Program-made: the position numbers and the translations under genes
DNA from: Dysgonomonas sp. PF1-14
Lineage (GTDB): Bacteria; Bacteroidota; Bacteroidia; Bacteroidales; Dysgonomonadaceae
Assembly (NCBI RefSeq): GCF_029892965.1
Contig: NZ_JARXWN010000009.1
Span: 1-64,000, forward strand
DNA: 64,000 nt
Direction of reading: 5' to 3'
Shown here: positions 1-64,000 of the stretch, in pieces
How the letters are laid out: the number at the start of each line of letters is the position of its first letter
Position numbering within the stretch: position 1 is the stretch's first letter
Notes under the pieces: model-generated
What the model was told of the DNA's origin: nothing
Seen by the model: only the letters and a program-made list of their open reading frames with translations
Databases searched by the model: none

Positions 1-254
1 TGTTCATTTATTTAATCGTTTGTCAGACAATTAAATATAATCATTTAATTGATAATGAACAACTTCTTTTTTATTTAGCTAAATGCACCACGGGTGGTTT
101 TAATATAATTGTACTCTCCGATTACCGGAACCATCATAAACTCAACACGGATTTACCAGAGGTTAGAGAACTACGCCTGTCAGTTATTTAACATTATTTG
201 TGAATTTCTTTTTATTTATTTCCTAAGGAATTATTTTCTATTGGAATATATATG

Positions 255-262
255 TATCTTTG
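255..262 (+). promoter_or_regulatory. Candidate -7 box for the thiol operon
   Basis: TATCTTTG fits the Bacteroidota -7 consensus TAnnTTTG and lies 27 bases before the first ATG of the operon. No good TTTG -33 box is found 19-21 bases upstream, only a T-rich stretch, so the assignment rests on the -7 box and its position. Bases 1-254 hold no gene I can support. Confidence 0.4.
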
Positions 263-289
263 TAATACAAAATATAGCAGTAAATAAAT

Positions 290-505
290 ATGAAAATTAT
301 AAAAGACAATTGGACATATCTACTGGGTGCTTTACTGGGAGCAGTGGGCGGATATCTATATTGGAGATTTATTGGATGCAGTACCGGTACTTGCCCGATA
401 ACTTCATCTCCCACCATAAGTACCTTATATGGTGTATTACTGGGAGGTTTACTGGGAGGAATTTTCAAGAAGAGTAAAGTAAAAACAAATAATAAAAATG
501 AATAA
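290..505 (+). CDS. DUF6132-like small membrane protein
   Basis: 71 residues. Two Gly-rich hydrophobic segments (about 11-27 and 44-61) flank a short loop with two cysteines in CSTGTC, and the C-terminus is Lys-rich. This resembles the small DUF6132 proteins of Bacteroidota, which often sit next to rhodanese and thioredoxin genes. The paired loop cysteines suggest a thiol or sulfur-related role at the membrane, which is inference. The stop overlaps the next start by 8 bases, so the two genes are translationally coupled at the head of a five-gene operon. A start at 290 is supported by the -7 box at 255. Confidence 0.7.
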   Translation: MKIIKDNWTYLLGALLGAVGGYLYWRFIGCSTGTCPITSSPTISTLYGVLLGGLLGGIFKKSKVKTNNKNE

Positions 506-809
506 TATGATAGGTTTTTTTAGCCGGTTGTTTGGATTGGGAAATAAAGTTGATTTTAAAGCTCTTTTGGAGAATGGCGCTATACTTCTGGATGTTCGCA
601 CAAAAGAGGAATATAAACAGGGGGCGGCAGTTAATTCAATTAATATACCGTTAGATAGATTGAATAGTAATCTATCAAAACTGGAGATGGGTAAACCTAT
701 TATTGCCGTATGTACCAGTGGTATACGTAGCCGGGACGCGGTAACGATATTGAAGAATAATGGATTTAAGGAGATATACAATGGCAGAAGTTGGACTAGT
801 TTTAAATGA
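498..809 (+). CDS. Single-domain rhodanese-like protein
   Basis: 103 residues forming one rhodanese domain. The N-terminal LLDVRTKEEY is the CH2A-type motif, and the active-site loop VCTSGIRSRDA places the catalytic cysteine at residue 72, where a persulfide would form. There is no signal peptide, so the protein is probably cytoplasmic. Rhodaneses move sulfane sulfur to thiol acceptors; the thioredoxin and Cys-containing membrane proteins beside it suggest sulfur or thiol redox handling. A second ATG at 507 lies just after the upstream stop and is an alternative start. The gene ends in an ATGA overlap with the next one. Confidence 0.85.
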   Translation: MNNMIGFFSRLFGLGNKVDFKALLENGAILLDVRTKEEYKQGAAVNSINIPLDRLNSNLSKLEMGKPIIAVCTSGIRSRDAVTILKNNGFKEIYNGRSWTSFK

Positions 810-1054
810 GGGGCAAAATGGATAGCATATTAAAAAATTGGAATCTAATCCGGATAGTTCGTTTGTTATTGGGAATAGCAGCCATTATCTATTCTATAAC
901 TTCTAAAAATTATATTTTTCTGTTTCTGGGAGGGATGCTCCTTTTCCAGGCAATTATGAATATTTCCTGCTGTGGCTCCGAAAGATGCCATACCGGCAAT
1001 AAACAAAAAGAGAATATCTATGGCGACCAGATAAAAAAATATAAACCGGATTAA
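806..1054 (+). CDS. Small membrane protein with Cys-rich tail (YgaP-like TM family)
   Basis: 82 residues. Two hydrophobic segments (about 18-33 and 37-52) are followed by a tail carrying CCGSERC, three cysteines in seven residues. The layout resembles the YgaP-type membrane proteins (DUF2892-like) that are often fused to or adjacent to rhodaneses; here the rhodanese is a separate, immediately upstream gene. The Cys cluster could carry persulfide or bind metal (inference). The ATG overlaps the rhodanese stop as ATGA; an alternative ATG at 818 would remove the first four residues. The thioredoxin gene follows after one base. Confidence 0.65.
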   Translation: MRGKMDSILKNWNLIRIVRLLLGIAAIIYSITSKNYIFLFLGGMLLFQAIMNISCCGSERCHTGNKQKENIYGDQIKKYKPD

Positions 1055-1055
1055 A

Positions 1056-1529
1056 ATGAAATATACAATATTATTATTTCCATTAGCCGTATTATTACTA
1101 TTATCCTGTAATAATAAAGCAGAATTAAGTAATCAGATAAAAGAAACGATTAAAAAAGAGAATAAAATGACAACAATACATTTAACAAAAGCTGAATTCT
1201 TAACAAAAGTTGCTAATTTTGAAACAAATCCCGCCCAGTGGAAGTATCTGGGGGATAAACCGGCATTGATTGATTTCTATGCAGACTGGTGCGGTCCCTG
1301 TAAAGCTATAGCTCCGGTACTGGATGAGCTAGCTACAGAATATGGCGACCGTATATATATTTATAAAATCAATACGGAGACAGAGCCTGAGCTTGCCGCG
1401 GCCTTTGGGATAAGAAGTATTCCGTCACTACTGTTTGTGCCGAAGACTGGAGAGCCTCAGATGGCTACGGGAGCACTGTCTAAACAGCAGTTAAAGGAAG
1501 TTATCGATAATATGTTATTAAAGGAATAA
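1056..1529 (+). CDS. Lipoprotein thioredoxin
   Basis: 157 residues. The N-terminus is a lipoprotein signal (LLLLSC, lipidated Cys near residue 18), so the domain is exported and membrane-anchored. A thioredoxin fold follows from about residue 45 with the redox motif WCGPC at 78-82 and the cis-Pro segment SIPSLLF. It would reduce disulfides or persulfides in the periplasm. It is the fourth gene of the operon with the rhodanese and the Cys-rich membrane protein, with which it probably works. The linker before the domain is Lys-rich. Family assignment is certain; the physiological substrate is unknown. Confidence 0.9.
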   Translation: MKYTILLFPLAVLLLLSCNNKAELSNQIKETIKKENKMTTIHLTKAEFLTKVANFETNPAQWKYLGDKPALIDFYADWCGPCKAIAPVLDELATEYGDRIYIYKINTETEPELAAAFGIRSIPSLLFVPKTGEPQMATGALSKQQLKEVIDNMLLKE

Positions 1530-1555
1530 CAGGTATAAATATAAGTTTATGTTAT

Positions 1556-1936
1556 ATGGCAGATAAGATGAATAACCCACAAATAAGTACATTATGCCAG
1601 ATCCGGGATGTGTACAGGGAAATATATGAATTTGAATTAACTTTTCAGCAATTATATAATCTTGGGCTGAATGAGGGGATGCTACTATGCTCCCTGAACA
1701 CTCAGAAATATTCTTCAAATGAATTAGCAGGCATACTGGGACTTAGTAACTCAAATACATCGAAAGTGATAAAGTCGATAGAAAAAAAAGGGCTTATCAA
1801 ACGTATTGTCGGGAAAGATGATAAACGTCAGATGTATTTTGCTCTAACTCAAGCAGGACAAAAAAAGCTGGAATCGATAAAATGTGCCGAATTTGAGATT
1901 CCAGAAACCCTAAGAACTATAATCAAACCAATGTAA
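1556..1936 (+). CDS. MarR-family transcriptional regulator
   Basis: 126 residues. The middle carries a winged helix-turn-helix: an ELAGILGLSNSNTSKVIKS recognition region, then the wing GLIKRIVGKDDKRQMYFALT, both typical of MarR. It contains several cysteines (including residues 14, 43 and the CAEF segment near the end), so thiol sensing is possible but not shown. It starts 26 bases after the thioredoxin stop on the same strand, so it is probably the last gene of the thiol operon and its local regulator. No clear terminator follows. Confidence 0.85.
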   Translation: MADKMNNPQISTLCQIRDVYREIYEFELTFQQLYNLGLNEGMLLCSLNTQKYSSNELAGILGLSNSNTSKVIKSIEKKGLIKRIVGKDDKRQMYFALTQAGQKKLESIKCAEFEIPETLRTIIKPM

Positions 1937-2099
1937 CACAGGTTGGTAAGATAATAAAACAATAACATTAAGGAAAATAATTAAATAAAGATAATAATCA
2001 TATCATATAAATCAGGATGATTAAAGGGGATTCGTTCCAAAAGATTACCAGGAAATAACAGATTGGAATTTAACACTTCAAATACTGTCTTAATTTTAT

Positions 2100-2299
2100 G
2101 AATATGCAACTCAAGGGCACTTGCAACCAGATGTATTTTATTTTTCTTATCCTGGAAATTCGGGAAAATTCTATATTGATTATCGAACAGGAGAAATCCA
2201 TCAGTAAAAAAAAAGAGAAACCAATTAAATATAACTATAATTGGACAAACGACTCATGGACTATAACGGATGAAACAGGGATTATATATAATTTTACAC
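2100..2299 (+). pseudogene. Decayed YD-repeat/RHS-type protein fragment
   Basis: Two pieces of one protein are readable in different frames. From 2100 one frame gives HLQPDVFYFSYPGNSGKFYI and ends in a stop after GEIHQ near 2204. The next frame continues with PIKYNYNW...WTITDETGIIYNF. This order resembles the N-terminal part of Bacteroidota YD-repeat/RHS proteins, where a 'DVFYFNF-GYSGKF' strand precedes 'I-DE-G--Y-F'. There is an in-frame stop just upstream, a frameshift at the A-run near 2205 and no start codon, so this is a relic. The right edge coincides with the element starting at 2300. Confidence 0.6.
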
Positions 2300-2506
2300 T
2301 AGTGTCCACTAAAAAAACAGATTCTTAATAATTGAATGAATTGGAATTATGAGTACTATTGATTTTCAGTATTTTAAAAAATTGAAATATTCAATTTTGA
2401 CAATTAAGTACTAAGTGTAAATTCAAATCCGTTTACTCTAAAATAAATAATAAATTACTTATTATCAATCAAATACAGATGTTTGTGCGATTCTTAGTGG
2501 ACACTA
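2300..2506. mobile_element. MITE-like element, 207 bp with 13-bp terminal inverted repeats
   Basis: The ends are perfect inverted repeats, TAGTGTCCACTAA at 2300-2312 and TTAGTGGACACTA at 2494-2506. The interior is about 80% AT and has no coding capacity. It sits exactly between the RHS-type relic and the transposase relic, and the apparent C-terminal tails of both short ORFs are read from its ends. The family of the parent transposon is not recognised. Confidence 0.55.
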
Positions 2507-2507
2507 A

Positions 2508-2678
2508 TGATAATTTTTTTGGCAACATACGCCATTGACAGCCGGTTTTTACTAAGTAAAATAGGGCGTTCCATATTTCTTTCAAATCATGCTTTCGTTT
2601 TCGCTCTTCGAATAACAAAACTTTTTTCATATATTGCCATTGGGTATCGGTTATATCGGTCGGATAAATTTTATTCAT
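2508..2678 (-). pseudogene. IS5-family transposase, N-terminal remnant
   Basis: Reading leftwards from ATG at 2678, about 55 residues match the N-terminus of IS5-type transposases (DUF4096 region): YPTDITDTQW, then a Lys/Arg stretch, then LVKTGCQWRMLPKK. The protein breaks off where the 207-bp element begins; the DDE catalytic domain is absent. The IS end with its inverted repeat lies upstream at 2796-2816, so the remnant spans about 300 bp. It cannot transpose by itself. Confidence 0.75.
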
Positions 2679-2785
2679 TGTAATTTTAATGACTTGGTAA
2701 TCTTAAAGTTACGAATAAATATCTACTTAAACAACTGATACCCAATATATTTTACTGCGATTTGTCCATTTTTAAACAGGTTCTT

Positions 2786-2816
2786 AATATTTTGGTAAAA
2801 TTTAAACAGACTCTAA
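2786..2816. repeat. IS5-type terminal inverted repeat
   Basis: The segment AATATTTTGGTAAAATTTAA plus CAGACTCTAA is the outer end of the IS remnant. It matches the right end of the element at 19667-19854 over 31 bases with one difference. A second, similar motif (TTTTTAAACAGGTTCTTAA) lies just inside at 2769-2787, so two related ends may be nested. Bases 2817-3093 hold no gene; one frame is open for about 32 codons (2828-2923) but matches nothing I recognise. Confidence 0.65.
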
Positions 2817-3093
2817 GAGATTGCGGAAAATGTTGGGTCTGCCTCAGAAAAAACTGACATCCAAAGATTCTGTTCCGGCATCGGGCATCTTAGAGCAAGA
2901 TATTAATTTGCTGTGTAATTCCTAAAAAGAATCGCCTGCGATACAATAAATTTCTATAACTTTACCTTGGATTAACATAATGACATATTTTTATAATTGT
3001 TCTTATTGTCAAATATAATAATATCAGCCATGCATCCCTTTTAGGTAATTTCTAGAATGGGACGCAGGCCATTCGTTTTTATTTATCTATCAC

Positions 3094-6000
3094 ATGTTTA
3101 TTCTAACTATGAGGTTATTCTTGAAATATGTTATTATTATAATGTTATGGATAATCAGCATAACAGTCAAGGCTGAATTAACCAACAACATGTTTGATAT
3201 CAGGCATATTGGTTACTCAGAAGGCCTTAGTAGTCAACGTGTGTTTTCTATTGTTGAAGATAATCATGGCGTAATATGGATTGCGACCAAAGTGGGTATA
3301 GACCGCTATAATGGTCAGACTGTAAAAAGCTATACCTTGCCGGGAGACTTTCATTATGGCGATATGGCCGGGCGCAGGCTTCGCTTGCTATACAATGAGC
3401 GTTACGGAGGGCTGTGGGCATACGACCATACCGGAAGGATATATCGTTACTCTGTCTCGAACGACTGTTTTGAACAAGATTTATTTCTAGGAGAGTACAT
3501 TAGTGGAGAAATTATTCTCAATAAATTATGTTTGGATCATAACGGGACATTATGGTTCGGACTAAGCAAAGGGCTGTATAAGAAAGAGGCAGATGGGCGT
3601 ATCAGTTCTATTGTCCCCGAACAGTATGTAAATGATATTATTTCTACAGGTAAATCGCTCTTTGTCGGTACTTCTAAGGGGGTAATGAAACTTTCACATT
3701 CCGGATTGAGTCAGCCGTACTGGCTGATAGAAGGAAAAGACATACAGACTTTGTTCTGCGACGTTGCTAAAGATGAACTCTGGGTAGGGACTTTCAACAA
3801 TGGCTTGTGGGTAATGAACCTGACCACTTCCAGTCTGCTCTTTCTGGAAGGACAAGGTTCCGGTTTTCTTAATCCCATACGAGACATCACCATTTACGAC
3901 ACTCATACAGTATTGGTAGGAATAGACGGAGGAGGAGTGTACACAGTGGACAGAGACTCGAAGAAGACTCATCTGCTGATGAGTACCGAAGACAGTACCG
4001 ACATTTTCTTACGGGGCAATGGTATTTATGCCGTCACCAAAGACCGTCAGGGAAATATCTGGATAGGCAGTTATTCCGGAGGTGTATCTGTCGCTATCTT
4101 ATCAAGATACCCTATCACAATATTAGCACATGAAAGGGGAAACCCTCAGTCGCTGGCAAACAATAATGTCGATGATATAGAAGAAAACTCTAATGGGGAC
4201 TTGTGGTTCGCAACCGATGACGGAATCAGCATCCGGAACGCCTCCTCGTACAGGTGGAATCATACGCTGAAAGGTAACGTAATAATTACTTTATGTAAAG
4301 ATGAAAAAGGCTCGGTATGGGCAGGAACCTATGGTGATGGCATCTATCTTCTGAATAGCGGGGGGCAAGTCATACGGCATCTCACTAAACAGGGAGGGGA
4401 ACTGACGACAAATTACATATTTTCCATCAGGCAGGATATAGATGGCGACTTATGGGTCGGAGGTCTGGATGGAGATCTGCTAATAATGGACAAAGAGGGA
4501 CAGCACAAAAAGTCATACAATATAAAATGGGTTCACTCTATACAGGTACTGGATCACGACCAGATAGCGGTAGCTACCGTAAATGGTTTTTGTCTGGTGA
4601 ACAAACGCAGCGGAGATATACAACGCTACGCTACTTTTCAGGAATTTCTGAATCAAAATGCCAGCGCTTATATCATTTCTATGCTTTTCAATGATGACGG
4701 TACCGTTTGGCTGGGTACCGAAGGTGGTGGATTAAACCTGTACGACATGCATACCCGCAAGGCAAGGACATTCACCACACAGGAGGGGCTTCCATCCGAC
4801 GATGTATATAGTCTGCAAAAGGATTCCAGAGGGCGTTTGTGGGTAAGCACAGGAAAAGGGCTCGCACTGATCGAAAACTTTCAGGTATCGAACCTCAATT
4901 ACTTAGGAGACATAGATAAGGAATATAACAAGTCGTCATTTGTCCGGCTGGCAGACGGAAAATTTGCCTATGGGAGTACAAATGGTGTTGTCTGTATTAC
5001 GCCCAATGCCATTGCTGCCACAAACTATCAGGCTCCATTGCGATTTACCGGCCTGACGATAGAATACTTAGACACTGACCAAGAAAAACGTTTACGTCCT
5101 GTTATATACGACATGCTGACTAACGGTACTGTCCGGCTTGATTACAGCCACAACTCATTTGCCATTACATTCGAATCAATCAACCACCGTTTCCAGCGCG
5201 ACATTGCCTACCAGTATATCCTCGACGGATACGAGAAGTCATGGAGTAATTTATCACCCAATGGCATGGTACGATATACAAACGTCTCACCGGGTTCCTA
5301 TCTCCTCAAGGTACGTAGCCTGCGCCAAAGTAATAAGGAAATAATATCGGAGCGAACACTTATACTGGAAGTGTCGCAACCCTGGTGGAATTCATGGTGG
5401 GCCTGGATGTTTTACATTTGCATCGCAGCGATCATTTTTTACTTTATTTTACGATACAACAGCAATCGGCTTCAGAAAAAGTACGATGAAGATAAAATAA
5501 GGTTCTTCATCGATACCGCACATGATATCCGCACACCGGTAACACTTATTATGGCACCGCTGGAAGACCTCAGCAAAGAAGAAGGACTTCCCGATAAACT
5601 ACAGTATTTCCTGGAACTGGCGCGCAACAACACTCACAAGCTGTATACACTCGTCACACAACTACTCGAATTTGAGAAAGTGGATACTCATAAAAAGCAG
5701 CTTATATTAACCCCGCTAAACCTCAACGATATTCTTGCAGAAGAGATTGCCAGTTTTCAGCCATTTTGTGATAAAAAACAATTACATCTAAGTCTTTCCT
5801 TACCCGATGAAGATGTTTACATTATGGCAGACAAGCATATGGTAGAGATTATGTTGGATAATCTGGTATCCAATGCCTGCAAATACACAATGCCTCAGGG
5901 TGAGGTCTGCTTAAGTTTGAACTCTACCAAACGAAAAGCGATTATAGAAATTAAAGACAGCGGTATAGGTATTCCCAAAAAGGATAGAAAATACTTATTT

Positions 6001-7116
6001 ACTGATGTTTACAGAGCAGAAAACGCACGAAGATCGCAGGAAGGGGGAACCGGATTCGGTCTTTTGCAAGTGCATCGCATAATAAAGATGCTACAGGGAA
6101 AAATCAGCTTCCGGTCGGAAGAGAATAAAGGAAGTATATTTACGATAACGCTGAAAAGGACGGATTCCGTTCCCCAGCCAGTAAGTAAGCCGACCGTCAC
6201 TTCGAAGGAATCCTTGCCTGCCGAAATTACCGATATTACGGAACGTGAAAGCAGCGAAACAATAAATATAAGCAGGCAGGGAGAAATGAATACATTGCTT
6301 ATCGTAGAGGATAACGAGGCTCTTCGCTATTATTTGCGCAAAACTTTCGAATACGATTACCGGGTAGTTGATGTTTCTGACGGACAAGAAGCACTTTCCT
6401 ACCTCACAAATGAATATCCCGACCTGATACTGTCCGATGTTATGATGCCCGGCATACAAGGCGATGAACTTTGCAAACTAGTGAAAGACAATCCCGATAC
6501 ATCGGGGATACCTTTCGTCCTCCTTACAGCAAAGGTCAGTCACGATGCAACAGTTGAAGGACTAAAGAAAGGTGCAGACGATTATATTCCCAAGCCTTTC
6601 AGTACCGAGATACTGAAACTAAAAGTACATACCCTCATCCAAAACAGAAACAGGCAAAGAGACTTCTTTATGCGGCAAGTTATAAAACAAGTTGAAGCAG
6701 ACAAGCCCTCCACAGATAGTCAACAAAGCCGGATAGAAATAGAAACTACAGAAGCCTCTGACAGTAAGACGGACGAATTGTCCATAAATATTCAGTCGGA
6801 AAGTGACCGTAAATTTGTTATACAAGCCACTCAGCTTGTCATCGAAAATATAAGCGATACCGATTTTAATATTAACACCTTGTGCCGCGAAATGGCTATG
6901 AGCCGAACCCTTTTTTACAGCCGGCTCAAGTCATTGACAGGAAATGGCCCCCAAGAATTTATTCGGATTATCCGGCTTCAAAAAGCAGCCGAATTATTAA
7001 AGGAGGATAGAAACGTGACGGAAGTTGCTCTTGAGACTGGATTTGTAAATACTAAATATTTTAGTTCTTTATTCAAGAAACAATTCGGTGTTCAGCCCAG
7101 CAAATATTCAGAATAA
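3094..7116 (+). CDS. Hybrid two-component system regulator (HTCS) of the beta-glucan PUL
   Basis: 1340 residues: sensor, kinase, receiver and DNA-binding domain in one protein. After a signal/TM segment come about 14 beta-propeller repeats (for example DNHGVIWIATKVGIDRY), then a Y_Y_Y domain ending in PWWNSWWAWM and a TM helix at about 765-790. The kinase has phospho-acceptor His810 in HDIRTPVTL, an HATPase N-box near 921 and GTGFGL. The receiver has phospho-acceptor Asp1115 in LSDVMMPG, and an AraC-type HTH fills about 1240-1340. In this family the periplasmic propeller binds an oligosaccharide and the AraC domain switches on the adjacent PUL. It lies upstream of and in line with GH16-SusC-SusD. 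A start at 3109 is also possible. Confidence 0.95.
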   Translation: MFILTMRLFLKYVIIIMLWIISITVKAELTNNMFDIRHIGYSEGLSSQRVFSIVEDNHGVIWIATKVGIDRYNGQTVKSYTLPGDFHYGDMAGRRLRLLYNERYGGLWAYDHTGRIYRYSVSNDCFEQDLFLGEYISGEIILNKLCLDHNGTLWFGLSKGLYKKEADGRISSIVPEQYVNDIISTGKSLFVGTSKGVMKLSHSGLSQPYWLIEGKDIQTLFCDVAKDELWVGTFNNGLWVMNLTTSSLLFLEGQGSGFLNPIRDITIYDTHTVLVGIDGGGVYTVDRDSKKTHLLMSTEDSTDIFLRGNGIYAVTKDRQGNIWIGSYSGGVSVAILSRYPITILAHERGNPQSLANNNVDDIEENSNGDLWFATDDGISIRNASSYRWNHTLKGNVIITLCKDEKGSVWAGTYGDGIYLLNSGGQVIRHLTKQGGELTTNYIFSIRQDIDGDLWVGGLDGDLLIMDKEGQHKKSYNIKWVHSIQVLDHDQIAVATVNGFCLVNKRSGDIQRYATFQEFLNQNASAYIISMLFNDDGTVWLGTEGGGLNLYDMHTRKARTFTTQEGLPSDDVYSLQKDSRGRLWVSTGKGLALIENFQVSNLNYLGDIDKEYNKSSFVRLADGKFAYGSTNGVVCITPNAIAATNYQAPLRFTGLTIEYLDTDQEKRLRPVIYDMLTNGTVRLDYSHNSFAITFESINHRFQRDIAYQYILDGYEKSWSNLSPNGMVRYTNVSPGSYLLKVRSLRQSNKEIISERTLILEVSQPWWNSWWAWMFYICIAAIIFYFILRYNSNRLQKKYDEDKIRFFIDTAHDIRTPVTLIMAPLEDLSKEEGLPDKLQYFLELARNNTHKLYTLVTQLLEFEKVDTHKKQLILTPLNLNDILAEEIASFQPFCDKKQLHLSLSLPDEDVYIMADKHMVEIMLDNLVSNACKYTMPQGEVCLSLNSTKRKAIIEIKDSGIGIPKKDRKYLFTDVYRAENARRSQEGGTGFGLLQVHRIIKMLQGKISFRSEENKGSIFTITLKRTDSVPQPVSKPTVTSKESLPAEITDITERESSETINISRQGEMNTLLIVEDNEALRYYLRKTFEYDYRVVDVSDGQEALSYLTNEYPDLILSDVMMPGIQGDELCKLVKDNPDTSGIPFVLLTAKVSHDATVEGLKKGADDYIPKPFSTEILKLKVHTLIQNRNRQRDFFMRQVIKQVEADKPSTDSQQSRIEIETTEASDSKTDELSINIQSESDRKFVIQATQLVIENISDTDFNINTLCREMAMSRTLFYSRLKSLTGNGPQEFIRIIRLQKAAELLKEDRNVTEVALETGFVNTKYFSSLFKKQFGVQPSKYSE

Positions 7117-7175
7117 AATCTATGCACACAAAACCGGACTATTTCCTATTTTAGTATAAGGCTAAACATAAAAAT

Positions 7176-7209
7176 TGTCAGCAATCAAACCTTATATGTC
7201 AGCAATCAA
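7176..7209 (+). promoter_or_regulatory. Candidate HTCS operator: two direct repeats 21 bp apart
   Basis: TGTCAGCAATCAA occurs twice, at 7176-7188 and 7197-7209, start to start 21 bp, so both copies face the same side of the helix. AraC-family domains commonly bind such direct repeats. A near-consensus -7 box, AATCTTTG at 7234-7241, follows without a -33 box, as expected for an activated promoter. The first PUL gene starts at 7361. The repeat is seen directly; assignment to the HTCS is inference. Confidence 0.6.
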
Positions 7210-7360
7210 CCCATCATTTTGCTGCATAATTTCAATCTTTGCATCAAGCTTTCAAGAAAAAACAGAATAAAGCAATGTCTGAAGAATGTAAGGACACATT
7301 TTATTACTGACTATACTTCAACAGCTATGAAAAATAAGTTTAACCCTAACTATCTGTAAT

Positions 7361-8185
7361 ATGAGAAAGGTAATAATCTTACTACTATTATCAATGTGTT
7401 CAATGCAGCAAGCCTGCTCCTCCAATGATGGGTATATAGAATCCGAAGAACCTGAAAAATCTCTCTTCAAAGACGATTTTGACTCCTTCAATGAAAATGT
7501 GTGGACAAAAGAAACTCATGAAGCTGGATGGGTCAACAACGAACTGCAAGCCTACGATCCGGCATATGTATCAGTCGGTATGGACGAAGGCAAATCAGTA
7601 CTGATTCTGACAGCCGAACGTAAAGGAAACAAGATTTTCTCCGGACGGGTAAATTCGCAAGGAAAGAAGAGTTTCAAGTATGGAAAAATAGAGGCAAGCA
7701 TAAAACTGCCAAAAACAGCCAACGGCTTATGGCCTGCATTCTGGATGATGGGAGATAATAATAAACACTGGCCACAATGCGGAGAAATAGATATTTTGGA
7801 AATGGGTGAGCGCAATGGAATAGCTTCGGGTACCTCCGAAAGATTTGTAAATACAGCCATCCATTTTGGGGAGAATGTCGAAACCCACCGGCAAGAATAT
7901 CATGCCGCAAATGTTGCTAATAGCTTACAAGACGGTAAATATCACACCTACACATTAGATTGGGACGAAAACAGCCTCACAATAACTATTGATAATGTCA
8001 AATTCCACTCTTTTGACATAAGCAAGGTCAGCGGACGCTATGGATATTTCCAAGACAACTTCTATATCTTATTCAATCTTGCCGTAGGGGGCGACTTCCC
8101 CGGAATCCACAATATAAACGATATTACGGCACTGAAAGATGGAGAAAAAACACACATGTATATCGATTGGGTAAAAGTATATTAA
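7361..8185 (+). CDS. GH16 endo-beta-glucanase lipoprotein (laminarinase-like)
   Basis: 274 residues. The lipobox QQAC places the lipidated cysteine at 19, so the enzyme is probably surface- or periplasm-anchored. The jelly-roll GH16 domain fills the rest. The signature CGEIDILEMGE supplies nucleophile Glu142, helper Asp144 and acid/base Glu147, with LWPAFWMMGD upstream and the family's C-terminal NLAVGGDFPG. GH16 enzymes of this type cut beta-1,3 or mixed beta-1,3/1,4 glucans. As first gene of the PUL it would produce oligosaccharides for SusC/SusD import, with GH3 finishing to glucose. The exact linkage cannot be fixed from sequence alone. Confidence 0.92.
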   Translation: MRKVIILLLLSMCSMQQACSSNDGYIESEEPEKSLFKDDFDSFNENVWTKETHEAGWVNNELQAYDPAYVSVGMDEGKSVLILTAERKGNKIFSGRVNSQGKKSFKYGKIEASIKLPKTANGLWPAFWMMGDNNKHWPQCGEIDILEMGERNGIASGTSERFVNTAIHFGENVETHRQEYHAANVANSLQDGKYHTYTLDWDENSLTITIDNVKFHSFDISKVSGRYGYFQDNFYILFNLAVGGDFPGIHNINDITALKDGEKTHMYIDWVKVY

Positions 8186-8202
8186 TCTTAATTATATATT
8201 CT

Positions 8203-11200
8203 ATGAAAGTAAGAAATTGCAAGTATGCATTACTCTGTGGAACATTGTTTCTCTGCCTGTTGGGAAGCGTTCCACAAATGAAAGCAGCAAAACCGGATCA
8301 TTCCGAAATTACACAAAAAGACAATAAAGTCACAGGAACAGTAAAAGATGATCTTGGGCCTATAGTCGGAGCCTCTGTTGTCGAAAAAGGAACTACCAAC
8401 GGAACTATGACCGACACAGACGGTAAGTTCAGCTTGAATGTTCAGTCTGGTGCCACTCTTGTCATCAGCTACATAGGCTTTAAGACCCAGGAAGTGAAAG
8501 CTGGTAATACTCCTTTAGATATTACTTTGGAAGAAGACAGCAAAATGCTTGACGATGTAGTGGTTACTGCATTAGGTATAAAGAGGGAGCGTAAAGCATT
8601 AGGCTATGGCGTAGATGAAGTAAAGGGTGATGCCCTAACAAAAGCGAAAGAAACCAATGTCATCAATTCTATGGCAGGGCGTGTAGCAGGACTGGTAGTC
8701 AGCCAGACTGCGGGCGGGCCATCCGGTTCTACGCGTGTCATCCTGCGTGGTAGCACCGAAATGACAGGTAACAATCAGCCTTTATATGTTATTGATGGTG
8801 TGCCTCTTGACAATACTAATTATGGCAGTGCCGGAACAGCAGGAGGCTTCGACCTTGGAGATGGTATCTCAAGCATTAATGCCGATGATATTGAAAATAT
8901 GTCTGTACTGAAAGGCCCTGCCGCCTCTGCACTGTACGGTAGCCGTGCCAGCCACGGGGTTATCCTTATCACTACTAAAAAAGCCGGTGAGAAAGACAAA
9001 TACAGTATAGAATATAACGGAACATTGACTTTCGACACACAGTTAGCCAAATGGAACGATATACAGCAAACATATGGTATGGGTAGCAATGGAACCTATA
9101 GCATCGATGCCGTATCGAATACGAATAAGAGTTGGGGTCCTAAAGCGGATGGAAGTAATATGCTAAGGTATTTTGACGGCGTAGAGCGTCCTTACCTCAT
9201 CATACCTGACAATACTTCAGATTTCTTCCGTACAGGACTTACAGCCACTAATACAGCCATTGTCAATACAAATAGCGGCAATACGGGTGTACGCTTTACT
9301 TATACTGATATGCGTAACAAAGATATCGTACCAAAGACCCACATGAGCCGCGACATCTTCAATCTGCGTACCAACACTACCCTATCTAAAGTAGATCTCG
9401 ACTTCAGCGCTAACTATACGCGTGAAGATGTGAAGAACCGTCCTGCACTGGGCGACAGCAAGTCGAATATCGGTAAAAACCTGATGACCCTCGCTACTAC
9501 TTATGACCAGGAGTGGTTGAAAACCTATCAGGACGCAAATGGAGAATATTCGAACTGGAACGGTATGGACCCTTACAACGTGAATCCGTACTGGGATGTA
9601 TATAAGAATTCCAATAGTTCTAAAAAAGACCAGTTCCGCTTCAATGGTAAAGTACTCTGGAACATCAATAAGCACCTGAAATTGCAAGGTACGGCAGGTA
9701 CTGAGCTTAACTGGTTTGCCTTTGAAGATTACAAGGCTCCTACTACACCGGGATTCGAAGCCGGACGCTTACAAATCAGCAACTTCCGAAACCGTATGTA
9801 CAATTTTGAAGTACTGGCTCTTTACAACAACAGATGGGGTGATTTTGACCTCAACGCTACCCTTGGTGGTAATGTTTATAAAGTGAATAACCAGACCACT
9901 GTAACCACAGCACAAGACATGCAGATACGAGATGTAGTGACGCTGATGAGCTTCAATGAAATAAGTGTTGAGCCAAACAGCTATCGCAAGCAGATCAACT
10001 CTGCTTACGGAGCAGTTAATGTAGGATGGAAACATATGCTCTACCTTGACGCTACCCTACGTGGCGACCAGTCGTCAACCCTGCCTATAGGAAACAATGT
10101 GTATGTTTATCCGTCATTCTCTGGTAGTTTCGTATTTTCCGAACTGACCAAAATGGACAATATCATGCCTTATGGAAAGCTCCGTATGTCTTGGGCACAA
10201 GTAGGTAGCGATACTGACCCTTATCAATTAGGCTTGGTGTACACAAAATCAAAATATGCTTATCCCGGTTACACCATTGGTTATATCAACAATAATACAA
10301 TTCCTAATCAGAAGCTGAAACCGACAAAGACCAATTCTTTTGAAATAGGTTTGGAAACGAAATTTCTGAAAAATCGAGTTGGCCTTGACTTCACTTACTA
10401 TACACAGAACAGTAAAAACCAGATTATGGGTATGGCCAGTTCATGGACAACAGGTTATACCAGCCGTCTGATCAATGCCGGTGAAATAGAAAATAGAGGT
10501 ATAGAGATTGTGCTCAATACACGCCCTGTAGAAGTAAAAGACTTCTCTTGGGATTTGAACCTGAATTTCTCTAAGAATAGCAACAAGGTAAAAAAACTTG
10601 TTGACGATATGGATATGTTCGAACTGGAAAAAGCTGCTTGGCTAGATGTACAGGTGGCAGCAAAAGTGGGCGAAAACTTCGGTTCTATCATTGGTCCTGA
10701 TTTTAAGCGTAACGACAATGGAGACATCCTTATCGATCCGCAAACAGGTTTGCCTCAGTATGACAAAAGCAACCATGTTTTGGGTAATGCTTCGTGGGAC
10801 TGGACAGGAGGCCTCCTTACTACCTTCACTTACAAGAATCTATCGCTCTCCGCAGTCTTCGACGTAAAAGTGGGTGCCGACCTCTATTCTATGTCAGCTC
10901 GGGCTTCTTATGAGTCGGGTAAGAGCAAAGAAACGCTTGAAGGGCGTGAGGGATGGTATAAATCAGAAGAACAGCGTCAGGCTGCCGGCATAGCCAAAGG
11001 CTCTTCTTCATGGAATCCGACAGGTGGTTTTATTGCTCCCGGTGTCATTGATAATGGTGATGGTACCTATCGTGAAAACAATATCTATATTAACCCCGAA
11101 GACTACTGGATGAGCGTCAGCAGAAATGCTCCGTCAATGTTTATCTATGACAACTCGTATGTGAAGTGTCGTGAAATAACGATGAGTTACAACGTGCCAA

Positions 11201-11391
11201 AACCATGGTTGAAGAATGTTGTTAAGGGACTTACCCTCTCATTTGTTGCACGTAACCCGTTCATCGTATGGAAGAATATCCCTAATATTGACCCGGATTC
11301 CAACTATAATAATACGACAGGAATGGGACTGGAATATGGTTCGTTGCCATCGCGCAAGAGCTATGGATTCAACGTCAATGTAAAATTCTAA
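8203..11391 (+). CDS. SusC/RagA-type TonB-dependent outer membrane transporter
   Basis: About 1062 residues from ATG 8203; an upstream in-frame ATG at 8167 lies inside the GH16 gene and would precede the signal peptide. Signal peptide, then a carboxypeptidase-regulatory-like domain (TGTVKDDLGPIVGASVVEKG), then the plug with the SusC signature DDVVVTALGIKRERKALGYG and the LYVIDGVPLD segment, then a 22-strand barrel ending in an aromatic residue (NVKF). It imports glucan oligosaccharides with the SusD partner downstream, powered by TonB. It lies 17 bases after GH16 and 41 before susD-like, so is co-transcribed. Confidence 0.95.
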   Translation: MKVRNCKYALLCGTLFLCLLGSVPQMKAAKPDHSEITQKDNKVTGTVKDDLGPIVGASVVEKGTTNGTMTDTDGKFSLNVQSGATLVISYIGFKTQEVKAGNTPLDITLEEDSKMLDDVVVTALGIKRERKALGYGVDEVKGDALTKAKETNVINSMAGRVAGLVVSQTAGGPSGSTRVILRGSTEMTGNNQPLYVIDGVPLDNTNYGSAGTAGGFDLGDGISSINADDIENMSVLKGPAASALYGSRASHGVILITTKKAGEKDKYSIEYNGTLTFDTQLAKWNDIQQTYGMGSNGTYSIDAVSNTNKSWGPKADGSNMLRYFDGVERPYLIIPDNTSDFFRTGLTATNTAIVNTNSGNTGVRFTYTDMRNKDIVPKTHMSRDIFNLRTNTTLSKVDLDFSANYTREDVKNRPALGDSKSNIGKNLMTLATTYDQEWLKTYQDANGEYSNWNGMDPYNVNPYWDVYKNSNSSKKDQFRFNGKVLWNINKHLKLQGTAGTELNWFAFEDYKAPTTPGFEAGRLQISNFRNRMYNFEVLALYNNRWGDFDLNATLGGNVYKVNNQTTVTTAQDMQIRDVVTLMSFNEISVEPNSYRKQINSAYGAVNVGWKHMLYLDATLRGDQSSTLPIGNNVYVYPSFSGSFVFSELTKMDNIMPYGKLRMSWAQVGSDTDPYQLGLVYTKSKYAYPGYTIGYINNNTIPNQKLKPTKTNSFEIGLETKFLKNRVGLDFTYYTQNSKNQIMGMASSWTTGYTSRLINAGEIENRGIEIVLNTRPVEVKDFSWDLNLNFSKNSNKVKKLVDDMDMFELEKAAWLDVQVAAKVGENFGSIIGPDFKRNDNGDILIDPQTGLPQYDKSNHVLGNASWDWTGGLLTTFTYKNLSLSAVFDVKVGADLYSMSARASYESGKSKETLEGREGWYKSEEQRQAAGIAKGSSSWNPTGGFIAPGVIDNGDGTYRENNIYINPEDYWMSVSRNAPSMFIYDNSYVKCREITMSYNVPKPWLKNVVKGLTLSFVARNPFIVWKNIPNIDPDSNYNNTTGMGLEYGSLPSRKSYGFNVNVKF

Positions 11392-11432
11392 AAGGATATC
11401 AAATTTTAATTCATCGATAAAGAATATATACA

Positions 11433-13106
11433 ATGAAATACAATAAATATATTACAATAATATTGGCCGCATGTGCCATGCTCTTTACTGCATGTAGTGA
11501 CGAGTATATGGAAAACATGAATACCGATCCATCGAAGGCAGCCTCTATTGACCCTAATGCACAGCTCACTACTGCGCAACTACAGACTTATGGCAGCCTC
11601 GATATGGAGGAAATTCATCGCAATTATCTCTATGCGTTCAATCAGCAGCTTATGGGATGCTGGAATACTACAAATTATGGAGGGCGTCATACACAAGATA
11701 ATTCAGAAATGAGCCGCGTATGGACATTCTTTTATGCTAATGCCATTAAGAACATCACAGATGCACAATACCGCACAGCTGATGATCCGAATAAAGTAAA
11801 TATCAATTCAGCCCTGAGTATATACAAGGTTTATCTTATCTCAATCATTACCGACATTTATGGAGATGCTCCATACAGTGAGGCAGGCAAAGGCTTACTT
11901 GAAGATATATACACCCCTCGCTATGACAAACAGGAGGATATATATAACGATTTCTTCCTTGAGTTGAGTGCTGCTACTGCTAACCTCGATGCAAGTAAAG
12001 ATAAGATTACGGGTGATGTGATTTTCAATGGAGATGTAACAAAATGGAAAAAGCTGGCCAATTCGCTTCGCTTGCGCTTTGCGATGAGAATCTCTGATGT
12101 TGCTCCGCAAAAAGGGCAGGAAGAATTTGAGCGCGCACTGCAAGCCGATGGTGGTATTTTAGAAAATGCATCAGACGACGCACTTATCAAATATATGAAT
12201 ATATCGTTCAGCTTTGGACAAGAGGCATATTCCGATTATCGCGGCAATGCCATGTCACAGTTGTTATTTGGCAATGACCCTGCTAATAATCCAAGCTATT
12301 TGTGTTCTACGTTCTTCAATCAGCTATACAATACTAACGACCCTCGTACTTTCAGAATTGCACGCTGCTACTATGACGGACTTATGAGTTCTACAAGCCC
12401 TGACAACCGCATCGATTTGACAGATGAAATGATAGAGAAGAACATCCCGTTCCAACCGCGCGATCCGGGAGCTTATTCTTGGGAACCATGGCCATCAGGT
12501 TATGATAGTGACATATTGAAAGAACTGGCCGAAAATGATCCTTCGATCTCTGCCAGCGTTGCTCGTGAGACTGAGCCAAAACTCGCCAACAATTTCCTCA
12601 AAGGAGACAATCCGGGTGTAGTGATGACTTCGGCTGAAGTGAAATTCTTATTGGCAGAGGCTGCATTGAAAGGATGGAATGTTGGTAGTGCTTCTGTTAA
12701 TGACCTCTATAAGCAGGGAGTACGCGCAGCAATGGACTTTCTGTCTGACAATTACGGTTGTGAAGTAGTCTCTAATGATGATTTTGAAACGTTTTTCCCG
12801 AATATAGGTATAGGCTATACCAATGAGCAGAAAAAGGAAGCCATTAACACACAAGCATGGATTCTGCATTTCACTAACCCTTCCGAATGTTGGGCTAATG
12901 TTCGCCGTTCGGGCTATCCCAAACTGAAATCGCCGGCAGATTACGGCTTCGGTCAGTTCCTTACCGGCGGTTCTGAAATTCCTGTGCGCCTTTGTTACCC
13001 TGTACTTGAATCGTCTTACAACAAAGCGAGCTATGATGAGGCATTGAGCCGTATGGGCGGCACTAACAGCTGGAACACACCTGTATGGTGGGATATTGCG
13101 AAGTAA
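11433..13106 (+). CDS. SusD-like surface glycan-binding lipoprotein
   Basis: 557 residues with lipobox LFTAC (Cys21) followed by an acidic stretch (SDEY), the usual surface export signal. The opening MNTDPSKAASIDPNAQL and the long helical repeats place it in the SusD-like_2 group. It forms the lid of the SusC barrel and binds the incoming oligosaccharide. The C-terminal part (AEVKFLLAEAALKG, then WNTPVWWDI) is typical. It immediately follows its SusC partner. Length is normal and no damage is seen. Confidence 0.95.
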   Translation: MKYNKYITIILAACAMLFTACSDEYMENMNTDPSKAASIDPNAQLTTAQLQTYGSLDMEEIHRNYLYAFNQQLMGCWNTTNYGGRHTQDNSEMSRVWTFFYANAIKNITDAQYRTADDPNKVNINSALSIYKVYLISIITDIYGDAPYSEAGKGLLEDIYTPRYDKQEDIYNDFFLELSAATANLDASKDKITGDVIFNGDVTKWKKLANSLRLRFAMRISDVAPQKGQEEFERALQADGGILENASDDALIKYMNISFSFGQEAYSDYRGNAMSQLLFGNDPANNPSYLCSTFFNQLYNTNDPRTFRIARCYYDGLMSSTSPDNRIDLTDEMIEKNIPFQPRDPGAYSWEPWPSGYDSDILKELAENDPSISASVARETEPKLANNFLKGDNPGVVMTSAEVKFLLAEAALKGWNVGSASVNDLYKQGVRAAMDFLSDNYGCEVVSNDDFETFFPNIGIGYTNEQKKEAINTQAWILHFTNPSECWANVRRSGYPKLKSPADYGFGQFLTGGSEIPVRLCYPVLESSYNKASYDEALSRMGGTNSWNTPVWWDIAK

Positions 13107-13130
13107 TTATAAAAAAAATAAAAGTCAAAT

Positions 13131-14387
13131 ATGAAAAAGATATATTATATACTGCTTGCTATGCTTGCGATGGGGTTTGCATTCACAGCCTGTAGTGACG
13201 AAGATCCGTTCTCAACTGCTACAGCAGATGATGAACCACGTATACTCGACCCTATCTTCCCCGACCGTGAAAACGGAAATCTACCTGTTATCGCCAATAT
13301 TAGCCGCGATGCAAATCTTACGATGAAACTGACAGTTACGCCGGCCGACCATACCACTATCTCGTGGCTAATCGACGGCCATGAAGTTCAGACTGGTACG
13401 GAACTCGACATTAATCTCAAAGCCGGTACATATCAATTCAAGGTAGTAGTCTCCACCGAATCGGGTAAATCGACTTATCGCGAAGGTGTCGTACAAGTTA
13501 ATCCTCTGTCTGATGATCCGTGGGCAACAGAAGTTGGATTCGAAAGAATCATTGCACCTGGTACAACAGCTCGTCTCTATGGCAATAATCTCGACAAGGT
13601 GAAAAGCATAGTTATCGACGGAAAAACCATCACTGACATTACTTATATCGAATCCGAAAGCGGGAACTATATAGAATATACCGTACCAACCGACCTGACA
13701 GAAGGAGAACATCGTGTGATTCTGGTAGATACCGGTGGTAGCGAGTTTGGCGGCAATGTGGTTACAGTTTCCAAGGCGGCACTCATCACATCAGGAGCCG
13801 ACCGAACCAATGCCAACAGAGAGTGGGTTATGACCGGTATTAACCTTGATCAGATCGCTTCTCTCGCATTTGCAGGACAAGACATCACTGAATTCATTCG
13901 CCAGACAGCAACAGAAATTGCAATTATTTGCCCGTCTCTTGCAGATGGAGAATATAAACTGACAGGAAAGACAACAAATGGAGATAACATTCAATTCTAT
14001 AGTGCTCAAGGTGCTACCACAGAAAAAACAGTTACTGTATCTTCAGAAACAGTTCTTTGGCAAGGGCATCACTATGTATCATGGGATCTTCCTGATGGTA
14101 ATCCTAATAAAACCTTCAACCTGATCGGGAAAGACGTATTTGCTACAATAACAGCTGGTGCCATCTTAAAGATTCATTATTCAGCAGCCTCCGGTGATGA
14201 GTATCATCAGTTACGTACAACCAGTGGCTGGTGGGACGATCTGCCGGGTACTTCTGTGATAGAATTCTCAGAGGATGGCATGAAGGAAGTACAACTTACA
14301 CAGGAAGTCTTGAATAAGATACAGGCAGAAGACGGATTCCTCTGCGTAGGGCATGGCTACTATGTGGATATGATAACTGTACAGTAA
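13131..14387 (+). CDS. Surface glycan-binding protein (SusE-position, IPT/TIG domains)
   Basis: 418 residues. A lipoprotein signal with FTAC (Cys21) and acidic SDEDPF follow-on indicates surface display. Next come a PKD/Ig-like domain (about 60-120), two IPT/TIG-like beta domains (about 130-210 and 215-290) and a C-terminal beta domain with many aromatics ([23 protein letters not shown]) that is probably the glycan-binding module. Its position after SusD and its architecture match the non-enzymatic glycan-binding proteins of beta-1,3-glucan PULs. It would tether glucan at the cell surface. Ligand assignment is inference from GH16 and GH3. Confidence 0.85.
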
Positions 14388-14416
14388 TAACTGTTAAAAG
14401 AATAATATTTTCGGAT

Positions 14417-16741
14417 ATGATACTAAAAAAAATACTGTTAGTCCCGGTATTGGTAGCGATGGCTGCCTGCTCTAAGCAGGCAGTATCTCCTGCCATCCCT
14501 GAAGATTCCCAGATAGAAAAGCAGGTAGAGGAAGTCCTCTCAAAAATGACACTTGACGAAAAAATAGGTCAAATGACAGAACTGGCCATTGACGTATTGG
14601 GTGATTTTGAGAATGGTGAATTCAAGTTAGATGATGCCAAACTTCATAAAGCTATTGCGGAATTTAAGGTCGGCTCATTCCTAAATGCTCCGGGTCCCGT
14701 TGCACAAAGCAGGGAGAAATGGCAGGAAATTATCGGTAAGATACAAGCTGTATCGATGAAAGAAATTGGTATTCCATGTATCTATGGACTGGACCAGACT
14801 CATGGCACTACCTATACATTAGATGGCACGTTGTTCCCACAAAACATCAATATCGCTGCTTCGTTCAATCCCGAGCTGGCATACGAGGCGGCGCGTGTCA
14901 CTGCTTATGAAACTCGTGCTGCCAATTGTCCTTGGACTTATTCACCTACTGTGGATATGGCTCGTGATCCGCGATGGTCACGTGTTTGGGAAAATTTTGG
15001 CGAAGACTGTTTGGTTAATTCCATAATGGGAGGCGCTGCTGTTCGCGGTTATCAGGGAGATGACCCTAATCATATTCCTGCCGACCGTATTGCTACATCA
15101 GTAAAGCACTATATGGGCTATAGTATGGCGCGCACAGGTAAAGACCGTACACCGGCTTACATATCCGTTTCTGACCTGCGCGAAAAGTGCTTCGCTCCTT
15201 TCAAGGAGTGTGTCGAAGCCGGAGCTTTGACTATTATGGTCAACAGCGGTTCTGTTAACGGAGTGCCGGTACATGCCGACTATGAGTTGCTTACGAAGTG
15301 GCTGAAAGAAGATCTCAACTGGGATGGCATGCTACTAACCGACTGGGCCGATATCAATAATCTTTATACACGCGAACACATTGCAGCAGACAAGAAAGAA
15401 GCCATTCAAATAGCTATTAATGCAGGCATAGATATGGCAATGGAACCTTACGACCTCAGTTTCTGCACACTGTTGAAAGAACTGGTACAAGAAAACAAAG
15501 TGCCGATGAGCCGTATTGACGACGCTGTTCGCCGTATCCTCCGTCTCAAGTTTCGTTTGAACCTCTTCGAACGCCCCAATACCTTATCTGAAGATTATCC
15601 GCTTTTCGGTGGTAGTGAACATGCAGAATTGGCACTTCATGCAGCTGAAGAATCACAAATCTTACTTAAAAATAAAGATAATATATTGCCTTTAGTGAAA
15701 GGTAAAAAACTTCTCATAACTGGTCCTAATGCCAATTCGATGCGCTGCTTGAATGGTGGATGGAGTTATTCATGGCAAGGACATCTGACAGATAGATTCG
15801 CCGGCAAATATAATACTATCTACAAGGCTTTGTGCAATAAATTCGGAACAGACAACGTTCGTCTGGAGCAAGGGGTAACCTATAAGCCAGAAGGCAGCTA
15901 TACAGAAGAAAATGAACCGGAAATAGAAAAGGCTGTTGCTGCTGCTCGCAACGCGGATATCATCATCGCTTGTATTGGTGAAAACTCTTACTGCGAAACG
16001 CCAGGTAACCTCTCTGATCTTGCTATCTCAGCTAACCAAAGCAAGCTTGTAAAAGCACTGGCCTCTACGGGAAAACCTATGATCCTGATACTTAATGAAG
16101 GTAGGCCTCGTATCATCAATGACCTGGAACCACTGGCAAGCGGTATCGTAAACATTCTACTACCCGGAAATTATGGTGGTGATGCATTAGCCAATATTTT
16201 AGCCGGTGATGCCAACCCCAGTGGCAAGATGCCTTACACATATCCGCGCAACCAAGCGGAACTTACTACCTATGACTACAGGGTAAGCGAAGAAATGGAC
16301 AAGATGGAAGGTGCATATGACTACGATGCGGTGATTTCTGTACAGTGGCCTTTTGGTTACGGACTCAGTTACACTACGTTTGAGTATAGTAATTTTCAAA
16401 CAAATGCAACTTCATTTACCGCAGAAGATGAACTGAACTTCTCCATAGATGTTACTAATAGCGGTACACGTATCGGAAAAGAGGTTGTTATGCTGTTCAG
16501 TCGCGACTTAGTGGCATCTCTTACCCCGGAGAGTCGCAGGCTACGAGCTTTCCAAAAAGTGGAATTACAACCGGGTGAGACTAAAACAGTCACAATGCTC
16601 ATCAAAGGTAGTGACCTGGCTTTTGTCGGTGCTGATGGAAAATGGATTCTGGAACAAGGAGATTTTCGTTTGCAAAGTGGTAATCAGACACTAAATATTA
16701 CATGCAACAAAACACATAAATGGGATACTCCAAATAAATAA
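14417..16741 (+). CDS. GH3 beta-glucosidase, lipoprotein
   Basis: 774 residues with a lipoprotein signal (MAAC, Cys18). The N-terminal TIM barrel has KIGQM, GLDQTHG and the nucleophile region LLTDWADI with Asp309. The alpha/beta sandwich (about 410-650) and a C-terminal fibronectin III-like domain ([11 protein letters not shown]) follow, as in BglX-type enzymes. It removes terminal glucose from beta-oligosaccharides in the periplasm, completing the pathway started by GH16. It is the last PUL gene, and a hairpin follows at 16785. GH3 also includes xylosidases, but the neighbours favour glucosidase. Confidence 0.93.
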
Positions 16742-16784
16742 AGTATCATTTAAAAGCTTTATTGTTGAACAAGTCAACTGACAA

Positions 16785-16821
16785 AACGAAGAAGGTGTCT
16801 CACAAGGATGCCTTCTCCGTT
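16785..16821 (+). terminator. Hairpin at the end of the PUL
   Basis: AACGAAGAAGG pairs with CCTTCTCCGTT across a 15-base loop with one mismatch, 43 bases after the GH3 stop. No strong U-tract follows, only a T-rich stretch from about 16833, so it is a moderate terminator call. Confidence 0.5.
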
Positions 16822-17053
16822 ATATAAGTTATCTTGATTTTTTAATATTAAGCCCATAGAGTTTCGGTATTAATAATCAGCCGCTATTTACAATCTATAA
16901 CGACTGATTAATTCTATAATTTGGTGTTACAATAATAATTTCACAGGATTCACCTGAAGCTATTCACAAAATATTTTCCTGTAATATTTATCCGCTTCGA
17001 GTTGGTACAGGATGCCCGAACCCATTTGTCTTGCTGTCATTTTCTTTATACAG

Positions 17054-17200
17054 CTACATCTTTGCATCAATTATGTCTTTTTCCAATAATATTTCGATTG
17101 GAGCATCTTCATCACCGAAGTTTACCAATGCAATTGTATTTCCTAAATCTGTTTGGGAAGCTACTGCCTTCACATGTTTGGGCATATTACTTCCAGGCAT
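17054..17200 (-). other. Possible relic ORF in a 719-bp intergenic gap
   Basis: A 48-codon frame runs leftwards from ATG 17200, beginning MPGSNMPKHVKAVASQTDLG and continuing with ALVNFGDEDAPIEILLEK. The composition looks like real beta-strand protein rather than random AT-rich DNA, and codon use is normal, but it has no recognisable family, start context or partner. It may be the tail of a lost gene. The rest of 16822-17460 holds no gene I can support. Confidence 0.25.
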
Positions 17201-17409
17201 AAGTGATAATCATTGATTTTTGTTTAAGGAATATCATTATATCTCTAAATCAATCAAGACTTTTTACTCTTTTCTGGGGGGCACTTTCCGTTAGAAGGGC
17301 GGAACGGTTTACTTTGGATTTAACGGGACAGTTTCAAAAGGATTTCCCAACTACACAAATGATCCAAAAAGTACTTTTTTAACAAATTCGCGTATATTAA
17401 TTGGATATC

Positions 17410-17442
17410 TGATAAACATTTTTAGAACCTGATGGTTTATCA
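17410..17442. promoter_or_regulatory. Inverted repeat before the HTH gene
   Basis: TGATAAAC at 17410-17417 is mirrored by GTTTATCA at 17435-17442, with 17 bases between, ending 18 bases before the ATG at 17461. It is a reasonable operator candidate for autoregulation. No consensus promoter is visible next to it. Confidence 0.35.
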
Positions 17443-17460
17443 TTATAGAAAACTAAACTT

Positions 17461-18426
17461 ATGAAAGAAGGATTGAGCGAAAAGTTGATAACGGCAATAC
17501 TGGACTATTTGCCAAGCAATAAAAAACTTGTATCTTTTCTGACAGATTTGCTTGATCTAAGCAGAGAATCAGCATATCGCAGAATTCGAGGAGAAATATC
17601 TTTTTCTTTAGAAGAAGCAGTAACAATTTCAACTAAGCTAGGGCTATCGTTGGATGAACTAATCGGACAAAGCAATAAGAAAAGGGCTTTTTTTGATTTA
17701 AATTTGGCAAATGAAAGAGATGAAACTGAAAAATACTCCAATATACTAAACAGTATAAATAATATATATGTAAGAATGTCTAAGGCCCAAAATGCCCAGA
17801 TTATTATTTCGAATAACAGAATCCCGATTCCCCTTACCTTAAATTATGAATACACAAAAAAATTCAGATATTACAAATGGGTACATCAAACACATAATGT
17901 TCCCATCAACTTCTACTTCTCAGATTTAGAAATACCCAGACAGTTAAATGAGGATTACAAAAAATACATATACAATTATATGAATGTCAAAAATATTACG
18001 ATCATTTTTGACAAAAATGTATTTATTAGTTTTATCGAAGAAATCTTATACTATTATGATCGCAATCTTATCAAGAAAGAAGAGCTGAAGGCTATTCAAA
18101 GTGAACTGTTTCAAATACTCGACGATCTGGAAAGAATGCTTCTGACAGGAAAATATAAGGGTGATACAAATATTCATATTTATTTATCTTCTCTCAATAT
18201 AAGCTCTAACTGTACTTATCTCGAGTATGACAATAGTGCCTGTGCTCAGTTCTGGATATATACGGTAAGTCCTATTATCGTATATAATAACGAAGTTTGC
18301 CAATTACAAAAAAAATGGTTGGAATCGCTTATGAAATACTCTTCGCTGATTACAAAATCGAATGAGAGTTTACAAGCAGATTTCTTAAATGAACAAAGAG
18401 ACCTGATTAAGAGTATGGAGCGATAA
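17461..18426 (+). CDS. HTH protein with unknown C-terminal domain, paralog A
   Basis: 321 residues. Residues 10-66 form an XRE-like helix-turn-helix: SRESAYRRIRGEISFSLEEA then ISTKLGLSLDELIG. The remaining 250 residues are a mixed alpha/beta domain with the conserved blocks FRYYKWVHQT, ITIIFDKN and LYYYDRNL, which I do not recognise as a named sensor. There is no signal peptide or TM segment. It converges tail to tail, 7 bases apart, with a full-length paralog on the other strand, sharing all these blocks. Probably a transcription factor, with a regulatory role unknown; the secreted protein at 20845 is the nearest possible target (inference). Confidence 0.65.
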   Translation: MKEGLSEKLITAILDYLPSNKKLVSFLTDLLDLSRESAYRRIRGEISFSLEEAVTISTKLGLSLDELIGQSNKKRAFFDLNLANERDETEKYSNILNSINNIYVRMSKAQNAQIIISNNRIPIPLTLNYEYTKKFRYYKWVHQTHNVPINFYFSDLEIPRQLNEDYKKYIYNYMNVKNITIIFDKNVFISFIEEILYYYDRNLIKKEELKAIQSELFQILDDLERMLLTGKYKGDTNIHIYLSSLNISSNCTYLEYDNSACAQFWIYTVSPIIVYNNEVCQLQKKWLESLMKYSSLITKSNESLQADFLNEQRDLIKSMER

Positions 18427-18433
18427 TCATAAT

Positions 18434-19420
18434 TTATACCGACAACTCCTTATTATTCAGATGAAGTTGCTCCAGAAAGCCCCGTTGTCTGATAAAAAAA
18501 TCTGTACGTACTATTTCATTCGACAATGATATCAGTGTAGAATACTTCAATATAGACCTTGTCCATAATTTTTGCTCTTCAAAAACATTTTTACTATGAA
18601 TGATAACAGGATTTATCCCTGATGACCAAAAAAGCGTAGACTCCTTTCCGTCATATTCAAAAAGTACATAGTTAGATTCTATATCCAGAGCCGACACATA
18701 GATTGAAATATCCGTCCCCTTTTCGCTTCTGCCTGTATGTGACAAATATTCAAGTCGGTCAAGCATAGCCTGCAAATCTTTTTTCAGTTCTAGCAGTTCG
18801 TCTTCGGTGAGCAAATTTCTCCGGTAATAGAACAGAATTGTTTTCACTGTAGCTTGAATAATATTATCGTCGAAAATAATCGTCAGGTCTTTTACCAGTT
18901 CGGTAGTACGTGCATACTCCTTATGTATATCTATCACCTTTGCTGGAATAACCAGATCCGAGAATTTAGAATTGATAGCTAAATTCTTAGTTTGATGAAC
19001 CCACTTGAAATAATTTAGTTTAGACAGTTTTTCGAATTGCATTAAAAGAGCGATCGGTAATTTATTTCCTACAACCGTAGCCTTTGAATGGTTTGCCTCA
19101 AATATATTACTATATGTATTGATAGTGTTCTCTAGCATTGTCACATAACTATCTGTCGGAGACTGAAAATTAGTCTTATTAATATAGAAAGACGCTTTAT
19201 CTTTATTCATGAAACCAAATACATCGTCTATCGAAATATCTAGTTTTGATGATATCAACGCTGCTTCTTCTAACGTATACGATATTTCATTCCTGACTCT
19301 GCGATATGCAGATTCTCTACTGGTATTCAATATCTCCATCAGGAAAGGAACCACTCTCTTACCTTTCGGCACATGGCTCTCTATTATAGCGTTAAGCCGT
19401 TCATTAATTGGGGTCTTCAT
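18434..19420 (-). CDS. HTH protein with unknown C-terminal domain, paralog B
   Basis: 328 residues from ATG 19420; an upstream extension to 19504 has an unlikely hydrophobic start and was dropped. Same layout as its convergent neighbour: HTH with SRESAYRRVRNEISYTLEEA at about 34-53, then a 250-residue domain with FKWVHQTKNL, LTIIFDDN and FYYRRNLL. Identity by eye is around one third over the full length, highest in the HTH. Two diverged copies placed tail to tail suggest an old inverted duplication. DNA-binding function is well supported; targets and ligand are unknown. Confidence 0.65.
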   Translation of the reverse strand: MKTPINERLNAIIESHVPKGKRVVPFLMEILNTSRESAYRRVRNEISYTLEEAALISSKLDISIDDVFGFMNKDKASFYINKTNFQSPTDSYVTMLENTINTYSNIFEANHSKATVVGNKLPIALLMQFEKLSKLNYFKWVHQTKNLAINSKFSDLVIPAKVIDIHKEYARTTELVKDLTIIFDDNIIQATVKTILFYYRRNLLTEDELLELKKDLQAMLDRLEYLSHTGRSEKGTDISIYVSALDIESNYVLFEYDGKESTLFWSSGINPVIIHSKNVFEEQKLWTRSILKYSTLISLSNEIVRTDFFIRQRGFLEQLHLNNKELSV

Positions 19421-19666
19421 AGAATTGTTTTGTATACAGAAGTTGAGTAATCTTAATAAGATAAATTTTGAAACAGCTATAATCCGACAAATTATGTAGA
19501 TCAATTACCTCTAAAGGGAAATATATCTTAATTCCCTTCCATTATTCAATTAATGAAATCGCACCCTAGCACTTCATGCTTATTGAGAGCATTGAATTCT
19601 ACAAAAGGGTTAGTTCATCACTATTAATCCCACAAGTTGTCACTTTATGCAAAGAAAAGATTATAC

Positions 19667-19854
19667 TTAGAGTCTGTTTAAATTTTATTCGTTCAGATTT
19701 TTAGAGCCATTTTGGGAATAATTTATTCTTTTTTGAGGTGATAATAGCGGGCTATTTAAGCCGATAAAAGGGATAAATTAAACCAAAAGAGCCTAAAAAT
19801 GAATGAAAAAGAATCTATAATAAAATATTTTGGTAAAATTTAAACAGGCTCTAA
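19667..19854. mobile_element. 188-bp IS5-related MITE
   Basis: The ends TTAGAGTCTGTTTAAATTTT and the reverse complement of the right end (TTAGAGCCTGTTTAAATTTT) match with one difference. The right end is nearly identical to the IS remnant end at 2786-2816. The two halves continue as an imperfect long palindrome around GGCTATTTAAGCC, so a transcript would fold into one long hairpin. No ORF. It was probably mobilised by an IS5-family transposase acting on the shared ends. The flanking 19421-19666 holds nothing else I can support. Confidence 0.7.
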
Positions 19855-20844
19855 TTATTTTAAAACAAAGTTATGTTTTTCGAACAATGCCAATATTGCA
19901 CTTCATGAAACAAAAATAAATAAATTTCCCATTAACACACATATAAAAAATATTAATTATCGATAATGACAATAATAGCAAACACACAAACAACTATCAA
20001 ACGAAATAGACATCATTTTATACACTATTCCCACATATGAACAATTCATGAAATTAAAACAAGGGATCCTTACCATTAACGATTAAAGAAACATAAGCAA
20101 TTGTCATTAAGCGCAAAATATTAAATAAAATATTAATTATAAATATGTTATATCGACTAATATAATATAAAAACACAATCATCCTTAAGTTTAAACTATT
20201 CACTTATCAGCGCTTTAAAGACAAATAAGAAAGTAATTAACAAACTAGTAATAAACAGATTATATAAAAAGATTGTTAATTATTATATGAATGCGAAGAA
20301 GAAAAATATGTAGTTTAAAAGCAAGTCATAAAATGCAAATAAACAAGCAACATAACACTAAATACGACAATAGAAAACAAAATAATGTCAATATATGAAC
20401 CATTTGACCAAACTAAAGATAATACTTTTGTACTAATCTATTTAGCAGAAGACAATAACGTTTAAAAATAGAAGACTAAGAAGACAATAGTATTTTAAAG
20501 AAGACAAATATCATTAAATTTTGAAACAATCAAAAGACAAATTACAGTTTTTTCTCATAATCATGCATCACTATAGCACATAGTGGTAGTTATCACCGTT
20601 AAATAAATGTATTAAAAAAACAGAAATAAACATACATAGCTCAATGCCTGAAGAGAAACGAGGGTGTATTACCATACTGACAACCAAATAGTTGTCATAA
20701 TTTTCAATATTTATCTATCCTTCATTACCCTACCTTCTGCTTGCGAAGCTAGAAGTCAGAAACTTCAGCGCTTTGAATTCACAAAAAAGACAAAAATAAA
20801 TAACTATATGAATTTTAATACTTAACTAAACTAGTAAAAAGAAA
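19855..20844 (+). other. 990-bp AT-rich gap with a probable long leader
   Basis: There is no coding frame of note. A -7 box TACTTTTG at 20423-20430 has TTTG 16 bases upstream (shorter than the usual 19-21) and would give a leader of about 410 bases before the ATG at 20845. Within that leader AGAAGACAA recurs at 20447, 20479 and 20499, with a shorter AAAAGACAA at 20532. Three hairpin-forming palindromes follow: 20569-20585 (CACTAT/ATAGTG), 20679-20696 (GACAAC/GTTGTC) and 20734-20755 (CTTCTGCTT/AAGCTAGAAG). The arrangement suggests regulation of the downstream surface protein. Confidence 0.45.
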
Positions 20845-22773
20845 ATGAAGACAAAACTATCGGTCTTATTATTAAATGCTTTTTTAATAATCAGTAGTTT
20901 GGGCGGGATGAAAGCTCAGGTAACTATCGGTCACTCCGAAGCACCGGAAAAACATGCTACTTTACAAATTAAAGACCAGACGGCGACCAGTACGGGCGGT
21001 GTTACAGCCAAAAATGGGGGACTTTTACTTCCGCGTGTAGAATTGGAGAATAAGTACCAGTTACTACCATTTTATCAGGGAGATACAACAGACACAGATT
21101 ACAAAACAGTAACTAAACCGGCACACACAGGACTGATCGTTTACAATCTGAAAGAAAGCGATGAAGACGAATTATGTCTTGGATTTAACCAATGGGACGG
21201 TGGACAGTGGAATTGTTTCCAGTCTAAAATGGGAAATGCAATGGCTACGCTGGGTAGTTGCGACTCGCTGCAATTCGAAGGTTTATATCAAAACGAAGTA
21301 CCATTGGATGGCGGAAACTATATGACTATTGCACTACATGTATCAAAAGCAGGTGCATATACCGTTACTGCAACTACAGAATCCGACAACGGATACTATT
21401 TCACAGCAACAGGCGTATTCATGGCTACCGGATATTACTTTATTTCGATACCGGGTGCAGGAACACCAAAAAATCATACCGAAGATAAGCCTACCGGTGA
21501 CAAAATGAAAATAACTTTCAACGGTAAGGTTATGGATAAGTGTGACAAGTATGTAGATGTGAAAGACTCTTCGAAAAAACCATTATATACGATGGATTGT
21601 GCTACTGCTAAGGCAAATGGTATATATACACTAAATAAACCGTTGGACAAGGCAACGAACACAATTACATTGTTTCTGGATGTGGATATAACCGCTGTAG
21701 GTGCAACCTATGTTATCGAAACAGATGTTGTAGATGGTATATCCTTCAAAGGATCAGGACAGTTAAACTCTGTGCGTCAGGAAGTAACGCTTTATCCGGC
21801 GGACGGTTCTGTACCGACAACTACTGATGACAAAACTTTGATAATCAAATCGAATAGTACACGATCTGTTGCAACCTGTAAGGTAAAAGTAACCACTGTA
21901 ATACCTAAAAAGAAAGTATTTGTTATAGGCGATACATCCGCATACGGCTACAACTTCACTGTACCGGGCGCACGGTCGAACCAGATAGTAACAAGTACAG
22001 CAAACTTTGGTGTGCTTCCTACCAGTACGTTCAAAGCAGAAGGTTTCGAATTTGTATTGCCAAATACATCTCACAATACAACGCTCAATGCAACAGAATT
22101 GGAAACAGTAAGAACTCAGCTATTAACGAACAAAGTAGACATCTGTGTACTTACACACAATGTATATATGACTCAGGAACTTTCCAATATAGTTGTAGAA
22201 TATCTGAGAAAAGGAGGAGTTGTGATTGCATACAAACAACATAACTATGACCTGACTCCATTCTTTAAAACTCTTTTCAGCGATGAAGATGGAGCAATAA
22301 GCACAGGTACTATCAACGGAGCCGGTGCCGTATATCAGATGACAACAGCTGTGAACGATATGATTACAAATGGCCCTTTCGGTGATGTACGCGGCGAGTA
22401 CTGGGGAGAAGACTCTTCGGTAACAGCCCGAGCTTCCGGCCTTCCAGGCTCAGCAATAGATGTGTACACTGCCGGTTACGACTGGTCGAATAATACAGCC
22501 AATACCGGTACAGTAACAGGTTTCAAACATAAAACACTCAACTTTGTTTGGTTTGGCGACTGTGGATTCCTTTCGGGAGATGGTGGAACGAGCACAACCG
22601 CCTGTCCTCTCAAAAACTCAGGAGCGCCGGACTACAAGCCTGCAACAAAGACTGGATTCGGACGTGGAACAGCAGCAAACAGAAAAACAGTAAGTAACGC
22701 CATCATTTTTGCCAACACACTGGCATGGGCACTTACTCAGGCTGAATTTAACGGAATAAATACAGTGAAATAA
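20845..22773 (+). CDS. Large secreted protein with C-terminal Rossmann/ThuA-like region
   Basis: 642 residues. A signal peptide is cleaved near residue 24 (GGMKAQ). The next 90 residues resemble the start of many Bacteroidota surface proteins: VTIGHSEAPEKHATLQIKD, GGLLLPRVEL, then LIVYN and a WDGGQW segment. Beta-rich repeats with paired cysteines fill about 120-350. From about 354 an alpha/beta segment (KKVFVIGDTSAYGY, VDICVLTHNVYM, YLRKGGVVIAYK) looks like a glutaminase-like/DUF4350-type fold. No C-terminal sorting signal is clear. Function is unknown; a surface or adhesion role is inference. A strong terminator follows, so it is transcribed alone. Confidence 0.6.
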   Translation: MKTKLSVLLLNAFLIISSLGGMKAQVTIGHSEAPEKHATLQIKDQTATSTGGVTAKNGGLLLPRVELENKYQLLPFYQGDTTDTDYKTVTKPAHTGLIVYNLKESDEDELCLGFNQWDGGQWNCFQSKMGNAMATLGSCDSLQFEGLYQNEVPLDGGNYMTIALHVSKAGAYTVTATTESDNGYYFTATGVFMATGYYFISIPGAGTPKNHTEDKPTGDKMKITFNGKVMDKCDKYVDVKDSSKKPLYTMDCATAKANGIYTLNKPLDKATNTITLFLDVDITAVGATYVIETDVVDGISFKGSGQLNSVRQEVTLYPADGSVPTTTDDKTLIIKSNSTRSVATCKVKVTTVIPKKKVFVIGDTSAYGYNFTVPGARSNQIVTSTANFGVLPTSTFKAEGFEFVLPNTSHNTTLNATELETVRTQLLTNKVDICVLTHNVYMTQELSNIVVEYLRKGGVVIAYKQHNYDLTPFFKTLFSDEDGAISTGTINGAGAVYQMTTAVNDMITNGPFGDVRGEYWGEDSSVTARASGLPGSAIDVYTAGYDWSNNTANTGTVTGFKHKTLNFVWFGDCGFLSGDGGTSTTACPLKNSGAPDYKPATKTGFGRGTAANRKTVSNAIIFANTLAWALTQAEFNGINTVK

Positions 22774-22805
22774 ATCTAATCCAGTTAAGATTATAAGCAG
22801 AAGAG

Positions 22806-22838
22806 GCGGAAAGAAAATTCTTTTCGCTTCTTTTTTTG
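22806..22838 (+). terminator. Intrinsic terminator after the surface protein
   Basis: GCGGAAAGAA pairs with TTCTTTTCGC (one G-U), followed by TTCTTTTTTTG. Thirty-three bases after the stop at 22773. Good hairpin and U-tract. Confidence 0.85.
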
Positions 22839-22964
22839 TTATCAGACTATATCAAATTAATCTCTATTTTTTCTTAACAAATTATAATTTTAAAGAATCA
22901 ATGAGTACATTTAATACCTGATAACTGTTATCTAATAAATTCAATGAAAAACAATTTTTAGATC

Positions 22965-24347
22965 ATGAAAAAAATCACATCAATTTTACTGAGTTTATTT
23001 ACTGCAGGGACATTGGCTTTATCGGCACAAGGTCTGATAAAAACTCCTACCCCTGTCCGCCCTGCCGGACAGACAGATGTACTCGAACTAAAAACCGCCC
23101 CTATCTCCACTGTACGTGTAGCCTTCATCGGACTGGGCATGCGTGGACCCGGTGCCGTGCAACGAATGACGCACATCCCGGGAGTAGAAGTAGTAGCATT
23201 GTGCGATGTCCTCGAAAAAAACACAAAGAAAGTAAATGACATGCTCGAAAAAAGAGGTTTCCCTAAAGCTCAGGAGTTTTACGGAGACACATCGGTTTGG
23301 CGCAAAGTAACAAAACTGCCCGATGTAGACCTTATATATGTAGCCACCGACTGGAAATCGCACGCGACTATAGGCATACAGGCGATGAAAGACGGCAAAC
23401 ATGTAGCTATAGAAGTACCATCGGCTATGACTATGGACGAAATATGGGGTCTGATAAATACTTCAGAGCAAACGCGTAAGCATTGTATGCAACTGGAAAA
23501 CTGTGTATATGATTTCTTTGAACTCACCACACTGAATATGGTACAACAAGGACTGCTTGGTGAGGTAATGCACGGCGAAGGAGCATATATACACGGCCTG
23601 CAACCATTCTGGGATGAGTACTGGAACGACTGGCGCATGGACTTCAACAAAAAACATCGTGGCGATGTGTACCCGACACATGGCTTAGGCCCTGTATGTC
23701 AGGCTATGAATATACATCGCGGCGATAAGATGAACTACCTTGTGTCGATGGATACAAAAGCGGTGAGCAATCCTGCCTTCCTCAAAAAAGACAGAAAAGA
23801 AAATATAGATGCCAAAAATTTCCGCAACGGCGACCACACCATGACAATGATACGTACCGAAAAAGGCAAAACGATCATGATTCAACACGATGTCACATCT
23901 CCGCGCCCATACAATCGTATGTACCAGATATCGGGGACTAAAGGGTTTGCAAACAAATACCCCGTACAAGGATTTGCTCTGGGTGGAGACGAGATAGGTT
24001 CTGACATTGCCCCTAACCACGAAGACCTCAACGCACACAGTTTTGTGTCGCCTGAGGTAAGAAAAGCATTGATGGAGAAATACAAACATCCTATTGCAAA
24101 AGATATCGAAGAGCAAGCTAAGAAAGTAGGCGGACACGGTGGTATGGACTTTATCATGGATTACCGCCTTATCTACTGCCTGCAAAAAGGGCTTCCACTC
24201 GATATGGATGTATATGACCTCGCCGAATGGTGCTGTCTGATACCGTTGACCGAAATATCCCTCGATAATAACTCCGCACCTGTAGAGATTCCTGATTTCA
24301 CACGAGGAGGATGGAACAGATTGCAAGGATTGAAGTTCGCAGAATAA
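22965..24347 (+). CDS. GH109-type glycosidase (Gfo/Idh/MocA fold, alpha-N-acetylgalactosaminidase-like)
   Basis: 460 residues with a signal peptide (ALSAQG). The NAD-binding motif VAFIGLGMRGPGAVQ lies near residue 56, followed by EVVALCDV, then AIEVPSAMT and THGLGPVCQAM, all typical of family GH109. These enzymes keep NAD bound and cleave alpha-GalNAc or related linkages by an oxidation-elimination route. Export fits a role on host or microbial glycans. It is monocistronic: a terminator precedes (22806) and another follows (24356). Substrate is inferred from family only. Confidence 0.88.
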   Translation: MKKITSILLSLFTAGTLALSAQGLIKTPTPVRPAGQTDVLELKTAPISTVRVAFIGLGMRGPGAVQRMTHIPGVEVVALCDVLEKNTKKVNDMLEKRGFPKAQEFYGDTSVWRKVTKLPDVDLIYVATDWKSHATIGIQAMKDGKHVAIEVPSAMTMDEIWGLINTSEQTRKHCMQLENCVYDFFELTTLNMVQQGLLGEVMHGEGAYIHGLQPFWDEYWNDWRMDFNKKHRGDVYPTHGLGPVCQAMNIHRGDKMNYLVSMDTKAVSNPAFLKKDRKENIDAKNFRNGDHTMTMIRTEKGKTIMIQHDVTSPRPYNRMYQISGTKGFANKYPVQGFALGGDEIGSDIAPNHEDLNAHSFVSPEVRKALMEKYKHPIAKDIEEQAKKVGGHGGMDFIMDYRLIYCLQKGLPLDMDVYDLAEWCCLIPLTEISLDNNSAPVEIPDFTRGGWNRLQGLKFAE

Positions 24348-24355
24348 GATATGCA

Positions 24356-24384
24356 GAAACTCAGGCGAAAAGTGCCTGAGTTTC
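24356..24384 (+). terminator. Hairpin after the GH109 gene
   Basis: GAAACTCAGGC and GCCTGAGTTTC form a perfect 11-bp stem with a 7-base loop, 9 bases after the stop, followed by TATATTTAA. Strong stem, weak U-tract. Confidence 0.8.
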
Positions 24385-24388
24385 TATA

Positions 24389-24855
24389 TTTAACCGGCTC
24401 TACCTTGCTACCAATACCGTAACACTTACCGAAGTAGTACTCGATAAGGTAGCTACTACATGGGAAGTTATCAACTTTTCTACTGAAGAATCTTCCGAAG
24501 AAGGCTCTAATGGTAGAGCTGCACAGGCTATCGATAACGATGAGTCTACATTCTGGCATTCTAACTAGACTAGTGGTTCCTCGCTACCTCAACACCTCGC
24601 ATTCGATCTTATGCAGGAAGTAGTACCTACAACTCTTATATACTATGACCGCTTAAATGATACCAGAGGTACTACACTGGCCAAAGTGGAAGGTAGTCTC
24701 GACAATGTTACATGCACGATTTTGGCACATTCCCAGCCGAAGCGTCTAATAACGGCGCTAAGACTTGTCCTTTGTATAATGTAACCAAAGTACGCTATAT
24801 CCGTTTTACTGTAACGACCTCTAACTCGGGACATGCTATGATACGTAATATCTAA
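24389..24855 (+). pseudogene. Broken F5/8 type C (discoidin/CBM32-like) domain
   Basis: One frame from 24389 gives LATNTVTLTEVVLDK, TTWEVINFSTEE, then AAQAIDNDESTFWHSN and an in-frame TAG at 24566, where the family normally has Trp. It continues TSGSSLPQHLAFDL. At about 24713 one base is missing; shifting frame restores HDFGTFPAEASNNGA and VRYIRFTVTTSNSGHAMIRN up to a stop at 24853. This is the discoidin fold in its usual order (ID-D--T-WH, H-A-FDL, RYIR). There is no start or signal, so only the C-terminal module of a lost surface or glycosidase gene survives. Confidence 0.75.
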
Positions 24856-24915
24856 ATCAGAGCATTGGTACAAGAACAGACGGTATTGTAGTACAGAACA
24901 AATACAGACCGGAAT

Positions 24916-24953
24916 ATATGGCTGCTTCATCATTGGGGCAGCCATATTTGTTT
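24916..24953 (+). terminator. Intrinsic terminator left by the lost gene
   Basis: ATATGGCTGC and GCAGCCATAT form a perfect 10-bp stem, followed by TTGTTT. It lies 60 bases after the end of the broken discoidin domain. It also argues against the long ORF start at 24918 for the next gene. Confidence 0.75.
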
Positions 24954-25085
24954 AGAGAAAGAGGAATCCCTACCGGAAACAGGATACGAATAATCATAAT
25001 AAATGGCTTCATTATTTGGAGAATATCTGCTATTTTTGTTTCGCAATCGATATATTTCATATTAGAACAGCAAACCGGCACAAAA

Positions 25086-26042
25086 ATGAGAGAATACATC
25101 GACCTATTGTTTCCATCGCTCAACGATGAACTGATTTCCGTAATACTCCTTATTACAGGTTTACTTGCCGTAGTATCTCTGGGCTTGTTTATTACGGGGA
25201 AAGTCTATCCGCAAATGAATCTGGGCGAACTCAAATCACGTACAAAGTCATGGTGGATCATGTCGGCCATACTGTTTGCAGCTATATTTATAAGCTACAA
25301 GCTATCTTATCTGTTCTTTGCATTCCTGTCCTTTGTGGCATTCAGGGAATTGTATTCGGTACTCGGTTTTCGCAATTCAGACCGCAGGGCAATCTTCTGG
25401 GCTATTCTGGCAATACCCATCCAGTACTATCTGGCATATATAGCATGGTACGGTGCATTTATCATATTCATTCCGGTTGTCATGTTTCTGCTGTTGCCTA
25501 TACCAATGGTACTCAAAGGAGAAGTACGGGGAATCACCAAGTCTATGGCATTGCTGCAATGGATACTCATGCTGTCGGTATTCGGTATCAGCCATCTTGC
25601 CTACCTGCTATCCCTACCCGATCTGCCCGGATTCAATGCCGGGGGTCGCGGGCTGCTTATGTTTCTTATCTTTCTCACCGAGATAAACGACATCATGCAG
25701 TTTGTATGGGGAAAACTTCTGGGTAAACACAAGATAGTACCGAATGTCAGTCCTAACAAGACATGGGAAGGCTTTATCGGCGGTGTTGTAAGCACCATTG
25801 CCATCGGTTATTTCCTTGCCTTTCTTACACCGCTATCCATACCACAGGTATTACTCATAAGTGCCCTTATTGCTATCGGCGGATTTGCCGGCGATATAGT
25901 GATCTCAGCCATAAAGCGAGACAAAGGCATAAAGGACATGAGCGATACCATACCCGGACACGGAGGTATATTCGACCGTATAGATTCCCTTGCATATACG
26001 GCACCTATCTTCTTCCACTTTGTTTATTATGTAGCTTACTGA
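25086..26042 (+). CDS. cdsA: Phosphatidate cytidylyltransferase
   Basis: About 318 residues from ATG 25086; the frame is open to 24918 but that start lies inside a terminator, and a -7-like TATTTTTG at 25031-25038 fits the later start. Eight or so hydrophobic helices and the full CDS signature near residues 274-300: SAIKRDKGIKDMSDTIPGHG followed by GIFDRID. It makes CDP-diacylglycerol from phosphatidic acid and CTP in the inner membrane. The acyltransferase that makes phosphatidic acid follows after 7 bases, so the two genes form a short phospholipid operon. A second cdsA elsewhere in the genome is possible. Confidence 0.92.
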   Translation: MREYIDLLFPSLNDELISVILLITGLLAVVSLGLFITGKVYPQMNLGELKSRTKSWWIMSAILFAAIFISYKLSYLFFAFLSFVAFRELYSVLGFRNSDRRAIFWAILAIPIQYYLAYIAWYGAFIIFIPVVMFLLLPIPMVLKGEVRGITKSMALLQWILMLSVFGISHLAYLLSLPDLPGFNAGGRGLLMFLIFLTEINDIMQFVWGKLLGKHKIVPNVSPNKTWEGFIGGVVSTIAIGYFLAFLTPLSIPQVLLISALIAIGGFAGDIVISAIKRDKGIKDMSDTIPGHGGIFDRIDSLAYTAPIFFHFVYYVAY

Positions 26043-26049
26043 TACCGGC

Positions 26050-26721
26050 ATGAAGAAACGTTTCCTACAATCATTCTTTCTACGCATTATATATAAAGGT
26101 TTCTTCCTGTGGTTTCTGAGATTGATAATAGGTGTACGTTTTGGTGATAACAAATGCCTGAAAAACGAAGAACAGTTCATTATACTGGCAAATCACAGCA
26201 GCCATCTGGATACGCTAAGCCTGCTGGCATCGCTGCCGGGTAAAACAATATGGAAGGTAAAACCTGTTGCCGCCGAAGACTATTTTGGCAACACCAGGCT
26301 TAAAGCCGCATTCAGCAACTACTTTATCAACACACTGCTCATCAGCCGAAAAGGAAACAAAGAAGGAGATAACAACCCCATAAAAAAAATGCTCGACACA
26401 TTAGACGAAGGCTACTCGCTCATACTATTCCCCGAAGGTACACGCGGCACTTCCGGCCATATGGACGAAATGAAACCGGGAATTGCACGCATCCTTTCCG
26501 TCCGCCCACACATCAAATATATACCTGTCTATCTGACGGGCATGGGACGTTCGCTGCCCAAAGGTGAAATATTGGTGTTGCCCTACGAGGCATCGGTTAA
26601 CTACGGTAAACCTACATTAGCCAACAGTAGCGATATAGATGAAATCATGCGACAAATAGCTTCAGACTTCAGAGAGATGGAAGACAGATACCGCATGCCT
26701 GTTGACGAAGATGAAGACTGA
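26050..26721 (+). CDS. Lysophospholipid acyltransferase, PlsC type
   Basis: 223 residues. The acyltransferase motif NHSSHLDTL holds the catalytic pair His49 and Asp54, and the second motif FPEGTRG is at 127-133. An N-terminal amphipathic/hydrophobic stretch anchors it to the inner membrane. It would transfer an acyl chain to lysophosphatidic acid, feeding CdsA directly upstream. The C-terminus is strongly acidic (VDEDED). Whether it is the main PlsC or a paralog cannot be told from this window. Confidence 0.88.
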   Translation: MKKRFLQSFFLRIIYKGFFLWFLRLIIGVRFGDNKCLKNEEQFIILANHSSHLDTLSLLASLPGKTIWKVKPVAAEDYFGNTRLKAAFSNYFINTLLISRKGNKEGDNNPIKKMLDTLDEGYSLILFPEGTRGTSGHMDEMKPGIARILSVRPHIKYIPVYLTGMGRSLPKGEILVLPYEASVNYGKPTLANSSDIDEIMRQIASDFREMEDRYRMPVDEDED

Positions 26722-26760
26722 ATGTCGTATCCGATGAGGGCGATATACATAATTATTTCT

Positions 26761-26768
26761 TACATTTG
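26761..26768 (+). promoter_or_regulatory. Candidate -7 box for the two-component genes
   Basis: TACATTTG fits TAnnTTTG and lies 24 bases before the ATG at 26793. No TTTG is found at the usual -33 distance. Confidence 0.4.
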
Positions 26769-26792
26769 CCATACTGACTAACGAACCCTGAT

Positions 26793-28160
26793 ATGAAGAA
26801 AGGAAGCATCCTCATTGTCGACGATAACAAGAACGTGCTGAGCGCTCTGCGCATACTGCTCAACAATTACTTTGAAGAAGTACACCTGTTGTCGTCCCCC
26901 AATATGCTAGTCTCCATGCTCAGGGAAAAGAGTCCCGACATCGTATTGCTCGACATGAACTACTCTGCCGGCATAAATACAGGCAATGAAGGCCTGTACT
27001 GGTTGTCGGAAGTGAAAAAGATAGACGCCGAACTTCCTGTCGTATTGTTCACAGCATACGCCGATATAGAGCTGGCAGTGAAAGCACTGAAAGAAGGTGC
27101 CAGTGACTTTGTGGTCAAACCCTGGGACAATGCCAAACTGCTGGCTACACTGCAATCGGCTCTGGCTCTGCGCCAGTCGAGGAAAGAGGTGCAGAAGCTG
27201 AAAGAGAAGCAAAATATTCTCAACTCGGAGCTGAACAAGGAGAACGATGTCTGCTGGGGCAAGTCTGAAGTCATGCAGAATCTGCTGTCTATCATAGAAA
27301 AGGTAGCCCGTACCGATGCCAATGTGTTGATAACCGGAGAGAACGGTACAGGAAAGGAGGTTATCGCCCGTAAGATACACAGCATGTCGCTGCGTTCATC
27401 CGAAACGTTGGTGAGTGTAGACATGGGAGCCATTACCGAGACCCTGTTCGAAAGTGAACTCTTTGGGCATGTGAAAGGTGCATTTACAGATGCGCGCGCC
27501 GACAGAGCAGGAAAATTTGAAGCGGCTGACAAAGGCACGCTCTTTCTGGACGAGATAGGTAACCTGAGCTATACGCTACAAGCTAAACTACTTACTGCCC
27601 TGCAATCGAGGCAGATAGTACGAGTGGGTAGCAATAAACCGATCCCTGTAGATATACGCCTCATAAGTGCGACTAACCGCAACCTGTTCGAATCTGTCAA
27701 CAATAATGAATTCAGAGAAGACCTACTATATAGGATCAACACTATCCAGATAGAAGTGCCGCCACTGCGCAACCGCAAGGAAGATGTATCGCTGCTTGCC
27801 GGATTCTTTCTCAGACAGTTCTCCAGAAAGTATAACAAACCGGGACTGTACCTGAGCGATGATACTATAGCCAAGCTCGAAAGCTACTCGTGGCCGGGAA
27901 ATGTACGTGAGCTGCAACATGCCATCGAAAAAGCCGTTATACTGAGCGATGGTACAGAACTGCGACCATCAGACTTCTATATGCGGGACACAGGTGATCA
28001 GCAAGTTATGATAGAGTCCATTACGTTGGACGAAATGGAAAAGATACTGATAGAGAAGGCGTTGAAACGATATGATGGAAACATATCCGCTATTGCTTCC
28101 GAACTGGGGATAACCCGCCCTACCCTATACAACAAGATGAAAAAGTACGGACTTTCATAA
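26793..28160 (+). CDS. Sigma-54-dependent response regulator, NtrC family
   Basis: 455 residues. Receiver domain with phospho-acceptor Asp54 in IVLLDMNYS, then the AAA+ domain with Walker A G182-K188 (GENGTGK), Walker B FLDEIG, and a Fis-type HTH at the C-terminus (ISAIASELGITRPTLYNKM). The sigma-54 contact loop reads GAFTDA (229-234) rather than the classical GAFTGA. It should activate promoters with -24/-12 boxes once phosphorylated by the kinase encoded next. A -24-like TGGCACG element stands before the convergent exporter operon, its most likely target (inference). Confidence 0.92.
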   Translation: MKKGSILIVDDNKNVLSALRILLNNYFEEVHLLSSPNMLVSMLREKSPDIVLLDMNYSAGINTGNEGLYWLSEVKKIDAELPVVLFTAYADIELAVKALKEGASDFVVKPWDNAKLLATLQSALALRQSRKEVQKLKEKQNILNSELNKENDVCWGKSEVMQNLLSIIEKVARTDANVLITGENGTGKEVIARKIHSMSLRSSETLVSVDMGAITETLFESELFGHVKGAFTDARADRAGKFEAADKGTLFLDEIGNLSYTLQAKLLTALQSRQIVRVGSNKPIPVDIRLISATNRNLFESVNNNEFREDLLYRINTIQIEVPPLRNRKEDVSLLAGFFLRQFSRKYNKPGLYLSDDTIAKLESYSWPGNVRELQHAIEKAVILSDGTELRPSDFYMRDTGDQQVMIESITLDEMEKILIEKALKRYDGNISAIASELGITRPTLYNKMKKYGLS

Positions 28161-28167
28161 AACATAC

Positions 28168-29493
28168 ATGTTCAAGTCGATAGAATATAAGCTCTTCCTG
28201 TACGTCTGTCTGCTCATAGCAGCAGTTGCAGCAGCGACCTATCTCTTCATCAAGGCAGAATATGTATATGCCATAAGTTCAGTTTTTGTGGTCTTGCTAT
28301 CTCTCTACAAGCTGTACAGGCACTATCTTAGGTTCAACCAGAATATACTGTTCCTGCTCAATGCGCTCGACAACGGCGATTATTCCTTCAACTTTACCGA
28401 AGACCGCTTATCGCAAAGAGAGAAAGAACTCAACCGGATGATGAACCGGATCAAGGATATACTGAGTCGTGCGCGCAAAGAGGTTATCGAAAACGAAAAG
28501 TACCTGAGCATCATTGTAGAAAGTGTATCTACAGGTATTATTATATTGAATGAAGACAATAATATAATGACTACCAACAGTGCTGTAAACCAGATACTCG
28601 GACTGCCTGTCTTTACCCACCTCAATCAACTGAACGTAATAGATAAGAACCTACCTGACACATTCCGCTCGATAGAACCGGGTAACACCGCATCGCTAAA
28701 GATAACTAACGAACGCGAAGAGAAGCAGATAAGCATACAGGCATCTAAAATAACAATGAAGAAGGGCGTGATGAAAATAATCACCCTCAGCAACATAGGT
28801 AATGAGCTGGAGGCCAAAGAGATGGAGTCATGGATACGGCTTATCCGCGTGATGACTCACGAAATAATGAACTCCATAGCCCCTATCACCTCGCTTAGCG
28901 AAACGCTACTCTTCTCCTACAAGGCAAAGCAAAATGTAACGCAAGACGAGTCTGTACAAAATACGATAGAAGCCCTCGATACGATCAATACCACAGCAAA
29001 AGGACTTATAACGTTCGTAGAATCGTACCGCAAGTTCACCGGAATACCTAAACCGCAATTGCAGGATATAGACCTGATACCATTGCTGGAAAAAACAGTA
29101 TTACTGTCGTCATACGAAATCAAGAACAAAGACATAGAAATAGAGATTCGCCCGCACGCTCCGTCTTATATGCTGAGCGCCGACGAGGCACAGATTACCC
29201 AGATACTCGTCAACCTGATAAAGAACGGTATAGAAGCTATCCATCAGGATAAAAAAGGCACAATCGTCATAAAGACAACCGAAACGGACAACCGTCTAAG
29301 TATCGACATCAGCAACAACGGTGAACCGATAGCCGACGATATAGCACCTCATATTTTCATTCCTTTCTTCACCACTAAAGAATCGGGTAATGGCATCGGA
29401 CTGAGTGTATCACGCTACATAATGAGGCTGCATGGCGGCAATCTGAAACATTATACCAAAGACGGGTGGACTGTTTTCAGTATGACATTCTGA
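28168..29493 (+). CDS. NtrY-like sensor histidine kinase
   Basis: 441 residues. Two TM helices at about 8-28 and 32-50, essentially no periplasmic domain, then a PAS-like region (about 110-215), a HisKA-like helix with His231 in MTHEIMNSIAP and an HATPase domain (NLIKNGIEAI, then GNGIGLSVSRYI). The absence of an outer sensor domain suggests it senses a membrane or cytoplasmic cue. It starts 7 bases after the regulator gene, forming a pair. The pair is convergent with the exporter operon beyond a 504-bp repeat-filled gap. Confidence 0.92.
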   Translation: MFKSIEYKLFLYVCLLIAAVAAATYLFIKAEYVYAISSVFVVLLSLYKLYRHYLRFNQNILFLLNALDNGDYSFNFTEDRLSQREKELNRMMNRIKDILSRARKEVIENEKYLSIIVESVSTGIIILNEDNNIMTTNSAVNQILGLPVFTHLNQLNVIDKNLPDTFRSIEPGNTASLKITNEREEKQISIQASKITMKKGVMKIITLSNIGNELEAKEMESWIRLIRVMTHEIMNSIAPITSLSETLLFSYKAKQNVTQDESVQNTIEALDTINTTAKGLITFVESYRKFTGIPKPQLQDIDLIPLLEKTVLLSSYEIKNKDIEIEIRPHAPSYMLSADEAQITQILVNLIKNGIEAIHQDKKGTIVIKTTETDNRLSIDISNNGEPIADDIAPHIFIPFFTTKESGNGIGLSVSRYIMRLHGGNLKHYTKDGWTVFSMTF

Positions 29494-29534
29494 TCCGGTT
29501 ATCTTTTTTAACTAAAAGCTGACAATCTTTACTA

Positions 29535-29607
29535 GTTTACTAGTTTTTAGTGTACTAGAAAAAAGGCATTTGAACTAGCAAGCTAGAAGGCTAAAAAACT
29601 AGTAAAC
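29535..29607. repeat. Inverted repeat, ACTAGT-rich
   Basis: GTTTACTAGTTTTTAG at 29535-29550 is mirrored by CTAAAAAACTAGTAAAC at 29591-29607 with a one-base bulge. It follows the kinase stop by 42 bases and could act as a weak terminator. A related palindrome lies at 52952-53026. Confidence 0.55.
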
Positions 29608-29611
29608 TCCA

Positions 29612-29905
29612 TTTTAACTAAAACCTTACAAGAGTTACAAGTTTGACTCGCCTTCGCTTCGTCGATTTTGACTCCGTCGATTTTCAATTCAATTCAATTC
29701 ATCGCCCTACGGGTAGTTACAAGTATTTAACTTTGCATCTTCGCGTCTTTGCGTGAGACAATTTTAACTAAAACCTTACAAAGCTTGCATACTTTCCTTT
29801 ATTTCTCACCTATTTGGCTCTGCCGATTTATCAATTCAAAGATCGCTTTCCAATGTTAACTATTGACTGATCACTGTTAACTGAATATATCCTATAGATA
29901 AACTT
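29612..29905. repeat. Interspersed repeat R2, copy 1
   Basis: Contains TTTTAACTAAAACCTTACAA twice (29612 and 29762), TTTGACTCGCCTTCGCTTCG, CGCCCTACGGGTAGTTAC and CTTCGCGTCTTTGCGTGAGA, ending near TATAGATAAACTT. The same blocks in the same order form the second copy at 53645-53898. No coding capacity. Both copies sit between convergent genes. Confidence 0.75.
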
Positions 29906-29923
29906 ATTCCCTGAAAATAAGAA

Positions 29924-29966
29924 GGGGAGCAAAAGAATATTCAATATGAAATTCTAATGCTTCCCC
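29924..29966 (-). terminator. Probable terminator of the exporter operon
   Basis: Read leftwards, GGGGAAGCA pairs with TGCTCCCC (one bulge) around a loop that itself folds (AGAAT/ATTCT), followed by TTCTTATTTTC. It lies about 30 bases after the last permease stop. Confidence 0.6.
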
Positions 29967-29997
29967 ACTCTCCAATCAACCTTAAAAGGAAAGTATA

Positions 29998-32340
29998 TTA
30001 TTCATTATGTATTGCATCCACAGGGTTCTGATTAGCTGCTTTCCATGTCATCCAGCTTATCGAAAGTAATGTCAGAAGCAACACCATACATCCTGCTAAG
30101 AGGAATACCCACCAGTCGAGACTGATCTTATATGCGAAATTCTCGAGCCATTTATTCATTGCATAGTAAGCTATAGGTGAAGCTATTGCCAATGCTATCG
30201 CTACATAGATCAGCGATCCGGTATTGAGGTTCAACAATATCTCACCTACAGTAGCACCATTCACTTTACGGATGGCTACTTCTTTGCGCTTTTGTCGTAC
30301 AATGTAGAGCGACATGGCAAATACTCCCATGACCATGATAATGATGGTAAGTGCTGCAAAAGCAGACATAATGGCTACTGCTTTTTGTTCTTTCTGATAA
30401 TTGTCACTGATAATATCGTCTGTAAACTTCGCACCGCCCAACATCTCTCCACCACTGTAGTTCTTATATTCGTTCTCTACCAGTTCGGCTGTTTTATACC
30501 GGTCTGCACCTGCCGATATTTTTACAATAATATTCCATGCCCTTTCATTCTCTCTAAGCATACGAATACGAAGAAGCCCTGTTTCGTGGTGCAAAGTTTT
30601 GACTTTGAAATCGCTGAGAATACCGGCAATCAGGAATTTTTCCTCACCACGTACTGATCCGAATATAGCCTCCTGCGTAGCCGGGTCTGGGCGAAGGGCA
30701 TTGTAAGCTTTACGATTTACCCAATATGTATTTTCGGTAGGTTGCACATCGGTAGGGTCGATAGTAATGCCATAAATTTTAAAAAAAGCAGAGTCTACAT
30801 ACAATTCCTGAAAGCTGAATTGTTCACCATCCCTTTCGTACGACATGTTATTGCCTCCATCGAGAGGTGTTCCGCACGTATAAGAGACCAACTCTACACC
30901 GGGTATAGAATTCAGCTTTGCTTTGAAGCCGTTCAGTTGTTCCTGATTCAGATCATTGTTAGCCATTTCCAGAATGCCTTCTTTATTGAAACCCAGATCG
31001 TAAGTCAACAAAAAATCGGACTGCTTCTGCATAAAGAAACAGCATGTCAGCAGAATTATAGAGACTGTATATTGGAAGATTATCAACACCTTAGAGTAAT
31101 TGGATTTCACCTTTCGGCTCAGTGTACCTTTCACCACTTCTATAGGATTGAATCCCGATATTACAAGTGCCGGAATCAGTCCGGATATGATAGAAATAGA
31201 CAGAATAAAGATCAAAGAGAAACCGATAAATGACGGTGTTATTTTCTGTGCCAGTTCCAGTTTTGTATTCAGGCTATTGTCGAAAAACGGCTCGGTAAGA
31301 AAAGCCAATGCAAGCCCAATAAAAAACGTAATAAAGGTTATGACAAAAGATTCGGCAAGCAGCTGCACTATCAGATCGCGACGCTCACAGCCCAGTAGTT
31401 TTTTTATAGCAGTTTCTTTTCCTCTGAATCCCGACTGGGCAACCGTAAGATTTACATAATTGAGTAAAGCTATGATAAGGATAAGAAAGACTATGCCGAT
31501 ATATACATTTATAAGGGTACCGCTATTCAGGCGCAGGTCGCCATAGCCCGATCGTTTAACATTCAGATAGACATCCTTTAGTGGTATAAGTTTCAGATCA
31601 TTGGTAAATCCGTCTCTATAGAACCAGATATCTTTTTTCAGCAAGTCTAGTATCATCGGTATTTTAGGCTGTATATCAGCACCCTCTTTTGTTAAGAGGA
31701 AAATAGAGAATCCAAAATTACCGGAGGTTTCAAGTACCCAATTTCCCCAATAATTAGTAATGGAATTATAGTTCACTACAAAGTCGGCATCGGGTAAAGT
31801 AGTATTTTGGGGAATATTCTCCATAATGCCGGTAACCGTATGTTCCAGCCCGTCGATCACCATTGTTTTTCCGACAGGACTAGTACCGGCAAATGCTTTG
31901 TTGGCAAAATCACGAGTCAGTACGACCGATTTGCGGGCTGCCAATACCTGTGAAGGGGTTCCCTCTATCAGATCGAAAGTGAACACACTGAAAAATGTGG
32001 AATCGGCAAACAAACCTGTTGCGTTAATTATGCTCTCACCCTTCTTGCCTACCGACACCGGACGCCCATGAGTGCGGACATATGATTCTACTTCGGGACA
32101 CTGATCTTTGACAAGCTGAGCTACGGTATTGCCAAAATTATATTCATCATCGTGTGTCATCAGAAATATGCGATCCCTGTTTTTCTGAAAATTGTCGTAT
32201 GATCTTTCCTGCTGTACATAGATACCCAGTATGATCACAAACATAAGTGATACTGAAAAACCAAACATGGATACAAATGTGTACAGTTTGTTTTGTAACA
32301 AAAACTTCGCGTATATTTTCAAATCTGCAAACCTCATCAT
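29998..32340 (-). CDS. MacB/FtsX-type ABC permease, large form (third of three)
   Basis: 780 residues. One N-terminal TM helix, a MacB-type periplasmic domain (about 45-270), a block of four TM helices (about 285-440), a second periplasmic domain and three C-terminal TM helices. The end AANQNPVDAIHNE is characteristic of the Bacteroidota permeases of this type. It is the last gene of the exporter operon, 108 bases after the ATPase. Such permeases work as mechanotransmission devices driving export through a TolC partner; the substrate is unknown. The ATG pair at 32340/32337 leaves a one-residue ambiguity. Confidence 0.88.
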   Translation of the reverse strand: MMRFADLKIYAKFLLQNKLYTFVSMFGFSVSLMFVIILGIYVQQERSYDNFQKNRDRIFLMTHDDEYNFGNTVAQLVKDQCPEVESYVRTHGRPVSVGKKGESIINATGLFADSTFFSVFTFDLIEGTPSQVLAARKSVVLTRDFANKAFAGTSPVGKTMVIDGLEHTVTGIMENIPQNTTLPDADFVVNYNSITNYWGNWVLETSGNFGFSIFLLTKEGADIQPKIPMILDLLKKDIWFYRDGFTNDLKLIPLKDVYLNVKRSGYGDLRLNSGTLINVYIGIVFLILIIALLNYVNLTVAQSGFRGKETAIKKLLGCERRDLIVQLLAESFVITFITFFIGLALAFLTEPFFDNSLNTKLELAQKITPSFIGFSLIFILSISIISGLIPALVISGFNPIEVVKGTLSRKVKSNYSKVLIIFQYTVSIILLTCCFFMQKQSDFLLTYDLGFNKEGILEMANNDLNQEQLNGFKAKLNSIPGVELVSYTCGTPLDGGNNMSYERDGEQFSFQELYVDSAFFKIYGITIDPTDVQPTENTYWVNRKAYNALRPDPATQEAIFGSVRGEEKFLIAGILSDFKVKTLHHETGLLRIRMLRENERAWNIIVKISAGADRYKTAELVENEYKNYSGGEMLGGAKFTDDIISDNYQKEQKAVAIMSAFAALTIIIMVMGVFAMSLYIVRQKRKEVAIRKVNGATVGEILLNLNTGSLIYVAIALAIASPIAYYAMNKWLENFAYKISLDWWVFLLAGCMVLLLTLLSISWMTWKAANQNPVDAIHNE

Positions 32341-32448
32341 TTTTTATTTTGTGTATAAAATACAAAAGGGGCAAAAAACACACTTAAAAACGCAAAGTAT
32401 ATCTTATGCGCCCTTTTGTAGAGAAAATATGGAAACTATTATAAATAA

Positions 32449-33129
32449 CTACATTCTGCTTTCGACCTCCGTTACTATCTGTCCGTCGAACAGATTTATA
32501 GTACGGTGGGCGAACGAAGCATCGTGCTGCGAGTGGGTTACCATCACGATGGTAGCACCCTCTCTGTTCAGTTCGGTGAGCAAGTCCATCACATCTTTTC
32601 CGTTCTTCGAGTCCAGATTACCGGTAGGCTCATCGGCAAGTATCAACTTCGGATTGGCTATTACGGCACGGGCTATGGCTACACGCTGCTGCTGTCCGCC
32701 CGATAGCTGATTGGGAAAATGCCCCGAGCGGTGTCCAATACTCATCCGCTTCAGTGTTTCTTCGACTCTTTGTTTTCGTTCCGATGCTTTTACTTTCAGG
32801 TAGGTAAGCGGAAGTTCTACATTCTCGAAAACGGTCATTTCCTCTATCAGGTTAAAGCTCTGGAACACAAAGCCTATATTTCCTTTTCGGGTGAGTGTGC
32901 GGTCTTTCTCTTTGAGGTTGCCCACTTCGGTTCCGTCCAGAAGGTAATTGCCCGAAGTCGGATTATCCAGCAATCCGAGTATGTTCAGCAATGTAGACTT
33001 GCCACAACCCGATGGCCCCATGATAGTGATAAATTCACCTTTGCGAACGTGCATCGATATGCTGTTCAATGCCATAGTTTCAATCTCTTCCGTACGGAAT
33101 ACCTTTCTTAAATCTTTAATCTGTATCAT
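32449..33129 (-). CDS. ABC transporter ATPase, MacB/LolD type
   Basis: 226 residues, one complete nucleotide-binding domain. Walker A GPSGCGKST at 38-46, signature LSGGQQQR, Walker B LILADEPTG and the switch histidine in MVTHSQH. The linker after the Q-loop (FQSFNLIEEMTVFENVELPL) is typical of the LolD/MacB group. It is the only ATPase in the operon and must serve all three FtsX-type permeases, presumably as a dimer. Confidence 0.93.
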   Translation of the reverse strand: MIQIKDLRKVFRTEEIETMALNSISMHVRKGEFITIMGPSGCGKSTLLNILGLLDNPTSGNYLLDGTEVGNLKEKDRTLTRKGNIGFVFQSFNLIEEMTVFENVELPLTYLKVKASERKQRVEETLKRMSIGHRSGHFPNQLSGGQQQRVAIARAVIANPKLILADEPTGNLDSKNGKDVMDLLTELNREGATIVMVTHSQHDASFAHRTINLFDGQIVTEVESRM

Positions 33130-33156
33130 AACATTTATTTTAAATTTTTTTATTTA

Positions 33157-35547
33157 TTATTCGTTTTTCAGTGAATCTACCGGATTGGCTGTTGCCGCGC
33201 GCCAGCTTTGCCAACTGACGGTAACCATCAAAATGATGAGGACTACCATCCCGCTCAGCAGGAATACCCACCAGTCTATGGAAGTTTTGTATGCAAAATT
33301 ATCGAGCCAGCGATTGATAATGTAATAAGCGACAGGCACCGCAATGACAAAGCATATAGCAAAAATCTGCATATACGTTTTGTTGAAGAGCAACAGCACC
33401 TCCTTCACAGATGAGCCTAGTACCTTACGGATACTTATTTCTTTCTGTCTGTATTCGCACTCAAAAACAACCAGACCGAATACTCCTGCAACAGACAAGA
33501 TTATAGCCAACAGGCAAAACAATGTAATAGCAAACTCCGATTCCTTCTCCCGTTTATATAAGTGATTGAACACCTCATCGTAGAATTCCACTTTTGCAGG
33601 ATAGGCCGAATCTATCTCTGCAATCGTTTTCTCTACAAAAGTTGCAATCTGTGCTATATTAGCTCCGGCTTTTATCTTTACATAAGAATACATCTGCTGA
33701 TTGTGATCATTAAAAACAAAAACCATATCATCTACCTGTCGTCTGAGTGAAGCAAACTTAATATCATCTATCACCCCCAAAACCTGTCCGTCCCCATCTT
33801 CTCGCATCCATTCCACATCAATAAAATCGCCGGGACTGATATTATATTTTTTATGTAATGTTTTATTTATCAGATATGATACCTTATAGCTGTCAGCTTT
33901 TTCTACATTTTCATCAGGCAGCTGACCTTCAAGTACTTTTATACCCATCACTTCCGGAAAATTCCACGATACGGATATAGAATAGAACCCGATATGATTA
34001 TCACCATATTTTGCTCCCCATGTACGGTAGTTGTCGCTCGCTCCAAATCGTTCCTGAGCAAAGGCGACATCAACGATATCGGGATTTTCTTTCAGTTTGT
34101 TCACATAGGTGTTTTTGTTTTTTCCGGCTAAATTCTGGTTTAGCTCTACTATGGCTACCCTTTCGGTATCATAACCAAGCGTATATTGCTGCATATATTT
34201 GTTCTGCTTGTAGATAAATGCCGAAGCTATAATCAGGACAATGGATATAAAGAACTGAATCCCTACCAGTGTACTCCTCAGCTTTTTGCCTGAAGCAGAT
34301 AATCCGAAAGAACCTTTCAGCACCAGAGCCGGAGATTGTGAAGTCATATAATATGCGGGGTGTATAGCTGCCAGAATGCCTACTGCGACAGCCACCACGC
34401 CAACAAGAATTATCAGAATCAGATTGTCGCCAAACGAAATATTATCGGAGTTGATAAGATGGCTCGATCGTGTAGTGTACAGAACGTACACTATCAAAAT
34501 AGCCATAACATAAGAGATCAGAGCTGCAATGACGCCCTCACCCAGCAATCCCATGCGTAGCGAAGCATCTGTACTGCCAAGCACTTTTCGCGTATTGATA
34601 CTCTTTATGCGCATCGGTGCCAGAGCCATATTGAAATTCATATAATTGATAGCTGCAATAAAGATTATAAGTATGCCGATACATATAAGAATAACCGGAG
34701 TGAGAGGATTCCCGCTTTTTACAACTAACCCATCCTGAAATTCGTTTCTAAAATATATCGATTCCAACGGTGTAAGCTCTGCTGATAGGTCTGTCAAATC
34801 AACCTTACTAAAATCAAAATGTTTATTGAAATTTTCTGCAACATCAGCCGCATCAACACCCTTATCAAGCATTACATAGCAAATATTATTCTGACTCTGA
34901 TAGTCATTAACAGCATAATTATCAGACATCTTCGTATATATAGCATTGTGTAACTGTGTGTTTTCAGGAAAATCTTTATATACACCGGCAATCGTAAGTG
35001 ATCCTCCCTTTTGCTTACCCCACAGCTGGCCGGTTAATAATATCTGTTTCCCTATGGCTGATTTATCTCCGAATATCCGTTTTGCCATCGATACAGGTAT
35101 AATTACATTCTCGGGAGCATTCAGGCAATCGGCCTGTCCTTCAGTCATTACGAAATTGAACATCTCCGTAATCTGAGGATAACAGGTTACAAATTCTTCC
35201 TTAAAACCTTTCTGAACCCCGTTTTCCTCTATCATAAAATAATTCACACCCAGATAAGGAACAAGGATAGTTGCGGCTTTGATATGCGGAGACGATTGTA
35301 TAAAGTCATCGATAAACCCGCGCGAATGAATTATGGCAAACTGGTCACCTACTTTAAGGTTTCCTTTATCCAGCCTGTATATCTGCGATGCATTCGGGTG
35401 GCACTTTTCGTAGCTATATTCAAAGTTTACCTTCATTATTATGATGAGAAAGGCGGCAAAGGCTACTGTAAGTCCCAGTATATTTAATACCGAAGAAGTT
35501 TTAAACTTCCTCAGAGTGTATAAGAAATTATTTAATAATGCTCTCAT
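33157..35547 (-). CDS. MacB/FtsX-type ABC permease, large form (second)
   Basis: 796 residues from ATG 35547. The frame is open to 35649 but those codons lie within the end of the upstream permease, and the N-terminal TM helix starts just after 35547. Same layout as the other two: TM helix, periplasmic domain, four TM helices, second periplasmic domain, three TM helices and the tail ATANPVDSLKNE. It starts two bases after the upstream stop and ends 27 before the ATPase. Sequence is clearly diverged from its neighbours, so it is an old paralog. Confidence 0.88.
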   Translation of the reverse strand: MRALLNNFLYTLRKFKTSSVLNILGLTVAFAAFLIIIMKVNFEYSYEKCHPNASQIYRLDKGNLKVGDQFAIIHSRGFIDDFIQSSPHIKAATILVPYLGVNYFMIEENGVQKGFKEEFVTCYPQITEMFNFVMTEGQADCLNAPENVIIPVSMAKRIFGDKSAIGKQILLTGQLWGKQKGGSLTIAGVYKDFPENTQLHNAIYTKMSDNYAVNDYQSQNNICYVMLDKGVDAADVAENFNKHFDFSKVDLTDLSAELTPLESIYFRNEFQDGLVVKSGNPLTPVILICIGILIIFIAAINYMNFNMALAPMRIKSINTRKVLGSTDASLRMGLLGEGVIAALISYVMAILIVYVLYTTRSSHLINSDNISFGDNLILIILVGVVAVAVGILAAIHPAYYMTSQSPALVLKGSFGLSASGKKLRSTLVGIQFFISIVLIIASAFIYKQNKYMQQYTLGYDTERVAIVELNQNLAGKNKNTYVNKLKENPDIVDVAFAQERFGASDNYRTWGAKYGDNHIGFYSISVSWNFPEVMGIKVLEGQLPDENVEKADSYKVSYLINKTLHKKYNISPGDFIDVEWMREDGDGQVLGVIDDIKFASLRRQVDDMVFVFNDHNQQMYSYVKIKAGANIAQIATFVEKTIAEIDSAYPAKVEFYDEVFNHLYKREKESEFAITLFCLLAIILSVAGVFGLVVFECEYRQKEISIRKVLGSSVKEVLLLFNKTYMQIFAICFVIAVPVAYYIINRWLDNFAYKTSIDWWVFLLSGMVVLIILMVTVSWQSWRAATANPVDSLKNE

Positions 35548-35549
35548 AA

Positions 35550-37907
35550 TTATTCGTTTTTCAGTGAATCTACAGGGTTCTGGTTCGCTATTTTGAGGCA
35601 GTTTATTACTACAATTAGTTCGATAAAAAGCAGGATAATCAAACCGCAAAGAGCAATCAACAATGGTGATATGGAAACCTTCTCGCTAAAATTCTCCATC
35701 CATTTGTTGCTGATAACCACTGCCGTTATACCACCAATAACAATGGCCAGCGGAGCTATATAGAGGATATCTTTTACGAATAGTTTCAGTATGTCGGCAA
35801 GGGTAGCTCCGTTTATCTTGCGCACAGCTATTTCGGATGTACGGCGTACAATCTCGTTGTTGATGTAACCGATCAACCCGATGAGAGTAATCAGTATGGT
35901 TATAATACCGCCTATAGTTATAGCATTACGGAAACGCTTCTCTCCGGAATACATCTTTACCATATTTTCGCTGTAAGGCGATAATACGACTTCACGTTCG
36001 GGCAATGCTGTTTTCAACACCTCATATGCTGCTTTTATGTTTTCGCTGTTTATTGTATTCAGCTTTACTAATAAGGTAGAGGCCGGAATTTCGGCATAAA
36101 GCAATATAGAAGGTCGCATATCCTGATTACTTATCGCCCCCAGACGGATATCGGGAAATACGCCTACAATACGACACAAGCCATGTTCCGATACATTTAC
36201 ATCCTTACCTACCACTTCGTCCCAACCGGCAAGGGCTTTCATTTTGTCTTTGAATAATTTGCTGACCAGGATGTCGTTCTTTGTACTGTTTTTATCAAAT
36301 CCTACTCCTTCGATAATCGGGATTTCCATCAACGGGAAATAGTTTTCATCAGCCCTGTACATATCGGCTATATTAAACAAGTCTTCGTTTCCGCCCGGCA
36401 AGCTAATATTATTACCCGACATACTATTAAAGGGTAAATTGCTTGCTGTGGCAACTGTTGTTACCTGTGGCAATTGGCTCAATTCATCAACCATAGCCTG
36501 CACTTTAGCTTTCGGTACGCCAAAGGCATCCATATACATCGTATTCTGATAAGTATATCCCGGATTGTCGTTGATCATTACCTGATATTGCCTGCTGACA
36601 ACGACAAGGAGCAGAAACAGGAAAGAAGCAGCCACGAACTGCACAAACAACAGGACGAGCTTCCAACCTCTACGAGACTGTGTAAAATTGCGAAAGACTG
36701 TTGCTACCGGAATCCTCGATAGTATATATGATGGTACAATAGCTGCAATAAGGAATATGAATACGCAAACAAACAACAGGAACAGAGATGAACGCAGATT
36801 GAACAGTGCACCCAATGAAGCTGATAACAGATCTGTTATCACCCCCCTGAAAAAGGATACAAGCAAAACAGCCAACAGCAGGGAGAGAAAGAAGTGAAGC
36901 AAGGTTTCGGCAAATATCAGCTTGGATACATCTTTTTCGGTTGCCCCATAGCATTTGTAAACGGCAATCTCCTTCGAGCGCCCTACCAGTGCGGTGATCA
37001 CGATAAGTATATAATTGAGTACAGCCGTAACGATCAAAGCAAAGGCTATAATAGAAAGTAACAGGATCAGCCGTTTTACGTCAGGCGAATCGCTGTGCAG
37101 CGATGTCAGGGGGAACAACAGGTATTTCATCGAAAAATTATGCTCTTTCTCGAGCCGTTCTATATCCTGATATTTTTCCTGCATCTTCCGCATTGCCGGA
37201 TACAGGCTTTCGCGCTGTACATCATGACGCAGTTTTACATAGGCTATATAACGGTCGTTTCCAATCCAGTTCTCACGCCCGTCCCTGCTAAAATTAGGCA
37301 ATGAATTTAAAGACACAATTATATCGTAACGTGCATGTGAATTTTCAGGTACATCTTCAAATACACCTCCAATCGTAATTGCTTTTCCGGGACGCGACTC
37401 CAGTTCAATCTGACGATTTACGACATTACCTCCCATCTTTTTTGCCACCGATTCAGAAACCATTGCATACAATGGGCGCGACAGGATTTCTTTGGCATTA
37501 CCTGCTATCATGGGACGAGGCAATACCTCGAAGAAACAACTGTCAGCCATAATAAAACTGGCTTTATAACGGTTTTTATCATTATCGGAAAAAACGGCAT
37601 CGTCCCAAGCCAGCCAGGTAAAGCGTGTGGCTGCTTCTATCTCCGGCATTTCTGCTTTCATACCCGGAGCAACAGCTCCACTTACCTGTCCCCATTCCTG
37701 TGGTCCCGATTCGCGGCTTTCCATAGCAGACCACACCTGACAGATACGATCGGCATCGGGATAGAAATCATCGAAGTTGCGCTCGAAACTTACCTTTGCC
37801 AGAAGAATAAGACCGACAGCCAATCCTGTACCCAGCGTTATTATCTTGATTATATTACTATTTCCCTTCTTGAAAAACGAGCGTAAGGCTAATGTCAGAT
37901 TTTTCAT
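35550..37907 (-). CDS. MacB/FtsX-type ABC permease, large form (first)
   Basis: 785 residues with the same architecture: N-terminal TM helix after a Lys-rich start, MacB-type periplasmic domain, central TM block (about 280-420), second periplasmic domain, C-terminal TM block and the tail IANQNPVDSLKNE. It lies 22 bases after the adaptor gene. Three different permeases with one ATPase suggests either mixed dimers or alternative complexes. Confidence 0.88.
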   Translation of the reverse strand: MKNLTLALRSFFKKGNSNIIKIITLGTGLAVGLILLAKVSFERNFDDFYPDADRICQVWSAMESRESGPQEWGQVSGAVAPGMKAEMPEIEAATRFTWLAWDDAVFSDNDKNRYKASFIMADSCFFEVLPRPMIAGNAKEILSRPLYAMVSESVAKKMGGNVVNRQIELESRPGKAITIGGVFEDVPENSHARYDIIVSLNSLPNFSRDGRENWIGNDRYIAYVKLRHDVQRESLYPAMRKMQEKYQDIERLEKEHNFSMKYLLFPLTSLHSDSPDVKRLILLLSIIAFALIVTAVLNYILIVITALVGRSKEIAVYKCYGATEKDVSKLIFAETLLHFFLSLLLAVLLVSFFRGVITDLLSASLGALFNLRSSLFLLFVCVFIFLIAAIVPSYILSRIPVATVFRNFTQSRRGWKLVLLFVQFVAASFLFLLLVVVSRQYQVMINDNPGYTYQNTMYMDAFGVPKAKVQAMVDELSQLPQVTTVATASNLPFNSMSGNNISLPGGNEDLFNIADMYRADENYFPLMEIPIIEGVGFDKNSTKNDILVSKLFKDKMKALAGWDEVVGKDVNVSEHGLCRIVGVFPDIRLGAISNQDMRPSILLYAEIPASTLLVKLNTINSENIKAAYEVLKTALPEREVVLSPYSENMVKMYSGEKRFRNAITIGGIITILITLIGLIGYINNEIVRRTSEIAVRKINGATLADILKLFVKDILYIAPLAIVIGGITAVVISNKWMENFSEKVSISPLLIALCGLIILLFIELIVVINCLKIANQNPVDSLKNE

Positions 37908-37929
37908 AGCGTGTGTGTTACTCTTTTCC

Positions 37930-39180
37930 TTATTTCAATATAAGTTCCTGTACATCACCATAGGTATCGTAAGACGAAGTAATTACTTTTTCACCCGGTT
38001 CCAGACCACTGGTTACTTCATAATAGTTAGGATTCTGGCGTCCGATCGTGATGTTGCGTCTCACAGCTTTATCTCCGTCTGCTGTTACTACAAATATCCA
38101 CTGTCCTCCTGTTGTCTGATAGAAAGGCCCTCGCGGTATCAAAACAGCTTCTGCCGGCTGTCCGAGTTGCAGATTGATGTAATAAGTCTGTCCGGCACGT
38201 ATATTATCGGGGCGTTCGCCTTCGAATACAAAATCAGTCTTAAACTGCTTATCCCTCACTTCGGGATATACCTTCCTGACACGAAGTGCAAAGTTTTTAT
38301 CCTGACGCTCAAATGTAGCATCCAGTCCGGCTTTTACGCGGTCGATGTAATGCTCATCGATCGTTGCTTCCACTTTGTAGTCAGACAATACGCTGATTTG
38401 CCCGATACGTTCACCTGACGATACAGTCTGTCCGATTTCTACATCGAGTATTCCCAACTGCCCGTCAACAGGTGCTTTTACATTCAGATTATCGACACGC
38501 TGGCGTACCAGTACCAGATTCTGACGGATATTGTGCAGACTTTCCTCCATCTGGGAGATCTGAATACCACGATAAATTGAATCCTGCTTCTGACGTTCCA
38601 CGACAAGCTTACGATCGTTTACGGCATATTCATAGTCTTCCTTTGCCTGCAAATATTCTTCTTTAGAGGTAAGGTTTTCGGAATAAAGTTGTTTGTACTG
38701 TTCGTACTTCCTTTTTTTCCTGTCCACTTCCATATCCAGTTTCAGTTTTTCTTTCCGCAGATTCAGTTTTTCCTGTTCCATAGCCACCTGTGTGTTTCGC
38801 AAGAAATTCTGTTTCTCAGCTAACTGGGCTTCACTATCGAGTATATTCAAGCTAAGCATAGGGTTTGTCAGGCTAATAATAGTTTGACCTCTGCTCACTT
38901 CAGAACCTTCCTCTACAAGTTTTTCGGCAACCATTCCTCCTTCTATTGCACTCAGATGGATCGTATTTATAGGTAATACTTGTCCATTGATGCGCACATA
39001 GTCGTTGAACATACCTTTCGACACATCCTGCACCGTTACTTTCTCTTTTTCCACATTGAGCTTCGAGGCATGGTTTCCGAATATAATCCATCCGATAATC
39101 AACAGAATCACAGCACCTCCGGCGATAAATGGAATATGTTTTTTTGTTAGTCCTTTTTTCTTTTCTATGATCTTATCCAT
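37930..39180 (-). CDS. HlyD/MacA-type periplasmic adaptor
   Basis: 416 residues. One TM helix at about 14-33 anchors it in the inner membrane. A lipoyl/barrel-sandwich half follows, then a long coiled-coil hairpin (about 105-225), the second lipoyl half (LNVKAPVDGQLGILDVEIGQ) and beta-barrel domains to the end. It bridges the ABC permeases to the TolC-like protein encoded just upstream. The stretch between the TolC-type gene and this one is 41 bases, so they are co-transcribed. Confidence 0.9.
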   Translation of the reverse strand: MDKIIEKKKGLTKKHIPFIAGGAVILLIIGWIIFGNHASKLNVEKEKVTVQDVSKGMFNDYVRINGQVLPINTIHLSAIEGGMVAEKLVEEGSEVSRGQTIISLTNPMLSLNILDSEAQLAEKQNFLRNTQVAMEQEKLNLRKEKLKLDMEVDRKKRKYEQYKQLYSENLTSKEEYLQAKEDYEYAVNDRKLVVERQKQDSIYRGIQISQMEESLHNIRQNLVLVRQRVDNLNVKAPVDGQLGILDVEIGQTVSSGERIGQISVLSDYKVEATIDEHYIDRVKAGLDATFERQDKNFALRVRKVYPEVRDKQFKTDFVFEGERPDNIRAGQTYYINLQLGQPAEAVLIPRGPFYQTTGGQWIFVVTADGDKAVRRNITIGRQNPNYYEVTSGLEPGEKVITSSYDTYGDVQELILK

Positions 39181-39221
39181 AGTATTTAGTTTTTATATAT
39201 TTATAAAGATTTGTTTCTGTC

Positions 39222-40544
39222 TTATTGTACAATAAAAGGGATGCCTCTGTAATAATTGACAAGCCTGTGTTTTAGTTCATATTTCAGGCGTGCGTTCACT
39301 TCATCCACCCTTGCCTGCAACAGGCGGTTGGCACTGGTGTGCAAGTCGATTGCGCTTATCAGTCCTTCGGTATATTTGCGCTGGTTTACATTGTGTGCTA
39401 TCGTCATGGCATCGGTCTGTTTTTTTGCCTGATAATATTCATCGGCCTGTCCGTTCATATCGGCTATAGCTTGTTCTATCTCGCTGTACACTGCTCGCAA
39501 CGTTTCGTCTCTCTCATTCTCGGCAATAACCAACTCCGCTTTACTCTTTTTCACCTGAGCCGAGCGTGAGAAACCTGAGAAAATTGGGATGGACAGATTG
39601 AAGCCGACATAATGTCCGCGTCTATCCTTTATCTGATTTTTAAAAGATGAATATTCACTACCGTCCATGTAGCGGGAAAAGTTAGTGCTAATCCCTGCCC
39701 CAACAGAGATAACAGGAAATAAACCGCCCTTGGCTACCTTGTACGATAATTTCTGTGTTTGCAGGGAAGATTCTGCCGCCATTACTTTGGGATTGTAATA
39801 CTTTGCTTTTTCGAAAAGAGACAAAGCCGAATCTTCCGATTTGGTTATCAGTTCATCCATCGACATTCCGGCTATCATCAGATCTTCATCTATAGGGAAG
39901 TTCATTTTTTCTTTCAACTTTATAATGCCTATTACCAATATGTTTTTCTGGCGGGTAAGGTTATAATTATCACTTGCCTCTTTCGCTACCAGTTCTGCTA
40001 CATCGGCGGCACCTTTCATACCCAATTCTTCCATACGCTTTATGCGTTTTACATTCGATGTGCTTTCTTCGAGTTGTTGCTCAGCCAACGTTACCATTTC
40101 CATGTAGTACGACACATTGATAAATTCTTCCATTGTTTCGTATGCCAAAATATCTATGGTTTCCTGCAACTTCTGTTTTCCCATCAACTTATTCATTTTC
40201 TGCAACTTTACGCGTGTGATGCCAGACAGTCCGTCAAACAATGTCATAGACGAATTTAAACTGTAACCGTTACTGAACGAGTTTCTATCGATATAGGCAT
40301 TAGTCTCCGAATCGAGTCCTCTACCAAACTGGAAAGAGGCATCTGCTTCAGCTTTAAGTGAAGGCAACAGCTTACCTACAGCTTCGAGATAGTTCTGATG
40401 ATAAATGCTATTTTCAGCATCTTTTTTATTCTTTTTCGGACTATTTTCGATTGCATAACGCATGCACTGCTCTAAAGTCCATTTCTCCTGACTGTTAATA
40501 GTAAGGCTTAAAATAATAGCGACAGTTAATAATAAGTATTTCAT
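39222..40544 (-). CDS. TolC-family outer membrane channel
   Basis: 440 residues with a signal peptide (LSLTINSQ). The start EKWTLEQCMRYAIENSP and two long heptad-rich repeat halves (about 20-215 and 225-430) are typical of the outer membrane efflux protein family. It forms the exit duct of the exporter. It is the first gene of the operon; a sigma-54-like promoter lies at 40579-40594. Confidence 0.92.
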   Translation of the reverse strand: MKYLLLTVAIILSLTINSQEKWTLEQCMRYAIENSPKKNKKDAENSIYHQNYLEAVGKLLPSLKAEADASFQFGRGLDSETNAYIDRNSFSNGYSLNSSMTLFDGLSGITRVKLQKMNKLMGKQKLQETIDILAYETMEEFINVSYYMEMVTLAEQQLEESTSNVKRIKRMEELGMKGAADVAELVAKEASDNYNLTRQKNILVIGIIKLKEKMNFPIDEDLMIAGMSMDELITKSEDSALSLFEKAKYYNPKVMAAESSLQTQKLSYKVAKGGLFPVISVGAGISTNFSRYMDGSEYSSFKNQIKDRRGHYVGFNLSIPIFSGFSRSAQVKKSKAELVIAENERDETLRAVYSEIEQAIADMNGQADEYYQAKKQTDAMTIAHNVNQRKYTEGLISAIDLHTSANRLLQARVDEVNARLKYELKHRLVNYYRGIPFIVQ

Positions 40545-40578
40545 AAGTCTTTGCTTAGTTTCATTTTACTAATATTGA

Positions 40579-40594
40579 AACCAAATCCGTGCCA
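40579..40594 (-). promoter_or_regulatory. Candidate sigma-54 promoter for the exporter operon
   Basis: On the minus strand TGGCACGGATTTGGTT matches the -24 box TGGCACG perfectly and the -12 box TTGCW weakly (TGGTT). Transcription would start near 40569, leaving a leader of about 25 bases before the TolC-type ATG at 40544. A sigma-54 activator gene lies in the same neighbourhood. Seen: the motif and spacing. Inferred: its use. Confidence 0.5.
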
Positions 40595-40640
40595 AAACAG
40601 ATAAAATACACATTATCAAACAATTGATTTCTCACAAAAG

Positions 40641-40675
40641 AACAGGGAGTGTAAAAATATTTTACACTCCCTGTT
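40641..40675. terminator. Perfect 35-bp palindrome (terminator or activator site)
   Basis: AACAGGGAGTGTAAAA and TTTTACACTCCCTGTT form a perfect 16-bp stem with the loop ATA. Read leftwards it is followed by CTTTTGTG, so it may end the men operon. It also lies 47-81 bases upstream of the -24 box, where an enhancer-binding regulator could sit. Confidence 0.55.
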
Positions 40676-40754
40676 TAATTCTGTTACATTTTTATGATTC
40701 AATTTCATTAATTAAGGTTTGCTGTACTGATTTATATACATAATAAAGGAGATT

Positions 40755-40935
40755 CGCCACGAAGTGGCAGGTTAGTTCAGCCCAATATGAAGCGTTGGGT
40801 CAGGTAATAGTAGATGTGTTTGCAGGCTGTAAGCCCAAGTTATATTCAAGACAAATTAACCTGCGCCTTCAGCGCGCCTATTTAAACCGTTTTGTGATCC
40901 CAACGCTTCGCATTGGGCTGAAGTAAGGCAGGCTT
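40755..40935. repeat. REP-like palindromic element after menE
   Basis: The inverted ends TTCAGCCCAATATGAAGCGT (40776, continuing TGGG) and the reverse of CCCAACGCTTCGCATTGGGC (40899, continuing TGAA) agree at 22 of 24 positions. Inner and outer small hairpins are present (GCCACGAAGTGGC; GCCTTCAGCGCGCC). The right edge runs into menE and supplies its stop codon. Such GC-rich intergenic palindromes resemble REP/BIME-type repeats of Bacteroidota. Confidence 0.55.
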
Positions 40936-42009
40936 TCAGCCCTGACATATCAGTTCTTTCAATAAGGCTCTGCTTATTTTACCCGTTTCGGTCAATGGAA
41001 TGGCATCTATCTGAATTACTTTCTTTGGCATATAGTATGCGGGCAGTTTATCAGCAAACAGGGATTCATCAACCCTTTCTTGTGTAACCAGCACTACTAT
41101 TTCACCAAACTTAATATCGGGCAATGAAGTAATGGCAAACGGACTTTTTATATACGGTTTTAATGAAGCTTCCACTTCTTCGGCCTGTATTTTTACACCT
41201 CCACTGTTTATAACATTATCCTTACGTCCCAAGATACGAAAACTACCGTTCTCGTGTATCTCGGCAATATCATTAGTGTACAGCCGCTCGGCTGAAACTA
41301 ACGGTGCATCTATAATCAAAGCATTATCGTCCGAAAGGGACAGTGCTACATTATCGAATGGGATATAATTACCGGAAGTGTCAGTTCCGTTCAGTTTTTT
41401 AAGGGCAATGTGCGAAAGGGTCTCGGTCATGCCGTATGTGGAATACACATTGTTAGGAAACGATTTTAATTGCGTCTCCATTTGAGCGTCTACCGCACCG
41501 CCACCTATTATCAGATTCTTTATTTTCATCAAACGGGCGCGTTCAATATCATCTTGCAAGCTATTATAGACCTGCATGGGAATCATTGCCGCAAAGTCGA
41601 AAACCGTATCTGTGTCTCTCAACGGATTGCCCGATGGAGGTACAGGATAAAGATCGAGTCCGGCAATAAGGGAGCGCACCACCATCATCTTTCCGGCTAT
41701 GTAATCGAGCGACATACACAACAAAGCTTTATCGCCATCCTTTAGTCCTAGAAACGAACAGGTAAGCTTCGCGCTCTGCATCATACGCGATTTTTCCACA
41801 AGTATTTCTTTCGGCGCACCTGTAGAACCTGATGTTTGTACTTTAAGAAACGGAGAGCGCGAAAACCAATCTTTCAGAAACAAATACAACTGATTGTGAA
41901 AGTCCGATTTGAGAGCAAAAGCGGGAACTCCTTTACTCCTGAAAGTATCGGGCAGATACACCCCGCCCTCGATCGTTATCGTTTGGCGTTTTATATAGAG
42001 TTGATACAT
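40936..42009 (-). CDS. menE: O-succinylbenzoate-CoA ligase
   Basis: 357 residues from ATG 42009; the longer frame to 42066 overlaps menC and was rejected. The AMP-binding motif TSGSTGAPKEILVEK, the STYGMTETLSHIA block and LGRKDNVINSGG place it in the acyl-adenylate ligases. It is shorter than the E. coli enzyme (about 450), as usual in Bacteroidota. It activates o-succinylbenzoate with CoA for MenB. Last gene of menF-D-B-C-E, three bases after menC. The final residues and stop come from the edge of a REP-like repeat. Confidence 0.9.
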   Translation of the reverse strand: MYQLYIKRQTITIEGGVYLPDTFRSKGVPAFALKSDFHNQLYLFLKDWFSRSPFLKVQTSGSTGAPKEILVEKSRMMQSAKLTCSFLGLKDGDKALLCMSLDYIAGKMMVVRSLIAGLDLYPVPPSGNPLRDTDTVFDFAAMIPMQVYNSLQDDIERARLMKIKNLIIGGGAVDAQMETQLKSFPNNVYSTYGMTETLSHIALKKLNGTDTSGNYIPFDNVALSLSDDNALIIDAPLVSAERLYTNDIAEIHENGSFRILGRKDNVINSGGVKIQAEEVEASLKPYIKSPFAITSLPDIKFGEIVVLVTQERVDESLFADKLPAYYMPKKVIQIDAIPLTETGKISRALLKELICQG

Positions 42010-42011
42010 TA

Positions 42012-43061
42012 TTATTCTATGTCTTTTACCGAAAACACCCTGCCATCGGGATCGTACCACAGGCAATCACCTTTTATATGCAAAGGCATTTCCACATTAT
42101 TCGTATAAAGCGCACCCGTACCCAGTCCTTGCGGCATAGGATTATCGAATGTTGCGCACCACTGAGCTATGGCATTCAGTCCTATATTCGATTCCAGTGC
42201 TGACGTTATCCACCAATGGATGTCCATTTTCTCTGCCAACGCTATCCACTCGTTGCAACCGCTGATCCCGCCATGTAGGGTGGGTTTCAGTATTATATAC
42301 TGCGGACGGATAGTTTCCAGCAACCGCTTTTTTTCGTTGGGATCATTCACTCCGATCAGTTCTTCGTCCAGTGCTATGGGCAGAGGTGTTGAAGCTGTGA
42401 GCCGCGCCATTTCGTCCCATTGTCCTGCCCTGATAGGTTGCTCTATTGAATGCAGGTCGAGTTCGGCAAGGCGTTTCAGCTTATCTAAAGCATCTGACGG
42501 AGAAAAAGCCCCATTGGCATCTACCCGCAAAGTCAACCGGCGAATGCTCACATGCTGACGTATATAACGAAGTAAATCCAGTTCTTGTTCAAAATCTATT
42601 GCTCCTATCTTTAGCTTTATACAGCGAAAACCCTGTTCCAGCTTCGATTCTATCTGTTCCAGCATATAGCTGTAATCGCCCATCCATATCAGACCATTGA
42701 TGGGAATGCCTTTCTCTCCTTTGGCAAATGCAGTATCCCATAACTTAAAACTACCTTGCTCTAATTGCCGCAAAGCTGTTTCCAATCCAAAAAGGATAGA
42801 TGGAAACGGGCGCAGGGCTTCGGTATCGAGCTTTCCCTCTTCTTCAAGCTTGCGACAAAAATGCTTTAAGTTCCGTTCGTAATCTTCATTATAATCGCAA
42901 CTCAGATCGAACAAAGGGGCGCACTCTCCTACTCCCCACCGTTCGGGAGAGAAAACGGAAGTAACTACTACATACCATACCTTATGGTCGTGATACACTC
43001 CGCGCGAAGTTCCTGCCGGACGTTTAAATTGGAGTGTATAGGGAATGATTCGGGTTTTCAT
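42012..43061 (-). CDS. menC: o-Succinylbenzoate synthase
   Basis: 349 residues, enolase superfamily. The catalytic lysine motif IKLKIG, the metal ligands in RVDANGAFS, SIEQPI and ALDEELIG, and LKPTLHGG for the second lysine, are all in order. It dehydrates SHCHC to o-succinylbenzoate in menaquinone synthesis. A GC-rich repeat fills the 89-base gap to menB. No menH gene is seen in the operon. Confidence 0.92.
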   Translation of the reverse strand: MKTRIIPYTLQFKRPAGTSRGVYHDHKVWYVVVTSVFSPERWGVGECAPLFDLSCDYNEDYERNLKHFCRKLEEEGKLDTEALRPFPSILFGLETALRQLEQGSFKLWDTAFAKGEKGIPINGLIWMGDYSYMLEQIESKLEQGFRCIKLKIGAIDFEQELDLLRYIRQHVSIRRLTLRVDANGAFSPSDALDKLKRLAELDLHSIEQPIRAGQWDEMARLTASTPLPIALDEELIGVNDPNEKKRLLETIRPQYIILKPTLHGGISGCNEWIALAEKMDIHWWITSALESNIGLNAIAQWCATFDNPMPQGLGTGALYTNNVEMPLHIKGDCLWYDPDGRVFSVKDIE

Positions 43062-43062
43062 A

Positions 43063-43150
43063 GGCCCCTCCTAGCCTCCCCAAAGGGGAGGTATCTATTA
43101 AAACAATATTTCATTCTATAAAAAGTCCCCCAACGGGGGATTTAGGGGGC
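43063..43150. repeat. GC-rich palindromic repeat (R1), menB-menC gap
   Basis: Left end GGCCCCTCCTAGCCTCCCC then AAAGGGGAGG; right end AGTCCCCCAACGGGGGATTT then AGGGGGC. It fills the whole gap between menC and menB and abuts the menB stop codon. Related elements are at 45754, 49418 and 50843. Confidence 0.7.
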
Positions 43151-43972
43151 TCACGGAAATTTAGGGAACTTTTTGAAATCAGGTTTACGCTTTTCAAGGA
43201 ATGCGTGTTTGCCTTCCTGCGCCTCATCTGTGAGGTAATACAACAGTGTGGCATTTCCTGCCAGCTCCTGAATACCCGCCTGTCCGTCGAGTTCGGCATT
43301 AAGCCCCATTTTGATCATGCGCAATGCCATCGGACTGTGCTGCATCATCTCGTGCGCCCATTTCACAGTCTCATCTTCAAGTTGGTCGAATGGAACGACA
43401 GTATTCACAAGTCCCATTTCCAATGCTTCCTGTGCTGAATACTGACGGCAAAGGAACCATATTTCGCGGGCTTTCTTTTGTCCTACGATACGTGCCAGAT
43501 AGGATGAACCGAATCCTGCATCGAAGCTGCCTACACGTGGGCCTGTCTGTCCGAATATAGCATTTTCGGATGCAATGGACAGGTCGCAAACCACATGAAG
43601 AACATGACCGCCACCAATGGCATAACCGTTTACCATAGCGATAACGGGCTTAGGCAGCGAACGTATTTGTTTTTGTACCTCAAGTACCTGCAAACGCGGA
43701 ACTCCGTCTTTACCAACATATCCCCCTTTACCTTTTACGTTCTGGTCGCCGCCTGCACAGAAAGCTTTATCGCCCGCTCCGGTAAGCACTACGACATAGA
43801 TGTCCTGGTTTTCGTGGCAGATGCGCAGTGCATCGCTTATCTCCATTGTTGTAGTCGGCGTGAACGCATTGCGGTAGCGTGGACGGTTGATAGTTATACG
43901 ACCTATACCTTCGAAATAATCGAACAGTATATCTTCATATTCTTTTATGGTTTCCCATTTTCTTGTTGCCAT
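43151..43972 (-). CDS. menB: 1,4-Dihydroxy-2-naphthoyl-CoA synthase
   Basis: 273 residues, crotonase fold. The oxyanion-hole segments [16 protein letters not shown] and [17 protein letters not shown], then [20 protein letters not shown], are diagnostic of MenB. It closes the second ring of the naphthoquinone from o-succinylbenzoyl-CoA made by MenE. The C-terminal KKFPKFP is typical. It follows menD after 103 bases containing no element I recognise. Confidence 0.96.
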
Positions 43973-44075
43973 GTTATTTTAATTTGAAAATTTAACTACA
44001 CTTTGTTCCGTTGAACGTTGTTTGAAAATTCGGAAATTAGCAAATAATTCTTCAATTCTCGAATCTGCTAATTTA

Positions 44076-45740
44076 CTAAATTAGTTTATGATAATACTCT
44101 TTAAACACCTGCTTACTAACCTCCATATCGGTAGTTACTTCCAGTATCATAGATTTGTTGATCGTTTCATCTGTCAGTATAGCCAGATTAGTGTTCAATT
44201 CTTCCTTGTTGTTTGCCGACAGATATTCAAATCCTGTTGCTTCTGTCCATTTACGGGCATCACCTGTATGGGTTGCCGCTACATATCGTGTGAGAGACGG
44301 AGCCTTATTCAGTCCGGGTAGCAGATGGAAAATCCCACCTCCTCCATTGTTAATGAGCAGAATACGCAGATTCTGAATATGGCTGATATTCCACAATGAA
44401 CCTATAGCATAGAAGAAACTCAGATCGCCTATCATCAGATATGTAATACCTTTGGACACTGAAGCAAAGCCAACAGCCGTCGGCAATGAGCTTTCGATAC
44501 CGTTAGTGCCACGATTACAGAAAACCTCTATAGATGGGTCTTGTGTGTAAAGTTGCACATTACGCACTGTAGAACTATTGGCAAGATGAAGCATTGCACC
44601 CTGCGGCAAAGCTTTTATAAAAGCCCCTGCTACCTGCAAATCCGAAAAAGGTGTATTCGCTGATGGTTCTGTTACAGCATCCGAAGCCTTTTTCCATAAG
44701 TTGAAGTATGGCTTTTCCGCATCTTCCGTAATAGCAACACACAAGTCATTCAGAAACTTTTCATTATCTGTCTCTATCAGATCGGTCAGCGACTGAAACA
44801 AATCCGCGACCTCGCCCGATTGTGTCAGATGCCAATGAGTTTTTGGTTTATTCGCTCTGAGATATTGTTTCAGGCGTTTCGATACGATATGTCCACCCAA
44901 TGTAATTACCAGATCGGGCGCATAATCAGCTTTCTCATCTTCGGGCATGGCATACAGCCACGCATCGAAATCAGATACAAGTAATGGTGAAACACAGTTT
45001 GACAGATACTCAGTAAAGACTACACAGCCGCCACGTTTTACCAGATTCTCCAATGTCTTTACCAGCTCTGGCGACTTGAATAATTGCCCTACAACGATCA
45101 TTCGCTTAGACGATGTAGACCATTTCGCCGCAAAAGGGTTTATATCTACAGACTTATTGGTGCGAGCATAGTGGATGCGTCTTACTTGCGGCAGTACTTC
45201 TACCGAATAGTCGAATAAGGGTTCGGATATAGGTACGTTAATCTGTACAGGCCCTGCCGCATCGGCAGTACAGGCTATCAGTGCTTCGTTGATCAGGCGA
45301 TTGCAAAACCATTCGTCCTGCGCAGTGTTTATTTCCGGCAGATTGACGGCCTTTTTCACCATTGACCCGAAAGCTCCCGGCTGTGGCAATGTCTGCCCGT
45401 CCATCTGTCCGATCCACTCGGAAGAACGGTCTGCCGACACTACTATAAGCGGTAATTGCTGATAATATGCTTCTGCAACTGCAGGTGCAAAATTGAGCAG
45501 TGCCGTACCCGATGTACAACAAACAACAACAGGTGCTTTGACACACTGGATTATACCTAAAGCGTGAAATGCAGCGTTGCGCTCATCTACTATCACATGG
45601 CACTCAAAAAAACGGTTCTGCGAAAAGGTTTGCAACAGAGGAGCATTGCGCGAACCGGGCGACATCACCACATGCTTTACTCCGTATTCTTTGAGTAAAG
45701 CTACTGTTTGTAGTACATTTTTCTTTATTGAAAAAGACAT
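44076..45740 (-). CDS. menD: SEPHCHC synthase
   Basis: 554 residues, ThDP-dependent. The N-terminal GVKHVVMSPGSRNAPL, the catalytic glutamate in VDERNAAFHALG, SADRSSEWIGQMDGQTL, and the ThDP site NRGTNGIESSLPTAVG and GDLSFFYAIGSLWN identify MenD. It joins isochorismate and 2-oxoglutarate. Length is normal. An R1 repeat lies in the gap to menF. Confidence 0.95.
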   Translation of the reverse strand: MSFSIKKNVLQTVALLKEYGVKHVVMSPGSRNAPLLQTFSQNRFFECHVIVDERNAAFHALGIIQCVKAPVVVCCTSGTALLNFAPAVAEAYYQQLPLIVVSADRSSEWIGQMDGQTLPQPGAFGSMVKKAVNLPEINTAQDEWFCNRLINEALIACTADAAGPVQINVPISEPLFDYSVEVLPQVRRIHYARTNKSVDINPFAAKWSTSSKRMIVVGQLFKSPELVKTLENLVKRGGCVVFTEYLSNCVSPLLVSDFDAWLYAMPEDEKADYAPDLVITLGGHIVSKRLKQYLRANKPKTHWHLTQSGEVADLFQSLTDLIETDNEKFLNDLCVAITEDAEKPYFNLWKKASDAVTEPSANTPFSDLQVAGAFIKALPQGAMLHLANSSTVRNVQLYTQDPSIEVFCNRGTNGIESSLPTAVGFASVSKGITYLMIGDLSFFYAIGSLWNISHIQNLRILLINNGGGGIFHLLPGLNKAPSLTRYVAATHTGDARKWTEATGFEYLSANNKEELNTNLAILTDETINKSMILEVTTDMEVSKQVFKEYYHKLI

Positions 45741-45753
45741 ATCAAAAATATTT

Positions 45754-45845
45754 GGCCCCCTAAATCCCCCAAGGGGGAATTAAACCAACGGAGGCATTTA
45801 TATTATTCGTCCACAAAAGTCCCCTTTGGGGGATTTAGGGGGCTT
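45754..45845. repeat. GC-rich palindromic repeat (R1), menD-menF junction
   Basis: GGCCCCCTAAATCCCCCAAG at the left is mirrored by TTGGGGGATTTAGGGGGC at the right. The right arm lies inside the end of menF and encodes its last 13 residues. Confidence 0.8.
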
Positions 45846-46933
45846 ATTATACTTTTTATCGTCTGCAATTTATTTTCTGTCTCTTCCCATTCCGATCTCA
45901 TCTCAGAGGATGGCATCATCCCTCCTCCTGCATAGAGACGAAGCTGTTCTCTACCGATCTGCATACATCTCAGATTTACATACAGCCGGCTTTTGCCCTC
46001 GATATCCAATGGCCCTATAAAACCGGAATAGTATCTACGGCCGTACGATTCATTTCTCAGAATGAAATCGAAAGCTCTCTTCTTTGGGAAACCGCACACA
46101 GCCGGACTCGGATGCAGCAGATCCAGCAAGTCTCCTATCTTGCAACCCTCTTTCAGTCTGAAGGAGAACTTCGTTTTCAGATGTTCTATATTACCGGCAC
46201 GAGCCGTAAAAGGGCCGTTCTTTACAATCTCACCGCTTACTTTATCCAGTTGCTGCTGCATATAGTCGACAACGATCTGCTGTTCTTTCCTGTTCTTATC
46301 ATCCCAATCCTCTGTCGAAAGCACTTTAGTTCCTGCCAATGCTACGGTCTTATACGTATCGTCTTGCTCCGACACGAGCAACTCCGGCGATACGCCCATC
46401 CACGCTCCGGTTTCGGGTGTATTGCACAGGAAGACGAAATTGTCGGGATATTTGTTGCACGCTTTTCGGAATGATGTTCCTGCCGAAAATCCATCGGTGC
46501 GCTTTACATCGAAAGTACGAGACAGAACTATTTTCTGGAATTCACCATTCTCCAATGCTGTATGAAATGTCTTATAAATAGAACTATATTGATCGAATGA
46601 GTCAACAGAGGATTGGTTACTTATATCTATCTGAGAAGTATTATTATCAAAGCTTTCGGTCGTAAGATACTTATAGATATTACGTTCTCCGTTGATGCAC
46701 TTATCGGGGCGAATGAGTATTACAGGCGTATCTGCCGAAATATGAAAAGGTGCTATAACAAAACCTTTCTCCGGATTCAGTTCTGGCAGCGTATTTAATT
46801 TTGCCGCAGGCACCGATGTTTGTAATACAAGGTTAAGTTCCTGCTCACGAGCAAGCCTGTATATGGCAAAGCGTATATTTTTTTCTATCAAAGTGTCAAA
46901 AATTCGATAATCGAAGTCTTGATTTAATTCCAT
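45803..46933 (-). CDS. menF: Isochorismate synthase with a repeat-encoded tail
   Basis: 376 residues from ATG 46933. The frame extends to a TTG at 46960, but that codon overlaps the -7 box. The chorismate-binding domain shows KIVLSRTF, FLCNTPETGAWMGVSPELL, the LAGTK segment, HPSPAVCGFPKKRA and YSGFIG. It converts chorismate to isochorismate, the first menaquinone step, and is the first gene of the operon. Odd point: the C-terminal SPLNPPKGTFVDE is read from a GC-rich intergenic repeat, not from family sequence. Confidence 0.92.
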   Translation of the reverse strand: MELNQDFDYRIFDTLIEKNIRFAIYRLAREQELNLVLQTSVPAAKLNTLPELNPEKGFVIAPFHISADTPVILIRPDKCINGERNIYKYLTTESFDNNTSQIDISNQSSVDSFDQYSSIYKTFHTALENGEFQKIVLSRTFDVKRTDGFSAGTSFRKACNKYPDNFVFLCNTPETGAWMGVSPELLVSEQDDTYKTVALAGTKVLSTEDWDDKNRKEQQIVVDYMQQQLDKVSGEIVKNGPFTARAGNIEHLKTKFSFRLKEGCKIGDLLDLLHPSPAVCGFPKKRAFDFILRNESYGRRYYSGFIGPLDIEGKSRLYVNLRCMQIGREQLRLYAGGGMMPSSEMRSEWEETENKLQTIKSIISPLNPPKGTFVDE

Positions 46934-46957
46934 TATTACATCATTTATATCAAATAA

Positions 46958-46991
46958 CAAAAGTACAAAATAGAAGACTGTTTATCCATAT
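46958..46991 (-). promoter_or_regulatory. Candidate promoter of the men operon
   Basis: On the minus strand TACTTTTG (46965-46958) fits the -7 consensus, with TATG 21 bases upstream as a weak -33. Transcription would start just before the ATG at 46933. The rest of the 380-bp divergent gap to lpdA holds no gene; TATATTTG at 47244-47251 is a candidate -7 box for lpdA, and CACAATTAAATTGTG at 47281-47295 is a palindrome just before its start. Confidence 0.45.
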
Positions 46992-47313
46992 CAATCCAAC
47001 TTTTTTATTGTCTAAGTGTTATTTCTATAAGATAGCTATATTTCGCATTCTGCCGGTATTGAATAAACAGTTCACGACTTAGCTATAATATATTACCATT
47101 TTTCTATCTGTAACAAACAAAAACAATACATTTTCTATTTTACGATCTATTATACAGATTTTATCTTTCGGAACGAAGCCCACACAAAACACATAAAAAT
47201 AATCTACAAGCAATAATTAAAATCTATGAAACTAAACACCTCATATATTTGTTTTATTTACAAAAGCAATTTGTATTTCACACAATTAAATTGTGCGATT
47301 TTAATTTTAAAAG

Positions 47314-48669
47314 ATGACCATGGAATTTGACTTAGCGATTATCGGTGGTGGACCGGCCGGTTACAATGCAGCAGAAAAAGCTGCCTCAAACGGACTAAAG
47401 ACAGTACTTTTTGAAAAAAAATACATTGGAGGTGTATGTCTCAATGAGGGATGTATTCCTACAAAAACACTTTTGTATTCAGCTAAAACACTTGACAATA
47501 TTAAGGCTGCCGGCAAATACGGCATCACTGTAGAAGGTGATCCGGCATTCGATATGGATAAGATTATCAGTCGCAAAAACAAGGTTGTAAAAAAACTAAC
47601 GGCAGGCGTAAGCTATAAACTATCAGCTAATGGCGTAATGGTAGTTAGCGACACAGCCCTTATAGAAGGCGAAAAAGACGGGCTGATCAATATATCGAGT
47701 GGAAAAGAAAGCTATCAGGTAAAATATCTATTGCTTTGTACTGGATCGGAAACAGTTATTCCTCCTATCAAAGGATTATCAGATATAGAATACTGGACTT
47801 CAAAAGAGGCTCTGGAGTCGAAAGAATTGCCGAAATCTCTTGCCATCATAGGTGGAGGGGTTATCGGTATCGAGTTCGCTTCTTTCTTCAACAGTATGGG
47901 TGTAGATGTGAACGTGATAGAAATGATGCCGGAAATACTCGGGGCTATGGACAAAGAAACATCGGCCATGCTTCGCAAAGAGTATGAGAAGAAAGGTGTA
48001 AAGTTCCACCTGAACACCAAAGTGACCGAAGTGACCAAAGACGGCGTAGTGGTAGAAAAGAAAGGTAAAACCGAAACCATTGCTGCCGACAAAATACTGG
48101 TCAGTGTTGGGCGTAGAGCTATCACTAAAGACTTCGGACTGGAAAAACTGAATATTGAACTCGACAGGGGCGGTGTTAAAGTAGATGAATACATGCGTAC
48201 AAATCACCCGAAAGTATATGCTGCCGGAGACGTAACCGGATTTTCGCTGCTGGCACATACTGCTATTCGCGAAGGGGAAGTAGCTATCAGCCACATTGTG
48301 GGTGAAGACGATAAAATGAGCTACAAAGCCATTCCGGGTGTAGTGTACACCAATCCTGAGATAGCAGGCGTGGGTAAAACAGAAGAAGAACTAGCTGCAA
48401 ACGGCGAATCGTTCCGTGTGCTGAAACTGCCAATGGCTTATGCCGGACGCTTTGTTGCAGAGAACGAAACAGGAAACGGCCTCTGCAAAGTTATAGTAGA
48501 CGACGGCGACCGCATCATCGGATGCCACATGCTGGGTAATCCAGTATCGGAACTAATAGTAATAGCAGGCATCGCCATCGAGAACGGCGACACCATAGAA
48601 GAATTCCGCAAGCATGTATATCCTCACCCTACCGTAAGCGAGATCATACATGAGGTACTATTCTCTTAA
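47314..48669 (+). CDS. lpdA: Dihydrolipoyl dehydrogenase (E3)
   Basis: 451 residues. FAD-binding IIGGGPAGYNAA, redox pair Cys42 and Cys47 in GGVCLNEGCIPTK, NAD-binding IIGGGVIGIEFA, a second FAD motif VYAAGDVTG, and the catalytic C-terminal HPHPTVSEI. It reoxidises the lipoyl arm of the E2 encoded two genes downstream. It is first in the operon lpdA-lplA-E2-E1. Confidence 0.96.
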   Translation: MTMEFDLAIIGGGPAGYNAAEKAASNGLKTVLFEKKYIGGVCLNEGCIPTKTLLYSAKTLDNIKAAGKYGITVEGDPAFDMDKIISRKNKVVKKLTAGVSYKLSANGVMVVSDTALIEGEKDGLINISSGKESYQVKYLLLCTGSETVIPPIKGLSDIEYWTSKEALESKELPKSLAIIGGGVIGIEFASFFNSMGVDVNVIEMMPEILGAMDKETSAMLRKEYEKKGVKFHLNTKVTEVTKDGVVVEKKGKTETIAADKILVSVGRRAITKDFGLEKLNIELDRGGVKVDEYMRTNHPKVYAAGDVTGFSLLAHTAIREGEVAISHIVGEDDKMSYKAIPGVVYTNPEIAGVGKTEEELAANGESFRVLKLPMAYAGRFVAENETGNGLCKVIVDDGDRIIGCHMLGNPVSELIVIAGIAIENGDTIEEFRKHVYPHPTVSEIIHEVLFS

Positions 48670-48685
48670 ATAATATTTCAAGATT

Positions 48686-49516
48686 ATGCTTTGTATCGAC
48701 AACACATATACCGACGCCTATTTCAATCTGGCCTCAGAAGAATACCTGCTAAAGAATTTCTCTGAGGACATATTCATGCTATGGCAGAATGAGCCGTCAG
48801 TAATAGTGGGTAAATACCAGAATGTGTTGGCAGAGATCAATCTCGATTTTGTAGAAAAAAACAATATAAAGGTAGTCAGACGATTTTCGGGCGGAGGAAC
48901 CGTATTTCATGATCCGGGCAATCTTAATCTCACTTTTATAGAGAATAACAGGAATGTGAATTTTGATCGCTTTACCGAGAGGATCATAGATATTTTGTCC
49001 AAACTGGGCATACACGCCGAATCGGACGCACGAAGAGCAATAAATATCAACGGACTTAAGATATCGGGAAGCGCGCAATGCGTACACAAAGACAGAGTCA
49101 TGTTTCATGCTACTCTACTTTTCTCATCCGACCTCAGTAGCCTGATTACCACATTGAAAAGTGATCCTAAGCAACTAGAAAACAAGCAGGATAACAGAGT
49201 GTACGTAAAATCGGTGAAAAGCCCTGTTACCAATATCCTCGAACATCTTGACAAACCGCTGGATATTACTTTTTTCAAGAAGTATATAATGAACTACTTC
49301 CTCAACGAGAACCCTGACAATAAAGGCTATAAGCTCAATGAGAATGATATATCAGCAATCCGTACCCTTGAAAAGAATAAATATGCAAATCCTGAATGGA
49401 ACTTTCATGGAAACTATAGCCCCCTAAATCCCCCGAGGGGGACTTCGGTTGAACAAAGAATTATTAACAAAAGCGTCTCTACTCCTCCCTTAGGAGAGGT
49501 CGGGAGGGGCCAATAA
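48686..49516 (+). CDS. lplA: Lipoate-protein ligase A with a repeat-encoded tail
   Basis: 276 residues. The lipoate/ATP motif VVRRFSGGGTVFHD, then GLKISGSAQ and FHATLLFSSDL, are diagnostic. It attaches lipoate to the E2 lipoyl lysine, hence its place in this operon, 16 bases after lpdA. The family sequence ends at about WNFHGNY; the final 34 residues, starting SPLNPPRGTSVEQ, are encoded by an R1 repeat at 49418-49511. Loss of the original stop and C-terminus is possible; the accessory domain seems absent, as in short LplA forms. Confidence 0.92.
   Translation: MLCIDNTYTDAYFNLASEEYLLKNFSEDIFMLWQNEPSVIVGKYQNVLAEINLDFVEKNNIKVVRRFSGGGTVFHDPGNLNLTFIENNRNVNFDRFTERIIDILSKLGIHAESDARRAININGLKISGSAQCVHKDRVMFHATLLFSSDLSSLITTLKSDPKQLENKQDNRVYVKSVKSPVTNILEHLDKPLDITFFKKYIMNYFLNENPDNKGYKLNENDISAIRTLEKNKYANPEWNFHGNYSPLNPPRGTSVEQRIINKSVSTPPLGEVGRGQ
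49418..49511. repeat. GC-rich palindromic repeat (R1), inside the lplA 3' end
   Basis: AGCCCCCTAAATCCCCCGAG at the left and TAGGAGAGGTCGGGAGGGGC at the right. The left arm matches the one in menF almost base for base and is read in the same frame. Confidence 0.8.
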
Positions 49517-49530
49517 CTAAAATATAAACC

Positions 49531-50835
49531 ATGTCAAAATTTGAAATTAAAATGCCCAAACTGGGCGAAAGTATTACAGAAGGAACCATCATATCGTGGT
49601 CGGTAAAAGTAGGCGATACGATAGAAGAAGATGATGTGTTGTTCGAAGTGAATACGGCTAAGGTAAGTGCGGAGATACCGTCGCCTGTTGCCGGAAAAAT
49701 ACTCGATATTTTATTCAAAGAAGGCGACACTGTTGCCGTAGGCGTAGTAGTAGCCATTGTACAACTCGAAGGTGAAGACGGTGACACTGCCGAAGAACCG
49801 GCTGCACCTGCCAAACAGGAAGAAGCTCCGGCTGCTGCTCCTGCATCCGTATCGGATGAAAAAGTTACCAAAAAGTCGGAAGACAGATGGTACTCTCCTG
49901 TCGTACTGCAAAAAGCAAAAGAAGCAGGAATCGGCCAGGACGAACTCGACTCCGTAGCAGGAACAGGATTTGAAGGCCGCCTGAGCAAACGCGATATCGA
50001 ACGCTACATAGACAATAAGAAGAAAGGCATTTCTACCCCTGCTCCTGCTGCTAAACCGGCAAAAGCGGAGAAACCTGTCACTGCACCTGCACCTCAACAG
50101 GAGAGTGCACCGAAAGCTGTACCTGTAGCAGTATCGGATGGTGATGAAGTAATCGCAATGGATCCTATACGCCGCATCATTGCAGACCGCATGGTGGCAT
50201 CCAAGAAAATATCTCCGCACGTAACCAATGTTATCGAAGTGGACGTAACCAAACTGGTACGCTGGCGCGAAGCGAACAAAGACGCATTCAAGAAACGCGA
50301 AGGTATCAGCCTTACTTACATGCCTGCCATAGTGGAAGCTACAGCCAAAGCGCTGAAAGATTTCCCGCGTGTAAACTCATCAGTAGACGGCTACAACATT
50401 GTAGAGAAGAAACATATCAATGTCGGTTTTGCCGTATCGCTTAACGATGGTAACCTGATAGTACCTGTAATAAAAGATTCAGACAAACTCAGTCTGAGCG
50501 GACTGGCATCTTCGATAGATGCTCTGGCTAAAAAAGCCCGTGCCAACAAGCTAATGCCGGACGAAATACAGGGCGGTACATTCACTATTACCAACTTCGG
50601 TTCGTTCAAAAGTATTTTCGGCACGCCGATTATCAATCAACCCGAAGTAGCCATATTGGGTGTAGGTATCATCGAAAAGAAACCATCTGTAGTGGAAACT
50701 CCCGAAGGCGATGTAATAGCCATACGCCATAAGATGTATTTGTCACTGTCTTACGACCACCGTGTGATAGACGGTATGCTTGGAGGTAACTTCCTGTATA
50801 GCATCGCCCAATATCTGGAAAATTGGAATAAATAA
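49531..50835 (+). CDS. 2-oxoacid dehydrogenase E2 (lipoyl acyltransferase)
   Basis: 434 residues. N-terminal lipoyl domain with the lipoylated Lys44 in EVNTAKVSAEIPS (Ala replaces the more usual Asp before Lys), then an Ala/Pro-rich linker, a peripheral subunit-binding domain (about 113-150), a second Ala/Pro linker and the catalytic domain with His410 in SYDHRVIDG. Substrate class is most likely branched-chain or pyruvate; the fused E1 downstream favours the branched-chain type. Separated from E1 by an R1 repeat. Confidence 0.93.
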   Translation: MSKFEIKMPKLGESITEGTIISWSVKVGDTIEEDDVLFEVNTAKVSAEIPSPVAGKILDILFKEGDTVAVGVVVAIVQLEGEDGDTAEEPAAPAKQEEAPAAAPASVSDEKVTKKSEDRWYSPVVLQKAKEAGIGQDELDSVAGTGFEGRLSKRDIERYIDNKKKGISTPAPAAKPAKAEKPVTAPAPQQESAPKAVPVAVSDGDEVIAMDPIRRIIADRMVASKKISPHVTNVIEVDVTKLVRWREANKDAFKKREGISLTYMPAIVEATAKALKDFPRVNSSVDGYNIVEKKHINVGFAVSLNDGNLIVPVIKDSDKLSLSGLASSIDALAKKARANKLMPDEIQGGTFTITNFGSFKSIFGTPIINQPEVAILGVGIIEKKPSVVETPEGDVIAIRHKMYLSLSYDHRVIDGMLGGNFLYSIAQYLENWNK

Positions 50836-50842
50836 TAATACC

Positions 50843-50904
50843 GGCCCCTCCTTACCTCCCCAAGGGGGAGGAATAAGCCCCTCCTTGGAGGGGTTGGGGA
50901 GGCC
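50843..50904. repeat. GC-rich palindromic repeat (R1), E2-E1 gap
   Basis: GGCCCCTCCTTACCTCCCCA then AGGGGGAGG; AAGCCCCTCCTTGGAGGGGT then TGGGGAGGCC. It fills nearly the whole 83-base gap between the E2 and E1 genes. Confidence 0.7.
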
Positions 50905-50918
50905 TAACTTAAAGAAAT

Positions 50919-52949
50919 ATGAAAAAATACAATATAAAGACAACAGATAAAGAAACGCTGAAAAAGTGGTATCACCTGATGACGCTCGGGCGGGCTATCG
51001 ACGAAAAAGCCCCTGCTTACCTCCTGCAATCGCTGGGATGGTCATACCATGCACCTTATGCCGGACACGATGGCATACAGCTCGCTATGGGACAGGCATT
51101 CACCAAAGGTGAGGACTTTATGTTCCCTTATTACAGGGATATGCTCACAGCCCTTTCGGCAGGAATTACTGCAGAAGAACTGATACTGAACGGCATATCG
51201 AAAGCTACCGATCCGGCAAGTGGAGGACGACACATGTCTAACCACTTTGCCAAGCCCGAATGGCATATAGAGAATGTATCTTCTGCCACAGGTAACCACG
51301 ACCTGCACGCAGTAGGTGTTGCCCGTGCAATCAAATATTACAAGCATACAGGTGTAGCCATTACTTCACATGGCGAATCGGCCATGTCCGAAGGTTATGT
51401 GTATGAGGCTATCAACGGCGCATCACGCGAACAGTTGCCTGTAATATTCGTCATTCAGGATAACGGATACGGAATATCCGTTCCGAAAAAAGACCAGACA
51501 GCCAACCGTAAAGCCGTAGATAACTACTCAGGGTTGAAGAATCTAAAGATTGTACACTGTAACGGTAAAGACGTATTCGACTCGATGAATACAATGGCCG
51601 AAGCCCGCGAATATGCAATAAAGAATCAGGCTCCTGTACTTGTACACGCTAACTGTGTGCGTATCGGCTCACACTCCAACTCGGACAAGCATACGCTCTA
51701 TCGTGACGAAAACGAATTGAAGTATGTAAAAGATGCTGACCCGTTGATGAAGTTCCGCCGTATGCTACTGCGTTACAATCGCTTTACAGAAGAGGAGCTG
51801 AAAGAGATAGAAGCCGCAGCCAAGAAAGACCTCAGTGCAGCAAACAAAAAAGCGCTGGCCGCACCCGATCCCGATCCGGCATCTATCTTCAAATTTGTTA
51901 CTCCCGAACCATATCAGCCTAAAAAATATGTAGACGGCACACACAACGAAGACGGAGAGAAGAAAAATCTGGTAACAGCTATAAACGAAACACTGAAAGC
52001 CGAATTCCGTCACAATCCCGATACTTTCCTTTGGGGACAGGACGTTGCCAATAAAGATAAAGGAGGTGTATTCAACGTATCGAAAGGCATGCAGCAGGAA
52101 TTTGGGGAGGGACGTGTATTCAATGCACCTATTGCCGAAGACTTCATTGTAGGTACAGCCAATGGTATGAGCCGCTTCGATCCTAAAATACGTATTGTGA
52201 TCGAAGGAGCCGAGTTTGCCGACTATTTCTGGCCTGCGATGGAACAATATATAGAATGTACACACGACTACTGGCGCAGCAATGGTAAATTTGCCCCTAA
52301 CATTACGCTCCGTCTGGCTTCGGGCGGATATATAGGCGGAGGTATGTACCACTCGCAAAACCTCGAAGGTGTATTAGCCGGACTGCCGGGTGCGCGTATC
52401 GTCTATCCATCGTTTGCCGATGATGCAGCAGGACTGCTTCGTACGAGTATGCGTTCCGAAGGTTTCACCGTATTTATGGAACCTAAAGCTCTTTACAACT
52501 CTGTAGATGCTGCAACGGCTATACCCGACGATTTCGAAGTTCCGTTCGGAAAAGCGCGTATCCGTCGTGCAGGAAAAGACCTGAGCATTATAACATACGG
52601 GAATACAGTGCTTTTTAGTCTGGGCGTAGCCGAAAAACTGGCCAAAGATGGATGGGATGTAGAGGTTATAGACCTTCGCTCTCTCGTTCCGCTTGACAAA
52701 GAAACGATTGCCGAATCGGTAAAGAAAACCAGCAAGGCACTGATAGTGCACGAAGACAAGGTATTCTCAGGTTTCGGAGCCGAGATAGCAGCAATGATAG
52801 GAACCGAGTTGTTCCAGCATCTCGATGCACCGGTTCAGCGTGTAGGTTCTACTTTTACTCCGGTAGGTTTCAACCCAATATTGGAAAAAGCCGTTTTGCC
52901 GGGTGAAGACCGCATCTATGAGGCAGCTAAGAAGTTATTGGAATTCTAA
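50919..52949 (+). CDS. 2-oxoacid dehydrogenase E1, fused alpha and beta subunits
   Basis: 676 residues. The alpha half (about 1-330) has GRAIDEKAPAYLLQSLGW and the ThDP site ITSHGESAMSEGYVYEA with VIQDNGYGIS. The beta half (about 345-676) has TFLWGQDVANKDKGGVFNV, APIAEDFIVGTANGMS and VHEDKVFSGFGAEIA. The fused form is common in Bacteroidota and is usually annotated as 2-oxoisovalerate dehydrogenase. It decarboxylates the 2-oxoacid and loads the E2 lipoyl arm. Substrate choice between branched-chain oxoacids and pyruvate cannot be settled here. Confidence 0.93.
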   Translation: MKKYNIKTTDKETLKKWYHLMTLGRAIDEKAPAYLLQSLGWSYHAPYAGHDGIQLAMGQAFTKGEDFMFPYYRDMLTALSAGITAEELILNGISKATDPASGGRHMSNHFAKPEWHIENVSSATGNHDLHAVGVARAIKYYKHTGVAITSHGESAMSEGYVYEAINGASREQLPVIFVIQDNGYGISVPKKDQTANRKAVDNYSGLKNLKIVHCNGKDVFDSMNTMAEAREYAIKNQAPVLVHANCVRIGSHSNSDKHTLYRDENELKYVKDADPLMKFRRMLLRYNRFTEEELKEIEAAAKKDLSAANKKALAAPDPDPASIFKFVTPEPYQPKKYVDGTHNEDGEKKNLVTAINETLKAEFRHNPDTFLWGQDVANKDKGGVFNVSKGMQQEFGEGRVFNAPIAEDFIVGTANGMSRFDPKIRIVIEGAEFADYFWPAMEQYIECTHDYWRSNGKFAPNITLRLASGGYIGGGMYHSQNLEGVLAGLPGARIVYPSFADDAAGLLRTSMRSEGFTVFMEPKALYNSVDAATAIPDDFEVPFGKARIRRAGKDLSIITYGNTVLFSLGVAEKLAKDGWDVEVIDLRSLVPLDKETIAESVKKTSKALIVHEDKVFSGFGAEIAAMIGTELFQHLDAPVQRVGSTFTPVGFNPILEKAVLPGEDRIYEAAKKLLEF

Positions 52950-52951
52950 AT

Positions 52952-53026
52952 AGTGTACTAGTTTGCAGTTTACTAGTATACAAGCCTTATATTTTTGATA
53001 ATATAAATTGTATAAACTAGTACACT
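52952..53026. repeat. Inverted repeat, AGTGTACTAGTTT
   Basis: AGTGTACTAGTTT (52952-52964) and AAACTAGTACACT (53014-53026) are perfect complements 49 bases apart. It fills the gap between E1 and the flavodoxin and is related to the repeat at 29535. It may act as terminator or be a small degenerate element. Confidence 0.55.
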
Positions 53027-53051
53027 TTAATACTTACTAAACTTATATACA

Positions 53052-53558
53052 ATGAAAAAAATCGGATTATTTTACGGAACAAGTACAACTAAAACAGCAA
53101 CCATAGCAAAAAAAGTGAAGGCGGCGTTCGGAGATATCCAAATAGATATTATCCCTGTAGAAGATGCTTGGAACAAAGACTTCGAGGGCTATGACAATAT
53201 CATCGTAGGCGTTTCCACATGGTTCGACGGCGAACTGCCAACCTACTGGGACGAAATAAGCCCCGAACTGGAATCACTAAAAATGAAGGGAAAGAAGATT
53301 GCCATCTTCGGACTGGGCGATCAGGTGAAATATCCCGAAAACTTTGTAGACGGAATAGGTTTGCTTGCTCAGACTTTCGAGTCGGCAGGAGCAAAAATAG
53401 TTGGTCTCACTTCAACAGAGGGATACCAGTTTGAAGGCTCTCTGGCACTAAGAGACAACAAATTCTTAGGGCTGGCCATAGACTTTGAGAATCAGCATGA
53501 CCAAACAGACAAGCGCGTCCAAAACTGGGTGAAACAGTTGGAGAAAGAGTTTAATTAA
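53052..53558 (+). CDS. Flavodoxin, long-chain type
   Basis: 168 residues. The N-terminal GLFYGTSTTKTATIAKKV is the FMN phosphate loop; VSTWFDGELPTYWDE and FGLGDQVKYPENFVDG are the isoalloxazine loops, and the inserted 20-residue segment marks the long-chain class. It is a low-potential electron carrier. The phosphate loop lacks the usual final TGNT, having STTKT. A terminator follows at 53581. Confidence 0.93.
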   Translation: MKKIGLFYGTSTTKTATIAKKVKAAFGDIQIDIIPVEDAWNKDFEGYDNIIVGVSTWFDGELPTYWDEISPELESLKMKGKKIAIFGLGDQVKYPENFVDGIGLLAQTFESAGAKIVGLTSTEGYQFEGSLALRDNKFLGLAIDFENQHDQTDKRVQNWVKQLEKEFN

Positions 53559-53580
53559 AATCCTTCCTCAATTCTTCTAT

Positions 53581-53612
53581 ACGGGCAATCTTTGAGGTTG
53601 TCCGTTTTTTTT
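53581..53612 (+). terminator. Intrinsic terminator after flavodoxin
   Basis: ACGGGCAA pairs with TTGTCCGT (one G-U) around a 9-base loop, followed by seven to eight T. Confidence 0.85.
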
Positions 53613-53644
53613 ATCGCCTTTGAGTGAATACAAAAGGGTTACTT

Positions 53645-53898
53645 TTTTAACTAAAACCTGACAATGCTTACAAGTTTGACTCGCCTTCGCTTCGGCAATT
53701 CTTAATTGGCTAACGCCGAACGTTGTTTCTTCGCCCTACGGGTAGTTACGAGTATTTTTCTTTGCGCCTTCGCGTCTTTGCGTGAGACAATTTTAACTAA
53801 AACCTGACAAAGCTTGCATATTTTTCTTTATTTCTTACTTATATCAAAGATCGCTATCATTCGTACACTGGTACATTGATACTCTATAGATAAACTTT
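53645..53898. repeat. Interspersed repeat R2, copy 2
   Basis: Same blocks in the same order as 29612-29905: TTTTAACTAAAACCTGACAA, TTTGACTCGCCTTCGCTTCG, CGCCCTACGGGTAGTTAC, CTTCGCGTCTTTGCGTGAGA, a second TTTTAACTAAAACC and TATAGATAAACTT. It fills the gap between two convergent genes. Confidence 0.75.
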
Positions 53899-53954
53899 TT
53901 CGGTTCTCTTCATCTTCCCTATTTATCTCATATTATTTTGATATTCAAAAGAAT

Positions 53955-54155
53955 CTAATCCGTTTCTTCCAAAAAGAATATATCTTCCAAAGGCTTACCA
54001 AAAACGCGTGCAATTTTCAGTGCCAATACAGTAGAAGGCACATATTTATTTGATTCCATTGCATTGATTGTCTGCCTGCTTACCGAGACTTTTTTTGCTA
54101 ACTCTTCCTGCGTAAGATTATTTATAGCCCTTTCTACTTTTATATTATTTTTCAT
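53955..54155 (-). CDS. Small XRE-family HTH regulator
   Basis: 66 residues, almost only a helix-turn-helix: NLTQEELAKKVSVSRQTINAMESNKYVPS. This matches the small YozG-like repressors that pair with a membrane protein gene. It starts inside the end of the upstream gene (11-base overlap), so the two are coupled. A palindrome in the shared promoter is its likely operator. Confidence 0.88.
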   Translation of the reverse strand: MKNNIKVERAINNLTQEELAKKVSVSRQTINAMESNKYVPSTVLALKIARVFGKPLEDIFFLEETD

Positions 54156-54612
54156 CCGGAAGTGTTCTTGAATACCTAAAAAATAAATAATTGAACCTTA
54201 CAATAAATATCAGGAGAATAGTAACCGTATTAAACATCAGAACATTTATAAAATTAAGACCGTATATGAATAAAACAGCAAGCAACAAGATGACATAATT
54301 TATAAAGACAGCCCACATCAAAGAGGATAACCGTAGGCTCGATACAAATTCATCCTCTATCTTTTCTTTAGAGAAAGCCGCTAATAAACCGCCAACAATC
54401 AATAAAAACAGAGTAATTGTCAAAGTCATATCTACACTGCTAAAAGAAGCCGGATTCCCAGACTTCATCCATGTAAGGAACTTTACATCTACAATCCAGA
54501 AACCATCAAAATAATTATTGAATATTATTCCAAACAGGAATGCAGCCAGCAGAATGATAAATCCTATCATTTTGCATCTGTGGGGAAATAAAAATTTTGT
54601 AGCCATACTCAT
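54145..54612 (-). CDS. Four-TM membrane protein paired with an HTH repressor
   Basis: 155 residues with four hydrophobic helices (about 13-34, 53-75, 90-112 and 117-140) and a Lys-rich tail. No family recognised beyond the general layout of membrane proteins linked to small XRE regulators (DUF2178-like). ATG 54606 is an alternative start. Role unknown; the pair may respond to membrane-active stress (inference). Confidence 0.7.
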   Translation of the reverse strand: MSMATKFLFPHRCKMIGFIILLAAFLFGIIFNNYFDGFWIVDVKFLTWMKSGNPASFSSVDMTLTITLFLLIVGGLLAAFSKEKIEDEFVSSLRLSSLMWAVFINYVILLLAVLFIYGLNFINVLMFNTVTILLIFIVRFNYLFFRYSRTLPDEK

Positions 54613-54634
54613 GCATATTTAAAAGTTAACACCA

Positions 54635-54666
54635 CAAATGTAAAGTAAATTTTACATAAAGACAAA
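54635..54666 (-). promoter_or_regulatory. Consensus promoter with an operator in its spacer
   Basis: On the minus strand TTTG (54666-54663), 20 bases, then TACATTTG (54642-54635): an exact match to the Bacteroidota consensus. The spacer and -7 box carry the palindrome ATGTAAA, 6 bases, TTTACAT (54638-54657), well placed for a repressor to block the promoter of the membrane-protein/HTH pair. Confidence 0.7.
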
Positions 54667-54792
54667 TATTTTTTACATATTTTGCAATAATATTTTTTAG
54701 TGGCCCATGCAACTAAACTGCCCGAAATTGCATCTATCTTCACAACAGAACATTTACAAGCACAATAACGTTATATAAATAAAAAAGAACTT

Positions 54793-55554
54793 ATGAAATT
54801 TCTAAAATTACTTACACTGGCAGTTATTGCCACATTCGCACTACAAAGCTGCAACTCGGTTAAAACCTTAACTAAAGAACAATTAGCCGATAAATGGATA
54901 TTGAAATCGATAAACGGACAAGATGCAAAAGAAGCATTCCCGAATAAAACGCCTCATGTCACTTTCGACTTTGCCGAAGGAAGAATGTCGGGTAATGGAG
55001 GTTGCAACGGATTTGGTGGAACTTTCTCTCTTGATAAAGATGAATTTACCGGATCGAAAATGATTTCGACCATGATGTTCTGCGGAAACGAAGAATCTAC
55101 TTTATTCAAATTGCTAGACGGGAAATCCAAGCTGGCAATAAAAGGCGATGAACTTACATTCTCACAAGATGGTAAAACAACATTGGTATTCTCGCGCGCT
55201 CAACCGTTAGGCGTAGCCGATCTGGCCGGAGTATGGAAACTGCAATCGTTGAACGGAAAAAGCGAGGCCGAAACAGATACGAAGAAAATGCCAACGATGG
55301 AATTAAACTTTGCTGAGAAAAGAGTTTCGGGAACTACCGGTTGCAACAGGTATAACGGCACATTTACATTAGAAAACGATGTACTGACTGTAAACCCTCT
55401 TGCAACTACACGTATGGCCTGTATTAACAACATGGAAATGGAAGCCGAGTTTGTAAAAACATTTACAGGCAAAATAAACTTAGTAAAAGAAAGTGACAAC
55501 CAACTTATAATGAAGAAAGATGGTAAAACCATCATTATATTCGGAAGAGAATAA
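54793..55554 (+). CDS. Lipoprotein with two META domains (HslJ-like)
   Basis: 253 residues. Lipobox LQSC (Cys20). Two tandem META domains at about 28-137 and 143-253; each has a GNGGCNGFGGTF or GTTGCNRYNGTF core and a ...CG/ACIN...E segment. HslJ-type proteins sit in the outer membrane or periplasm and are linked to stress and heat-shock resistance; here the domain is duplicated. Expressed alone. The terminator at 55574 is shared with the convergent regulator. Confidence 0.88.
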   Translation: MKFLKLLTLAVIATFALQSCNSVKTLTKEQLADKWILKSINGQDAKEAFPNKTPHVTFDFAEGRMSGNGGCNGFGGTFSLDKDEFTGSKMISTMMFCGNEESTLFKLLDGKSKLAIKGDELTFSQDGKTTLVFSRAQPLGVADLAGVWKLQSLNGKSEAETDTKKMPTMELNFAEKRVSGTTGCNRYNGTFTLENDVLTVNPLATTRMACINNMEMEAEFVKTFTGKINLVKESDNQLIMKKDGKTIIIFGRE

Positions 55555-55573
55555 AATATATCTATAATAAAGC

Positions 55574-55607
55574 AACAGCCCGCATATTCTGTAATATCCG
55601 GGCTGTT
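55574..55607. terminator. Bidirectional terminator
   Basis: AACAGCCCG and CGGGCTGTT form a perfect 9-bp stem with a 16-base loop, with T/A-rich flanks on both sides. It lies between two convergent genes. Confidence 0.8.
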
Positions 55608-55625
55608 TGCATTTTGTTATCCCCT

Positions 55626-56300
55626 TTATACCATCTGGCAATACGATGCCCTTACTACCCAATACTGAGCCTTAGAATCCATATCGAACGGATATTCGAC
55701 CCACTCGTTAAGCGATAAGGTTACCTTTCCCTCCTTCTCTATATATACGCCTAGCTTCATGCCTTCGGGGTCTACCATCACTCCCAGTTTATCTATAATC
55801 CTGTGTACATTCTCCTTCACTACATTTTCCAGTACAAGGATATCCCCGTTGTGATAATTAAATCCGGACGGAAGTATATCCTGATTATCGATCTCAAATG
55901 CCAGCAATCTGAATTTTGAACTATTGGGTACTATGATATACGGCAAATGATAGAAGAATTCTTCATCCGTATATTGATTTATATAATCGTTAATATATAA
56001 CGCAGGAATATAAGAAACTTTTTGCAACTGCTGGGCTATTTTAAGCTTCTCTGTTTCCAGTACCAATTCTGCATTATAGTGCAAAAGTTCATTCACCGAC
56101 AGGTCTTTTTCAATGATATCAGCCAATGGAATGCCAAAATATTTAGCAATCCGTATTATTACTTCTATCTTAGGCTCAGCACGAAACTCTTCGTATGAGG
56201 ATATATTACCTCTGGTAAGCTGGAACAGATCAGCAAAAGCCTGCTGACTAAGTCCCCTTACATTTCGTATCTTTTTAATATTTTTTCCTATTTGCGACAT
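55626..56300 (-). CDS. XRE regulator with S24/LexA-like C-terminal domain
   Basis: 224 residues. N-terminal HTH (NVRGLSQQAFADLFQLTRGN, residues 13-32) followed by a dimerisation linker and a C-terminal S24-like fold (FRLLAFEIDNQDILPSGF, NGDILVLENV, YWVVRASYCQMV). The usual catalytic Ser in G-D-S-M and the later Lys are not evident, so it probably does not self-cleave. Two 16-bp repeats just upstream are its likely operators. Confidence 0.85.
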   Translation of the reverse strand: MSQIGKNIKKIRNVRGLSQQAFADLFQLTRGNISSYEEFRAEPKIEVIIRIAKYFGIPLADIIEKDLSVNELLHYNAELVLETEKLKIAQQLQKVSYIPALYINDYINQYTDEEFFYHLPYIIVPNSSKFRLLAFEIDNQDILPSGFNYHNGDILVLENVVKENVHRIIDKLGVMVDPEGMKLGVYIEKEGKVTLSLNEWVEYPFDMDSKAQYWVVRASYCQMV

Positions 56301-56305
56301 TTTTT

Positions 56306-56361
56306 GCTAAAAATATTTGCACATTAAAAATTTATTAGTAATTTAGCTAAAAATATTTGCA
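56306..56361. promoter_or_regulatory. Twin 16-bp operators 40 bp apart
   Basis: GCTAAAAATATTTGCA occurs at 56306-56321 and 56346-56361, exactly 40 bp start to start. Each copy is itself a near-palindrome (GC..AAATATTT.GC). The first ends 5 bases from the regulator's ATG. They probably bind the XRE/S24-like regulator and could also affect the divergent PspA-flotillin cluster (56486). Confidence 0.6.
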
Positions 56362-56485
56362 AACATAAGAAAATAAATGAAGAATAGAAAATGAAAAGCG
56401 AAAAATTAATTTTTCAATAAAATTATTCTCAAATTTGAAAACACCAATTTATAACTCATAATTCATAACTTATAACTTTATAAAT

Positions 56486-56875
56486 ATGTATTTCAAGAAA
56501 ATAGAATCGTACATTTCCAAGCTCGGCTATTCTGTATCTTACCAGAATGAGAAGGAAGGCATATTTCTCATCGAGAGTGAAGCTGACGGAATCAAAAACC
56601 TGATTATCGGGGTTGCGCCTCCCATCCTGATAGTGGAACAATTTATCTTCAAACTGAAAAGCGATGATAAAGATATCTATAAAGCCTTACTCAAGAAGAA
56701 CAGGGACATTATACACGGGGCATTCGTTCTCGATGAAGAAGGCAAAAAAGTCATATTCAGATACACATTGCAGATAGAGAATCTGGACATGAACGAATTT
56801 GAAGGGGCACTAAACTCACTGGGATTATTACTAAGCGAATACTACGAACAGATTATTGAATTTTCTAAAAGATAA
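56486..56875 (+). CDS. YbjN-like protein
   Basis: 129 residues, alpha/beta, without signal or TM segments. MYFKKIESYISKLGYSV, LIIGVAPPILIVEQFIF and the C-terminal ALNSLGLLLSEYYEQI match the YbjN/T3SS-chaperone-like fold. Such proteins bind partners rather than catalyse reactions. It is the first gene of the cluster and lies 4 bases before pspA, so it probably helps PspA assembly or regulation (inference). Confidence 0.75.
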   Translation: MYFKKIESYISKLGYSVSYQNEKEGIFLIESEADGIKNLIIGVAPPILIVEQFIFKLKSDDKDIYKALLKKNRDIIHGAFVLDEEGKKVIFRYTLQIENLDMNEFEGALNSLGLLLSEYYEQIIEFSKR

Positions 56876-56879
56876 AATT

Positions 56880-57581
56880 ATGAATATTTTTAAAAGACTT
56901 TTGAGAATCGGACAGGCAGAAATACATTCTGCAGTCGACAAAATGGAAGATCCGATCCGCATGACGGAACAAGGGATAAGAGAAATGCGTGAAGACCTCG
57001 ATAAGGCACTGGAAGCACTGGCACAAATAAGAGCTATGGCTATCCGTACCAAAAACGATAAAGCCAAAAAGCAAACAGGCGCTCAGGACTACGAAAACAA
57101 AGCCGTATTGCTGCTCACCAAAGCCCAAAAAGGCGAACTGGAACTCGAAACAGCAGAGAAACTTGCCAAAGAAGCACTGGCACTGAAAGAAAGCCTTCTG
57201 GCAGAAGCTGCTACACTGGCCGAACAACAGGTGGTACACGAAAATTCGGCTGATGAGATTCAGAAGAATGTGGAAATTCTCAAATTCAATATCACCAAAT
57301 GGGAGAATGAACTGAAAACGTTGAAGTCGAGAATAAAAGTGAGCCGCGCCACGAAGGAAGTGAACAAACAGATGGCACAGATAGACAGCAACAGCACTAT
57401 AAGCATGCTCGAGCGCATGAAAGAGAAAGTGGAAGAAGAAGAAGCGCTGGCTCAGGCTTACGGTGATATAGCCAAGAAAAGAACGTCTGTAGATGAAGAA
57501 ATAGACAAGGCTATAGGCGAAGACGCCGGAAAAGTGAACGAAGAACTCGACGAAATAAAACGTAAACTGGGGATGCTGTAA
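56880..57581 (+). CDS. pspA: PspA/IM30-family membrane-stress protein
   Basis: 233 residues from ATG 56880. N-terminal helix MNIFKRLLRIGQAEIHSAVD, then MEDPIRMTEQGIREM, then a continuous coiled coil to the end (GKVNEELDEIKRKLGML). These are the ESCRT-III-like proteins that bind damaged membranes and stabilise them. Clustered with YbjN, an OB-fold membrane protein and flotillin, it is probably part of an envelope-integrity machine. ATG 56856 overlaps the YbjN gene and was rejected. Confidence 0.92.
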   Translation: MNIFKRLLRIGQAEIHSAVDKMEDPIRMTEQGIREMREDLDKALEALAQIRAMAIRTKNDKAKKQTGAQDYENKAVLLLTKAQKGELELETAEKLAKEALALKESLLAEAATLAEQQVVHENSADEIQKNVEILKFNITKWENELKTLKSRIKVSRATKEVNKQMAQIDSNSTISMLERMKEKVEEEEALAQAYGDIAKKRTSVDEEIDKAIGEDAGKVNEELDEIKRKLGML

Positions 57582-57609
57582 ACCAATGGCATAATGAGCT
57601 AATGTGCCG

Positions 57610-57714
57610 ATATGCCAATAAAAATAATGTATCAATTTTAAAATTATTTGAATGTTAGATTTTTCAATTAATTTATTGGCATATTGGCATATTTAATAAA
57701 AACATTTACTTTTG
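57610..57714 (+). promoter_or_regulatory. Internal promoter and inverted repeat in the stress cluster
   Basis: ATTGG with TTG at 57684-57686, 20 bases, then TACTTTTG (57707-57714) fits the consensus. The inverted repeat ATATGCCAATAAA (57610-57622) and TTTATTGGCATAT (57672-57684) ends at the -33 box. So the genes from 57728 onward can be transcribed without pspA, perhaps with control through the repeat. The predicted start leaves a very short leader (under 10 bases). Confidence 0.55.
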
Positions 57715-57727
57715 ACCTTTATATACT

Positions 57728-58468
57728 ATGACCGAATTTTTACATAACTTGATGCACCCTCTACCCAACGCTGTAATGACAGTCATAATGGGTATTATAG
57801 TCGTCTTCTGGCTGTTCACATTTCTCAGCGGAGCCGGATTCGATGCTCTCGATGTTGATTTTGATCTGGACGTAGACGCCGATGTTGATGTAGACGTGCC
57901 CGAAGTCAATATATATCCCGGCACCGAGATCGATACCGACGTAGATGTAGACGCCGATGCTGACACAGATGCAGATGTTGCAACAGATAAAGAACCCGGA
58001 TTCTTTATGAAGTTCCTCAACTTCATGAATGTAGGAAAAGTTCCGTTCATGCTCATCATATCCACGCTGAAGCTGTTCATGTGGATCGGTTCACTCATAA
58101 CAACATCATTCATTAATGTAACAGGTTGGGGACTATGGTCATTGCTTATATTATTGCCGATAGGATTTATCGGGCTGTTTTGCACAAAACTGGCAACAAA
58201 CCCTATGGTAAAGATGTTTAAAGCAATCGGGTATAAAGGCGAAGAAGCAATTGATTTTCTAGGGCGTTCGGGCAAAATGCTATCCAACATAAAAGATCAG
58301 AAAATAGGCACTGCCGAGTTTATCGTAGACCAGAACCCGATAAAACTGAATGTGATAAGTATCGACGGCGAAGAGCTCAGATATGGCGACTATGTACTGA
58401 TAGCTGACGAATCGAACGATAAGAAGATATACTATGTAAGTAAAGAAATAAGCCTAAGAAACTTATAG
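57728..58468 (+). CDS. OB-fold membrane protein with Asp-rich loop (YqiJ/NfeD-like)
   Basis: 246 residues. TM helix at 15-34; an Asp-rich low-complexity stretch at 39-88 (pattern DVDxDxDVDAD); TM helices at about 103-128 and 133-153; a C-terminal OB-like domain (175-246) with ISIDGEELRYGDYVLIADE. YqiJ/NfeD proteins are standard flotillin partners, and the flotillin gene is next. The Asp-rich loop resembles calcium-binding DxDxD sequences and is not expected in a typical YqiJ. Confidence 0.75.
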   Translation: MTEFLHNLMHPLPNAVMTVIMGIIVVFWLFTFLSGAGFDALDVDFDLDVDADVDVDVPEVNIYPGTEIDTDVDVDADADTDADVATDKEPGFFMKFLNFMNVGKVPFMLIISTLKLFMWIGSLITTSFINVTGWGLWSLLILLPIGFIGLFCTKLATNPMVKMFKAIGYKGEEAIDFLGRSGKMLSNIKDQKIGTAEFIVDQNPIKLNVISIDGEELRYGDYVLIADESNDKKIYYVSKEISLRNL

Positions 58469-58514
58469 GAACTACATACATATTTGTGAGAGACACAATA
58501 TTAAACTTTTAGTA

Positions 58515-58586
58515 ATGTTATTCTTATTGATTACAGCCATTATCGGCTTGTTAATGTACCTTTTTGGGCTAAAATTATCAATTTAA
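58515..58586 (+). CDS. Possible 23-residue membrane peptide
   Basis: MLFLLITAIIGLLMYLFGLK then LSI: one hydrophobic helix with a single Lys near the end. It sits in the 171-base gap between the OB-fold gene and flotillin. Small TM peptides are found in such operons, but there is no homology support and a weak ribosome-binding region. Confidence 0.35.
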   Translation: MLFLLITAIIGLLMYLFGLKLSI

Positions 58587-58639
58587 ACAAATAAAAAATA
58601 ATTAACTCATAAACAAAACTATAAAACTAAAAAAACACT

Positions 58640-60829
58640 ATGGAACAAATCATTATTATTGTTGTTGCTGCTGTAGTCTGTATTCTACTGATTATTTTCG
58701 GACTTCTGGCATCCTTTTACAAAAAAATTCCACAAGGGAAAGCCATTGTCCGCACCGGAGTAGGCGGCTCGCATGTTGCTTTCAACAAGGGAATGTATGT
58801 AATTCCTGTATTCCACAAAATGGAGATTATGGATATCTCCCTCAAAAAAGTACAGATAGAAAGAATGCAGCACGACGGACTGATCTGTAAGGACAACATC
58901 CGCGCCGACATCAAAGTAGCATTCTTCGTGCGGGTAAACAAGTCGGTAAACGATGTTATCAACGTAGCACAATCTATCGGTTGCGAAAGAGCCAGCGATA
59001 TATCTACGCTGAAAGACATTTTCGAAGCTAAATTCTCGGAAGCGCTGAAAACCGTAGGTAAGAAATTCGACTTCATAGAACTGTACGAAGCACGCCGCGA
59101 ATTTCGTGACGAAATCATCAACATCATCGGAACTGACCTTAATGGCTATGTACTCGACGACTGTGCAATCGACTATCTGGAACAGACAGAGTTACAATTT
59201 CTGAGCCCTGAAAACATCCTCGACTCGGAAGGTATCAAGAAAATCACCGACCTGACAGCTGCTCAGAACATCAAAGCCAATCTGATACGCAGAGAAGAAG
59301 AAAAGGTAATCAAAAAACAAAACGTAGAAGCACGCGAAGCCATTCTCGAACTGGAAAGACAACTTGCCGAGAAAGAAGAAAAGCAAAAACGTGAAATAGA
59401 TAACGTAAAAGCACGCGAAGGCGCCGAAATACAGAAAGTACGTGAAGAAGAGCGTCTGAAATCGGAAACTGTACGCATCAGTACCGAAGAGAGCCTTGCC
59501 GTACAGGAAGAAAATAAACTTCGCCAGATCATCATCGCTGAGAAGAACAAGCAACGTACCGAAGCAGTTGAATTTGAGCGCGTAGAAAAAGATCGTGCAC
59601 TGGAACAAACAGAACGCGAGCGCATCGTTACCCTTGCTCAGATAGACAAAGAACGCGTGATAGAGGTGGAAAGAAAGAACATTCAGGACGTGATCAAAGA
59701 ACGCGTACAACTCGAAAAAGGCGTTGTAGAAGAACAACAGAACATGAAGGACATCGAAGCCTTCCGTACTGTAGACCGCCAGAAACAAGTAGGTATCACT
59801 ACCGCAGCACAGGAAGCCGAACAAAGATTGATAGAAACAGTAAAAGCTGCCGAAGCAAAAAAACTGGCCGCCGAACAAAAAGCAAAAGAATTGCTTATCG
59901 ATGCAGAAGCACAGAAAGAAGCATCTAATAAACAAGCCGAAGCGCGTAAAACGCTTGCCGATGCTAAAGCTCGCGAAGATGCTACTTACGGACTTGCTGA
60001 AGCTGAAGTGATCAAAGCAAAAGCTGAAGCCCTTGAACAACAAGGTACTGTAGAAGCTACTATCATCGAGAAAAAAGCGAAAGCCGAAGCTGTTGGCATC
60101 GAAGCAAAAGCCGAAGCCAAGAAGAAAGAAGGACTGGTAGAAGCCGAAGTAACTAAAGAAAAAGCCCTTGCATCTGCAACCGGAGAAGCGAGCATCATAG
60201 AGAAAACTTCACTGGCAGAAGCTACCGGTATAGAAGCTAAGGCTGAAGCTAAACGCAAAGAGGGATTGATGGAAGCCGAAGTGATTAAAGAAAAAGCACT
60301 GGCGGAAGCAGCCGGAATCGACGAAAAAGCAGCAGCCATGAAAAAACTGGATGGCGCAGGAAAAGAACACGAAGAGTTCAAACTTGCCCTACAGAAAGAA
60401 AAAGACGTGGAACTGGCTCAGATCAGAATACAAAAAGACATTGCAGACGCACAGGCACTTGTATTGTCAGAAGCGCTTAAAAACGCCGATATCGACATCG
60501 TGGGTGGTGAAACAATGTTCTTCGACAACATTGTTAAACAGATATCCAATGCCAAAGGCTTTGACCGCTTAGTGAACGAAAGCGAAAACGCTACGCAGAT
60601 CAAGAGAGCCCTTATCGGCAACGGAACATCGGAAGGCGACCTCATCGAACGCATCAGATACTTTGCCAAACAAATGGGTATATCTACCGAAGATGTGAAG
60701 AACCTGAGCATTGCCGGACTTATCCTGAAAATGCAGGCACAGGCTACAACTGAGGATGACAAAGGATTCCTTAGCAACCTGATGAGCATGGCCAAATCGA
60801 TGGGTATTTCCAACAAGAAATTAAGCTGA
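58640..60829 (+). CDS. Large flotillin (YqiK-like) with tandem 44-residue repeats
   Basis: 729 residues, longer than usual flotillins. TM helix at 4-26, band-7/SPFH domain about 30-200, then a very long charged helix (220-600) and a C-terminal helical domain (about 610-729). Residues 472-515 and 516-559 are a clean tandem duplication of a 44-residue unit (EAKAEAK and KEGLVEAEV segments), four 11-residue turns each. It scaffolds membrane domains with the OB-fold partner and PspA. A hairpin at 60842 separates it from the next gene. Confidence 0.92.
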   Translation: MEQIIIIVVAAVVCILLIIFGLLASFYKKIPQGKAIVRTGVGGSHVAFNKGMYVIPVFHKMEIMDISLKKVQIERMQHDGLICKDNIRADIKVAFFVRVNKSVNDVINVAQSIGCERASDISTLKDIFEAKFSEALKTVGKKFDFIELYEARREFRDEIINIIGTDLNGYVLDDCAIDYLEQTELQFLSPENILDSEGIKKITDLTAAQNIKANLIRREEEKVIKKQNVEAREAILELERQLAEKEEKQKREIDNVKAREGAEIQKVREEERLKSETVRISTEESLAVQEENKLRQIIIAEKNKQRTEAVEFERVEKDRALEQTERERIVTLAQIDKERVIEVERKNIQDVIKERVQLEKGVVEEQQNMKDIEAFRTVDRQKQVGITTAAQEAEQRLIETVKAAEAKKLAAEQKAKELLIDAEAQKEASNKQAEARKTLADAKAREDATYGLAEAEVIKAKAEALEQQGTVEATIIEKKAKAEAVGIEAKAEAKKKEGLVEAEVTKEKALASATGEASIIEKTSLAEATGIEAKAEAKRKEGLMEAEVIKEKALAEAAGIDEKAAAMKKLDGAGKEHEEFKLALQKEKDVELAQIRIQKDIADAQALVLSEALKNADIDIVGGETMFFDNIVKQISNAKGFDRLVNESENATQIKRALIGNGTSEGDLIERIRYFAKQMGISTEDVKNLSIAGLILKMQAQATTEDDKGFLSNLMSMAKSMGISNKKLS

Positions 60830-60841
60830 TAAATTATATTT

Positions 60842-60875
60842 AGTCCTGCATCGTGCAGATGTATGATGCAGGGCT
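60842..60875 (+). other. Intercistronic hairpin
   Basis: AGTCCTGCATC and GATGCAGGGCT form an 11-bp stem (one G-U) with a 12-base loop, 12 bases after the flotillin stop and 7 before the next ATG (60883). No U-tract follows. It may limit translation or protect the flotillin message rather than terminate. Confidence 0.5.
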
Positions 60876-60882
60876 TATAAAT

Positions 60883-61497
60883 ATGGAAAATTTAATATTG
60901 CTTTTCTTTTGGATATTGTTTCCGATAGTAGCTATAGCTGTTTTTTCAAGTGGTACGCAAAAGGCAAAAAGAGTTTTGTTGTACATAACCGTAATTGGCT
61001 GTGTCACGTATATTCTATGCAATGTTTTCGATATTAAATCGAAATACGAGATGATCAATATCGGCTTCGGGATGTTTTTCTATCTGCTTATACTTATCCT
61101 GATAGCCTATATACTTGAATTAATAGAAAACAAAACGGCAAAAACAGTCTACACAGTATTGGTTATTGTTCCTGCCGCCATAATCATACTAATCGGTAGT
61201 TTCCTTATACTGCTATGGAGTACAGATTCTAGTGATATCGAACTAAAAAAATCGTTTATCACAGGTGATTATACAACATATAGAAAGGTAGAAGCATGGG
61301 AATACACGACGGAAGAAGTTTCTATTAATATCTACAAAGATATGCCTGTTCTCAGTTTTCTGCACCGTAAGGTATATGAAATGGATGATGTAAACATAGA
61401 ACTCGACACAGTGATACTCACATCAGAAAAGAATATTTTATCATTAACGCTCTCAAGAGACAGTATAAAAACAATACGTCTCGTTGACTTAAAGTAA
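60883..61497 (+). CDS. Four-TM membrane protein with soluble C-terminal domain
   Basis: 204 residues from ATG 60883; an in-frame ATG at 60853 lies in the loop of the hairpin and was rejected. Four hydrophobic helices (about 3-20, 28-44, 58-80 and 88-115) then a beta-rich domain with WEYTTEEVSINIYKD and VNIELDTVILTS. No family recognised. Its place between flotillin and the giant protein suggests a membrane anchor or sensor for the complex (inference). Confidence 0.6.
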   Translation: MENLILLFFWILFPIVAIAVFSSGTQKAKRVLLYITVIGCVTYILCNVFDIKSKYEMINIGFGMFFYLLILILIAYILELIENKTAKTVYTVLVIVPAAIIILIGSFLILLWSTDSSDIELKKSFITGDYTTYRKVEAWEYTTEEVSINIYKDMPVLSFLHRKVYEMDDVNIELDTVILTSEKNILSLTLSRDSIKTIRLVDLK

Positions 61498-61521
61498 GTA
61501 GAATTTATATAGTTTAATTAT

Positions 61522-64000
61522 ATGCAAGATTTGGAACAAAACAAAGCTGCTGAATCACTGGAAGCAGGCACTTATGAAATCATAAGAAAACGCCTGCAAA
61601 CCCAGAAAGACGCGTTATCTACCCGTCTCAATTCACTGAATGAGGCGCGCAAAGACGTGTTCACTTCATCAGACCTCACCCTGATAGCAAACCAACGCAT
61701 AAATACGGAAAACAACTGTGTTTCGAGGGGCATTATGGCTCTGGGAAACCTCTATATATTCGGGTACAATGTCCATTTCGGATTGCGCACCGATATACAG
61801 CTGAGTGATGTTTTCAGCATCTATACACTCGAAAACAATCAGTTTGTTCCGCAGACTTTGGAGTTGATAGACGATCCTGTATTCATTACCGACTATAAAA
61901 ATCTGTATAAATACTACAGGGATTCGATCTTTTCCAAATTCAGGCGTACAGAGAACTATCTTTACATGGTTTTCCAGACCAGCAAAAGCATAGATGGCCT
62001 CAAAGCCTTCAAGTGGCTGATAAAAGGAAACAAGCTGATCTATCAGGACGACCGTAGCATACACGAAGTAGTAAAAGCGCCACAGTTTGAGTTCAAGTGG
62101 ATAAAGACTACCCTCGAAGACCGTCGTCTGGGTGTCTATCCGCACGTATCTATCCTCGATAAAGTCTTCATCGAAGCTGTAGGCGGTGACATTACTTTCA
62201 AAATAGAAGATAATACACAGACGGGAAAAGGCATATATTCCGAAAAGGTAGAGAATAAAGACCAGCAACTCGACGATGCCGAATACTACTATGCCGATCT
62301 GGGAAATCTCATTCTGGTAAGGATAAAACCGTATCAGGAAGATTTCAGGACATTTGTATTCAACACACGCACCAAAGAGGTACTCAATATAAAGATGCTC
62401 AACGATGCAGGAATACTCCTGCCCGACAATCATGGTATCATATTTCCCAACGGGTATTATCTCCAAAATGGCGACCACAAGATATTTGAAAGCGAACTGA
62501 ATAATCTGGAATTTTTCCGTAAAGTGGCATCACCTAACGGCGAAGACTTCCTTTACATATTCTACCAGAACGAGCGGAATATTTACGTCATCATGTCGTA
62601 CAACATCATCCGTCAACAGGTAGAGACACCGATTATCTGCAACGGATTCACCCTGTCTCACGATGGTACGCTGATATTCTTCCGTAGCGAACAAGAGGCC
62701 TCCAGGCATCATCAGGTACAGATATGGCAAACCCCCTACTCTGCCCGCCTGATAGAAAATTATGAGAAGAAGGACAACATTCTTTACAAAATCGGCAACA
62801 AGGACATTGTAAAGGCAATGGCTGAATGTCAGGAAGTCATTCACCTGATCAACAAGGAAGATACCTACGAAGGTCTTTATGAAGACATTGTAAAGAAATC
62901 GAATGATATTGTCGATGCTTACTTCTGGGTATCGGACGAAGCTACGTATAAACTGGCTGAACCACTGGTAGAAATAAAAGAGATTGCCAACACAGCCATC
63001 GACGAGTTCGAGAAGGTCAAAGCACAGAAGAAATACGCAGCAGATATACTGGAAGCAACAGTTAACAAAGTAGATGCACTGCTATTCTCTATCAAAAATG
63101 CAAAATTTGATTCGCTCGATAAGCTGGTTAAACTATTGGCCGAAACCCGCAGAATGCAGGGTGAAGTCATAGAACTTAATAATCAGAAATACATAGACAC
63201 CGGCAAAATAGAAGAGCTGAAAGAAACGCTGATAGCCACAGCCGGCAAACTGTCGGACAAAACTGTCGAATTCCTGTTGCGCGATGAAGCTTTGATTCCG
63301 TACGAAACAAAAGTAGCAGATCAGAAAAAAGAAGTCGAAAGCGTCCTGAAAGTAATAGATGCCAACAAGATAGAAGAGAACTGCAAGTTGATATCTTCCG
63401 AACTGGAATTGCTTATAGACATACTCAACAGCCTGAAAATAGACGATACTACCCAAACCACTAAGATCATCGAAAAAATATCACTGATATTTGCATCGCT
63501 GAACGAGGTCAGGGCGCAACTGAAAAAGAAAGTAGATTCGCTGAAAAACAAGGAAGCCGCCGGAGAATTCCGTGCTCAGCTTACCTTGCTCGAACAGAGC
63601 ATCGTCAACTATCTGGAACTGGCTACATCACCCGAAAAGAGTGATGAATATTTCACAAAGGTTAGTGTACAGATAGAAGAACTGGAAAGTAAATTTGCCG
63701 ACTTCGACGATTTCATTGTTATTATATCCGACAAGCGGAACGAGGTAGTAAAAGTATTCGATGCGCGGAAAGCACAGTTGATAGAACAAATCAACAGACG
63801 CACTTCTTCTCTCGAACAAATCGGTCTGCGTGTACTGAAAAATGTAGAAAATAAGGCACAGTCTTTCAAATCGAAAGAAGAAATACAAGCTTTCTACTCT
63901 ACCGACCTCATGGTCGACAAAGTACATAAGCTGGTTGAAGACCTGAAAAATCTGGGAGACGTATCGAAAGCCGAAAATCTGGAGAACAGCCTCAAGACTT
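61522..64000 (+). CDS. Giant coiled-coil protein of the 'DNA repair ATPase' type, N-terminal part
   Basis: Open frame from ATG 61522 running past the window edge; 826 codons seen. The first 60 residues are helical (ESLEAGTYEIIRKRLQTQ), then a beta-rich propeller-like region (about 65-440; NLYIFGYNVHFGLRT, WIKTTLEDRRLGVYPHVSI, LPDNHGIIFPNGYYL), then long coiled coil from about 445. This layout matches the N-terminal half of very large bacterial proteins annotated as DNA repair ATPase, in which an AAA ATPase domain lies further along. That domain is outside the window, so ATPase function is not seen here. Last visible gene of the PspA-flotillin cluster. Confidence 0.6.
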   Translation, partial: MQDLEQNKAAESLEAGTYEIIRKRLQTQKDALSTRLNSLNEARKDVFTSSDLTLIANQRINTENNCVSRGIMALGNLYIFGYNVHFGLRTDIQLSDVFSIYTLENNQFVPQTLELIDDPVFITDYKNLYKYYRDSIFSKFRRTENYLYMVFQTSKSIDGLKAFKWLIKGNKLIYQDDRSIHEVVKAPQFEFKWIKTTLEDRRLGVYPHVSILDKVFIEAVGGDITFKIEDNTQTGKGIYSEKVENKDQQLDDAEYYYADLGNLILVRIKPYQEDFRTFVFNTRTKEVLNIKMLNDAGILLPDNHGIIFPNGYYLQNGDHKIFESELNNLEFFRKVASPNGEDFLYIFYQNERNIYVIMSYNIIRQQVETPIICNGFTLSHDGTLIFFRSEQEASRHHQVQIWQTPYSARLIENYEKKDNILYKIGNKDIVKAMAECQEVIHLINKEDTYEGLYEDIVKKSNDIVDAYFWVSDEATYKLAEPLVEIKEIANTAIDEFEKVKAQKKYAADILEATVNKVDALLFSIKNAKFDSLDKLVKLLAETRRMQGEVIELNNQKYIDTGKIEELKETLIATAGKLSDKTVEFLLRDEALIPYETKVADQKKEVESVLKVIDANKIEENCKLISSELELLIDILNSLKIDDTTQTTKIIEKISLIFASLNEVRAQLKKKVDSLKNKEAAGEFRAQLTLLEQSIVNYLELATSPEKSDEYFTKVSVQIEELESKFADFDDFIVIISDKRNEVVKVFDARKAQLIEQINRRTSSLEQIGLRVLKNVENKAQSFKSKEEIQAFYSTDLMVDKVHKLVEDLKNLGDVSKAENLENSLKT

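What the first reader, a model, noticed from the sequence alone, without database searches (positions are those of the whole stretch)
56486..64000. PspA-flotillin-giant coiled-coil cluster as a multi-part membrane-stress machine
Seen: YbjN-like, PspA, Asp-rich OB-fold membrane protein, tiny TM peptide, large flotillin, four-TM protein and the start of a giant propeller/coiled-coil protein, all on one strand with short gaps and two candidate promoters. Known: PspA and flotillin/NfeD partners stabilise damaged membranes. Inference: the giant protein, probably with an AAA domain downstream, is an energy-driven component acting with PspA filaments. The full set is not a textbook system.
Basis: partly seen in the sequence, partly recalled or inferred. 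Interest (0 to 1): 0.7.

Follow-up and report, generated by a model that had tools for sequence, protein, structure and literature searches.

The report
Known membrane-stress operon with unreported repressor
This is a known type of bacterial membrane-protection gene cluster, but beside it lies an apparently undescribed control switch: a repressor gene whose likely DNA binding sites sit on the cluster's promoter and, in many relatives, inside the repressor gene itself.

Summary
The cluster is real, and the giant protein does end, beyond the window, in an AAA+ ATPase (1,615 aa). The set is not new: Ravi et al. 2024 (PMC11237479, section 19) describe this operon: CesT/Tir chaperone, PspA, YqiJ-like protein, flotillin, and AAA+ fused to coiled coil and propeller. 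Five genes form the conserved set, in one order in 67 of 80 loci. The tiny peptide and four-TM protein do not belong to it. PspA is dispensable: seven genomes that keep the AAA gene have no PspA. Its likely 17-bp operator occurs in 62 of 62 divergent spacers and in 6 of 7 held-out loci, overlapping the promoter where one is recognised (46 of 62). A further copy lies inside the regulator's own gene: codon 56 varies between Gly, Ser and Cys yet is NGC in 62 of 66, but in only 3 of 7 held-out loci.

The parts
55626..56300 (-). Divergent regulator, 224 aa: Cro/CI-type HTH plus C-terminal domain of LexA/CI fold without conserved Ser or Lys
   Evidence: HTH_3 8.3e-11; in 66 of 67 loci with CesT; alignment; fold
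56132..56148 (.). O3: putative operator inside the regulator gene, codons 51-57 (TGCCAAAATATTTAGCA)
   Evidence: 3 of 7 in held-out loci
56305..56321 (.). O1: putative operator (TGCTAAAAATATTTGCA)
   Evidence: motif in 62 of 62 spacers; place in window
56345..56361 (.). O2: second putative operator (AGCTAAAAATATTTGCA)
   Evidence: two sites in 29 of 62 spacers; place in window
56316..56346 (+). Putative Bacteroidota-type promoter TTTG-N19-TAATTTAG between O1 and O2; one base off TAnnTTTG
   Evidence: read; strict pattern found in 46 of 62 spacers but not in the window; consensus recalled
56486..56875 (+). CesT/Tir-type chaperone (YbjN-like), 129 aa
   Evidence: CesT_Tir_1 3.9e-53
56880..57581 (+). 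PspA, 233 aa, ESCRT-III superfamily
   Evidence: PspA_IM30 2.1e-44; matches PspA/Vipp1 chains of the PDB
57728..58468 (+). YqiJ-like membrane protein, Asp-rich loop, 246 aa
   Evidence: YqiJ_N 27.9 bits over cut-off 23
58640..60829 (+). Flotillin of YqiK type, 729 aa
   Evidence: hhalign to E. coli YqiK 99.9%
61522..64000 (+). Start of the giant AAA+ protein (continues to contig base 66369, 1,615 aa)
   Evidence: DUF3686, DUF7902, AAA; catalytic residues invariant in 31 rows
60883..61497 (+). Four-TM protein: accessory gene in a variable slot, not core
   Evidence: relative in 1 of 80 loci; slot contents
58515..58586 (+). 23-aa hydrophobic ORF, not conserved; probably not part of the system

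Best explanation
This is a Bacteroidota member of the published CesT/Tir-PspA / YqiJ-flotillin / AAA+ membrane-stress operon, kept off by a dedicated divergent repressor. Sequence shows the parts, their order and the sites; the actions that follow are inferred. At rest, repressor dimers (HTH plus a LexA/CI-like domain) bind O1 and O2 on the operon's promoter and O3 inside the repressor's own gene, holding the operon and probably the repressor itself low. An envelope signal, not LexA-type self-cleavage, releases it. CesT holds PspA until PspA polymerises on damaged membrane; the YqiK-type flotillin with its YqiJ partner forms a membrane platform; the giant AAA+ uses ATP to remodel proteins or polymers there. 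YqiJ-flotillin-AAA is the core; repressor-CesT-PspA is a module that can be absent while the core stays.
For: Operon parts and order; published type. Regulator divergent in 66 of 67 loci with CesT; in 9 of 61 relatives, all 9 with DUF3686, 0 of 50 without (Fisher 3e-9); in 7 of 7 DUF3686 genomes of the phylum sample, divergent from PspA. Operator in 62 of 62 spacers vs 1.3 in shuffles, 11.5 per kb in spacers vs 0.066 elsewhere in the same loci, in 6 of 7 held-out loci. Promoter pattern in 46 of 62 spacers, all 46 overlapping an operator, vs 1.2 in shuffles. Intragenic site: NGC at codon 56 in 62 of 66, expected 17.9; 13 first-base but 0 third-base changes on the tree. LexA/CI fold; no invariant or 90%-conserved Ser or Lys in residues 92-224 of 35 rows. 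PspA and regulator both absent in seven genomes that keep the AAA gene.
Against: No experiment. Repression, rather than activation, is inferred from site position only. The intragenic site fails in 4 of 7 held-out loci and in 4 of 66. L116 has no consensus operator (its one loose match looks like chance). The window's promoter misses the strict pattern by one base, and 16 of 62 spacers lack it. G020 and G052 have DUF3686 without the regulator; L066 has PspA without CesT or regulator. In four of the seven phylum-sample regulators only the first 76-107 positions match the profile. The LexA relation is not seen by sequence. The AAA's client is unknown, and in the PspA-less genomes completeness was not told.
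Confidence: 0.7

Rival explanations
1. The AAA+ is a dedicated disassembly motor for PspA polymers, a bacterial analogue of Vps4 acting on ESCRT-III (the first reader's idea; Ravi et al. discuss similar roles for other AAA+ partners).
Confidence: 0.25
2. The divergent HTH protein is an activator, or controls other genes, and its conservation beside the operon is only positional.
For: Binding direction is not tested; 32 of 62 spacers also show the promoter pattern towards the regulator, so the sites could serve the regulator's own gene.
Against: Operators overlap the operon's promoter in all 46 spacers where it is recognised; the regulator is missing whenever CesT is missing in the 9 such genomes where this could be checked, except L022, whose regulator, CesT and PspA lie on another contig; two exact operator copies in the own genome, both here.
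Confidence: 0.15
3. The intragenic site is a by-product of protein and codon constraints, not an operator.
For: Part of the motif follows from conserved residues I-A-N/K-Y-F; it is absent in 4 of 7 held-out loci and 4 of 66.
Against: Codon 56 varies between Gly, Ser and Cys but keeps the third base with 0 changes on the tree (gene median 21); third bases of codons 51, 54 and 55 change only 3, 1 and 1 times. It is the highest synonymous-conservation peak in the gene and of all six genes scanned (z 11.7). The spacer consensus recurs there in 55 of 61 loci.
Confidence: 0.12

Closest known systems
CesT/Tir-PspA operon with band-7/flotillin, YqiJ/YuaF protein and AAA+ (Ravi et al. 2024, PMC11237479)
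   Same: Same five protein types; abbreviated forms without PspA are also described there.
   Different: No XRE, S24 or LexA mention in the main text and no regulator named for this group in section 19. The paper suggests that abbreviated operons use a PspA from elsewhere; seven genomes here have none. Supplements and figures were not seen.
YqiJ-YqiK of E. coli and SPFH2-NfeD2 pairs (Hinderhofer et al. 2009, PMC2636767, passages)
   Same: Adjacent NfeD-like and flotillin genes; flotillin homologous.
   Different: No PspA, CesT or AAA+ gene annotated beside yqiJK in E. coli K-12.
YdjGHI-PspA of B. subtilis (Scholz et al. 2021, PMC8581546, abstract)
   Same: SPFH protein and PspA work together at the membrane.
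   Different: Other partner proteins (YdjG, YdjH); from the abstract no AAA+ or CesT partner is named.
LexA / lambda CI repressors
   Same: HTH plus C-terminal domain of the same fold; palindromic operators at its own divergent promoter.
   Different: No conserved Ser or Lys in the C-terminal domain; no detectable sequence relation; an operator inside the own coding sequence in most near relatives.
PspF-PspA (E. coli) and ClgR-PspA (Mycobacterium)
   Same: A DNA-binding regulator encoded beside pspA; ClgR is also a Cro-type HTH protein (passages).
   Different: PspF is an NtrC-type AAA+ activator; ClgR lacks a LexA-like domain as far as recalled.

Membership tests
CesT/Tir-PspA / band-7 / AAA+ operon (Ravi et al. 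2024) | CesT/Tir-PspA dyad | tested here: met
   CesT_Tir_1 3.9e-53, PspA_IM30 2.1e-44, genes 4 bases apart
CesT/Tir-PspA / band-7 / AAA+ operon (Ravi et al. [quoted passage not shown]
   hhalign to YqiK 99.9% over 381 columns; but no SPFH Pfam match at E<=1 and no PDB match
CesT/Tir-PspA / band-7 / AAA+ operon (Ravi et al. 2024) | YqiJ/YuaF-type TM protein | tested here: met
   YqiJ_N 27.9 bits, cut-off 23
CesT/Tir-PspA / band-7 / AAA+ operon (Ravi et al. 2024) | AAA+ domain at the C-terminal side of the giant protein | tested here: met
CesT/Tir-PspA / band-7 / AAA+ operon (Ravi et al. 2024) | N-terminal beta-propeller and coiled coil on that protein | tested here: inconclusive
   DUF3686 and DUF7902 match; no PDB relative by sequence; not folded
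LexA/CI-type self-cleaving repressor (S24) | Cro/CI-type HTH at the N-terminus | tested here: met
   HTH_3 8.3e-11; in all 35 members
LexA/CI-type self-cleaving repressor (S24) | C-terminal domain of LexA/CI fold | tested here: met
LexA/CI-type self-cleaving repressor (S24) | Ser-Lys catalytic pair | tested here: not met
   no Ser or Lys among invariant or 90%-conserved positions of residues 92-224 in 35 rows
ESCRT-III / Vps4 system | ESCRT-III superfamily protein (PspA/Vipp1) | tested here: met
   PDB PspA/Vipp1 matches to 1.7e-16
ESCRT-III / Vps4 system | Vps4-clade ATPase with MIT domain | tested here: inconclusive
   NorQ 15.0, Cdc48 14.3, Vps4 13.2; no MIT match at E<=1

The most novel reading that the evidence does not exclude
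Across Bacteroidota, the PspA arm of this operon is a detachable module run by its own LexA/CI-fold repressor that does not self-cleave. It represses by bridging promoter operators and an operator written into its own HTH codons, and senses envelope state through its C-terminal domain, perhaps by binding CesT or PspA. The flotillin-YqiJ-AAA+ core is a separate ATP-driven membrane machine that does not need PspA.
Probability: 0.3. Interest if true: 0.6.

Novelty: new member of a known kind. Interest (0 to 1): 0.38.

Why it matters
The operon type is published, so the finding as given is not new. What is added is a handle for experiments: the likely switch and its exact binding sites, so that one can ask what turns this PSP system on in Bacteroidota. 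The PspA-less genomes separate the AAA+/flotillin function from PspA, against a simple 'bacterial Vps4' picture and against the published guess that PspA is supplied from elsewhere. An operator conserved inside the codons of the protein that probably reads it would also be a neat case of overlapping codes.

Tried and rejected
Defence-system reading: PADLOC gave only weak coiled-coil or P-loop matches (best 0.0021). RNA element: no Rfam family over threshold in 52000-64000. Four-TM protein as core part: rejected (1 of 80 loci). Tiny TM peptide as core part: rejected. AAA subclass, Vps4-like or MoxR-like: not resolved, top folds tie. Looping by helical phase: O3-O1 centre distances cluster near 174, 193 and 204, with five at 177-180 and two at 216-217; vector length 0.68, but related species are not independent, so inconclusive. 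Regulon: with one mismatch allowed the own genome holds two further sites against three for the reversed control pattern, so no regulon is claimed. One search, a first held-out script, found nothing because its pattern was too strict; redone with the HMM. I first took L022 (Dysgonomonas sp. 521) for a genome whose dyad had moved; one search shows regulator, CesT, PspA and YqiJ at a contig end and a transposase-like ORF (by eye) before its flotillin, so an insertion is likelier. Paper searches: among the listings only Ravi et al. was seen to describe this operon type; DUF3686 is in no held paper. The library is open-licence PMC only. The PDB search with the flotillin, DUF3686 and CesT sequences gave nothing.

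Full report

It is a known operon type. Ravi et al. 2024 (outline, passages, and section 19 in full; [quoted passage not shown] The parts are met here, save the propeller, which I could not test. Popp et al. 2022 (PMC9239133, passages) already note band-7 genes beside pspA in Bacteroidota and a general tendency of pspA to lie near HTH genes.

How conserved it is. A scan of genome contigs with the AAA end gave 313 relatives; the best 80 were returned and all 80 examined, so the sample is biased to near relatives. By title all look like Bacteroidota (taxonomy recalled). CesT was found in 67, PspA in 69, YqiJ in 75, flotillin in 78, AAA in 80. The order CesT>PspA>YqiJ>flotillin>AAA holds in 67: 61 with one ORF per gene and 6 with a gene in several ORFs or an extra short hit. 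Of the 13 loci without CesT, several are cut by contig or fetch limits. The four-TM protein has one relative. The flotillin-AAA gap is a variable slot that holds unrelated genes in a minority of loci. The family is patchy: DUF3686 in 11 of 61 relatives and 8 of 296 phylum genomes, own genome included in both.

Operators and promoter. Of the 66 loci with a regulator hit, 61 gave a regulator of at least 200 aa; with the window this made 62 divergent spacers. The five left out (L023, L028, L065, L086, L100) also show sites there. The pattern [TA]GC-N11-GC[AT] is in 62 of 62; shuffles give 1.3 on average, and the other spacings from 6 to 21 give 0 to 9. The consensus is WGCWAAAWWTWTTTGCA; one site in 33 spacers, two in 29. 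In 46 of 62 spacers a Bacteroidota-type promoter (TTG-N18..21-TAnnTTT[AG]; consensus recalled) is found, all 46 overlapping an operator, against 1.2 in shuffles; 32 of 62 show the pattern towards the regulator (no separate control). The window's own promoter misses the strict pattern by one base. Held-out check: of 7 phylum-sample loci not used to find the motif, 6 have the consensus, four with the window's exact 17-mer; the seventh, L116, has only a loose match that looks like chance. In the own genome the two exact copies of the tighter consensus are both at this promoter.

An operator inside the regulator gene. Of 78 consensus hits outside the spacers, 55, in 55 of 61 loci, are one site at codons 51-57 of the regulator. 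Codon 56 encodes Gly (27), Ser (22), Cys (13) or Asn (4) and is NGC in 62 of 66 sequences (window included); synonymous choice predicts 17.9. On a tree of 63 sequences its first base changes 13 times and its third base never, while the gene's median for third bases is 21. This points to selection on DNA rather than on protein. It is not universal: NGC in 3 of 7 held-out loci. Whether O3 loops to O1 is open.

PspA is not obligatory. Ten genomes were checked: seven from loci with the AAA gene but no adjacent CesT-PspA (L035, L037, L045, L051, L087, L093, L099), and L022, L023 and L066 for comparison. None of the seven has a PspA or the regulator; the other three have PspA. In five of the seven (L035, L051, L087, L093, L099) YqiJ-flotillin-AAA is present in single ORFs; in L037 the flotillin is partial and YqiJ was not found, and in L045 neither was found. 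By title L035, L051, L093 and L099 are isolates and the other three MAGs; completeness was not told. So the AAA, with flotillin, must have PspA-independent work, and the suggestion that such operons use a PspA from elsewhere does not hold in these seven. L066 has PspA but neither CesT nor regulator.

Mechanism, shown and inferred. Shown by sequence: parts, order, co-occurrence, operator-like sites, absence of a conserved Ser-Lys pair. Inferred: repression, autoregulation, the signal, CesT as PspA holder, flotillin as platform, AAA as remodeller. An SPFH-PspA link has experimental support in B. subtilis (YdjI; PMC8581546, abstract).

Verdict. The regulator with its promoter and intragenic sites is the added, testable part. 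Searches found no description of it; supplements were not seen.

Noticed in passing
57598-57700: Long inverted repeat between PspA and YqiJ folding into a 22-pair stem (z -3.5); its arms have five partial matches elsewhere in the genome, so it looks like a dispersed palindromic repeat.
   Followed up: partly
L041:3110-3301 and some 20 other loci (Sphingobacterium, Empedobacter and others): A 64-88 aa ORF with a conserved FEYKT..GWEL..YTFKR pattern sits between PspA and YqiJ; it resembles DUF4177 (recalled, not searched).
   Followed up: no
L028:4945-6258, L065:4867-6297, L100:4869-6299: A serine-hydrolase-like gene (beta-lactamase-like by eye, not searched) occupies the flotillin-AAA slot in a Tannerella and two Sphingobacterium loci.
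   Followed up: no
56880-56910 and relatives: Codons 3-9 of pspA show strong synonymous conservation (z up to 10.5), perhaps a translation-start or RNA feature.
   Followed up: no
L086:2405-11164: In Chitinophaga sp. E66 the CesT, flotillin and AAA genes and the regulator lie in several ORFs each: a decayed copy or sequencing errors.
   Followed up: no
L022:2561-3730 and L129: In Dysgonomonas sp. 521 a transposase-like ORF (by eye) stands before the flotillin, while regulator, CesT, PspA and YqiJ lie at the end of another contig: probable insertion inside the operon.
   Followed up: partly
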